From Polychytrium aggregatum (Eukaryota; Chytridiomycota; Chytridiomycetes; Polychytriales), in assembly GCF_025602895.1 (NCBI RefSeq), contig NW_026516407.1, positions 1 through 55,007 on the forward strand: 55,007 nucleotides of DNA, read 5' to 3'. The position numbers were made by a program, and so were the translations under genes. Below, piece after piece: positions 1 to 55,007 of the stretch. A model generated the notes under the pieces. The model ran no database searches. It was not told the DNA's origin and saw only the letters and a program-made list of their open reading frames with translations. The stretch's first letter is position 1. Every line of letters begins with the position of its first letter.

Positions 1-1
1 C

Positions 2-250
2 CGCTACGTCTATGCCTTTGTCGAGCCCGGCCACTTCCCCGTCTGGGACTGCACCCGCTCGTTCACCGGCCAGAACGTGCCTCCCCACACCACTGTCACC
101 TGCTACTTCTCGCTCGACCAAGTCGATCCCCAGAAGACTCTCACCCCCGGCACCGAGGGCTCCGTCGTGCTCGAGGATCTCACCCAGGCTGGCGCCCTTG
201 GCTTCTGGACTGCCCAGGGCACCAACATCCAGTTCCATGTGCAGAACTAA
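2..250 (+). CDS. 3' end of an unrecognised protein gene (truncated by the window edge)
   Basis: An open frame runs from the window edge to a TAA at 248-250 and gives about 82 residues ending in FHVQN. Codon use is strongly GC-biased at third positions, like the confident genes nearby, which supports it as coding. The stretch has alternating hydrophobic and polar residues, aromatic residues and two cysteines (DCT, TCYF), suggesting a beta-rich extracellular or cupredoxin-like fold. I do not recognise a family, so no function is assigned. The start and any upstream exons lie outside the window. Confidence 0.55.
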   Translation, partial: RYVYAFVEPGHFPVWDCTRSFTGQNVPPHTTVTCYFSLDQVDPQKTLTPGTEGSVVLEDLTQAGALGFWTAQGTNIQFHVQN

Positions 251-1079
251 AGCACAGCAACGCGCTCGCCGGACCACGAAGCACCACCGACCCGAAGCCA
301 TCGCTGATGGGAGCGGCCAGTGCTCGACCCTGTCTTTGGGATTTTCGAGCTTGATCGCTCTCCCTTCTGCGTGTCTTTGAGTTTGGTGTGCCTTCACCCC
401 CCCCCCAGGCATTCATCCTCTTCTTCCTCCACCTTTCTCCTGTCCGTGGATCTGATCTCTGGTCCAGTTTGTGTCTCTTCTTGCCCTGCTTGTTTCACTG
501 CCGACTCTCTGTCACTCGGCTCGATATCGCCTCCATTGGCTGTTTCGATCTGGTACAGAGGCACCCTCACCTTTCTCCTCGATCCTGTGCGGCTCTGCAG
601 CTCCCTCTCCCTTTCTTTGGATCTCCTTCTCTTGGTTCCATTCCTTCCCTTGCTGCTGTCGCCCAATAGTCCGATCTTGCTCTATGAATACTTGTGCTTC
701 CGGGATGAGACGATGGAAGGGAGCCCACCTCCCGACCGGATGCATCCAATCCCGGCTGCGTTTGCCGCTGGCATCGCTTTATTTCATTCGGCATCGACAG
801 CAATAGCCTAATACATACCTTATACTTGACTCGCAGCGGACCCAACGAGTCATCATTATCGGATGCCGCTTGTTGGGGAGGGAGGAGTATGCCTTGGACA
901 GGCCTTGGACGGGCCTTGGACAGGGGACGATGCCTCTTGTTCTTCGAGGACATTGCTCTGATACCCAAGAATAAGTATATATTGAGAGCCATTTGGCGAG
1001 GGCAGAGGGAATAATGACGAGTTCGGGGACAAATGGGGCGGAGGAGGGGAGAAGGGGTCGATCGAGCAGGATGAGTACA
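251..1079. other. Intergenic region between two convergent gene ends; no gene seen
   Basis: This stretch separates the 3' end of the first gene (+) from the 3' end of the SCOT gene (-). It is pyrimidine-rich on the plus strand and holds a run of 10 C at 397-406. Short open frames on both strands lack family similarity and look like chance frames in GC-rich DNA. I see no RNA gene or repeat element. Confidence 0.5.
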
Positions 1080-3984
<2,905 letters not shown>

Positions 3985-4937
3985 GGTAGCGAGCACTCGA
4001 GCAATCGGATCCAAAGACGGAGACAGAGGCAAGATCAGAGGAGGAGGAGAGCAAAGCCGTCTGGACAACCAAACGGAGGGACGACCGGGCTTTTCAATGT
4101 GTGTGGGGGGAGGGGCTGCGCGGAGGCTGAAAAATTGAAGAGCGGGTGTGATCCGGGGATGGCATCAGGCGAGGCCAATCGAATAGGCTAAAGCCGCCGA
4201 ACGGGCGAATAGCGTGGGATGGCGCTGCCGACCGTTCCGAGGCGAGGGCGGACCAAAGATGTGCTTCATAACGCACGCTCTGTGGCCTGAAACCGGAGCG
4301 GCGGAAAGGAGGGGGTTGGTACTGCCGACGACAAAGGCCCAGATCTTGTGCACAGATGGGGCTGGACAGGCGGGGGCGTTTTCCCGGGCAGCGCAAGCGG
4401 CAGACGGGGTTGTTTGCGGGTGGTGACCGTGCATGCTATGAATAGCATCGTGTGGGCAAATGCAGAAAGTGCAAGGCAAATGCAGGGGAAATGCAGAAAA
4501 GTGCAAGGCAAGTGGAAAGACTGCCCGTGCCGTTGATCATGTCGTCCGTTCTGGTATCCATCCCGCCGACTTGAATGCCAGTCCGCACTATGCGAACTGC
4601 CGATGTGCTTTCGCATGTCGGTGTGCTTTCGCCTGTCGATGTGCTTTCGCAGCAAAAGGACGCGCCCGTGACCACCCCGCGACAATCACATGCGAGCGTG
4701 TGTTTGTGCGCGGCAGGCGCGTCAGGACTGGGGCTGTGCGCAGTCGGCTGCGCAGGGCAAGGGCAAGGGCGCGGCGGCCCTGGCAGAAGCAAGCCGCAAG
4801 GCCAGCCCAGCCCTCCGCCAAACAGCCGGGTCGCCTCCACCAAAAAGCACCAGGCCCTCTCCACCAGACGGCCCAGACCGCCTCCATCGCCCGCCTCCAT
4901 CGCCCGCCTCATCCAGCAACCGCCACCGTCTCAAAAC
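3985..4937. promoter_or_regulatory. Divergent intergenic/promoter region between SCOT and SAC1
   Basis: These 953 bp lie between two divergent start codons and must hold both promoters. No clear TATA box is seen. Three near-identical 18-bp units sit at 4601-4654 (core GTGCTTTCGC), and a looser duplication of AATGCAGAAA / GTGCAAGGCAA lies at about 4458-4515. Open frames across the region have no family similarity and are taken as chance frames. The repeats could be regulatory or simple slippage products. Confidence 0.4.
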
Positions 4938-7900
4938 ATGGCTGCCGCGGTCCACGAGTCCTTGAAGCTGTAAGGATCAATGCGTCGTCGGTGCTCTGTC
5001 GGCGGGCTCCGGCGCAAATCCACGGCAGCATTCGATCCCTGGGTTTGCTCGACAGCTGACAGCCTCGCTCCCTCCGTTCTGCCCAGCTACACTTCGTCCG
5101 ATTCATTGGCCATCGAGCCTGTGTACCTGGACTCGTTCTCTCCCCGTGAAGCCGTGGTCATCCAGCGAGACACCTCTGCCATCTCGTTGCAGTGTAGGTT
5201 GTCGTACCCAAGCCAGCCGCTCCTCAGGAGAGACGGATCAACGCAGCCCATCCTTGCTGTGCTTCCATCGGATCTCAGCTGCAACAGGCACAGCTGTCCA
5301 GGCGGGCGGCTATCGCTGGCTTACCCGTTTGTTTCTTGATGGCAGCATACTCGCCCAGCTTCGATGCCCAAGGAGAAACGATCCACGGACTCATCGGCCT
5401 CATCCGACTCAACAGCGGTACGTCGACATCACGCCCGTCGCCGTCGGGGTTGCTCCAGCTCCTTTTTGGCACCACCAGCCAGCTTGCCTTGCGAATGCAT
5501 CCCGCAAGGCCAGACGGCTCACTCAGTTTCTCCCGGATGTCCATCCCTGGCTGTGCCCCACTCTACAGGCGATCACCTCATCGTCGTCACCAACCGCACC
5601 AAGCTGGGTCGTCTGGATGGAAATGACATCTACAAGCTCACCGGACACAAGATCGTGTCGGTCACCAAGAGCACTGTGCATCTCTCGGAGCAGCAGGTGG
5701 GAGGCGGCGCCACCAGTGACATGATGTATCGTGAGACTTGCCTGGCGTGCCCACTCATTCCTGTGCTGATTGTAGTTGGCGATGCACACATTACTGATGC
5801 ATGTCTTTGACTGGGTTGGGTAGATCCGCGACGACGGTGTCTATATCGGCCTCCTGAACGACCTCTTAGGATCTGGATACTTTTACTTTTCCTACACCCT
5901 GGACCTGACCCGCAGTCTCCAGCAAACCAGATTCCCAAAGAGCTCGGAGCCCCTCTGGAGAACGGTGCGTTTGAGATTCGATCGCCGCGAGCCCTGGCGG
6001 ATATGGGCTGCTCTAGACCCGGGATATCCACCTGTGGGTGCTAGGACTTTACCGAGCTGCCACGCCCTCGTTTCCTGCAGACTGATCATGTCTCGGTCTC
6101 GTAATCTGGCGATCAGGCCGACGACCGGTTCTTCTGGAACGAATACCTCAGCGCTCCGCTGACCCAGCTCGCCACCAAGGACAGCAACGAGGTATACTTT
6201 CCATTGTCGCAGAGTCCCTTGAGTCAATGAGTCTATTCCGCGCTGCATCATAGGGCGCAAGGGCGGCAGCTGCTCCAGAGTGCTCGTCCTGTTGGCTGAT
6301 CGACTTGATACGCTCTCCCGCTCCAGATTTCGAGATTCGTCCTTCCGATCATCTGTGGATGTAAGGCTACTCGCAAAGCGTCTCGTCTTCACGTTGCGGC
6401 TGAATCACGGACAGCGAGGCGTGGCGACAGCAACCAAGTGGAGCAGGAGGCCATTCAGCAGATTCATCGGTTACTGACCGAGCTTCCTTGACACGTCAAT
6501 CTCTCTGCCGTTCAGTTGTCGAGATCCAGGCCGTTTCTCTCAACGCCAGGCCGTTCACCTACGCCCTCATCTCGCGCAGGAGCAAGTATCGCGCGGGCAC
6601 CCGCTACAACTCGCGCGGAGTTGACATCGAGGGCAATGTGTCCAACTACGTCGAGACCGAGCAGCTGGTCATCACCGCGACGAACCAGCGAGTGTCCTTT
6701 GTTCAGACGCGCGGATCTATCCCGCTCTTCTGGAGACAGGTTGTCAATGTCAAGTACAAGCCCAAGCTGGTGATCGAGAGCTCTGGCCTGATCACCGGCG
6801 AGGCGTTCCGAAAGCACTTTGTCGATCAGATCAAGCGCTACGGCAACCAAATCGCCGTCAACTTGATCGACAAGAAAGGCGGCGAGCTGAAGTTGGCCAA
6901 CGACTTCGAGTATCATGTCCGAAACCTGAGTGACCCCCGCATCAGGTGAGTGTGGCAGCAAGACATGGGACAACAGTGGCTTTCCCAGGCCCAAGCACAT
7001 GCCACCGCATTACCCCCGAGCCAGCGCCAACCACCGGTGATGCTCTCGCTGATGCATCCCGAGCTGGGCCAACCCAAACCCGCTAGATACGTGCACTTTG
7101 ACTTCCACCACGAATGCCGCAAGATGAGATGGGACCGCATCTCGATCCTGGTTGACAGCATCAAGGACGAGCTGGATCAGCAAGGGTAAGTGCGCTGACA
7201 GCCCTAGTTGTGGGACTGCTGCCCGAGTGACCACATCGGCAGCATTGTGCCCCCCCCCATCGAAATGTGCAAGTTACTGATGACCCGGCTGCCTCCAGGT
7301 ACTGCCGTGTCGATGGTGACCAGCTGCTCCAGGTCCAGTCCTCGGTCATCCGAACGAACTGCATGGACTGCTTGGATCGCACCAACGTTGTGCAGAGCGT
7401 CTTTGCCCGGCGTGTGCTCACTCAGCAGCTGCGCGATCTCGGTATCCTGGGTCCCCGGGAGTCGGTCGAAGATACAGGCGACTTTGAGAAGATGTTCAAG
7501 AACGGTACGTCGCCAGGCCGGTTGGGCGGCCGTCCGTCACCCTGGCCACGCCCTTGGTTGAGGTCGCATCTCTAGATGCACACGAGCAAGAGCCGTGATT
7601 CTAACTGCCATCGGCGTCTGCTGCGCGTCTCGGCTGTGGACTTTTCCCCTGCAGTGTGGGCGGACAATGCCGATGCCATCAGCAACCAGTACTCTGGATC
7701 AGGAGCTCTCAAGACTGACTTTACCCGCACGGGCAAGCGCGGCTTTGGCGGCCTGCTGCAAGATGGCGCCAACTCGCTGATTCGATATGTAAAGAACAAC
7801 TACTTTGATGGCACGCGCCAGGACTCGTTTGACCTGTTGTTGGGCAAGTACCAGGTCAGCGCCGGCGTCTCGCCGTTCAAGAGCCAGCTCAAGCTTCATC

Positions 7901-8409
7901 ATGTTGCTGTAAGTAAATCCGCTGCAGCAGGAGAGGGAAGGGACGATGTTGCGAGATGCAATTGCCTGTGGCTCATTGACTTACGCCGGTCTAACATGCT
8001 ACCTTCCTCGAACAATGCGCTGTCCTGGACTGGCGCGCCTCCAGCTCCCCCTGGGCGCCCTTTTCTCCATCTTTATGGCGTTCGTGGTCCTGTCGGTGCG
8101 ATTCGGTAAGTCAAGGGATGCCATTGAGCGCTCGCAACCATCTGCGCCCCCCCCCGCGGCCCGGAATCGCTTGACTGACCCAGCGGTATCTGCATCCTGG
8201 TCTGCTCAGAGCGCCTGTCCGGACAGCTCTTCTACCTGCTCTTTTGGAGTCTCTCGGCTGCCGCCTGCCTGCGGCTGATCGTGATGAAGGGCACCGAGTT
8301 TGTCGAACGGCCTCATCTCGTCGAGACGGATCCGTTCCACACCACCGGAGTCAAACAAGAGGCCGACAGCGCCTACTCCTGGGGCAAGGAGAAGCTCCAT
8401 CAGATCTAG
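4938..8409 (+). CDS. SAC1: Sac1-type phosphoinositide phosphatase (ER/Golgi membrane)
   Basis: Sac1 dephosphorylates PI4P (also PI3P) at the ER and Golgi. Thirteen exons fit with closed phases: 4938-4969, 5087-5191, 5359-5417, 5569-5696, 5824-5964, 6117-6191, 6327-6360, 6516-6945, 7087-7185, 7299-7504, 7655-7908, 8045-8105 and 8210-8409. They give 607 residues against 587 in human. The N-terminus ([11 protein letters not shown]) matches the family start. The SAC domain includes [32 protein letters not shown] and the catalytic CX5R motif in [10 protein letters not shown] near 7360. [13 protein letters not shown] and a DGxRQDSxDL-like motif follow. Two hydrophobic segments (exons 12 and 13) form the C-terminal membrane anchor. 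The tail ends KEKLHQI, so the KxKxx ER-retrieval signal of the animal protein is not exactly present. Exons 7, 12 and 13 are short and rest on phase and alignment. Confidence 0.94.
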
Positions 8410-8775
8410 ACTGTCTGTGTTGGCATCATGGATCCATGTATTCCGATGCGAAGTGCACCCGGTGCCGGCGCTTGTCGGCGCCGAGAGTATACAGCCGATG
8501 TTGCTCCACAACACCCACCCACCAAGTTGCCGCGGCGTGATCTGGATCGTGGGTGGCCGTGGATGGGCCGTGGATGGTTCTGGTGCCAAGCCCAGGGTGG
8601 CGGTGCCTTGTGCTGCCATTGGCCTGCCATTGGCCTGCGCGGCCGTCCCGAAATAGCGCGCACACAAAACAGCCGTCGTTCCCCTCGTCTCGTTCCTCAC
8701 CCGCCTCATCCCCTCTGCCTTGGGCTGCAGCGCCTGTCCAGCGAACACCGCTTATTCCTGACCCAGACTCTGACG
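8410..8775. other. Short intergenic region SAC1-OMA1
   Basis: The 366 bp run from the SAC1 stop to the start codon of the next gene on the same strand. They should carry the SAC1 3' UTR and the OMA1 promoter. No TATA box, repeat or RNA gene was recognised. Confidence 0.4.
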
Positions 8776-10733
8776 ATGCAGTCCAGACTTGCCCTGAGGC
8801 TCCCGGCTGTGGCTCGGCCAGGGCTCCTGGCCCTGCGCACCCCCGTGTCTGTGCCAGCGGCCCTGCGATTCCAAACGCCCAGAATCTCCCGAGGGCTGCA
8901 GATCCACAACCCGTCGAACGCACTGGTCCGCAGCCGCGGATTTCACTCGACCCAGCCAGCGCAGAAGACCCTGCTGTTTGGCGGCGTCGCCGTGGCATTC
9001 GTCCAAGGCACCAGAGCCTTGGTGACAGGTTGGCAGCAAGCACGCCGAGCCAGCCCCTTTCATACGAGCGCCGGTGTCCAGCCGAGGCTGATCTTGGCTT
9101 CTGTCTGATCCCCTGCCTTTGCTCCACCCCTCCGCAGCGCTTCCATTTTTCTACCGCTGGAATTGGTTCTCCAGATACCCTAAGACGATGTGGACCCTGG
9201 CGTCCCTGCCTTTGACGGGAACCGTCATCTTTGTGGGCCTATCCTACGAACGGTAAGGCCAGCGACCCCGAGTCCGGCTGGCCCTCCCCGACACCATTCG
9301 GACAGCATGGGCTCAGTCGTTTGCAGTATACCGATATTGATTTGGGTGGTGCTCGTGGACCATGGACATGCTGCGCCCCTGTCTCCTGCAACGCAGGTGT
9401 GGTTGCGCATGCTCATATGTTGTGCTCCTGTTCCTCATCCACGATCCCCAAACGGACCACGGCGACTGCACTGCGTCCAGACATCCTCTGACCCAGCGGG
9501 GTCGGCTAATGCTGATTGACGAGGCCTCTGAACTGAAACAGTCGGACGAAGCCTTTGCCGAGCTACTGCAAACCTATCAGGACAAGCTCCTGCCGAGCAG
9601 CGATCCCGACGTCAAGCTGGTCCACCAAGTTGCCGCCGACATCTGCGCCGTGGTTGGGCCAGTGCGTCCCTGGGAAGTCTTTGTGGTCAACGACGACAAC
9701 ATTGTCAACGCCTTTGTCATCCCGTCTGGCAAGATCTTTGTGTTCACGGGTCTGATGCGGGTGACTCCGTCGCTCGATGCATTTGGTAGGTTCGGTCGTG
9801 GCCACAGCCGCATGCGACGGGCTCGCCATCGCACCGGTCCCGTCCCTACCTGACGCAGGCGCAATAGCAGCCCCCCTTGCTGACCACCGAGTCTATGTCG
9901 CATCCCATTCGCCCATAGCCGCGGTGCTTTCCCACGAACTGGCTCACGTTTTGTCGAGACACAGCGGCGAAACACAAGGGTAAGTGACTCACGGATCTCC
10001 GATGCAGAGGGAGTCCCCATGGAGATGTAGACTACTGACGCTCGGGATCTGTCGTTTGCATCATCTCGACAACACTCGGGCAACACCTGAACAAATACCA
10101 CGATGCGGTCTGTGGCTCCGTTGACTGTGTCTTGCTTGCGACAGCATCCAGTACATTACGTCGCTGGTTTTCAACACAATCCACAGCACCGTCTACTCCA
10201 TGACTGTGAATCTACCTTTCGTCGGCGACATTGTCGGGATGAGTCTCAAGACTATGGAGCCGATCGTGACAGATTTGCCATACAGCCGGATGTGCGAGAC
10301 AGAGGCCGACACGATTGGCCTGTATCTGATGGCCATGGCAGGATACAACCCCAAGGGTGCCGTCGACTTCTGGGTGACCCTGGATGAGCTCCAAAAGCAA
10401 AGCGCCAGCGCCAACGAGGACGACTTTGAGTTCCTGAGCACCCATCCATCGCACGAACACCGCGCTACGAACATGACCGAGCAGCTGGACTCGGCCCTGG
10501 CTGTCTACGAAGCCCGCAACAAGCTCATCGAGTCCCTCAAGGAGAAGCCCATCTACCATGAGCTCAAGAGCAGCAGCGAGCGAGCGCTGGCTGTCGACAG
10601 TGCCATCGAAAAGGTTGATCACGCCCTCTTTGAGGTGCTGGCAAAGCACATTTCCAAGGAGGAGCCGTTCTGGTGGGCGCGCAAGGACACCTTGAACGAT
10701 ATTGTTTCGCAAAGCCACCTCATCAAAGTCTAG
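8776..10733 (+). CDS. OMA1: OMA1-type mitochondrial inner-membrane metalloprotease (M48)
   Basis: Oma1 is a zinc metalloendopeptidase of the mitochondrial inner membrane involved in quality control. Five exons close in phase: 8776-9028, 9138-9252, 9481-9785, 9919-9979 and 10145-10733, giving 440 residues. The N-terminus is Arg/Ala/Leu-rich (MQSRLALRLPAVARPGLL...), as expected for import into mitochondria. One transmembrane segment follows in exon 2 (TMWTLASLPLTGTVIFVG). The M48 domain has the HExxH zinc motif as SHELAHVLSRH (exon 4) and the third-ligand Glu region as CETEADTIGL. A helical C-terminal part includes THPSHEHR, the typical downstream His/Arg motif. Substrate knowledge comes from the family, not from the sequence. 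Confidence 0.9.
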
Positions 10734-11104
10734 TTGCTGAGCAGTGCTCATCAGCGTGGATCTCATTGAATGATGATCGGCGTGCATACTGTGACCATAT
10801 CCCTGGCTGCATCGATCTTGGTTTGTGGTGCAAGCAGATCGATGGATTGTGGCTCGCCGGCCACATCCTCTGCAGCGTGAGTACACCCTGCGAGATGTTG
10901 GACTATTCGACCGAGCATGCCGCCAATAGACCCGTGCAAGTCGCTCCTTCCTCGGGTGAAAGTAAAGCTGCTCTGAACAGCCAAGGAGCCTCGGGCGACA
11001 AACCCGGAGCCGGAACTGGAGCCGGAACTGGAACCAGAACCGTAGCCCTTGCTCTGATTCTACGGGATATATGTGCGTGCATTCACATCCAAACACACTT
11101 TATT
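10734..11104. other. Intergenic region left of the Fanzor element, with a short 12-bp tandem repeat
   Basis: This 371-bp gap follows the OMA1 stop and ends at the transposon. At about 11007-11042 there are three 12-bp units of the GGAGCCGGAACT type. The last about 20 bp (11085-11104) abut the transposon end. In TnpB/Fanzor systems the flank next to this end supplies the guide, so on the minus strand these bases would be the present guide of the element. Confidence 0.4.
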
Positions 11105-11121
11105 CAGAAAAAAACGGGACA
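11105..11121 (+). repeat. Left terminal repeat of Fanzor element copy 1
   Basis: The sequence CAGAAAAAAACGGGACA matches 16 of 17 bases of the end of copy 2 at 21315-21331. Its inner part AAAAAACGGGACA is repeated in inverted orientation at the right end of copy 1. Confidence 0.85.
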
Positions 11122-11193
11122 ATATAGCCGTTTCCATGAACATGTAGTATGTGCTGTGCTTGCGTCAAGCAAAGCCACAAGAAATAAAACAGA
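11122..11193 (-). ncRNA. Putative Fanzor guide-RNA (omega/fRNA) 3' scaffold segment
   Basis: The 72 bp between the Fanzor stop codon and the terminal repeat contain an imperfect hairpin at 11151-11178. The main stem is TGCTTG / CAAGCA with loop CGT, extended by CT/AG and GTG/CAC after mismatches. In characterised Fanzor and TnpB loci the guide RNA overlaps the 3' end of the nuclease gene and runs into the transposon end, so this segment is where it is expected. The RNA itself is inferred; no promoter or processing site can be seen. Confidence 0.45.
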
Positions 11194-13568
11194 TCACTTT
11201 GGCAGCCTCCGAGTGAAGACCGCCGGTCGCTCTCCGATCTCCACAATCGACCTGCACACTGTGATCATGTTGCGCGCCGCATTGACGTCGCGATTCCACA
11301 CTGTCCGGCAGCTGGGATTCTTGCAGCTCCTGACAAAGTGGGAATTCGCAACACTGGGCGCATCGAGTCCTTCCAACCGAACTGGCTCCAGGCACTTGGA
11401 GCACACTTGCGAGGTGTTGAACTCGTTCGTTGAGGCCACCTTGACGCTTCCATGATGGTGATTGGGACGGCGTCGGTGGTGCTCGAATTGCTCAAAGTAC
11501 CGAGCAAATCGCTGCCTCCGAGGGCTGGATGCATAGCCCTTGCCCTGTCGCCATGACGCATTGCCAAAGGCGATCACCACATCGGTCCGTATCGGGGCGT
11601 GCTTCAGGACGGCCTTGCACATCTTGTCAATGGCCACTTGGCGCCTCTTGTGGCCCGTGAATCGATGGTGACGGGCCTTCTTGCCAAGGTGGAAGTCGAG
11701 CTGCACTCGCAGCTCCGGTCGCAGGACATGGGTGAGATGGATCTTGAAAGCCTCCGAGGACGACACCTTGGGCGAGGGGGTGGTCGACATCCAGGTCTCG
11801 ATGCTGAGTCGATACTTCATGGTGTTGTGCCACTGGGTGTTGGACGTATGGCCACACATTTGCTGGTAGTGGCCATTGGAGAACGAGACCACCTCGTCTT
11901 GGTGGCCCGGTGCTTGGATGACCGCCGTGAAGATGGAGCCGACTCCAGGATCGATGCCAATCCAAGTGGTGCGATCGGGGTCTGGGTCGCCGATGTGGGT
12001 CTGGATGCGCTGTTCGGCAGTCGGAGGAGGCTCGATGGTCTCGGTGCGATCGGTTCGACGCAGAAACTTGACGAGACTGATGGTGCATCCAATGCCATCG
12101 GTGCTGATCTCGTAGTTGAACAGCTTCTTGTCCACGTCTCGCTCTTGGAAGAGGGAACTACGCAGCTTGAAGCAACTGCGCCAGAGACGATCCTGGTTGT
12201 TGATGCCGTCCTCACCTTCTTCCTTGAGCTTGTCCCGGGTGAGTCCAAGACGATGTTCGGTGTCAAGGAGTTGCCAGAGAGTGACCGTGTCGATCTTGAT
12301 GTACTTGGCCGTGGCAGTGCACAGAGGGACCATCGTGCACACGGCCGGAGGAGTGTCGAGAGCGAGCTGCTTCAGTGCCCACTTGATCCTGGATGCCAGC
12401 TTGTTGATCTTGGACTTGGTGGTGCCGAGCTCAGACTTGGCCGTGGTGAACCTCTTGTCGTCGGAGGGAATGCCTCGGGCAGTGAGCTCGTCCAGCTTGG
12501 CCTGGCGCTGCAGCTCGGTGACTCGGAGGGCGGGCATGTCACAGTCGATCCACTTGTGGACATTGTCGACCATCTTGTCCCGGGCGAGGATTCCCACATG
12601 GTGTGAGAGGCGATGGAGGGCCCGGAAGCGGTCCTGGTCGTTGCTGTACCGAAACTCGTCCAGGACGTGGCCAAAGTCTGGATAGAGGAACTCGAGATCG
12701 GCCTTGGGTGGAGTCTGCCCTGGTTTCTCGAAGAGCTCAAGACAGACCTCGATGGCTTCGTGCTTGTGCTTGTTGGCTGGGAAGACGGCAGCACAAAAGC
12801 GACGAAGGAGTCTCCAGTAGGCCAGGTCGAGGTGGGTGGTGCAGTTGGCAGCATAGGCATTGACAGCGAGTGTGAGAAGCTGACTGTGAGCACCATCAGG
12901 CAGACGAGGGGCCGGAGGCAGGTCTGCGTGCCGAGTGGTCTGGTAGTCGCGAAAGGATTTGATCAGATGCTCGTTGTATTTCTTGGTCTCCCCGGTCGGG
13001 GAGAGGGCACCGTCCTGGACGATCTTAAAGCACTGGCGGATGAAAGCAGGGGTGGCCCTGGAGATGACAGGGACGGGAAGATCCTGCTCGATGCACCGGA
13101 GGATGTGCAGGTTGAGCAGCCTGGATGCCTCGAACTGGATCTGGGTCATGGCCTCGACGGTGGCCTGGATCTTGTCGCGGAGAGCGGGATTGAGACAACA
13201 GCCATCTATCGTCTGCTTGAAGCAGCTGAACTGAGGGGCGGATGACCTTCCATCCACGAGTGGGACGACGGAGCTCTTGAGGGGCCGGTATTTGGGACAT
13301 TTGCTGGTGTTGCAACGTTCGTGATCGGTGCCATCGCACTGGCGACATCGCTTGCCGGTACTCGAGGAAGTAGATGGACCAGGCTCGGTGGGATCGACAC
13401 ATCCATTGGATCTGCAGAAGCAGTGGTGGTGAGCGACGGAGCAACAGACGACCAAGCATGCGTGGGGTCAGAATACGAACCAGAGACAGGCTCCGACTGT
13501 GACTTGGCTTTCTTGGGCCTGGGTGGCCGAGGCTGGCCATCACCGGCACCCTTGCGCTTCGGAGGCAT
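11194..13568 (-). CDS. Fanzor, eukaryotic TnpB-like RNA-guided nuclease homologue
   Basis: Fanzors are eukaryotic relatives of TnpB/Cas12; at least one fungal member cuts DNA guided by an RNA from its own locus. An uninterrupted frame covers 11194-13455. Visible features: an N-terminal zinc-knuckle-like CRQCDGTDHERC...CP; a long helical region; RuvC-I Asp in WIGIDPGVGS (codon 11950-11952); a VVIAFGNASW strand; the relocated catalytic Glu of Fanzors in TNEFNTSQVCSKC (codon 11422-11424); a C-terminal zinc finger CSKC...CKNPSC; and RuvC-III Asp in WNRDVNAARNM (codon 11287-11289). All expected catalytic residues are present. The likely true start is the ATG at 13568 in another frame, giving MPPKRK...RPKKAK (nuclear-localisation-like). 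The switch between frames, near 13370-13440, needs a small intron or is a frameshift. The gene lies downstream of, and co-directional with, the transposase. Confidence 0.9.
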
Positions 13569-13819
13569 GGGGCAGAGGATGCTGGATGCCTGCCAGTGGT
13601 ACTGGTCAGAACAGAGACTTTTTTTTATCGTACAATGGCGCGATGATCCGATCAAGGCGAGATGAGGGAAGAAAGCAGCAGGACGAAGGTGTGGCATTTA
13701 TACCCGAGAGCAGGAGCCCGTCTTTGCGGGCTGGTTGGGGAAGTGACCCTGTTCAAAAATCGCCGAGAGGTTCAAGCCAGGGATGTGAACGCGAAAATGG
13801 CGGCTCGATTGGAGGGAAC

Positions 13820-14752
13820 TCAACCCCAGAAGCGCATCGCTCGCTCAATCAGCCGTGGGAAGACATCTGGAAGCACCCTCCGAACGGCAGACTCGAACAG
13901 GGTCACCATCCCGACCCTGAACCCCTCTGACGCATTCAGCGCTGCCATCTTCCTGTATTGACGCTTCACAATCCCAAAGAAGTTCTCGATGGGATTGAAG
14001 TCGGGCGAGGCAGGTGGGGTGAAGATCACTGACCATCCTCGGCGCTCGATGCAGTCCAGGACAGCAATTGTCTTGTGCATGCTGACATTGTCCATCACAA
14101 TCACAGAGTCGTCTGGGAAGCTCGCTCGCTCAAAGAACTCGACCATCGAGTGTGTCTTGAATGATGTGGGTATGTACATGCGATGCAGCACACCAGAGTG
14201 GTTGATGGCAAATGCAGCCGAGACAGACTTGTGTTTCATGTGATTGCGCTGGCGAAGCGGAGCACCCTTCGGTGAGTATCCGTAGAGAGGGAAAATGGAT
14301 CTCCTGATCCCCGTCTCATCGACAAAAACGAATCGTCGTGGGTCGATGGAGCGGACCTGGTCCCTGAACTGTGCCACTCGCTCATCCAGTCGCTTGGACT
14401 TGTAGAGGTGTGTTGCCCTCTTGTGTGAGAGACCTGCTCGGTGGATGGCAGTGTGGCAGAGCGAGAGCGACACTTTCCTCTGGAGGATGGACTCGAGCTT
14501 GCACCGCAACACAGGACCAGTCTGGAACGGGTCCTGTTCAATCAGGGTGCGAATGACTGGACATGCCTGCTCGAAGAAAGTGGATCTGCGAGCTGGGACC
14601 CGGGATGGGTCATCCAGCTTGCATCCTCGGTGCCATCGATGGATGGTGCTCTTGGATACACTGAATATGGAGGCGACCTTACGCAGGCTATGGATGAGGG
14701 CGTAGCATCGCAATGCGGCGGTGCGAAAGTCGGATGTGTGGCGAATGGTCAT
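13820..14752 (-). CDS. DD34E transposase of the Tc1/mariner-IS630 superfamily (DDE_3)
   Basis: The 310-residue single-exon frame encodes the cut-and-paste transposase of the element. Residues about 15-50 form a helix-turn-helix (SLRKVASIFSVSKSTIHRW). The RNase H-like core carries the first catalytic Asp in FVFVDETGIRRS, the second in VIVMDNVSMH and the Glu in DFNPIENFFG, with exactly 34 residues between the second Asp and the Glu. This spacing is typical of Tc1/IS630-like enzymes. The C-terminus ends IERAMRFWG. It sits upstream of Fanzor on the same strand with a 251-bp gap. No stops or frameshifts are seen, so it may be functional. The last 15 codons recur in copy 2 at 22229-22276. Confidence 0.92.
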   Translation of the reverse strand: MTIRHTSDFRTAALRCYALIHSLRKVASIFSVSKSTIHRWHRGCKLDDPSRVPARRSTFFEQACPVIRTLIEQDPFQTGPVLRCKLESILQRKVSLSLCHTAIHRAGLSHKRATHLYKSKRLDERVAQFRDQVRSIDPRRFVFVDETGIRRSIFPLYGYSPKGAPLRQRNHMKHKSVSAAFAINHSGVLHRMYIPTSFKTHSMVEFFERASFPDDSVIVMDNVSMHKTIAVLDCIERRGWSVIFTPPASPDFNPIENFFGIVKRQYRKMAALNASEGFRVGMVTLFESAVRRVLPDVFPRLIERAMRFWG

Positions 14753-14810
14753 GGCCAGCGCGCGATAACATTGGGTAACAAAATATTCGATGAATGGTCA
14801 AAAACCCGGG

Positions 14811-14824
14811 TGTCCCGTTTTTTA
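14811..14824 (-). repeat. Right terminal repeat of Fanzor element copy 1
   Basis: Read on the minus strand this is TAAAAAACGGGACA, the inverted partner of 11109-11121 with a TA at its outer edge. It lies 58 bp upstream of the transposase start codon. The bases just outside (minus-strand reading ends ...CCAA then TA) are where a target-adjacent motif would be expected. Confidence 0.82.
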
Positions 14825-15659
14825 TTGGATTGCCTGTACTACAAGACACTGCCCCATTTCGGCTGAAGGTGTGGTCTGTAGTCAGTATCAATCGAATATG
14901 TAGTTCAACAATGGCATCTGCAAAACAAGCTGATCATCTCGGCGGTCTGCGAATAAAGTCCATGGGTCCAGCAGCAGCCATGATGCTTCACGCGACATGC
15001 CCACGCGTGCAGGGCAAACCTCGTCGGTGAATGTGCTTGGGTTGTCCTCTGATAGTGGCTTTGGAATCGAGATATGTCCGGCATCGTCGATCTGCTGGGG
15101 AGTGGGGGTTGGCCGATGATGACGTTTGGCGGCCGCTGATTCATAGCGCTGCCAGCGATGGCTGACATCACCTGGCCGGCAGCATCGAGGGCGAGGCCAC
15201 AATGGCCATATATCCCCCCCGTTTGCGGGCTGAATCAGGGTTCTGACCGAGCAGGATCCGATGCAACCTGCGACCCTTCGCCTGTCTTGCGCCCGAACGG
15301 ACTGCTGCCTCTCCAAAAACGACATATCTCTTGGACGCCCACAGACGACACACTGATTCTGGGTTGTGGCATCAGGCTGAGACTGAGCGGCTGAACGACA
15401 GGCAGTAAGCTATCAAAGCCGACTTCAAGCCATCTGTGACATTTGCCAGCATCCGAGCATTCATCGCTTGTGCCTACTGCGTCCTCATCCCCCTCGCCGC
15501 TCCAATATCCGGTCCGTCCTATCCGCGCGCCAACTCGCTTTATGGCGAGTACCCATCGGCTGAGCCGCCAGCGCAACATCGAAAAGGCAGCTGCGACGAC
15601 ATCAACACCAGCAATAGTAGCGACAACGACAGCAACGGCGACAAAGCCACAGCAAGAGC
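14825..15659. other. Intergenic region right of the Fanzor element; no gene seen
   Basis: These 835 bp separate the transposon from the start codon of the next plus-strand gene and should include its promoter and 5' UTR. Open frames on both strands have no recognisable similarity. No repeat or RNA gene was seen. Confidence 0.4.
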
Positions 15660-18600
15660 ATGAACGATACCCTGGTCGCGAGCACCTACTCCGGCGACCG
15701 ATTCGAGCTGCCGTTCAAGCCGCCCTCGGTCCACTACAGCGACGACTCGTACTCGACGCACTCCTTTGAGCAGTACTCGGTCTCGTCCAGCAGGAAAGGG
15801 GACCCCGATGCCGTCCGGGCCGAGGGCAGCGGCGCCGATGCAACTGCTTCCTTTCCTGAAGCGGCCCAAGATGGCTCCCGATACCAAGACGATGCTGGAT
15901 ACGACGGTGGCAATGAAGAGTCGCAGTCCCAGCACGGGTCCGAGCCGACGCAGTTGCAAATGCCCAGCGATGCGCTTGCATCCTATCTGGACCCGGTCGC
16001 TGGTGACTACGGCCCAGACGGACAGCAGCAGCAGCAGCAGCAGCAGGACCAGGACTCGTGCGATGCCCCAATGACGGCCTCACAGCCGCTCGACCTTGGC
16101 AACGAGCCGAGCATCGAGTATATGGGTGGGTACTATGCCACCAACGACGACGAGGCCTATCAAAACGAGGTCCAGGAAGCAGCCCAGCGACACGAGTCGT
16201 ACTACTCGCTCAACTCGGACTATTCCTTTCACACGCCCGAGCCGGAGGAATCCGACTCGGAAGAGCTCAATTACATCAGCTCGCTGCCATCGGACCCCAA
16301 CGACTCCAAATCCATCTCTGGTACGGGGTCGTGGCGACAGAACGGGTATATCGACCGACTGCCGTCGGATCTGAATCTGCTCCACGACCTTGCCGACACC
16401 TTCAGTGACCGGGGCAACGACAATGACACCTACAACGACAACGACGACGACGACGGCGACAATAACAACAACGGCGACAACGACAACAACAGCGACTATG
16501 ACTATGAAAACGATTACGACAATGGCGAGGATAACAACTATTATCGGGAAGAGTCGGTTGAATCCTGCCAGAGTCTTGGGCAGGAGGTGCGCCAGTATCT
16601 CAAAAAGTGGATCGATGACAACATCCGCTATCTCGAGAGCAAGGCCGAGGAGCCCGTCTATGCCGAGTCGATCGCGAGTGCAGAAAGCCCGGCACTGACG
16701 GAGCCCTCGTCCAAGGGCACTCTTGTTGAATCCAGCACCGAATACGAGCTGTCGCCTTCGCCCAAGGAGCGCCGCCCGCTGACAGCCCAGGAGATCCTGA
16801 GCCAGTACCCGAACCCCAAGCCGGCGCGGCCCGGGCAGATCCATCGGTCGTCCAGGAAGAAATTTAACCCCATTGTGAAGCTCTCTGGGATTGAGTTTGA
16901 GCGCCAGCCGCAAGTCGAGACGCTGACTGGCAAGTTGATCGAAGGTGAGCTGCCGGCACATTAGGCTGCCAACCGATCGAAGGGCTGTGGTGACTGTTTT
17001 TTTGTTTTTTGCACGGCTGCTGGATCGATGGAGGGCCGACTGCCAAGCATTCGGTCGCAGATGCATTACCCTGTTCTCACACTCTCTTGTGCAAACGACC
17101 GCAGAGCAACGCCTGGAGATGGACCAACTCAACAAACTACTCTTTCTGCGCCTGACAAACCCATGGTCGGCAATCAAGAACAGCGACCTGCTCCGAGCTC
17201 GAGTGAGATGGGAACAAGATAATCAGAAAGAGGCGAGTGATTTGTTGTGGAAGCGCTTTCTCGTGCTGCATTGCTGCCGTCATTCACGGCTTGGTCGTCG
17301 TAGGGACTGCCCTGCTCGCTATGTGTGCAGCACCCAGAATTGACATGTCCCATGCTCCCTCTCGATAGATGAGCAAGTACACCCATCCACGGCCCAAGAG
17401 CGCACCGGCCAAAGAAACCCCCGAGCGATGGGCGCCGTCGATCCCAAAGAGACCCGTGGTTCCAAAGGAGGTCTTTTATGCCCGCCCAATCCCCGGACCC
17501 AAACCGATCGCCAGCACCAAGATCAGCTACATAGCTCCAGGCTCAAGTTGCCGCACCAAAGGACCCGACCCCGAGCGCATCCGCGAGCTCTCGCGGCCGC
17601 ACGTTTATCACACCTGCGCCGACCAGAAGCCCCCGCCAAAAAAGTTTGACCGCAATGCCAAGCTCCGGCCCATCGATGCAGTCGTCTTTGAGCGGCTGAC
17701 TAGGCCCAAGCGCAACATGGCTGCCGAGGTGCAGCAGCCTGTCCAGAAGGTGCCTGCACGCCCCCCAAGACGGGCATGGTCGGCAAAGAAGACAGAATCC
17801 GCCAAACCACCAGAGTCGTCGTCGGTCAAGGTTCTTGAGACACCGGAACCAAAGCCCCTGGCCGTGCGGAGGAGTCTAGAGAAGACCTCGGCGGGCGATG
17901 CACCGATTTCCGGGCCCAAGGGTGGATCCGGACGGAACAGCGGGCAGCGCCGATCCAGCTCCGGAGCTCCAGGACATGGACGGGGATCAACGCACAGCAA
18001 AGAGCATCTCACAGGCGATGGAGGCCGCCCGAGCTCGACGCAGCCCCGGGACAAGACCCAGGCGCACTCTCGCTCTCGGCTGTCGTCCCAGGCGGATTTG
18101 CTCGCCCGGGGTATAGCAACGGCACTTCCTGACTCGAGCCTGAGCCTTGCCTTGGCTGGCCATGCGCTGAGCCAGGACCGCATCGGTCCACCAAGGTCGC
18201 TGCGGGACTCGCAGATCCTGGAGTGGGCTGCGTCCATACGATTGCCGCCGTCGACGCTGGCTTCACACGACCGACTCGATGCAGGGGGCTCTCGGGCCCA
18301 TCTGGTTTCGGCTCTGAACGAGCGCCTGGACCGCACGCCCAGCTTGACCCCGGCCGAGCTGCTGCGATATGCGATTGCGCTGCCGCTGCCGACCTCGATC
18401 AGGTCCAGCCTCCAGAACCTGGCGCACGAGCCCGGCGTGCTCTCGCAAATGACGGCACCCGAGTTTGTCGAGTTTGTGGCCCGACTGCCGAACCTTCCGC
18501 CGTCGATAGGCGTCAGCCAGCACTCGCTGTCGCCGCCCGAAAGTGGAGCCGGGTTGTCGTCGACGCAGGCGTCTCGCCGTGTGAGCGGATCCCAGCATGC

Positions 18601-19369
18601 CATCGATTCGGCTCCGCCTGGCCAACAGCAACAGCATCAGCAACAGACGGATGCCTCTCCCCTTCAACCGCAGCAGCCGTATCTGTTCCCGAGGGAGACC
18701 AAGGCCATGCGGGACTTGACGATCATGTCGAACTCGGAGCTGCTGGACTATGCGGCCACCCTGACGCTGCCGACCTCGGGCCGAGACAGCATCCGGGACA
18801 GCCTTGCGAGCCTCGAGAGGCTACACCGTGGCCGAGCTGGGCCATCTGCAACAGAGCTGGGTGCCGAGTTGGCTGTCCAAGACGACGATGGTGCGGCAAT
18901 CGACTACAAAGAACAGCAGGCGAACCAGGAGCCGACGGGATCTGCAGGCGCTTTCCAGGCACGGGGCGATGTGTATCATGGAGGTGGTCTGGGGCTTCAA
19001 GACTCTCACAACCATGGCGGTCAGCGGTCTTACGACCATATCGAGCCGCATGGCGACCCCCAAGAACAACAAGATAGACATGCAAGCCCAGGAACTCGGA
19101 TTAACGAGCCAACAGGGCCGGCTGACATTGATCTCTCCAAGCAGCCCTCTCATTCCGACCACGGACAGCCACTGAGTCAAAGTCTTCTGGACAAGCCGGC
19201 GGTCCACACCACGCTCGACGGCAGCATGAGCAATCTGGTCAGCAAATCTGCATCCCAGCTCCACAACGGCGACGACACGTTCCAGCCCAAGATCAGCGAG
19301 TCGCTCGAGCGGATAGGGGCCATGCTGGGGATCACCTCGGCCGAGGACACATATCTGGATAACTACTGA
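15660..19369 (+). CDS. Unrecognised large protein with acidic Asp/Asn tract and LP-type repeats
   Basis: I do not recognise the family. Three exons join in phase: 15660-16944, 17105-17202 and 17369-19369, giving 1127 residues. Exon 1 is polar and acidic, with a Gln run (near 16024) and a long Asp/Asn/Gly tract (about 16410-16545). Exon 2 encodes a short hydrophobic-helical piece (LEMDQLNKLLFLRLTNPWS). Exon 3 starts Pro/Lys-rich and basic, then has at least four degenerate units of the form (S/T)xxELLxYAxxLxLPxSxxxS, for example AELLRYAIALPLPTS and SELLDYAATLTLPTS. It is mostly disordered in appearance, with no signal peptide or membrane segment. The ATG at 17369 could instead start a separate gene, but GTGAGA at 17203 and a phase-0 acceptor argue for splicing. 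A cytoskeletal or scaffold role is possible but not shown. Confidence 0.72.
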
Positions 19370-19711
19370 GGCCCTGGTGGGCTGGAGCATGCCCTGAGGC
19401 AGGGGAACAGCCAGCACCACTGACGAGGATGGTCGGGGCATATCGATAGAGTCGACGGAGCACTGAGAGAAACGAGCCATGTATTTGCCGGCCCGCCCCA
19501 GATGCAAACCTACAGCCAAGTTGATATTGCAGACAGAGACGAAGGACCGCCCAAGAAAACGGGAGAAGGACGCTCGAACCAATATATCCACGATGACCTA
19601 CATCGCCGGGGCGACATACGGAGGCAGATTGTATGGATGGGGGTCGGTGGAGAGGCACAGAAGCAAGAAATCGCGACGGTCGTTCGAGAATGTTGGGGTC
19701 GAGCCGGTCGG
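19370..19711. other. Convergent 3' intergenic region
   Basis: These 342 bp lie between the stop codons of two convergent genes (the unknown protein on + and TRS20 on -) and should hold both 3' UTRs. No gene or repeat was recognised. Confidence 0.4.
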
Positions 19712-20806
19712 CTACAGATATTTGCGTCCTGCCGCCCGCACCCGGGTATCGAAGACAGAGGAGGTAATCGGGGCGTTGATCTCGGTGAAGGGGCTCAACA
19801 TCATCTTGAGGTAGAGCTCGTGGCACTCGCCAAAGAACTGCCGGATGCCGTCGTTGTTGACGGTGTCGTGCAGCAGCATGAACTTGGGCCCTACAATGGT
19901 GGGACAGCGTCCGGACAACGGGATATGGTCAGCAATGGAGTTGTTGGATAGGCTGGAGCCGCACGGGGTGATTGGAAGTTGCGATCGCTGGGATCGGTCG
20001 ATAGGGGCATCGGCCGGATGCGATGCAATGCCGCAGGACACATTGTGGGGTGATGTGTGATACGATAGGATGCAGTACGATGCGATCTTGCGCAATAGAA
20101 TGCGTCGCAAGTGGTCCAGACTTACCGCTGGGGGTTACGTATGCCGAGACGTACCACTCGTTGAAGCGGTCGACGACTTTGAGGTAGGGAGACTGAGTCG
20201 CCCACTGCAGCTCCTCGACGAGGTCCAGGGCCGAGTGCACGATGAACTGATTCAGATGGACATGCTCTTCTTTCTGCGCAGGAGTTTGGGGAGGGGCGTG
20301 GATGAGTGGATTAGGAGTAACGATGGGGGGGGGAGGGGATGAATACGCCAATTGGCGGGTGTCGGAACGGCGACGGTCAGAGATGCGACGACTTGCAATT
20401 CGTTCACGCAAAGATGCTGAAATGATGGCTGCGTGGGTTGAGCGCAGCTTGGGCGAGGGCGCTCGAGGAAGAGGAGGGTAATGTGCCCAACCATCCATGA
20501 GCGAGGGCAATGATCCCAACCGTCCATGAACGAGGGAACAGTGGGCGCCAGCAGCATCAAGCCAGTCTTGATGATCACCGATTCATTGATGGTCTTTCTC
20601 CCGCAAGTCCAAAGCAGACCAGAGAATGCAGAGAAGCAACGGCGGCGATTACCCCTTTATCCTTTGAAGCTCCGATTCCACCGAACTCGGCTTCGTAGAT
20701 GGGGTTGTCTTTTGTCCCTGGAGGACGAGAGGGTCGCAAAGGGCAGTTGGACGACGCCAGGCAGGGTGAGGATGACGGCGGGAGCGGCTGTGAGAATCAG
20801 CGTCGC

Positions 20807-20890
<84 letters not shown>

Positions 20891-20958
20891 GGTGGCGATG
20901 GCTGCTACAGCGCAAAGGCGTTCGTACCCACGATGACAAAATACGATGTGCTGGACAT
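19712..20958 (-). CDS. TRS20: TRAPP complex subunit Trs20 / sedlin (TRAPPC2)
   Basis: Sedlin is a core subunit of TRAPP tethering complexes acting in ER-Golgi traffic and autophagy. Four exons close in phase: 20958-20928, 20717-20653, 20273-20126 and 19890-19712. They give exactly 140 residues, the family length. Motifs follow the longin-like fold: SSTSYFVIVG; DNPIYEAEF; HLNQFIVHSALDLVEE; YLKVVDRFNEWYVSAYVT; KFMLLHD; DGIRQFFGECHELYLKMMLSPF; and INAPITSSVFDTRV. The start is fixed by the conserved first strand. Intron 1 (20718-20927, 210 bp) carries a perfect 26-unit CAG tract, read as CUG in the transcript. Confidence 0.94.
20809..20886 (+). repeat. Perfect (CAG)26 microsatellite in TRS20 intron 1
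   Basis: Twenty-six uninterrupted CAG units (78 bp) lie inside intron 1 of the minus-strand TRS20 gene, so the pre-mRNA would carry (CUG)26. The tract starts 31 bp from one edge of exon 1's intron side region (ends 41 bp before exon 1) and lies 91 bp from exon 2. Confidence 0.97.
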
Positions 20959-21314
20959 GGATGGGATGGAGGGCGGTCCTGGTCGATCAGAAGCCAGGGT
21001 CGGCGACAGAAACGACACAATGAAAAAAATTGTTGTTAATAAAATGAGCGAGAACGACAAAACGCGCTCTCGGAGCCACCTCGGTCGGCGAGAAGAGCAG
21101 TCTCTGGCGAGAGACCCCCGAGGGAAGGCGAGAAACCTCTCGCCGTCACACACACACACACTTTGCACACACACACTTTGCAAGGGAGTCAAACACCTCC
21201 CATCGACCATCCCAAGAGGGACGGTAACCCCGAAGTGGACTGCCCAGAATATGGGCGACCCGGCATCCACTGTCGACATACTCAAGGAACAGTGCGAGAT
21301 ACTTACAGTCAATC
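20959..21314. other. Intergenic region between TRS20 and Fanzor copy 2
   Basis: This is the 356-bp 5' flank of TRS20 up to the transposon relic. It contains CA-rich dinucleotide runs at about 21148-21180 in two blocks separated by CTTTG. The TRS20 promoter should lie here. No gene was seen. Confidence 0.4.
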
Positions 21315-21331
21315 CAGAAATAAACGGGACA
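21315..21331 (+). repeat. Left terminal repeat of Fanzor element copy 2
   Basis: CAGAAATAAACGGGACA differs at one base from 11105-11121 of copy 1. The TA inside it (21321-21322) is consistent with TA target use. Confidence 0.82.
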
Positions 21332-21341
21332 GTCACTTTCT

Positions 21342-21361
21342 GGCTTCAGATGTCTGAAGCC
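21342..21361 (-). ncRNA. Perfect hairpin at the 3' end of Fanzor copy 2 (candidate guide-RNA element)
   Basis: GGCTTCAGA, TG, TCTGAAGCC forms a perfect 9-bp stem with a 2-nt loop, 10 bp inside the terminal repeat. The Fanzor stop codon (21346-21348) lies within the stem, so coding and structure overlap. Position matches the hairpin of copy 1 and the expected guide-RNA 3' scaffold. The RNA role is inferred. Confidence 0.4.
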
Positions 21362-22158
21362 CACTGACTGACTGTAGGCCCAGCGGGCAGGCCATGGCAT
21401 TGCACTCCTGTCTTGGTTGGCAATCTCTTTGTTTTTGTTGGTTTCGGGAGCACAGTCTTGAATACACCCGGTCGATCTCCTGTGGCGATGATCGACTGGC
21501 ATACCGAGATCATGTTCCGTGAGGCATTGATGTCTCGATCCCACAGCGTATGGCAGCTTGCACAGCTCCGGACAAAGTGTGGTTTCTCGACATCAAGATA
21601 CTCAACCTTCTCGAGTCGCTTGGCTTCCCGACAATGTGAGCACACCTGGGATGTGTTGAACTCGTTCACCGAGCACACATGGATCTTGGAGACGGATGGG
21701 TCTGGTGGTCGTCTCTGGTGGTGGTGGAACTGCTCAAAGTACTTGGCAAACCTGAGTCTCCTGGGACGGATGCATATCCCTTCCCCTGTTTCCAGGATGC
21801 ATTCCCAAAGGCAATCACCACTTCGGTCTCCTTTGGTGCCTGGTCGATGACTTGCTTGCACATCTCGTGGACGGTGCGCTGTCGCTTGCTGTGGAGATCC
21901 AGTCGCTTGAATCGCCGTCGCCGGGTCAGGCTGAAGTACAGCTGTTTGTCCAGCATGTCTCCATCGAACACATGGCGAATGTATTGCAGGAAGGAAGCCA
22001 ACCCGGGGATCTTGGGACTTGGTGTGGTGCTCATCCATTCCTGCAGATCAAGGGCCTTGTGGGTGCTCTGGATCCACTTGGTCGCCTGGGTGGTGTCTTT
22101 CGCTTGTGGGGAGCCATCTGGCGAGAAAATAGCGACGATGGCTGGTTCTGCCCTTGTG
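21346..22158 (-). pseudogene. Fanzor pseudogene, C-terminal portion with a frameshift
   Basis: The fragment aligns with the last third of the copy 1 protein: EWMSTTPSPK, VVIAFGNASWKQGKGYAS, then after a frame change FAKYFEQFHHHQRRP, the Fanzor Glu motif VNEFNTSQVCSHC, the zinc finger and the RuvC-III Asp in WDRDINASRNM. A one-base deletion relative to copy 1 near 21750-21772 breaks the frame after GKGYAS. The N-terminal region with RuvC-I (GIDPG) is absent, so no active nuclease can be made. The C-terminus runs about 31 residues beyond copy 1 and stops 14 bp from the terminal repeat. Divergence from copy 1 (for example DRDINASRNMISVCQSI versus NRDVNAARNMITVCRSI) shows they are not recent duplicates. 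Confidence 0.88.
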
Positions 22159-22228
22159 GAAGAAAAATTTTCCTCAAAACCAGCGCATTTTTGGGCTGGC
22201 AGAGATACTGCACAGTGGCGTCCTTGAT

Positions 22229-22276
22229 TCAGATCCAGAAACGCATCGCTCGCTCAATCAGTCGTGGGAAGACATC
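22229..22276 (-). pseudogene. Transposase remnant: last 15 codons
   Basis: Read on the minus strand this gives DVFPRLIERAMRFWI and a stop, matching the DVFPRLIERAMRFWG end of the copy 1 transposase. Similarity stops abruptly upstream, marking a deletion or insertion breakpoint. Confidence 0.8.
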
Positions 22277-23013
22277 TTGTCAAGGTGAGTCTTGCCTGAT
22301 AGCCAAACGATCATGTCATCTCGCTGACACACAGCCACGCTTGACTCGGTTTCCAACCAGAGATTCAGATGGTGGTGGTTCTTGTCCGCAATCGGAGTGG
22401 AGCTTCCAACAATGATACAATTGGTCATTCCTCCACACCAATTGCCCACCACCACCGTCAATCGGCTCAAGGTGATACCAAATGCCGTCAACCGACCATG
22501 GCCGGATTCCAATTTTGCTGCCCACATACAACGTGACTTTCAGGTGACCGAGATGAGCAGCCGTGAGGGGTCGGAAAAAATCGATAGAGCGATGTGCGTT
22601 TCGGCATGTCTGGGATGGCGTTCGCCCTCTCGCCCCGCTCTCGCCGAGGAGCAGGCTCGTGCGCAGCGGTCTGCCTTCCTTTCTGGGTTGCTTGACGCTT
22701 TTGTGTTGGCCAAGGCACCCACGAACAGATCCATGACTTGGTCCACCCACGCTGAAACGGGATGCTTGGCAGGTGTGCCCAAGCGAACAGACGGATAGCG
22801 GCGTGCTTGGTCTGTCGTCCATAGAACGATCCCGTGTACAGGACCAGGTCGTGTTGCCCAAGAGCATTCGCTGTCATCCGAAACAGGGGTGGTGATGGTG
22901 GAGAGCATTTTCTTGACAGGCGTGGGAAGAAGTCACCTCCCTCGTCCATACCGAAGCCAGTGCGATTCGATTGACTGGGCCTCAGCTCCACACGGATAGA
23001 GAAAGACAGAGCC
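22277..23013. other. Intergenic region downstream of CDK11; no gene seen
   Basis: These 737 bp lie between the transposon relic and the 3' end of the CDK11 gene. Open frames on the minus strand continue past the CDK11 stop in other phases but show no family similarity. This stretch may include degraded sequence from the right part of element copy 2, which I could not recognise. Confidence 0.4.
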
Positions 23014-25727
23014 TCAGATCCGCAACCGGAAGCCCACAGACTCTTTGCTCTCAAAGTCAAAGATAGACCTGGCATGTCCATCATCGCCGGCACCGTCGCC
23101 GTGAGCCGCGTGGGGGGCGGAGGGGCTGTCGTAGCGCTTTTGTCGCTCGCCGGCCGACTTGCTTGGGAAGGTTGGAAAGAGACTGGGATCCTTTGGCGTT
23201 GGGGACTCACTGATGGGCACACCGAGCCGGCAGGTATCAGAATATGGCGACACAGCAACAGTCCGAGCGATATCAATGAGGTGTCAGTGGGATGTCAATG
23301 AGGGTGTCAATGGGATGTCAATCGAATGTCAATACCACAGCATGAGGACTAGAATGCCGAGGTGCACGCAAAGTCAAAGCAATACCTAAAGTAGGGATGC
23401 CGAAGTGCTTGCTCCGCTGTGATACGCTTCTTTGGATCGTATGCCAGCAGCTTGTTCATCAAGTCGAGACCGTTCTCGGTCAGATATGGGAACTGGGACC
23501 GCAAGGTGCTCACTCTGGCGAAAGCGGGGGGGGGAGGGAGCTGATGATGAGCGAATTGGCGAGCGACAAACACATGCGGCACAGATGCAGGTCGCCATAA
23601 GACACACGGATCCGAGAAATACGATGCCATGGAAACGGCGTGATATCGGCATCGATTGTGCCAGCCAAGAAGGTGCAACTCACGGTTGGTTCGGGAACGT
23701 GACTGTCTTTGCCACCGGTAGGCTCATCATGCCTGGCCAGGACTTCTCGTTTGGGGTGCCCAGGAGTTTGAAGACCTGCAGGATTGCGTTTCCATAACAA
23801 TAGGGGGCCAATGAAGGGGGGGGGAGGTGTCCTGGTCAACAAACGTACAGACGTCCACAAGCGGGTGTCGCCCTCCAACGCTGCGAGGAGCACCTGCGCA
23901 GAAACGATGCCACTCGCGCATACCGAAGCGACCCACAGATAGCCAGGACAAATCCCGGGTGTGCCAGGGTCCTCCACACCTAGTTCCAACGTACTCTGCC
24001 GAGTTGATCAATCTCGCCACGACCAGGGAAGAGCGGTTCTTTGTTGACGAGTTCGGCAAAGATGCAGCCGATTGACCACATGTCGACGGCAGTGTTGTAC
24101 TCTGTCGCCCCCAGCAACAGCTCGGGGGCTCTGGAATCGAAGAGCCGTTAGTACGCAAGTGATGAGACCGAGCATAGAACACTTCGAGGACACGATCTGC
24201 AGAGTCATTCAGCCGTGTCGACCCTGCACTCGGCTGATCGTGAGGGAAACGGCTCCAGTCGAGACTCGCCACCCCGACAACTTGCTTTGGTCTGGCCAAC
24301 AGAGCCCACGAGCTCGATATCAAGCCTCAAGTCCGAACAATGCGCTGCTCCGGCTCACCTATACCAAAGCGTGACGACGAGTTGAGTCATGTGCCCCAGA
24401 GGACTTCCAAACTTTCGAGCGAGCCCGAAATCAGCGACCTTGATCTGACCGCGATTGTTCATGAGCAAGTTGGACGTCTTGAGATCGCGATGGACGATCC
24501 AGTTCTGGTGCAGAAGCGCGATGGCCGAGAGCAACTGAATCATCAAGGTCTTGACCTCGGATTGGAGAAACGGTGTGGACATGGACTCCATCAGGGATTT
24601 GAGGTCATGCTCGACAAACTCCATGACAAGAAAGATACTGCATCGAGGAGCCAGAGGGAAGCAGGAGAGTGGGAGAGTGGGAGAGTGGGAGAGTGGGAGA
24701 GTGGGAGAGTGGGAGAGTATAGTTAAGCAGGTCAGTAGCCAATCTCGCTTCCATGCCAAGAATCGGACTGATGCCGCAGCTGAGCGAAGTGAATTCTTTG
24801 TTCTGCTTGGATGGGTACACTTCCCCACGGAACTGCTGGAGCATATCGAATCCAGTGACTTTGAACTGCCTCTGTTCGCATGCGGTCCGGCGATAGCCAT
24901 GGTAGTGGATCGTTTCGGCTCGGACAAGGAGTGCATCCGCATCCACTCGTCCAGCCGGGGCTTCTATCGAGCCGATCAACGCCGGAACGCCCATCCAGAA
25001 CACAAATCCAGAGCACATGTCCAGAGACAGCGATTGCGAGAAGGGAGAAGCCGACATACCCACTCAAGCTGTTGGTAACGACAATCTCCTTGACGTTGAC
25101 AATGTTCTCATGCTTCGAGATCAGAAGCGAGTGGATCTCTCGCAAGGTTGTGACCGGGAAGCCGTTCTTTTCGTTCTCGAGCTTGAGCTTTTTCAAGGCG
25201 ACGATCTCGCCCGTCTGGCGATCGCGGGCCCGGTAAACGACGCCGTAGGAACCCTCGGCGATCCGGTTTAGCTTTTCGTAGTGGTCGACGGACCGGCACC
25301 CGCCGAGCAACGGGCCCACGAGTGGGGCGATGATGGGTGACCGAGTCCGGGGGTGGGGCACGGGCAGGCTGGAGGGCAGAGCCGACCCGGACGACTCATG
25401 GATGCGGGTATGTGGCCGGATGTCGCTCGTGCCGAGGGTAGAGTCGTTGGGGTCGTGCTCGAGCGAGGCAAGGGACGACGAGTCCGAGGGCGAGGCATTC
25501 AAGGAGAGTCCTGCGGGGCGGACGGCTGTCGGGTGGGCCGAGGATGCAAGTGACGAGGCCGATGACAATGGCGGCTTGTTGGTCTTGATCTTCTTCTTGG
25601 CGTGGGGTCGGGATTCGGATGTCCGGGACGGCTCGAGGGTGGATCGCAGATCTGTCGAAGCTGACGAGCTGTGGTCACTCTCTTCGTCATCCGAGTGCCA
25701 TTTTGACTTTACGAGGGGTCGATCCAT
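23014..25727 (-). CDS. CDK11: Cdk11 (PITSLRE)-type cyclin-dependent kinase
   Basis: Cdk11 kinases act with cyclin L in transcription and splicing. Six exons close in phase: 25727-25060, 24637-24359, 24130-23995, 23775-23684, 23514-23386 and 23209-23014, giving 499 residues. Residues 1 to about 150 are Ser-rich and disordered, with a KKKIKTNK basic patch. The kinase domain starts [24 protein letters not shown]. The C-helix signature is FPVTTLRE where human CDK11 has PITSLRE. Later motifs are [60 protein letters not shown], and the C-terminal [17 protein letters not shown], which matches CDK11 rather than CDK10. The N-terminal part is much shorter than in animals. Intron 1 holds an 8-bp minisatellite. 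Confidence 0.93.
24665..24718 (+). repeat. 8-bp minisatellite (GAGAGTGG)n in CDK11 intron 1
   Basis: About 6.75 perfect copies of GAGAGTGG lie 28 bp upstream (in gene orientation) of the exon 2 acceptor. On the coding strand the repeat is pyrimidine-rich (CCACTCTC), so it lengthens the polypyrimidine tract before that 3' splice site. Confidence 0.95.
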
Positions 25728-26664
25728 AGCCGAGGGGGTCGAATGCAGCGCGATGTGGGGAAGGGGAAGGAGGGAGACGAACAATGGCGATGGGAGTGAT
25801 GGTCGGCCTGAAGAAGGTGGGTGGCTCTGAAAGCGGGGAGGAATTCGGCAACACGATCCGCCCTGGTTAGCCCCACGTGACGAGTCGAAGCAACACACCA
25901 GGAGCTAAAGCGCCATGTTCGCTGGTCTGCGAGTCGGCAGCGATTGCAAGGGACCAGTCTTCGCCACAGAGAGAGACAGGAGTGATGATCGTATGAGGCT
26001 CAACCTCGCAGAGTTGTGACGTTTTCATATTTTCGGATTACAGCGCATAGAAACAAAAGCACATCAGCGTTGTTGGGGGAGAAAGAAGAAGGGTAGGGGG
26101 CAGCAAAAGAAAGTAAGAATTCAAGTGGGCTGCCCTCTGTGGATCGTTAGCGGAGAGGAGTTCGCATTTCATTTTTTCTGTTTTTCGTTGGGGGGGGTTT
26201 TTTGAAGATAAAATGCAGACACCCGCGACAAGACATTTCCCGACAGGCACCATAGATTGGGGGAGAGAAAGTAGATCTGGCTTGGCTCGGAAGCAATATT
26301 TTGTAACAGATGTCTACATTTTTATCTGGAAGGATTTCTTAATGATTGGCATTTAACGTACAGACTCGTCGTAACACAGATGGAGGACGATTGGACAAGG
26401 TGCAAATATAAAGGTAAAAGAATTCGACGTCGAAGGCGGGGAGAAGAAAAAGAAATGAAAAGCGGGAGGCAGAGTGAGAAACAGTCGACAGACGGCTGGG
26501 CGGCAATCATCTTCGAGAGAGTGGCGAGGAGGCGGGGGGCAGAGGCTGCCGGGGTTTCACGCAGACCAATCTAAGAGGTTGTATCAAAAACTACAGAGCC
26601 AAAAAGTGCGCGCGCGAAAGCGACAGTCACGCCACAGTGACAGTTTCAGGAGGACTCATCCCGT
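25728..26664. other. Intergenic region between CDK11 and the mucin-like gene
   Basis: These 937 bp hold the CDK11 5' flank and the 3' UTR of the next minus-strand gene. From about 26030 to 26480 the sequence is markedly more AT-rich than the surroundings, with T and A runs, as often seen in 3' UTR and terminator regions here. No gene was recognised. Confidence 0.45.
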
Positions 26665-28720
26665 TTAGTAGTTGGGGGCCGAGGCGGTGGGGGCAGCGGA
26701 GCTCGAGGGAGCGGGGGCGCTGCTGTAGCCGGTGGGGGCGACCTGGGAGGTGGAGGCCGACTGAGAGAGGGAAATAGAGTCAGCGACAGTCACTTGGCAG
26801 AGTCCAGCATGGCATTCACAAGAGCACGGATGCAGAATGTATACTCACAGGAACGTCGGAGGAGTAGACGGGGGTGGTGGCCGAAGGAGAGGGGGTGACG
26901 GAGGGAGCGGCCGAAGAGTAGACGGGGGTGGTGGCAGGGGTGGAGGAGGCCGAGGGAGCAGCCGAAGAGTAGACGGGGGTAGTGGCGGAGGGAGCGGGGG
27001 TGGAGGTGGCGGTGGGGGCGACCGAAGAGTAGGCAGGGGTAGAGGCGGGGGTGGAGGAGGCCGAGGGAGCAGCCGAGGAGTAAGCGGGGGTGGAGGCAGG
27101 GGTGGAGGTGGCGGAGGGAGCAGCCGAGGAGTAGGCGGGGGTGGAGGTGGCGGTGGGGGCAGCCGAGGAGGAGGCGCCGGTGGTGTAGGCGGGGACCGAA
27201 GCAGGGGTCGAGGTGCCAGTGGGGGCGGCCGAGGAGGCAGCAGTGGAGTAGGCAGGGACCGAGGCGGGGGTGGAGGTGCCGGTGGGAGCAACCGACGAGT
27301 AGGCGGGGACCGAGGCGGTGGAGGTCACGGTGGGGAGAGCCGAGGCGGTCGAGTAAGCGGGGACCGAGGCAGTCGAGGTGACGGTGGGGCGAGCAGAGGC
27401 GGTGTAGCCAGGGACCGAGGCAGTCGAGGTGACAGTGGCGGCGAGGGAGGAGGTGGCCGAGGGGCGCTTGGAGCACTTCTTCTTGTAGACGGAAGAGGTG
27501 GGGGTAGCGGTGACGGTGGCGGCAATGGAGGAGGAAGCAGTGCCGTAGACGGGGGTGGTGGCGGTAGCCTTGACCGAGGAGCTGATCGAGGGAGTACCGT
27601 AGACGGGGACGGTGCCAGTGGGGGTGGTGGTGCCAGTGGCCTTGACCGAGGAAGTGGCCGAGGGGGTGCCGTAGGTGGGGGTGACAGTGACGGTCTTGAC
27701 GACGCAGACGTCAGTGGAGGTGGGGGTGGCAGTGACGGTGGCAGCCAGGGAGGAGGTGGCAGAGGCGGTACCGTAGGTGGGGGTGGTGACGGTGGCCTTG
27801 GCAGAGGAGGAAACCTCAGCAGTGCAGGGGGTGCCAGTGGGGGTGGCAGTGACGGTAGCCTTGACCGAGGAGGTGGCCGAGGGAGTGCCGTAGACGGGGA
27901 CGGTGCCAGTGGTGGTGGCGGTCACGGTAGCGGCGAGCGAAGAGGTGGCCGAGGGGGTACCGTAGACGGGGACGGAGGCGGGGGTGGTGGCAGTGGCCTT
28001 GACCGAGGAGGTAACGGAGGGAGTGCCGTAGGTGGGGGTGACAGTGACGGTCTTGACGACGCAGACGTCAGTGGAGGTGGGGGTGGCAGTGACGGTGGCA
28101 GCCAGGGAGGAGGTGGCAGAGGCGGTACCGTAGGTGGGGGTGGTGACGGTGGCCTTGGCAGACGAGCTGACGGAAGGCTGGCCGTAGACGGGGATGGTGG
28201 GGGTAGGGGTGGCAGTAACGGTGGCAGCGAGCGAGGAGGTGGCAGAGGGCTGGCCGTAGACGGGGAGAGTGGGGGTGGCGGTACCGGTGGGAGCAGCCGA
28301 GGAGACGGCGGAGGGAGTACCGTAGACGGGGGGGACTGTGAACAGCAAACGAGTTAGCAGGGTCGATGAGAAGGACCTCGCAGACTTGGGCGGGAGGTGA
28401 CTGCTGCCGCTGCCGGTGTAATTTTGCTCAGGACATTGGAAGAGCTGAGTCGCCGGAAAGTCTGGGGTCGATCGTCGGCGCAGTTGATGTTCTCACGCTG
28501 TCCCTCGCAGCGGCACTCTGGGCCAGCTAGCTTCTGGAGTCTTGCTCGCTTGCTTGCCGCCCAGGGCAGTTCGAAGTCTTCGGTCCGAGCTTGGCAGCAG
28601 CAGCAGCAGCAGCAGCGAGCCGATGGCAAGCATGCAAAGGTCGCAGAGCTTACCGTAGGCACCCTTGACAACAGCAGCGGCGGCGAGGAGGCCAGCACCA
28701 ATGGTAACAGTGTACTTCAT
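26665..28720 (-). CDS. Secreted Ser/Thr/Ala/Pro-rich mucin-like repeat protein
   Basis: Three exons close in phase: 28720-28654, 28335-26849 and 26760-26665, giving 549 residues. The N-terminus MKYTVTIGAGLLAAAAVVKGAYV looks like a cleaved signal peptide. The rest is low-complexity sequence suited to heavy O-glycosylation. The first half has roughly 25-residue units such as VYGTPSATSSLAATVTATPT, twice interrupted by STDVCVVKTVTVTP (one of the few Cys). The second half has shorter YSSAAPSxTSTPAS units. It ends SAPTASAPNY-like without a hydrophobic GPI signal. A cell-wall, cyst or adhesin role is plausible but unproven. A 140-bp segment is exactly duplicated inside exon 2. The long opposite-strand Gly-rich frame is a shadow of this composition. 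Confidence 0.85.
27666..28162 (-). repeat. Exact 140-bp internal duplication in the mucin-like gene
   Basis: Bases 27666-27805 and 28023-28162 are identical by eye, offset by 357 bp (119 codons, frame kept). The surrounding units are only similar. This points to recent intragenic duplication or gene conversion. Confidence 0.85.
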
Positions 28721-31700
28721 TTTTATATGTGGTCTAGGAGATTTAGAGGAGGGGATTGAAGACTGTCGTCCGTTGGGCGATGCGATTGCAGCAGAGTGGT
28801 GGCGACCGAAGATGGGGGGCGGAGGCGGGCCGTATTTATCGTCTTCTCAGGGCGGCAGGCGGGGCGAAGGCGACATTGGGCCGAAGGAGAGCGCAAAGGC
28901 CCGCAAGGACAGGCGCGGCTGGCCAAGGGCGAGGACGCGTCGCAGCGTGCGTGCCGCTGTGCAACTGTGCGCGCGGCCGTGGGTCACACAGGAATGCCAA
29001 ATCCGGCGGGAGGGGGGGCGGCGGCGGGGTGTGGCAGCCAATGGGCGGCGTGGACGGACGCGCAACGCGCCCGCGCAGACACACAGCGGCCCACGGGCGT
29101 TGTCGGGCAGGGCGCCGCGCTCCCGAAAGACGCAAGCGCGAACCACTCGCGCGGCGAGGCCTTGCCGGCGATGACCACCCTGTGGCTAACCTGTGGCTGC
29201 CCTGTGGCCGAGCCGCGCAGATAGCAGCCCCGCTGCGTCGCACGGCCCCGGCGCCGCCAAACATTGTTGCCCATGTGCGGGGGCCGGGTCTGGCAGCACA
29301 AGGCCCCCCTTCTCCTCCTCCTGCCTATCAAAACGCTTGCTGAGCAGCCGTCCGGCGCCGACAACCTCGGCCCCTTGCCCGGCATGTTTGCCATCGGACA
29401 AGGGCATGGCCCACCCTTAAACAGCAGGCCTGTGTTTGTGTGCATTGTCTGTCTGTCTGTTATTCATTATTTGCTGTGCATTCCCGCTGTCTTCTTGCGA
29501 GCATGCTTGCCTCCCGCCATTTGCCTCGGCCGGCTCACCACAACTGTCCTCGCATTCCCCACCGTGTCGCACAACATGATTCGCGTCCCGCGGGTCGTTT
29601 GTGCTCTCTTTTCTCTTCTGTTTGCCTCAGTCGCCATGTTGTCTGCTGACAATGTCTCCTGGTGAGCACGAATGAGTGTCAATGAGACCCACCAACAACC
29701 ACAGCACCCACCAACAACCACAGCAACCACAGCAGCCACAGCACCCACGGCACCCACAGCAACCGCATGCATCGCATGCATCTCTGTTTCGCCAATCCTA
29801 CTTCTCTCGCCTCTTGCATCTCCGGCCTCCCTTCCTGCACCCGCCTCCTGGTCCCTCGCCGTTGTCCCTGGCGCTCTGCCAGAGCACATGTGTCGTCGCT
29901 CGCTCTGCTGCTCAGCCCCTCCCCGCAACAGTCGTCCGTGTGCAAAACGCAAAACAAATCATGGACCGCGGCCTTGTCGACGCGTTCCTGCCTGGCCCAT
30001 GGCCGTCTCCCTCTCCTGCTCGGTCATGGTGTCTCGCCGTGCATCCGGCTGTCCTCTCGCCGATTTGCGTTGCGCTTTCAAGGCCACAGGCAGCCGCTGT
30101 TTCTCTCGCCGACAAGGCGATTGCACCACGCTGCCCCGATGGACCCGCCGCGCTGGATGTCGCATTTCCGCCCAGCGCTTGCAAGGCCCGCTTGCCCAAC
30201 CCTGCTGCTGCCTGGCACACGCCGGCCTCCAGAAAGGCCCGGGGACAGGAGGCAGGCAAAGGGCCGGCCCTGGCCCGCCCAGTGGTTTCAGCGCCGCCAC
30301 GGTTCTGCCGGGCCCAGCGTGCTGCTACCCATCTGACCTGCGTCGTTCCCTTGGCTGCAACAAGATCCATCCCCCCACCCGCCCAGGCTGCTCAGCACAC
30401 CGACGCCTGAGGCGTGTCAGCATGCTCTCTGCCTGGGCGTCTCCATGCCGTCATGTCTCCCAGGCCTCCATGCACGCTGCCCTCTGCCCCTGCTTCGTGC
30501 GGCTGCATGTTTGCGCTGCGATGGTGCACCTCGACGCATGTCAAACACATGTCCGGTGGGCTGGTGGGATGTGTCGGTGTGTCGGCGGGCTGTTGCGTCG
30601 GTGCTGTCTTTCGAAACAGCTGTTCGTTTGTTTGTTTGTTTGCCGGCAGGAGCTTCCCTCTGTTGCCCCTCGCTTGCTGGCCTTGTGTGGTGCATCGCTC
30701 CGATGGCGTCACCAGCCGCTCGTTGTGCGATCGGGTCAGCTGGTCCGATCTCGATGCTGGCGGCGCGGCACTTCCCCGTTTTCACGAGCGCCAGGAGAAA
30801 GCGAAACGAGCCCGCGCCAGCCCCCGGTATCTCCATTGGAATGACCTTGCTCCCCCTTGGCATCAATCTGCCTCCCCTGAGTTGCGCTTTTGCTCCCGGG
30901 CCTGGACGAGGATCGGCTCTTGCTCTTCGTGGTCTCGCATCTGGCCTCGCATCTGGCCTCGCATCTGGCCTCGCATCTGGCCGGGCCGCCAAGTGTGCGT
31001 CGTCTGCCACGCATCGGCCGCACCCCCAGGTGCATTTCCGGCCAACCGCCGCGACTCGACATGAAACACATCCAGTCCAGCAAGGCGCACCAACGGCGAA
31101 TCCACCCAGCCCGCGATACCCGCCTTTGCCTCGTGGCAGCCTCGCCGCCGTCGATGTCTCATCCCCGATCCTCTCGTTGCGGTCGTTGCGGTCGTTGCGG
31201 TCGCTCTGACAGGCATCCGCCGACCCAGGGCCCTGGCCACCCACGCTGCTTTCGTCGTGCACCATCGCTGCGTGGGCATGGACGGCATGGACGGCATGAA
31301 TGGGCATGGATGGGCATGGTTCCGATCCTCTTGGCGGCATCGCCGCTGCTGCTCCCTCGGCCGGCGTGCTTGAAACGTGCTGTCGATGCTTGCTTGTCCG
31401 TCATCCTCCCTGATCCTCCCGACCCTCATGCGGCGGCCTCGACCCTCATGCGGTGTGCTTGCCTCCCGCCCCGACTCTCCAGCACGTTGTCGACCCATGT
31501 TGGGCCCTTCGATGACATTTCTGCATCGTGCTGACGGGCCATGTCCCGATGAAAAAAACGTGCGTGCGCCAGAGGGCAGTGCTGCTCCCACGCCCGCTCC
31601 CTTGCGGCCCTGTGCATTGCCGGCCATGCTCTCGCTCGTCCTCCCGCACTCCGTCGTCGATGCCCATCGCCATCGCCCATCTCCCCCCATCGCACATAGC

Positions 31701-32586
31701 TCACGCAGCTCACGCCATCGCTGCCGTCTCTGCTCCAGCGCCGTGGCTCGCATCTCGCGCAATCCGTCTGTCGATCTGCCCCCTCTCTGGCTCCTCGCAC
31801 CTTGTCCCACACGGGGACATTTCCGCTCTCGCCCCGTCTTCCTCGTTTGTTCGCTGTTGCCCGCTGACCCTCGACGCCTCCCCCCACCGGGGTTGTCACC
31901 CGCTTGGCACGCGCTTTGGTGGCACGCACCCCACCCCGTGTGCGCCCGCCGTGGCTGCCGACCCTGATCATGTGTCCGTCGCTTCAGCAAGCGCCACCGA
32001 TATCTTCCATCCCGAGCCAGGGGGACCAGCCAGCCCGTCCGAGTTTGCCCTCAGCATCGGCCCTGCTTGCGCCCTGGGCAAGCGAGGGCCGTCGACGCTT
32101 CGCTCGCAAGTGCACAGCAATCCGTCGCTCCCCTCCCCAAAAATCCCCGCTGTTTGGGGGAGGGTGGCCCGAGATCATCACCAGCCCATGGGCTCCGTCC
32201 AACCATGCGCCCTCAGGCTCGTCCCGGCGTGTGGGCAAGCCCAGGATTCGAGTGCCGCCGGCCAATGTTGGAGCGGAGGAATACAGCGTGTCGAACGAAT
32301 GGGACACATCGGACCAACGCGGCGTAGTTGGATCATACCATTCACCCTCAAGTGGATCTAATCAAATCCCTGTGTGTGGGAGATGCATGGAGCGAGCAGG
32401 CACGACGGGGACCAGCGAGCCGCTGCAGATGCAGTCACCGCGGGTAGAGCAAGACATATCTCAAATGAGGGAGAAAGACGCAGAGCAAAGAGCAATATCG
32501 CTTGACCTCGGCGAGCAGATTTCATGGAGTTCGGGTGCCGTCTGATGCTCACCACGCAGGTCATCCGTGTGCGAGGGTGTCCTGTT
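28721..32586. other. Gene-poor 3.9-kb region with simple repeats
   Basis: I find no supported gene in this stretch. Several frames exceed 200 codons on both strands (for example 29672-30844 on + and 30863-31990 on -), but they overlap each other, are composed of Arg/Ser/Pro/His/Cys-rich chance translation, and show no family motif. Features seen: a CACCCACCAACAACCACAG-type repeat at about 29687-29760, GTTTG runs near 30629-30640, four perfect 12-bp units at 30935-30982, and GGCATGGA-type repeats near 31277-31320. It includes the promoter of the mucin-like gene; a GATAAATA stretch on the minus strand (about 28831-28839) is a weak TATA candidate. Confidence 0.45.
30935..30982 (+). repeat. Four perfect 12-bp tandem units
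   Basis: TCGCATCTGGCC is repeated four times without change. It lies in the gene-poor region with no recognised gene around it. Confidence 0.95.
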
Positions 32587-32697
32587 TCAACATATGTTAG
32601 CGGAGGAATAATATCCCGTTTGTCCGCTTTCTTCAACTTGGGGGCAGATTGCTCCCAGAACAGCGGTCGCAATCCATAAAAGAACCAACAGAGCCAT
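32587..32697 (-). CDS. Possible small secreted peptide (36 codons)
   Basis: A short frame starts MALLVLLWIATAVLGAICPQ, which has the charge-poor hydrophobic core and small residues of a signal peptide, and ends after SSANIC. A GT inside the last codons (ATATGTTGA) could be a splice donor leading to further exons to the left, so the true protein may be longer. There is no family similarity, and chance cannot be excluded. Confidence 0.25.
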   Translation of the reverse strand: MALLVLLWIATAVLGAICPQVEESGQTGYYSSANIC

Positions 32698-32943
32698 GGC
32701 TCCGCACTGCCTCCCCGCTCGAGACAGCACCAAGCGTCGCTCCCTTGAGTCAGCCCAGCGTTCTTTCCATCGCAATTGGATTGCTTCGTCATTGCAGGCA
32801 AGCACAAGCGAAACGGTTAATTTGTATTTTGTCTTTTGCTCCGAACCCAATCTCTTCTCTCCTCCGTCCCCAGCACAAACGGACGCCGTCGTGGAGGGGG
32901 AGGAAGGTCCTCTCAAATCCAGAAGGGGGGGGGCTTGATCAGC

Positions 32944-34268
32944 TCATTCATCCTTGTCGCCCTCGTCGTCATCGTCCTCTTCCACGACCTTGACAATCTT
33001 CTTGGATTTTGACTTTTTCTCCTCCCAGCTGTGGATACGAGACGGTGCGAGCGGGTCAGTCGCGGGACATGTGTGATTCCGGTACCGAATCCTCAGCAGC
33101 CCTCATCTGCCCCAGCGCGGAGCTGGACGAGCGTCGATGCCCGAACCACACGATCCAACTTGGTCGCCTGCGGTGTTATCGGTCTCCCACGGCTGCAAAT
33201 GGCTTGCCGATCCATCCGTCCTTGCCAGCCGACATTGTCGAGCCCGATGCCCAATCTCCGTCCAAAGCATCACAGCACAGCCAAACGACACAGCCCAGCC
33301 GCATGCAGACTTACCCCCAAACAGGAATGAAACTATCGATCACGCTCACGTCCTCAAACAGGTTGGGGAAGAGCAGGCCGCCTTGACCCAGGACAAGCAG
33401 GGTCACCAGCCAAATGAGCAGCCGAACGATCGTCATTCCGAAAAAGACTCCCATGAGGCCCAGGACACCTAGCGAGAGGTAGTAGACGCCCGTTCGGAGC
33501 GTCTCGGGCCACAGCGGGAACAGAACGCCGGCAAAGACCAGGGCCAGGACGCCCGTGCCCAGCGCCAGGCCCTTCCACTGTGGTCCCTCGTACAGCCAGA
33601 TGTAGTATTCGTCCGGGTGGAAGGCTTGCTGCTGCGAGATCTGGACTTGCAACTTGGCGCCGCGCTCGATCTTGACAAAGAAGCCGGCAAAGTGCATCTT
33701 GGTCAGCAGCACCTCGCCCTGGGATCGTCCTTCCACCGCCGGGACACCCGAGATCTTCTTGTAAGGGGCACGGTTCAGGGCATTGACGGCATGCTTTCCT
33801 GTGAACCGATCAGGGAAAGGATTGAATAAAACGGACGTCCGGATGATCAGCCCCGCATATCCGGTGGTGGTCTCGCTTCTGAGCTTTGCAGGATGACACT
33901 CGTCGCCGGCCACGATACTCCTCTACCGTTGCCATTCCAGCCTGCCTCTCTTTGATGACACCGGCATGCGATCGAACCACCTCCCGTGCCATCCTTGTCG
34001 TCGTCGCCATCGATGCCAGCACGGAATTCGATACAAACTGCCATCGCCATCCGCCGTCCCTCTCCTCGCCCCCGATCAATGACACGGTTCAGCGCGAATG
34101 CATCGCACGTCCACCGCTCATCCGCTCCATGGCTGGATCCATACCCTTGAAATAATCAACCCGCTTTCCGTTCCAGATTCCCGGCTTGACCTTGAGCTCG
34201 GCTGCCGAGGAGCGCAGATATTCGGCGACCTTGGTGAGCTCTGGCCCAGCATGCCGATAGTCGGGCTG
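32944..34268 (-). CDS. SEC62: Sec62, ER protein translocation subunit (5' end incomplete)
   Basis: Sec62 works with Sec61/Sec63 in post-translational import into the ER. Three exons are clear: about 34268-34145, 33798-33315 and 33028-32944, with closed phases. The cytosolic part has VAEYLRSSAAELKVKPGIWNG and KRVDYFKG. Then come DEYYIWLYEGPQ, a first membrane segment (ALGTGVLALVFAGVLF), the signature PLWPETLRTGVYYLSLG, a second membrane segment, and FPNLFEDVSVIDSFIPVWG. The tail is Lys-rich then acidic (EEKKSKSKKIVKVVEEDDDDEGD), as in other Sec62 proteins. The exon at 34145 begins after a long T tract and an AG acceptor, so at least one upstream exon with the start codon is missing from my model. 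Confidence 0.9.
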
Positions 34269-35824
34269 CTCCAGGTCAAAAAAAAAAGGATCAAGGGGAC
34301 GGGAAATCAGATTGGGGTCGAGGTCAGTCGATTCCATATGCCCAGAGCAGATCTCGTGGTGCCTCAATTCAAGCCAACGATCGCCGTTGGTCCCGCCACC
34401 ACAAGATACCGCCAGATCCGAGCCCCCCTCCCACAAGACGGGTCGCCGAATCGTCAGGTCTGTGTGCGGTTGGCGCATGGTGGCTCAATTCAAGTATAGC
34501 CGCAGCCATGCGATCCAAGGACGATCCGGCATAGGACGGCGGGTGGAGCCTCCCCACAATTCGCAGAAGGATCACCGCTCCCTCTTGGCTGCCGCGGGTG
34601 ATCGTGCTTTCATCCAGGTGCCGCGGGCGATACGTACGATTCCAATAGTGGCCATGATGGATATGAGATCGTCGAGCGATGGGCGGATACCGAGGTGTCG
34701 CTGGCGTTGGGCAAGGATTGCTGGCCGGGTCGGCAAAGGGCTGGCGGGGACTGGATGTCCTCCTGGGAAGCTGCGGGATTGGCAGAGCAGACGGCGATGC
34801 CCCCTCGTTGGTCCCGTTTTTGGCCGAGAAGAGCCGCACCGAGAGGCCGCACCGAGAAGCAGCCGAGCAGCGAGGCCGTGTCGAGGACAGCGCTCATTGG
34901 CCCGTGGCCTCGGCCATTGCGACGTGGCTCTCGGTCGCTGGAAGCACAACCCCTTGGCCAGACCCTAGCGTGCCCCACGCCCTTGCCCCACCCCTGAGGG
35001 CACAAGCCAGGCAATTTTCTTGGGTTCATCTTTGGTCGTGGCTGTTGAGGATCCTTGCTTCATCTGTTGATGCGCCGGCCCCTCCCCGACACCATTCCCC
35101 ATGTCCGAGGTATGTACGCGGCGCTGCAGCAGCGGTACTGTGGTGGGCGTGATGCCTCTTGCAGTGCAGATCCTGGCGAGCCTCAGCCACCTGCTCCCCA
35201 TGGCCTCGATGGCTTGTTCCCCAGCCCGATCGCTGCCGTCATACGGGACCTCTAACGACGGCATTCCCTCCAACACGATGCATGCCTCTATACCACAAAC
35301 GCTGTCATCATCAATGCACATCCTCCGAACCCGATCTGCGCCGATGACGGAATCACGCTCCTCGTTTTCGCCGAATGCGTCCAACCCTCCCCGATCGATT
35401 CAATCCATCGTCCACGTCCTCCGTTTTCCTGACGAAAGGATCCATCATCTAGCACGGCACAGGCGGCCGCCTCCCAGGCGTCCGATTTTGGTCGCTGGGA
35501 ACAGAAAAAGGAGCTCCACAAGAAGAATACCGATGCGCATGCCCATCGTCCAGGTCGGTTCACTTGCGGAAGGGACAGCGTCGATCTCGCACTTGGGTCG
35601 TTTGGCGATGACTTGGATTATTCGCCAAAAGAGGCAGCGGCATGCGGCTGGCTGACGGCGCCTGGGCCAGAGCCTGGGCAGGAGCCTCAAGAGCACCTCC
35701 TTGGCCGATCGATCACACAGTCGCTCACATTGATGCTGAATGCCACGCAATGACGGCACATCGACTACCGTTTGTCTCGCCATTCTGTGCCAAACCCGTC
35801 ACTTGTCCTTCGACTCACTTCTCG
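34269..35824. other. Divergent region SEC62-UPF2; probably holds undetected 5' exons
   Basis: About 1.6 kb lie between the first sure exons of SEC62 (-) and UPF2 (+). The SEC62 start codon must lie here. A stretch at about 35478-35550 (+), bordered by CCCAG and GGTCGG, reads ASDFGRWEQKKELHKK..., and its polar, Lys-rich character would suit an N-terminal UPF2 exon, but this is unproven. No other gene was seen. Confidence 0.4.
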
Positions 35825-38800
35825 ATGCCAATCTCACTCCTCAACGATGGCTTTGTCACCCTATTAACGATGGTGCTGGCGGCCAATCGCATCAACTTTG
35901 CCATGTCGACGGGGCTTGCAGACCTCTCCACCTTCGGCAATCTCGATAGTTCCATCAAAAAGAACAACTCCTTTATCAAAAAACTGCGAGTCTCGCTCTC
36001 GATGGAGCAGCTGCCCTCCCTCACCAAGGAGCTGCTCGGCCTCAAGCTCGAAAAGTACATCTCCGAGGTCGTCACGGCCATCTGCGAAGCCAAGCTCAAG
36101 AACTCGGCCGACGTCTGGGCTGCCGTCGAGATCTGCTCGCTTCTGCACCAACGCTTTGCCGATTTCAGCCCGATGCTGACCACACAGCTCCAACGCCAGC
36201 TCGGCCCTCCCCCATCCTATGCCGGCGTCAACCCCGAGCAGCGCGAGCGGGACGAAAACGCCCGGATCTCAAAGCTGCGTCCGGTCCTGCGCCTCTTCAC
36301 GGAGCTCTACGTCGTTGCTGTCATCGTCGACAATTCAAACTCGCGAGAGTTTATCCTCCAAAGCATTTTCAAAGATCTTGTGGGTACCAAGGCTCCTGCA
36401 CAAACCCGTGTGCACATGTCTTCTGCAATCTCCTCGAACTTGGCCTGGATGGAGCCCACTTGCGAGGACAGAGTGTCGGATGCTCTCCCCCTCCCTTCGC
36501 CTTGGTTACTTGCACGCATTCGTTCTGCCATCTTGACCCAACCCCGGCTCCCCACCTCTCCACACCAAGCATGCTACGCTCTACGAGACTCTAACGAAGC
36601 TCCACTTCATTTCCTCTCATATCATATTGTATCACATCATGTCGTATCACACCATATTGCATCGTATCACATCGTATCGTTCGCGCATGGTATCTAGTTT
36701 GCTGTCGACAAGAACCACTTCAACCTGCCTCTTGCCGCCACCTTTGTCAAGTTCTTTGGGGACCAGTTTCTCGGATCTGTGACTCCGAAACGCCGAGACA
36801 GCACCACGAGCTCGTCGTCCAGCCCGACTCGATCTGCCGATGCAGGGTCCAACGTACGACACCTGCCATGCATGGATGTGATGTGATGTCAAGTGAGGTG
36901 GAAGAACCTTGGCTACATAGCACGGCGTGAGGTCAGAGTAGCACCCGGGCATTCGCCACAAAGGAGCTGAATCTGACTCTTGGACCCACCTAACTTCTTT
37001 TCCAGGAGCACGAGCCAGCAAAGAGCCTCGTGGCTCAACCAGTCCAGAATGTCATCCGCACCCTGCTGACCGACTACTTCAACTCCGTGTCTGACCGCCT
37101 GGTCCTGCAGCATAAGGCAAGTTGATCCCTAGTTGGCTGAGCCCAAAAGTGCAAAGGCGCCAGCGGACATAACCCTCGTACAGTGCAGTTCGCAGTCCGT
37201 CTGCATATATCGCCGACGCTTTCCCACGAGTGCTACCGGAGACTTACTCCTCATGGATTCATATATCGCGTCATCCCATCAGTACGTACGCAACATGGAA
37301 AAGGAGAACCACGAGTACTTTATCGCCCGAGGCGAGATTACCGAGGACCGTACCGAAAAATACGAAAAGGCCATGAAGAACTACGATCGCGTCCTCGTTT
37401 CGACCCAAGTCTTGGCCGAGTATCTCGGCACCGACATGCCCGAGCTGCCCGAGGACGAAAAGATCACCCGGGTCGGGGGCATCATTGTTCCCGACGGATC
37501 GAAAGAGAAGGAGGAGCAGGTACAGATTGCGAGACGAGCTCGTCACCTGTGGTTACCTAGGGAAAAGCAGAGCGAATCTAGGCGGACTGTGGCAACACCC
37601 TCGGTTCGAGCGAGATTGCTCGCTTCAGCTCCTGGAAAGACGATATTGTCTCTGACAGCAGGATTATTCTGTGGGGTGCTGATGTTATTGCGCTCTCACC
37701 CACCATATCCTCTCGTTCAGGATGTTGTCGATGGCCCCTGGGAAGATGAGGAGCAAAAGTCGTTTTACGAAAACCTGATCGATCTCAAGCTGTTCGTTCC
37801 CGGCATCTTCCTGGAAAGCCAGCCACGCAAGAAGGACGGAGACAGCAAACCCGCCGACGACGACCTCGAGACTCCCACGTCGGCCCAACCGATCCATGCT
37901 GACGAGGGGGCCGAAGCCGTCTCGATCCTCAACGAGGACGAAGACGGCGACAAGAAGGGCAAGGCCACAAACTCGTCACAAATCCTCCTCGACACTCTGC
38001 TCGGCCGCCTCCCGACAGCAATGAACCGCGACACCATCGACAAGGTCGCCGTGGATTTCTGCTTCCGGAACAGCAAGGGTGCTCGCAAGCGGCTTGCCAA
38101 GGTGCTCGTGTCGGTGCCGCGGCAGCGGCTCGATCTCCTGCCCTATTATGCCCGGCTGATCGCGACCGTGCATCCGTTCATGCCCGACATTGCCTCGGCT
38201 GTTTTGGAGCAGCTCGAGAACGACTTTCAGCACTTTCAGCGGAAGAAGGATCAGAATCTCCTGGAAGAGCGCGTCAAGGTGAGCGACATGCATGTCCAAA
38301 GGGAGTGCGTGAGCGTGGCGCATCTGGACTGGCGAATCGGACAACCCAGCGCTCCGTTGAGCACTCGGAGCAGAATCGAGCACATCGAATGCTTCGGACA
38401 TGTGTCTCGTCGGACTCACCACACCTTTCACCTGCTCGCTTTCGGGTCGGCGTGTGTGCCGGAACAAATGGCTGGACATGGACCCATTCTCGCATTGGAA
38501 CATGGGCACATGGACATATGGACACATCCTTGCATTGACACATCGATACATGGATACACTCCATCCTATGCCAGAACATCCGCTTCCTTAGCGAGCTCAC
38601 AAAGTTCAAGATCACGCCGCAGCACGTCATCTTCCACTGCCTCAAGGTGTGTCTCGACGATTTCAACGGCACCAACATTGAGATTGCCTGCAATCTGCTG
38701 GAGACCTGCGGCCGGTTCTTGTTCAAGACCCCAGAAACCAACGTGCGGACCTCAAACATGGTATGCGGATGGTGGTTGACTCCAGCTTCTGAGGCTGTTT

Positions 38801-41148
38801 ATCTCACGCATGGCAAGACAGTGTCCTGGGTCTCTTCTCAGATCGCAGCGAATGGGTGTGTGCTGTGGGTAGTTAGCACAGGTGCTGCCTCAATCGTCAT
38901 CGACCGTTGCCCATACTCATGGTATTGTCATCATTCCCTGGGGGTTGCCTCGTGTGTTGGTCGATGTCAAACCGATGGGATCGTCCCGCCGACTGTGCTT
39001 GGGGGTATAGCTGGATATCATGATGCGCAAGAAAAACATTCAGCACGTCGACAACCGCCAGGCCTTGATGATCGAGAACGCCTTCTATCAATGCAATCCG
39101 CCGAATCGTCCGGCCACGTCGGCTCGCGAGCGGTCGCCGCTGGAGCAGTACTACAAGAAGCTGATCTACAGCGACCTCTCCAAGCGCACGGTCGACAAGA
39201 TCATCAAGCAGATCCGCAAGTTCGACTGGGACAACCCTGACACCCGCAAGATGCTTGCCAAGCCCTTTTTCAAACCCTGGAAGGTCAAGTTCTCGAATCT
39301 CCACTTGCTGGCCTGTATCGCGAGCGAGATGGCGCTGCGGTACTACCCCGACTTTGGCGTGGCTGTCGTCGACAATACTCTCGAGGAAATCCGCATGGGC
39401 CTCGAGCTCAACCTATTCAAGCTCAACCAGAAGCGCATTTCGCTCATGAAGTTCCTGGGCGAGCTCTACAACTACCGGCTTGTCGACAGCGCCGTGATCT
39501 TCGAGACCCTGTATCTGCTGCTTCAGTTTGGCCACGGTAGGTTTGATGTGGTTGGTGCTTCCTGCGTTGCGACCGCTCGTCAGAGCCTTGGGTGCCACTC
39601 AAGCTGGTGCACCAACTCGGCCAGGGTATTCTGGAGGAGGTGTATGCACTAACGTTTCGTCACCCCCCCCCGGCATCAACATCAACATCAACATAGATCA
39701 AGGTGTTGCCCGCCCCGGCACTCATTGTCTGCTCGATCCACCGTTTGACTTTTTCCGGGTCAGGCTTGTGTGCACCTTGTTGGAGAGCTGCGGCCAGTGC
39801 TTCGATAAGGGAAGCTCCGCCAAGAAGCTCGACCATTTCCTGATTTTCTTCCAGGTAACGCTGGCGTGGCGTGGACGGACATACCTCCCTGCGCCCTTCC
39901 CCCCGATACAGACTCAGGACAGCTGCCACACTGCTCTTGCTGACAACAGGCAGCACTGTCGTCAATACCCTGTCGCTGCGCCGTGTCTGTTCCCGATGCT
40001 CAGCTGTGCTCCGATCGGTTTCGCATAGATGTACCTTTTTGCCAAGATCCCGCCGCCCATGGATGCAGAGTTCATGATCTCGGACATATTCGAGCTGCTC
40101 CGGCCGCGCGCCAAGATTTACGAAAGCTATGAAGAAGTCACCGCCGAGGTCACTCAAATCCTGCTGGAGCAAGCCAAGGCCACCCAAAACGGCGACAAGG
40201 CTGCGCTCGACGAGGAGGACGACGATGACGATGACGACGAGGACCTGGGACCCCGTGGCGGCGAAGGCGACGCCAACGCCGATGCCGATTCGGAAAACGA
40301 GAGTCTGGAGGATGAGGACGTTGGCGACGAGCTCAGCGAGAACGGAGAAAACGTCCGGGTCGTCGATGTGGACGACGACGAGGTCATTGTGCATATGGCC
40401 GAGGAAGAGTACGACGAGGAAGAGGATCTCGAGTTCGAGCGCGAGTTCAACAAGATCATGCAGGAGAGTCTCGATAGCCGCAAGAACGAGCGCCGCGCCC
40501 CGGCATTCGACGCCCCAATCCCGGTCAAGCTGAAGAAGCCGAGCCCCGGCATCCAGACGAGCTCGGTCTATCGCGGCGTCGACTATGACCGTGATGGTTC
40601 ACTCGACGAAGACGAGGCTGGCGGCGAGAGCGGCAGCGGCCAAGTCGTGTTCACGCTGCTGACCAAGAAGGGCAACAAGCAGCAAGCCAAGGCCTTTGAG
40701 CTTCCCGCCGACAGCGACTTTGTCATCAACACCCGCAGCAAGCAAGAGGCCGAGCAGGAAGAGAAGCTGCATCTGAAGAAACTCGTGCTGAGCTATGAAG
40801 AGCGGGAACGCGAGGAGCGCCAAGGTAGGAAGGATGGAGATCGTGCATGTTTCCGCTGCGCTAACGAGTCCTTGGACCGGTGAGACACCATTGGCTTATC
40901 CTGGTATCTGCTCCCATCCCCGTATACTATGATCACTACCCGCCACTACTCCCCGCACCTGAATCCGCACCTCTCATCCGCATCGATGTCTCTGCTGGTC
41001 CTCGCCTCGTGGTGGGCCTCTGCTGGATGGCGATTTGCCTTGAACAGAAGAAACACCCGAAAGCACTCTGCGCGGATCGGTCAGCGCAAGGAAGGGCAGA
41101 ACGGTCTGGTCCAACGCCGGTGGACCCTCTGGGGGGCTCTATGGGTAA
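35825..41148 (+). CDS. UPF2: Upf2/Nmd2, nonsense-mediated mRNA decay factor
   Basis: Upf2 bridges Upf1 and Upf3 in nonsense-mediated decay. Exons with closed phases: 35825-36379, 36698-36853, 37006-37116, 37283-37519, 37721-38278, 38575-38760, 39011-39536, 39697-39854, 40029-40824 and 41048-41148, giving 1127 residues. Three MIF4G-type helical domains are visible: the first from LDSSIKKNNSFIKKL, the second around FCFRNSKGARKRLAKVLV and NIRFLSELTKFKITP, the third from NIQHVDNRQALMIENAFY to FRVRLVCTLLESCGQCFDKG. An acidic Asp/Glu linker and the Upf1-binding end (LLTKKGNKQQAKAFELP) follow. The last small exon ends SGGLYG. The intron at 37117-37282 starts with GC instead of GT. The start at 35825 is provisional; human Upf2 is longer at the N-terminus. 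Confidence 0.93.
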
Positions 41149-41173
41149 GCCGCAGCCTCATGGCACAACGCAC

Positions 41174-41238
41174 GGCACATCCGCACGGCACATCCGCACG
41201 GCACATCCGCACGGCACATCCGCACGGCACATCCGCAC
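41174..41238 (+). repeat. Five perfect 13-bp tandem units
   Basis: GGCACATCCGCAC repeats five times just 25 bp after the UPF2 stop codon, so it is probably transcribed in the UPF2 3' UTR. Confidence 0.95.
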
Positions 41239-41787
41239 GGCATGTGTTAACGCTTCTGATCTTCGTCCCTTTCCGACACCGCCGCGAGCAGCCGCCGTCG
41301 CTGAGCCAGTTCGCTGCCGCTGCGCCGATCTGATCCACTCGCACACCCTCCGAGATGTTCGCTGCGGCCTTGGCACTGTCTGAGCAGGAACCAGCCCATC
41401 TCTCTCCCCTCTCCCGACCGGCATCGCCAGCCGCATTGCCCGGATCGACTGTCTCCGCAGCTGGTCGGCCTCCGGTCTCTCGAAGCGCCGATGCCGCATG
41501 CCCGCGTCCTGGCAGCGCAATTGGCCCAGCGCACAACTCCGCCGCCCTGGATTTTCCATCCGCTTCCGCGTGTGCGGCTTTGCGTGTGGGGCTTCGTGTG
41601 CGTGTGTGTGTGTGTGTACCCGTTCTCGCCGAGACGGCTCTCGCCCTCACTCGGCGCACAGTCTGTGTGCACGCTGTGTGTCCTCGCTCCGGCACCGAGC
41701 CCGTCTCGCACAGCGCCACTGGAGTGGTGCCACGTATGCCCAGAATGAATTCATTATTGATTTGAATTGCCTGCTGCGCACCGCCGG

Positions 41788-41795
41788 TATAAAAA
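41788..41795 (+). promoter_or_regulatory. TATA box of MIX17
   Basis: TATAAAAA lies 121 bp upstream of the MIX17 start codon in a GC-rich context, which makes it stand out as a core promoter element. Confidence 0.6.
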
Positions 41796-41908
41796 GCGCG
41801 CTGTTTCCTGATCAGAGTCGTCTTGGATTGCATCTCTGCCCGGAAGCCATCGTCCAGCCGCAAGCACCCACCACCGAAAGCATCCAGCACCCGCAAGCAC
41901 TCGCCGCC

Positions 41909-42863
41909 ATGCCTCGCCAGTCCCGCCGCTCCACCACCCCGTCCCGCGCCCCTGCTCCTCCCGCGCAGCAGTCTCGCCCTGCGTCCACCACCTCGCACCC
42001 TCCCCCTTCCGCCCATCCTCCGGCCCCTGCCCCGGCTCCCGCGGCCGTCGCTGCTCCTGCGCCTGCTCCTCAGCAGCCCGTAAGTATCGCCTGTCTCTAC
42101 TACATTATCCCCGGTGACACTGGGTCCAGTTGTCGGCCGCGATCCTGTGCCATCACTCCCTTCTCGAATCCGATTCCGAATCCGATTCCGTGGCCTTCGA
42201 ATCATCCTTCATACATGAGCACCGATCGCTTTGGATCCAAACGACACGGGCCCTCCTGCAACACAGTCACTTTGCCAACATCAACCGCGGGAGCGATATA
42301 CATTGGCCATCCCCCTTCCTGTCGACGTCCATGCTGGATTCGGTTGCAAACCAGGACACGAACTGACCGACGGTGTCCTTCTTTTTTGCTTGCAGGGCCT
42401 CTTTGCTCAGATGGCCACTACCGCCGCCGGTGTTGCCGTCGGTAGCGCCGTTGGCCACACCATCGGCGCCGGTCTGACCGGCCTCTTCAGCGGCTCCTCG
42501 TCGACCCCCCAGGAGGTTGCTCCCGCCCCCGCTGCCCCCCAGCAGCAGAACTTTGGTGGTGCCTCCTGCGATGCTGACCAGAAGGCCTTCATGCGATGCC
42601 TGGACGCCAACTCCAACGACATCTCGGCCTGGTAAGTCTCCTCTGTGTGTCGATCTTGAGATCTACCAGATCTTAGCCTGTCATGGGTCGGCATCTGGGC
42701 CACCGATCGCGCCAACCTTGTCGGCTTCCGAACGACAAGCCGACCGCCGAGAACTGATTTTGATCTAATTCGTCTTCTTCTCCTCTCTGCCGCAATCTCC
42801 CCCGCCAGCCAATTTTATCTCGACCAGCTCAAGGCTTGCCAAGCTGCCGCTCGCACCTACTAA
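41909..42863 (+). CDS. MIX17: Twin-CX9C mitochondrial protein, Mix17/CHCHD2-CHCHD10 family
   Basis: This family resides in the mitochondrial intermembrane space and is imported through the Mia40 disulfide relay. Three exons close in phase: 41909-42079, 42396-42631 and 42809-42863, giving 153 residues. The N-terminal third is Pro/Ala/Ser-rich and basic (MPRQSRRSTTPSRAPAP), followed by the conserved glycine-rich hydrophobic helix (MATTAAGVAVGSAVGHTIGAGL). The C-terminal CHCH domain has two CX9C pairs: C-DADQKAFMR-C and C-QFYLDQLKA-C. Exon 3 starts inside the codon of the third cysteine. The length is typical of the family. A TATA box lies upstream. Confidence 0.94.
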
Positions 42864-43175
42864 GCGCAGACTGCGCCTTGACCTCCGGACTCATCGGGGC
42901 TAGGCCATGTGTCTGGGCCCGTTTCTGTTATCCAATCCTGTAGATTTGCCGTCACAACCTTGCATATTCAAATATACTCCTTTTTTTCTCACTCCGCAGG
43001 CACATTTGTGCAACCCAGGTGCTAGACGGCGGCTCCTTCATCTGCCCCAACACTCTAATTCCGCCATCGGCGATGCCGCCTTCAGCACCAACCCGCCGCC
43101 CATCGATTGCGCGCTGCTATGACAGAAGGGCATGGACTTTTGCGAGGTTTATTGCTCCCGCGTCCGCACTCTGTT
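42864..43175. other. Convergent 3' intergenic region MIX17-NUP84
   Basis: These 312 bp lie between two convergent stop codons and hold both 3' UTRs. A T-rich stretch near 42965-42990 is seen. There is no gene or repeat. Confidence 0.4.
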
Positions 43176-46100
43176 TCAATATTTGCTGGCCACGAGTTTC
43201 TTGCCCTGGCTGAGTTTGCTGCCCCAAGCAAAGCCGTTGTCGTCTCCGTCCTTGCCGGTCCTGAGAAGCGACTCGATCGCGGCCTTGCGCACCTTGGACA
43301 GCAGGACGGGGAGCTTCTTGGACTCTTGGAACTCGCTTTCCATCGGTTGCGACGTGACTTCCTGCACGATCGAGATGCTCCGCTCGAGGTTGCTGATGGT
43401 CCGGACCATGAGGAAAGTCCGTGGCGAGAAGGCACGATTGGGCAACACGATCGGATCCGAGGAACCAAGGGACATTGCAAGAGCAAACCGATGCGACGGT
43501 GTCGTGGCAATTGCGTTAACATCAGATACACCCAACAAATAATATCCACCGAACAGCATCAGCAGCAAAGCGATAGTCAAGGTCCTCCGTTGTGCCCAGG
43601 CGGCAGGAAGGGGCTCGCTGGACTGATCGCGATGATCGTCGACAGCACACTTGCTTACCCTGGAATCAAGTCTCTCGTCTCATAGTAGATTTGCTGGAGC
43701 CAGATCACGAGCTCGGGCAGGTAGACGCATCGCAGCAGCTGGTACTCTGCCTTTTGCTCGTCCCCGGCTGGGACGATTGAATCGATTGATCCGGTCGACA
43801 TGCAAGTGCGTTAGCTGTCAGGATCGGCCTGGGATGTGACCCTGGATAACATGTGGCTGCAGGACACTCACCGGTATCGTCCTCAAGGAGAACCTGCAGC
43901 CAGTTGCTGCGGACAACCCTCTCAAGAGCATCGATTGCTCCCTTGGACTCGTTCTGTGTGCATGTCCCCCCCCCAATAAACCACACTCGTAACGTTAGCT
44001 TCGGACGCACAAAGGAGACTCCAAAAGTACTGAGGAGGTACGCACCATCATTTGGATCTGCCACTGAGCCAGATTGGCCTGGTCGCCGGCACTGACACGG
44101 TTGAGGCCATCGATGGTTTTGCTCTGCCTGGACAGGTCGATCGACCGCATAGTTTGTCAGCTCAGAAGTCGCAATTCGCATTTGGCAGCCCACAGCTCGT
44201 CCATTCGCACTGGCTCACCTCGGTCGCTTCATCAAGAGAATGCTCCACTTGGTGTAAGCCTTGACCGCCTCCAGAAACTCAAAGTAAAAGTTGAGCTCCG
44301 ACGTGAGACACTCGATCGAGCGGATGCGGGCCTTGATTTCGGGGCTGTCCTTCATCGAGTCCTCGAGCTGGGCCCGCAACTCCTTGACCCAGTCCGCGAC
44401 AACGTGGTCGAACGTCTGGCGAGCGGCATGGACTCGTCCGTGCACTGAAGCGTAAATAGTGTGTGTCAGGCCGTCTGTTAGCACCCGAGCTCGGCTCGAT
44501 TTGACGGGTCCAGAGCATGCTTGGGTCGAGAGTGGGTACTTAGCTGCCGTTGTACAAGCTTACCGAGGAAACGCCGAATCAGGAAGCTGACTCCGTAGAG
44601 AAGCTGCTCTTGCTGCTCCCGTTGGAACGAAAGCCACTCCAGTGCATAGATCTGGCTGCGATCGAGTTTGCTGAGCGAGTCGTTGATCTGCGTGACCTTC
44701 ACTTCGAGAGAACTTGGAGGGAGACGCTCCTAATCGCAGCATCCCAAGATGAAATTGGGCACGATGCCGACCAATCATAAGAACACAGCCAATGAAAGCG
44801 CTCGTTCGGTGCGTGTGTCAGCAGAGTATCACGACTCTGTGTGGCCGATGCGACTTACCGAAAAGATGCCCTTGACAAAGATGCACTCGACAACTTTGTA
44901 CCCGATGCTCATCATGTCCAGACTGTACTCGAATCCGATCTTCCAGTACTTGTAGCGCTCCTCGGATGAATCATCGATCCCAGCCAAGAAGAGCGAGTAC
45001 ATTTGAATTTGTTGGTCCCGAGGAAGATACGATGTGTAGAGAGGTACGAGGGGCCGCTGGATTCACAACCACGCAAACACAACGTCAAAGTCGATCCAGC
45101 AACAACAGGTGCCAGGATCAGCAACAGCAAGGATCAGGATCAGCAACAACAAGGATCAGGATCAGCAACGCCCATCACCAGAGCGTCAGTCAAAGAGATG
45201 AGCTCGATATACCCGTCCAAGCGCCACTCTTCAGCAGCAAGCTTCAATCCGCATGCACCGTACCTTGTTGCCATCGATCAAGAGCTTTACAAAGTGCCGG
45301 ATCACGTTGTTGGACGCTGCTGCAGGGATAGGATACTCGACGTCGCGGCAGATGAGAATCATGTGGACGACAAACCGAAGGTACTGGGGGAAGTTTTTGA
45401 TTCTGTGAATTGTCCCCCCCCCATTCATCCATCCGTTCAATTAACCAGGCGTTGATTGTAACGGAACAGCCATGGTAGTGTGTCAGCCATCGAATGTTGA
45501 ACATAGTTGCACATTTATCGGCCAAAGAGTGGCGGACGGGTCGTTGAGTGCCGCCTCCTCCCTCCGATCAACGTACCTGTTCTCGGCAGTGGGGGCTTGG
45601 ATATAGCTGCAAATGCCATCGAGAAACTCGGTCATCCTGTTCAGCATCAGGAATGACTGGAACATGCGCATGGGATGGCGGGCGCTGGTACTGTTCACGG
45701 AGACGCTGTCAGCGAAGCAGGAAAGGGTCCGGCTCAAAGCATGGGCCAGCACCGAGCACCCTGCAACAAGCACTCGCGTCAAGGAGCGACAAGAAGCTGA
45801 CTTGCGTTTGCTGCCAGCGGCAATGTGGAGCAGCACCTACCTCAGGGCCGTGATGTCACTTCGGGTCATGTCAATAAGGACCTTCTCGAGCGTACCGGAA
45901 AAGTGGGGCACAAACATCGGAAGCTGGTCGTCGTAGATACCGGGAATCTGGGGGATTTGGGCAAGTGCCTGAAAGAAGCACCGTGGATCGAAAACGAGGT
46001 CAACTCTCGGCCGTGAGCCAGGATGCCTGCCCTGAGACACGTCTCGACCCATCGCCTCCCGCAGAGCGAGCTTACCTCGTCGCACTTGGCCTCAAGCAGG

Positions 46101-47772
46101 GCGCGGATGTATGCCCAGACATGATCTTCCCATGATTCACAAACGGGAATCGTCATGTTCACATCGCCAATTACAGCGGCGAGGAGAGCACGTTCGTATC
46201 GATCGGAGGTGTTCTGCGAGCATCCCAAAGGGTCAGTGCCGGCCGCCGAAGCCTTATCCTCATCTGGGAAGTCATTATGGGAATCGTATCCACTCATGTC
46301 TGCACATGGCCTACTCCGTCTGTGAAGATGCATCGGACAGACGGACACGACGTGTTGGAAGAATCGGCAACGGCGCACGGATTGAGCTTACCCGTGCCAT
46401 CTCATAGCAGACTGCCTTCCAAAGATCGCGATTCACGTTGCCACCAATCTCAGCTTCGCCACCAAAGCCCAGCTCGGCACCGCCATCTGTGGAATGCAGG
46501 ACATGAGTGCAAGAGATGAGTGTAAGAAGTGAGCGCAGGAGATGAGGGGCAACTGCATCAGCGTGGACTTCCAATCCATCGCTCACGGGAACTAATCCAG
46601 CTGGTGCTTCATAAGTCACGCATACACATGCTTGCTCATACGCACCGATGCCGTGATGTGCGCTGAACTCGCTTCCTTGCAGCAGCGCCGCTCGCCACGC
46701 CTGGTCACAGCCTTGGCAGAGCTGAACCAGCTCTTGATAGCGTCCGCGGCGGCAATACTGGAAGACGGTCTCACTCAGCTTGCGATCAAACTCGTCGTCC
46801 TCCGGAGCCAGGGCGCCACGTTCCCGGCTGGTAAGGTCGGGGTCGAACGTATACTTGGTCGAACGCTTCTTGGTCATGGGCCAGTAGCCAGGCCGCTTCT
46901 CGACGGGTTGGAACGGAGGCGCGATCTTCTCGAGCCAGGCAAGGATTCGGGACAACTCTGCCACCTCGGGGTTGGATGCGATCGATTCGCTCACAATCTG
47001 ACTATCGCTCTCGAATGGATGGAAAGGCAGTTTGCTCTTGGGGTCTTCGAGGCGGTAGCTGTTATGGCCAATGGCCAATGGCATCGATCCAGCCAAGTTG
47101 TCAGCATGCTGTTACGGTGCCGTGAGGATATGTGGCAAGGCTCTCAAGCCAACCATCGTCCCCAGCGACAATCGTTGAGGCGACTTGCATGTGCAATACT
47201 GCCGATTGAAAGGATGGCTGTACCTCACCAAGTCTTGAATGAGATGCCAGGAATTGCGCTCGAGCGCCCACATCTCAATCTCATCTCGACTCGCAGACGC
47301 TTCGCGAGACTCGAGATCATCGATCCTGTGGATACATGAGGTAGCCAACAGTTGCGCGAAGCGACAGGTGGTTAATCGCCGGTCGCCAAAAAGCACGCTC
47401 CAAATCGACGCGAAGGGGAGGCCAAGGAGCACTGGATTGTCCAATCGAAGATCCCATGCAGTCGGACCAGGCGTTGGGGCGGAAAGCAACCACATCGTCT
47501 TCGATGCACTATGGCTCTGCATCGTCGCGGAGACGTCGGCCACATTCCATGGTTTCGAAGAACATTCAAGAGACTGCAAAGCCCCGGACCACAGACCGAC
47601 AAGCGCCTCCAAACAGCCACAAGCGCCTGTGAATCGCGGCATTACATTTTTGTGCAGAGCTCGATGTATCGAGGTATGAGCTCCGTCTCTCGATAGTCGG
47701 TTGTTTCCTTTGGGTCGGCCGCCAGCAGGGCAGCAAAGCGGTCGTAGTCGTATCCAAACGACCATGGACCAT
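43176..47772 (-). CDS. NUP84: Nucleoporin Nup84/Nup107 of the Y-complex (5' end incomplete)
   Basis: Nup84/Nup107 is a scaffold subunit of the nuclear pore Y-complex. The gene has many short exons. Three at the 3' end are defined by phase: 43392-43176, 43767-43659 and 43953-43872. The C-terminal exon (LERSISIVQEVTSQ...LLSKVRKAAIESLL) aligns with the human end (LQLADMV...LLQKLRESSLMLL). Other recognised blocks: about 47640-47772 (SFGYDYDRFAALLAADP), 47230-47420, 46640-47060 (EKRPGYWPMTKKR; QLCQGCDQAWRAALLQG), 46080-46230 (YERALLAAVIGDVN...CESWEDHVWAYIRALLEA), 45830-45980, 45240-45420 (FPQYLRFVVHMILICRDVE), and 44240-44450 (LRAQLEDSMKDSPEIKARI). The QAWRA and CESWEDxVWAY motifs are diagnostic. 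The first exon and several internal borders were not settled. Confidence 0.88.
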
Positions 47773-48911
47773 CTGGATTGCATTCACCCGCGTTCACAAA
47801 GCGGTGCAGCGATGCACGAGAGAGAACGAGAGAGAACGAGAGGGAAAGATAGCAATAGCCAGATGAGCTTGATATTCGTACCGACGGGCATTTGGGCTCG
47901 TCAAACACTTGTCTCGCACAGCCAGATGCGCTGCAGCATCGTACCGTATGTCGCATCCGTCGGGACAATCTGTAGACGTCGCCATCCGGTCAAAGAAACG
48001 GATGAAACAGTTCATCAGCCTCTGTTGCTGGAATAAAAAAGTGGATTTCTTTTCGATCCGAACCCGGGCATGCATGGCAAGTCATATCACCGACCTCGGT
48101 TTTGGTCTGGAAAGTGATCAAAGCTGGTGGTGAGATATCTGTGTCGGCCTGGGCTCGATCTCATGATAGCAATGACGCAAGCAACCAGCACCGAGACCCT
48201 ATGGCTCCACTGTCGGTCCGTACCTGATCGATCCTCGATGTCCGAAAGCTTGGGGTAGGAACTGGATATCCATCCAACAACAATCCGACCAGGATGCCCG
48301 GCGCAGTTCCAAGGATGGTGGAGACATGGTCAGATCAAACGGCGCCGGCAGCACGTTGGCGGCCCATCCGACCAGGCATCGCGAGGACACTTACAACTCG
48401 ATCTTGGTGTTGCAGCCGGAATAGGCGTCTGCGGCTCCGAGCCAAATGCGTCTGTAGGAGCAACGGCAGATCAGAGGATAGCTCAGTGTGCCGCCGAGCC
48501 CAGATCGAGCGAGCGAGCGAGTGAATGAGAAGCCAAGTCGAGGGCTGCGTTTGAACCGCCAGTGGGCCTGCAGTTGAATCCTTGGCTTGGGTATGAGAAG
48601 GAAAACCCTGGTGGAGAGTACATACCGCCTGGCGTGTACATGACGGGCGAGTCCCCCAGTGGTTGCTTGTGGATGAGCAGACGGAGATCAAACACCCAGA
48701 CGGGATGAATCTGGCCAGGCTTTCCTCGGCAAGGCAATTGGCGAGGAGCGAGGAGCGAGGAGCACGAAACGAGAGCCGAGAAGCGCGAAACGAGAGCCGA
48801 GAAGTGCCGTGCTGGGTTTTCTTGCGGTTCCGCCCAGCGACAATCGTTCTCCTCCAGCCCACCACCAGCCCGCTGCCGCAACAGCCTCAGATCCGCAGCG
48901 AGCCCAACGAC
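47773..48911. other. Divergent region NUP84-methyltransferase
   Basis: These 1139 bp separate the first sure NUP84 exon (-) from the methyltransferase start (+). The NUP84 start codon probably lies here. GAGAGAAC repeats (about 47818-47845) and GAGGAGC/GAAACGAGAGCCGAGAAG repeats (about 48740-48800) are visible. No other gene was recognised. Confidence 0.4.
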
Positions 48912-50272
48912 ATGGATGTCCTGGCCGACGAAAACAAGCAGTATGCCACGGTCGAATACTGGGACAAGCGCTATCAAACGTAATAATGTCGAGACACAGC
49001 CCTGCGTTGCCAGAGCGATTTCCCTCGACATTGCGACTGCTGTCACCGGATTGTCGATTCGACTGCCTGTGTGGTCTGCGACCTGCCCTTACTAACAGCG
49101 CATCAATCTGATCGGGGAAATATTGGCCACCCCGATGCGAAATTTCAATGCGGACCTTGCCTTTTGCTGATACCCATGCTGCTGGCCCACAGCGAGTCGG
49201 AAAAAGTCAACACCTACGACTGGTTCAAGAAATGGGCTGATCTGAAGGACTCGATTAGCGAGTATCTGCAGGCCGACCACGAGATCCTGCACCTTGGTAA
49301 GATGCGGGGCACTGGTATATGAACCGGGCTTCAACAACCACCGTCCGCCGACTGGGTCGTCTGGAGACATTGGGGCGGCTCGTCAACTCTTGGCCCGTTG
49401 TCTATGAATCACCCTCTGGCCGTGAGCGGATGAGACCCATCCCATCGCCGCCACGGTTCTGACCGAGAGTGCTAGAGTTGACCTGAGGCTATCCCGGTGT
49501 AACGGTGCCGGCAAGAGCGCTCATAGAATTGAATGAACCAACTCTATCACACAGGATGCGGCAACAGCTCACTCTCGGAAGACATGTACGAGGACGGGTT
49601 CAAGCATCAGGCAAGTGCTCGATGCCGTTGGCTGTCATCCGATAGCAAGAGGGTGAAAGCGTGAAATGTAGCGCCGGCACGGCAACGCAGGCCCAATGCT
49701 TCGATACCCATCTATCGAGCACTTGGGCGATCACCGCTCCGGCAAGCAACCTGGCTGCGAAAGCAAGCCCCGCCGGGGAACTGGTCTTTAATACTGAATA
49801 CGGCTCCCATGAATCGCAGGCCAATGTCGATTACAGCCTGCCGTGCATCGAAGCCATGGCGAAGCGGTGTGAGGAAAAGTGCCCAGAGATTCGATGGATC
49901 CACGGCGACATCTTCCAGCTCTCGCCAGATGTATTCGCCGAGCCGCAGTTTGACGTTGCCCTCGATAAGGGAACCATGGATGCCTTTTTGACAACCCGGA
50001 CGCAAGAAGACGATCCATGGAACCCGTCGGAGCGGATCCGATCCGTCGCGCGCAACTACCTGACACAGGTCGCTGCGGTTTTGAAACCTGGCGGCCGGTT
50101 CATCCATGTTACCTGGGAGCAGCCTCAGTTCCGTCGGCAGCTGCTCGAGGTGCTTCCGGATCAGATCGTTGTTGACAAGGTCAAGAAGGTTGGCGACGGG
50201 TGGGAGTACTTTATCTACATATGCACGAAGAGACAGGACTCGCGAAGCGAACAATCGGGTTCCCGTTGGTGA
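48912..50272 (+). CDS. SAM-dependent methyltransferase, EEF1AKMT4/METTL13-like
   Basis: This is a class I methyltransferase of the group that methylates lysines of elongation factor 1A. Four exons close in phase: 48912-48979, 49193-49296, 49555-49610 and 49820-50272, giving 226 residues. The start MDVLADENKQYATVEYWDKRY has the YWxxRY pre-motif. SAM motif I is LHLGCGNSSLSEDMY, split between exons 2 and 3. Then come NVDYS (acidic SAM-ribose region), IHGDIFQL, the family-typical ALDKGTMDAFL, and VLKPGGRFIHVTWEQPQFRR. The last intron (49611-49819) begins GCAAGT, a GC-AG intron. The specific substrate is not proven by sequence; eEF1A is the best guess from the family. Confidence 0.88.
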
Positions 50273-50671
50273 ATGAGCTCGGATTGCACATAGATTCGCC
50301 TCTGATGACGGCGCTTTGTAGAAACAAATAACAGCATCCCATTCATTGCACAACCAAACGGAACCAAACCAGAGTGAAGCTGGTTGCTCACGGGCATCAT
50401 GCTGTATCCAGGCATCGATGGCCTGCGTCTGGAATGAGTATATGCGATGAAATCTGTCACCTTGACAGCTGGGACTGCAACATCGCATCGCATCGCAGCG
50501 ATGGACGAGTGTGTATTCAGGACCCAGAAACAAGTGACATCTCTGACTCACACCAGGGTGCCCTGTTTCGTTTTGGGTACGCCGCGACCAGATCCGGAAA
50601 AATCTTGGGACCATTTGTCTGCAGCGATTTGCGGTCGCGCCACGGCGGTCCACGACGGTTTGCTGCGATGC
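50273..50671. other. Convergent 3' intergenic region; no gene seen
   Basis: These 399 bp lie between the methyltransferase stop (+) and the stop of the small secreted protein gene (-). A short CATCGCAT repeat lies near 50481-50495. Nothing else was recognised. Confidence 0.4.
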
Positions 50672-51171
50672 TCAACTGGATTTGATGCAGGCCGAGTGGG
50701 TAGCATCCTGCCACTGATATCCTGTTTTGCAAACGCACTGATCGTTCGCGGGGTTCTCTGGAGTGACCCATAGCGCATTCAAAGTCGCGGCGCAGACTGG
50801 ACAGCGTTGCGCATGGAGCCAAGATTGCACGGCATCAGCTGCGGCAATGCGCTCTCGCCCTTTGGGAACAGCGTCAAATGCACCGGCATAACGAGAAGCA
50901 TCTGCGCCGAATTGCTGCCAGAGCAGCCGTATCTCCCCTGTTTCCCATACACTCTCCCAGCTCGGACAGCGGAACAAAGCACGAAGCAATCGTGTGGTTG
51001 CTTACTCTGCTCCCCGGGCCAACAGGCGGTTCCGCTGGGATTTCGATACAGTCCCAGAGTGCACGTCTGGACGCTGGAGCTTGCATCGTCGTCGCGCTCA
51101 TGGAGCACCGGCGCTGCCACCGCAAGACTTGTCAGAAGGAACCCAAGACCGAGCGCGCGAAGAAAATGCAT
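50672..51171 (-). CDS. Small secreted cysteine-rich protein
   Basis: Two exons close in phase: 51171-51006 and 50757-50672, giving 83 residues. The N-terminus MHFLRALGLGFLLTSLAVAAPV is a clear signal peptide, and ERDDDASS follows it. The mature part is short and Cys-rich: TCTLGLYRNPSGTACWPGE, then NDQCVCKTGYQWQ and SACIKSS. The spacing CxCxxGYxxx...C resembles half an EGF-like or similar disulfide-rich module. I know no exact family. Size, secretion signal and cysteines fit the loose class of small secreted proteins or effectors of fungi, but no function should be assumed. The intron of about 248 bp is open in other frames, so a longer splice form is possible. Confidence 0.65.
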
Positions 51172-52009
51172 GGCGAGCAAGATGAAGCGGCAAGCAGATG
51201 CCGGCGAGGCCGGCGAGGCCCAACCCTTCTTTTTGTTCAAGGAAGGAGGGTAAGCAAAGTGACGACAGCGCAGATGCTGGATCGGCTGCATCGAATCTCG
51301 TCGGTGACGTCGGTCCTGTCCCCGTTTGACCGGCGCAGGCGCCAACACCCAGCGGGATCCAGCGCGCCTGTGCTGATAGAGTTTCTGCTCTGGGGCTGGC
51401 CGCTGGACCAGCCCTGCCGGCATCGCCCGAGGCCTCTGGGCTGCCTCTCGGTCGAGCCGCTGTGACGACACCGGCCATCATCGCAGGGAGCCGATGCATC
51501 ACCCCGCATCGGCGCCTGTCCTGGCCAGAGCCGCTCGGACGACAGCAGCCACGTCGCCGGTATCGCTCTGGTCTGAAGGTCCGCCCGTGACCGCTGACTC
51601 GCGCCGATTTTTTTCCTTGTCGCACGAGGGGCCAAGAAGCGTGCTTGTCAGGACGGGTCACTGTGACTCGTCGGTGGCCGGCCGCACTGTGGCTGTCGGC
51701 TTGCGCGCACAACACCCAGAATAGACGCGCGGCACTGGCGGGCTCGCGCTTGTGGCACCGCACGGCCACGGGCACGCCCGCCCCCCAGCGCTTATCGCCC
51801 TTTGAGCCGCGAAGGTCCAAAGGCCGCCATCCCATCCTATAAAGCCCCTCTGGCTCTCGCAGCATCGGCCTCGTCCTCCAGCAGCTCTGCCGCCTATTCC
51901 CCTCATCCTCCATCCACGCCTCCATCCATTCGCGGGCTGATCCCTCAGCCCAGCTCGCAGCGTCCTTCCCTCATCTCTCCCATCTGCGCTTTGCAGCATC
52001 CCGCCCGAA
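51172..52009. promoter_or_regulatory. Divergent promoter region with a TATA box for the aquaporin gene
   Basis: These 838 bp lie between divergent starts. TATAAAG at 51838-51844 is 166 bp upstream of the aquaporin ATG, and the following about 150 bp are C/T-rich, as in other strongly expressed fungal genes. No gene was recognised inside. Confidence 0.5.
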
Positions 52010-53775
52010 ATGTCGGCCACCTACACCCTCGGCGAACGGTGCCTGACCGAGTTCCTGGCCACGACGATGGTCATGTTCGTTGGCTTGAGTGTCATTGCCA
52101 ATGAAATCCTGCCTGGCACCAAGGGCCACGGCATGGGCTTTGGCTGGGTACGTTTGCTTTGTTGCGCTGTCCTGTCAAGCACGCAAGCACGCAATCAGAC
52201 AGACAGCGATCTTGTTTGCTCCCCTTTGATCGATCCCTGACTGGGCATGGATGGAATCGCTCAATGTGCTGACACTCGTCATGCTGCTGCCTCCCCTGTA
52301 GATCGCCGTTGGCTTCATGGCCGCCTTCATCATCCCCCTGATCATCTTTGGCTACGCCTCGGCGCATGTCAACCCAGCCTCCTGCATGGCCCTCTGGGTC
52401 ATGGGCAAGATCAGCGGCTGGGAGTTCCTGGCCCTCAGCGCCTCCGAGATGGCCGGCGGCTTCCTCGGCTCCATGCTGATGTACCTGTTCTATCTGCCCC
52501 ACTTCCGAACCGTTCCGGAGCCCAGGTGTGTCTTGGTTTGGAGATTATGATCGGCATTGGCGTCGCTTGCTCACGTCCAGAACGAACCAAGTATTGACTT
52601 TTGCCTTCTCTTTCCCCTGGTTCCATGCAGCGGAACGCATGAGCAGAACCTCCTCCGCACTCGCGACCACTATGACCCGTCTGTGCTTCGCTTCGCCTCC
52701 TACAGCACCAAGAGTGGCCTGAACTCGACCAAGAGCCTCAAGGAGCGTCTCAAGGAGGCCCGTTACTACCTCACCAACTCGGACCTCGATGGCCGCCCCG
52801 ACCAGGTCCTCGACATCCTCAGCAGCGGAACTTACCACCTCCACCGCATGGAAGTCCCCTTCCCCGTCAACGAGAGCCCCAATGAAGAATCCGCCATCAG
52901 CGGCCTTGGCCAGACCGGCAAGGCTCTTCGCAAGCGCCATAGTCTGCAGGTTGCTGATATGCAGTGGCAGCTTCGAAAGCTCGAGGCGGAGCTGGCTGCT
53001 TCGACCAACGCTCCTGTTCCCGAGGAAGACCCCAACCGCACCGGTAAGCCACTCGATGCTGCTCGGTCGGGTGTGTGCTGTCGCGGCATCCCTGTGCAGC
53101 TGACTCCTAATCATTCGGCTGACTCCTAATCATTCGGCTGACTCCTAATCATTCGGCTGACTCCTAATCATTCGGCTGACTCCTAATCATTCGGCTGCCT
53201 CGTTTCCAGCCCGACCTTCTGAAGTCGTCCCTCCTGTCCGTGCCAAGACCACCGATGACATCGTCGCCGTCCCCGCCTCGACCAAGGTTGTTCACGACCA
53301 CAGCAGAGAGTCCTCCTCCGTCACCACCAAGGAGGATGCCATCTATCGCGCCATGATTATCGCCGACCAGAACGCCAAGCTCAGTGTCTTTGCCACCCGC
53401 CCCAGCATCTATCTGCCCATCCACAACTGCTTCGCTGAGGCCGTCGCCACCTGTGCCTTGATGCTCGGCGCCATCCTCATCGACAACCGATTCAGCGAAA
53501 TCACCGGCGAGACCGGCCTCGTCTACTCCAACGGCCTGTCGCAGTTCTTCATTGGCCTCTGGATCCAGACCCTGGTCCTGGGTCTCGGCGGCCCCACCGG
53601 TCTCGCTGCCAACCCTGCTCGTGACCTCGCACCTCGTATCGCCCACATGCTGCTGCCTATCCCTGGCAAGGGCTCGTCCGAAATGTTCTATGGGCTGCTC
53701 ATCAACGCGGCCGCCCTCGTCGGCGGTGCCGTTGCTGGCCTGCTGGCTACCGCCATCCTGCTTATCAAGCACTGA
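52010..53775 (+). CDS. Aquaglyceroporin (MIP family) with a very long loop C
   Basis: MIP channels pass water, glycerol or similar small solutes. Four exons close in phase: 52010-52147, 52302-52525, 52631-53043 and 53210-53775, giving 446 residues. Six membrane segments are visible: LTEFLATTMVMFVGLSVIA; IAVGFMAAFIIPLIIFGYA followed by the first NPA (HVNPASC); FLALSASEMAGGFLGSMLMYLF; then after a long insert AEAVATCALMLGAILI; FFIGLWIQTLVLGLGG followed by the second NPA box (GLAANPARDLAPR); and INAAALVGGAVAGLLATAIL. NPARD with Asp is typical of glycerol-conducting members. Between segments 3 and 4 lie about 240 polar residues (exon 3 plus the start of exon 4), against a few dozen normally; this part includes SLQVADMQWQLRKLEAELAA, a possible coiled coil. 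The N-terminus is very short. Confidence 0.9.
53099..53193 (+). repeat. Five 19-bp tandem units in aquaporin intron 3
   Basis: GCTGACTCCTAATCATTCG repeats five times without change, ending 16 bp before the acceptor AG at 53208-53209. Each unit contains CTGAC and CTAAT, both matching the fungal branch-point consensus CTRAY. Confidence 0.95.
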
Positions 53776-54614
53776 GAGATCCTTTGCCCGTCATGGAGGC
53801 CGATCTTGGCTATTCATTCATCCATTCACTTCCTTGCGCTCGGCCCAACGGAGTCGCTCGGCCCATCGTCTCGTCGCTCTCGACAACGATCGCTACCCCG
53901 ATATCTGCCTCGTAATTCACCCAACCCTTCTATTATCCCGGGCTGCACTACTACTTTGCTTACGCCCAAACGACCCGCCCTTGACGGTTAATACTATTTT
54001 TCTGTTGACAGCTGCCGCATCCAGACTTTGTGGATGCGCCCTATTTTTGCGATCTTCTACTTGGCTCCGAGGCTATCGGCCAATGCCCTTTGTCCCCCCC
54101 CCCGCTGAATACACACTGCTTGCAAACGACATGATGTGGGACCGTTGAGCGGATATGTTGGGTGGCCCGCATGAGCGACTTGGATGATGGCATTCATGGG
54201 CAGTGGCTGGCTCGCACCTCATGACCATGTTGCGCCGACCTCGGCACCGCGATTCCTCATCCGTTGCATTCTCCCATTCGCTGCAATGATGGCATTTGCA
54301 TTTGCATTTGCAATCGAGAGTCATCCGGCTTGGTCCGCCAGCCCCGGTGCACACTGCCCCATGCAATCTTTGGTTGCTCAGCCCCCCTCCTCGCAGATGC
54401 TTCCAGACGGTATCTGACCGCAGCCATGTGGCTGTGCCTGTCGCTGTCCCGAGCCACCAGCCAGCCGCGGGTTGGCCGGCTCGCCCAGCCCGGTCGTCGC
54501 GCTCTCGCCCTCCCCTCGTCGTCCGGCTTTCTGCTCATCTATCCACGTCAAGTCTGCCCCCATCCAGATCGACAGCCCCTCCTATCCGCCGCACTCTCCC
54601 GACCAACACCCAGA
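53776..54614. other. Intergenic region aquaporin-UBA1; no gene seen
   Basis: These 839 bp hold the aquaporin 3' UTR and the UBA1 promoter. A run of 10 C lies at 54094-54103, and TTTGCA is repeated at about 54293-54312. No gene was recognised. Confidence 0.4.
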
Positions 54615-54960
54615 ATGGATTCTACCACCTCAAAGCCCCAGATCGACGAAGGACTGTACTCGAGACAGCTGTAAGTTGGCCCTGCTGCGCGAGCGATCTA
54701 TCGGCCGACTGCTTCGCGGCCTCCTGGGCTTGCACGTTCTCCTCCCCGCAATCGGCCGATGCAGGTCCGCTTCTGGGGCTCCGGTTGTAGCTCGTGATGT
54801 GCGATACGAGCCCGTCCTTCAACCGCTCTCCCCAAGCAGTCACTAACCAGCCGATATCTTCGCTGTGCTCCCAGTTATGTCCTGGGCCACGATGCCATGC
54901 AAAAGATGAGCACCTCCAACGTCCTCATTGTTGGACTAAAGGGCCTTGGTGTCGAAATTG
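54615..54960 (+). CDS. UBA1: Ubiquitin-activating enzyme E1 (Uba1), first two exons, truncated by the window edge
   Basis: Uba1 activates ubiquitin at the head of the ubiquitin pathway. Exons 54615-54670 and 54875-54960 join in phase (2 then 1). The product begins [19 protein letters not shown], then [11 protein letters not shown] and [27 protein letters not shown] is the hallmark start of the first adenylation domain of E1 enzymes. GLKGLGVE is the start of the nucleotide-binding loop. The exon ends at a GTACGG donor, and the rest of this gene of more than 1000 codons lies beyond the window. Confidence 0.92.
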
Positions 54961-55007
54961 GTACGGTGACATTTATTCATCTCCTTCTTGATGCATCTTG
55001 CTTGTCT

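Follow-up and report, generated by a model that had tools for sequence, protein, structure and literature searches.

Organization of the element

A transposon with two genes lies on the minus strand of the window, which is the whole 55,007-nucleotide stretch of Polychytrium aggregatum DNA that was analysed (Table 1). One gene encodes a transposase, and the other encodes a Fanzor, a eukaryotic relative of the CRISPR nucleases. Judged from its sequence, the element is one damaged copy of a multicopy Tc1/mariner-IS630 DNA transposon with a Fanzor1-type nuclease gene. A sequence-only reading of this DNA had proposed that a Fanzor and a DD34E transposase share one strand and one element with terminal inverted repeats (TIRs), and profile matches and catalytic residues uphold this proposal. 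The same reading described the element as apparently complete and intact, which fails for the window copy because its Fanzor gene carries a frameshift and one of its TA duplications has decayed.

The borders had been set at 11105 and 14824. Alignment of 40 copies places them at 11096 and 14836, that is, 9 and 12 nt further out, for the same element. In the Fanzor sense, the element runs CAGG...GTG and is bounded by TA, with the terminal GTG kept in 39/40 copies and CAGG found at the 5' end of 33/40. The inverted ends match, as had been claimed, and have the 13-nt core AAAAAACGGGACA in common, outside which the two TIRs differ. TA starts 83 of the 88 distinct 3' flanks among the first 100 matches listed, which is the TA target duplication of the IS630/Tc1-mariner superfamily. 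The 5' flank of the window copy reads AGTA, whereas most copies have DTTA, and the same site on another contig (L035) reads ATTA.

Table 1. Features of the transposon in the window (position 1 is the first letter)
Feature	Position	Strand	Remarks
Whole transposon	11096..14836	- (Fanzor sense)	3741 bp; ends common to 40 aligned copies
Predicted guide of the window copy	11079..11093	-	15 nt past the duplication; predicted from published Fanzor1 RNAs
Decayed TA duplication, 3' side	11094..11095	.	CA on +, TG in Fanzor sense
3' terminal inverted repeat	11096..11121	-	Last bases GTG are the element 3' end
3' 214 nt retained by ghost copies L065 and L066	11096..11309	-	Predicted guide-RNA scaffold
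753-codon open frame, Fanzor without true N-terminus	11194..13455	-	D502, TDG 452-454, E678, zinc finger, D723
Fanzor gene	11194..13568	-	ATG at 13568-13566; frame broken in window copy
TATA-box-like TATAAA	13697..13702	-	About 135 bp 5' of Fanzor ATG; consensus element position 1135; putative function
Transposase, 310 aa, DD34E, IS630/Tc1-mariner type	13820..14752	-	Profile match and residues
5' terminal inverted repeat	14811..14836	-	CAGGCAATCCAATAAAAAACGGGACA
TA duplication, 5' side	14837..14838	.	AG precedes it in Fanzor sense (AGTA)

The transposase has a DDE_3 domain and scores 123.2 bits against the NF033545 profile (cut-off 100). Its DD34E triad is intact, as previously noted, and consists of D145, D221 and E256, of which D221 and E256 are separated by 34 residues. 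DD34E, DDE_3 and TA duplications are shared with the IS630/Tc1-mariner transposases, but here a nuclease gene accompanies the transposase.

Compared with the other copies, the window copy has a 2-nt insertion (at about 13397-13399) that breaks the Fanzor frame near its N-terminus, and the open frame of 753 codons therefore starts at TTG. This TTG had been taken as the start of the gene; the other copies use an upstream ATG, equivalent to 13568-13566 of the window, where the frame that starts at this ATG continues for about 57 codons before the shift. A 64-nt GT..AG intron would restore the frame of the window copy. It was rejected because the consensus of 40 copies is continuous at this point without an intron, so the window frame is shifted.

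Classification of the Fanzor

In a profile check, the 753-codon frame lands within the TnpB/Fanzor superfamily. It scores 36.4 bits against the Pfam Cas12f1-like TNB profile (cut-off 26.3) and gives a weak profile match to SpuFz1 (E 5e-5), in which the catalytic Glu and Asp are aligned. The NCBIfam guided_TnpB score of 25.4 bits is below the cut-off of 100, as expected for a divergent Fanzor1. The RuvC-I Asp, the relocated Glu, the RuvC-III Asp and the zinc finger that had been pointed out are all kept, as D502, E678, D723 and a C4 finger. Counted from the profile alignment, E678 and D723 fall on E541 and D606 of SpuFz1, numbered as in the SpuFz1 description of PMC10432273.

The Fanzor1 motif is given in PMC3627910 as D-X(125,275)-[TS]-[TS]-X-X-[C4 zinc finger]-X(5,50)-RD. 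The present frame has D502, 178 residues, T681-S682-Q-V-C685, a C4 finger (C685/C688/C711/C716), 5 residues and R722-D723. The Fanzor1 RuvC signatures described in PMC10711439 are DPG and an alternative Glu, which are represented here by D502-P503-G504 and E678. The description in PMC10711439 also assigns a TDG motif to the Fanzor1 WED domain; as a sequence motif, it occurs here at T452-D453-G454 and is also present in the protein P0002. Fanzor1 is further defined by residence in a eukaryotic transposon other than IS607, and the host here is a DD34E element with TA duplications.

A homologue search of the protein collection returned P0002 alone, and no Fanzor homologue was found in the viral contigs scanned. 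P0002 (717 aa) is encoded on a 2875-base contig, is 30% identical over 95% of the query and is alike in zinc knuckle, TDG, DPG, relocated Glu and RD. The fold expected of a Fanzor1 combines a two-part REC with WED and RuvC; an AlphaFold2 model of the Fanzor built from a two-sequence alignment has a mean pLDDT of 35.9.

Copies in the genome

At least 39 further copies are present in the same genome (best 40 of 1313 candidates scored, window copy included), and their longest matches are 95-97% identical. The further copies show that the element is more than a chance arrangement. Intact pairs had been described as few; in this single genome, copies are numerous. A pattern search of the genome for the exact element ends found 130 5' ends and 199 3' ends. 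Among the 40 copies, which are the best DNA matches and no random sample, 33 have an intact Fanzor frame and 17 an intact transposase frame. Gaps of at least 10 nt occur in the transposase of 19/40 copies and in the Fanzor of 0/40, and 15 of the 19 copies with transposase gaps retain an intact Fanzor. Some single sites hold both full-length and internally deleted forms of the element. As assembled, copies at one site differ internally at tens of bases, with almost identical flanks.

Flanking motifs of two families

The flanks of the copies carry a motif on one side. For family A, distinct flanks among the first 100 matches listed were counted. On the 5' side (Fanzor sense), T precedes TA in 74/78 flanks against a window background of 13%, and the base before that T is C in 3/78 (background 25%) and otherwise A, T or G, giving DTTA. 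On the 3' side, A follows TA in 19/83, a slight excess over the 13% background (p 0.015). In the related family B, W stands before TA in 50/54 distinct 5' flanks (T 33, A 17), giving WTA, whereas A or T is found in 25 of the 46 distinct 3' flanks among 100 matches listed. The two families have unlike 5' ends and unlike motifs. Since the motif is one-sided and family-specific, it is best read as a predicted Fanzor target-adjacent motif, like CATA for SpuFz1.

The proper control for the flanks would be Fanzor-free elements mobilised by the same transposase, and none was found. The pattern TACAGTC..TCCAGAAA was tried as such a control and was rejected, as L067 contains C-terminal pieces of a Fanzor and the pattern therefore represents 3' ends from another, related family of Fanzor elements. 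Head-to-tail insertion next to related elements, on their 5' side, was also considered; the strict pattern occurs at 4 places, apparently 2 sites, which is too few.

Empty alleles were sought with the joined flanks of 22 + 16 sites (best 40 candidates each), and 0/38 junctions were spanned by a match from an unoccupied allele. The joined flanks of L036 (query 1100-1185) gave a 90% match across the junction; this match falls on occupied places and arises because a related 5' end adjoins the site on the 3' side. Two 86% junction-crossing matches for L028 have the same cause. The absent empty sites may reflect old insertions common to closely related contigs.

Proposed guide RNA and mechanism

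The preferred reading, to which a probability of about 0.7 is given, is that the element is a damaged copy of a multicopy Fanzor1 transposon whose guide RNA would derive from its own flank, whose nuclease would cut empty sites in a DTTA-dependent manner, and whose reinstatement would follow from repair. The transposase would excise the element at the TIRs and use TA as the insertion site. A structured RNA composed of the element 3' end, TA and about 15 nt of neighbouring DNA would form the end of the Fanzor mRNA or of another transcript. Because this RNA would include the flank, each copy is proposed to have a guide to its own insertion site. The nuclease would then cleave guide-matched sequence after DTTA, either where excision has emptied the site or where the homologous chromosome is unoccupied, and repair templated by an occupied copy would reinstate the element. 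At an occupied site, the 3'-terminal G of the element would make the motif TGTA, and the donor is proposed to be spared for this reason.

Single-sequence folds of the 3' end are weakly better than plain letter shuffles, with z from -1.0 to -3.3 depending on length. An RNAalifold consensus fold of 12 3' ends contained no pairs, and an Rfam search at gathering thresholds gave no match.

It is possible, though doubtful, that the Fanzor acts more widely as a site-retention or homing device that shapes the whole family. Own-flank guides would work with DTTA in family A and WTA in family B, and empty sites would be recut until refilled. If such sites were refilled from another copy, the lack of empty alleles, the mixture of full-length and deleted forms, and the diverged insides between near-identical flanks would all be repair scars.

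Alternative explanations

The DTTA and WTA preferences could be due to the transposase, with a paired-end complex of unlike ends reading the target asymmetrically and the Fanzor being irrelevant to copy location. The TIR differences outside the core, the joint difference of families A and B in 5' ends and motifs, and the missing Fanzor-free control all suit this explanation, and a transposase preference is kept among the possible sources of the motif because no empty site was found. However, TA is palindromic, so a T selected on one side should give an A on the other, where the signal is at most weak. In addition, the SpuFz1 flank described in PMC10432273 is equally one-sided, and its motif is needed by the nuclease. 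A transposase origin of the motif is thus regarded as unlikely. Still less probable is that the T preceding TA is part of the 5' end of the element and lies outside the target, which would make the flank motif uninformative about the nuclease. The result of 0 empty sites in 38 tested agrees with this idea, but the next outward base is also selected, and family B has either T or A at this position, so a recognised target fits better than a fixed end.

A comparably improbable explanation is that the Fanzor is a functionless passenger copied along with the transposon. Over all variants, the two genes have similar pN/pS values (0.31 and 0.27), and stops are present in 12/60 of the best Fanzor matches. 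Singletons in transposase-intact copies do not support stronger constraint on the Fanzor than on the transposase, as the Fanzor value is the higher (0.50 vs 0.32). The Fanzor value is lower only in transposase-deleted copies (0.38 vs 0.68; Fisher test, p 0.09 for singletons and p 0.02 for variants that occur once or twice). Against a passenger role, pN/pS is well under 1 in every class, the catalytic residues are retained, and deletions in the 40 copies hit the transposase but not the Fanzor, despite the 2.5-fold greater length of the Fanzor gene.

Relation to known systems and significance

The pairing of Fanzor1 with a transposase in mariner elements is already published, since Bao and Jurka (2013, PMC3627910) describe Fanzor1 in the mariner elements PUl-1 and PGv-1. 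By that description, these elements resemble the present one in Fanzor1, mariner-type transposase, TIRs and TA duplications. PGv-1 is described there as single-copy with an extra endonuclease gene, whereas the present element has two genes and many copies. SPu-1 of Spizellomyces punctatus is described in PMC3627910 as a TIR element that carries Fanzor1 and has TA duplications and ghosts with a common 3' end, as here, but it has one gene and is about 2.1 kb, whereas the present element has its own transposase. For SpuFz1, the account in PMC10432273 places conserved bases only 5' of the element, as here; CA is conserved before TA, and the assayed motif is CATA, in contrast to the predicted DTTA.

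The role of Fanzors for their transposons is still debated. A genome that combines two related Fanzor families with numerous intact copies, with ghosts and with haplotypes matched by site is a natural experiment on this matter. The motif can be predicted from the flanks ahead of an assay, and it differs between two families of one genome. If the prediction is true, the flanks of multicopy Fanzor elements would be a general read-out of the motif from sequence.

Element structure and gene content

The element lies on contig C119 of the searched genome (64.7 Mb, 418 contigs). Its termini are CAGGCAATCCAATAAAAAACGGGACA and, on the opposite side, TGTCCCGTTTTTTTCTGAATAAAGTG; both are within TA, and a 13-nt core is identical between the two ends. 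The sequence-only reading described an apparently complete transposon with both genes on one strand between matching ends. The gene pair and the match between the ends were borne out, but the window copy is damaged, and copy alignment, while confirming the element, moved its borders from 11105..14824 to those in the table. Compared with the 39 other retrieved copies, the window copy carries two extra nucleotides (a 2-nt insertion) close to the N-terminus of the Fanzor, and the natural frame from ATG 13568-13566 is broken after about 57 codons. On one side of the element the TA duplication reads CA; on the other, the base before TA is G, which is T in L035, another copy at the same site.

Features of the element in the window
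Feature	Position	Strand	Basis
Transposon, 3741 bp, two genes	11096-14836	minus	ends from copy alignment
Transposase gene, 310 aa, first in element	14752-13820	minus	open frame
Fanzor gene, second in element	13568-11194	minus	open frame and copy comparison

The transposase scored 123.2 bits against NCBIfam IS630 (cut-off 100) and matched Pfam DDE_3. Its triad, D145, D221, and E256, is intact as claimed, with 34 residues separating the last two. By profile and motif, it belongs to the DD34E enzymes of the Tc1/mariner-IS630 group.

The 753-codon Fanzor frame scores above the cut-off for Pfam Cas12f1-like TNB and far below that for NCBIfam guided_TnpB. P0002, a 717-aa protein and the one homologue found, shares 30% identity over 95% of the frame. 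Among solved structures, SpuFz1 (Fanzor1 of Spizellomyces punctatus) was matched at only E 0.75 by a single-sequence query and at E 5e-5 by a profile query built with P0002. The Fanzor identity originally proposed was thus supported by profiles. In the profile alignment, with SpuFz1 residues counted by hand, E678 and D723 align with E541 and D606, which PMC10432273 names among the metal ligands. The catalytic residues and zinc finger were correctly read as kept. The Fanzor1 signatures published in PMC3627910 and PMC10711439 are present: DPG (502-504, including D502), TDG (452-454), the C4 finger, and RD (including D723). A Cys/His cluster (CRQC...H...C...C) lies near the N-terminus at residues 37-53 and is partly present in P0002. 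In the 40-copy alignment, variation is strongly uneven along the gene: the rate of synonymous changes per codon and copy is about 0.135 for codons 400-440, against 0.006-0.009 for codons 720-760 and 120-160.

Copy family in the genome

A DNA search of the genome, in which the best 40 of 1313 candidates were scored, found 39 further copies with common ends when their edges were aligned, as the earlier reading had advised; the longest matches have 95-97% identity. Among the best 60 of 1477 Fanzor candidates, 48 are stop-free, and scoring of the best 128 of 539 transposase candidates gave 129 matches. Exact-pattern searches found at least 130 5' ends and at least 199 3' ends of the window element's family (family A), which are lower bounds because neither pattern admits G as the outermost base. 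On contigs C1-C172, an exact 3' end could be paired with 37 of 63 5' ends; 18 of the resulting elements measure 3730-3741 bp, 13 measure 3478-3654, one 1110, and five 308-381. Two short, internally deleted copies (ghosts L065 and L066) are alike, fusing roughly 100 nt from the 5' end to the final 214 nt.

Fanzor1 and a mariner transposase in one element were published in 2013 for PUl-1 and PGv-1, which resemble the window element in this respect (PMC3627910). It can be concluded that the Fanzor1-mariner family is real, well-formed, and of a known kind, and that the window copy is a broken member of it.

The Fanzor frame is intact in 33 of the 40 copies, with stops in five and frameshifts in two, including the window copy; none has a Fanzor gap of 10 nt or more. 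The transposase is intact in 17, with such gaps in 19 and small lesions in four, and 15 of the 19 gapped copies keep the Fanzor frame. This sample is non-random because it was chosen as the best DNA matches. With all variants counted, the Fanzor has a pN/pS of 0.31 and the transposase one of 0.27. After removal of four same-site duplicates (36 copies), singleton pN/pS is 0.50 and 0.32, respectively, in transposase-intact copies, and 0.38 for the Fanzor against 0.68 for transposase remnants in gapped copies. Among singletons the latter contrast does not reach significance (p 0.09); among variants found no more than two times it is modest (p 0.02).

A second Fanzor relic lies at 21306-22277 of the window on the minus strand, with BLAST pieces of 195 nt at 75%, 68 nt at 78%, and a 43-nt transposase end at 95%. 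NEFNTSQVC and a zinc finger can be read in its open frames, and it ends inside TA in a 3' end of the type of family B, a related Fanzor family in this genome. In L006 (another retrieved stretch), at about 5240-5470, the element 3' end is followed by 11 target bases, a ghost without its first bases, and the same target bases again, an arrangement that looks like a repair joint. The 5' end of this ghost resembles family A, and its 3' end resembles family B.

Site-matched copies and probable exchange between copies

Joined-flank searches of the genome at 22 + 16 sites found no empty alleles among the best 40 candidates scored in each. A shorter form on a second contig was sequenced at the L038 site (L065 on C246, about 310 bp); those at the L026 site (C156, about 300 bp) and the L028 site (C383, about 1.1 kb) are inferred from flank spacing only.

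In five pairs of copies from matching sites, flanking identity is 94-100% across some 500 bp on each side, yet the paired elements differ internally at 75, 40, 98, 170, and 1 places. The four pairs with 40-170 differences are L001/L035, L002/L003, L007/L008, and L019/L021; the 170 belongs to L001/L035 (L001 being the window copy) and includes a small number of edge misalignments. Variants also present in other copies make up 85-100% of pair differences (88% for random pairs), and all four combinations occur at 94 of 189 adjacent informative site pairs. Exchange between copies explains these patterns; mis-polished assembly repeats would also explain them in part. The window element's 5' flank (TGTCTTGTA..) is present on three contigs (C119, C372, and C346); some regions may therefore be assembled in more than two versions.

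Flank motif and its reading

Of the family A ends, 100 of at least 130 5' flanks were listed (78 distinct). Among these, T precedes TA in 74 of 78 (ATTA 35, TTTA 24, GTTA 12, and CTTA 3, the last included), against 13% of TA across the window. For 3' flanks, 100 of at least 199 were listed (88 distinct; 83 after five without initial TA were dropped), and among these A follows TA in 19 of 83, slightly more often than in the background (p 0.015). TTA occurs in 36 of the 40 retrieved copies; the exceptions are L001, L007 and L008 (AATA), and L020 (TTG). Partners of two exceptions have TTA: L035 for L001, and C44:66779, with the same flank as L020.

The family B 5' end, CAGCGTTTCC, occurs at 84 places with 54 distinct flanks, of which 50 have A/T before TA (T 33, A 17). 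Of 138 family B 3' ends, 100 were listed, with 46 distinct flanks; A/T is found in 25 of these 46. The two motifs differ, with T before TA in 33/54 versus 74/78 (p 2e-6). Because 43 of the 100 listed family-B-type 3' ends share a AAGATACTTA-like flank, many must sit within a single amplified repeat. The flank of the window relic at 21295-21310, GAGATACTTA, closely matches it.

The TA seen by the transposase is a palindrome. A one-sided preference that differs between families A and B points to a putative directional reader of the target site. For SpuFz1, CA followed by TA stands before the 5' end, and together they form CATA, the motif the nuclease needs (PMC10432273). In Fanzor1 elements, the duplication is part of the RNA scaffold and the guide begins after it (PMC10711439). 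By analogy with this layout, the family A Fanzor would require DTTA (D = A/T/G), its RNA scaffold would end in GUG-UA, and its guide would be about 15 nt of DNA neighbouring the element 3' end. All but one of the 40 copies (39) keep the terminal GTG. With this final G, TGTA would precede the predicted guide at the occupied site, and a donor reading TGTA there would lack the DTTA motif. The flank motif makes family A a sharp and cheap test.
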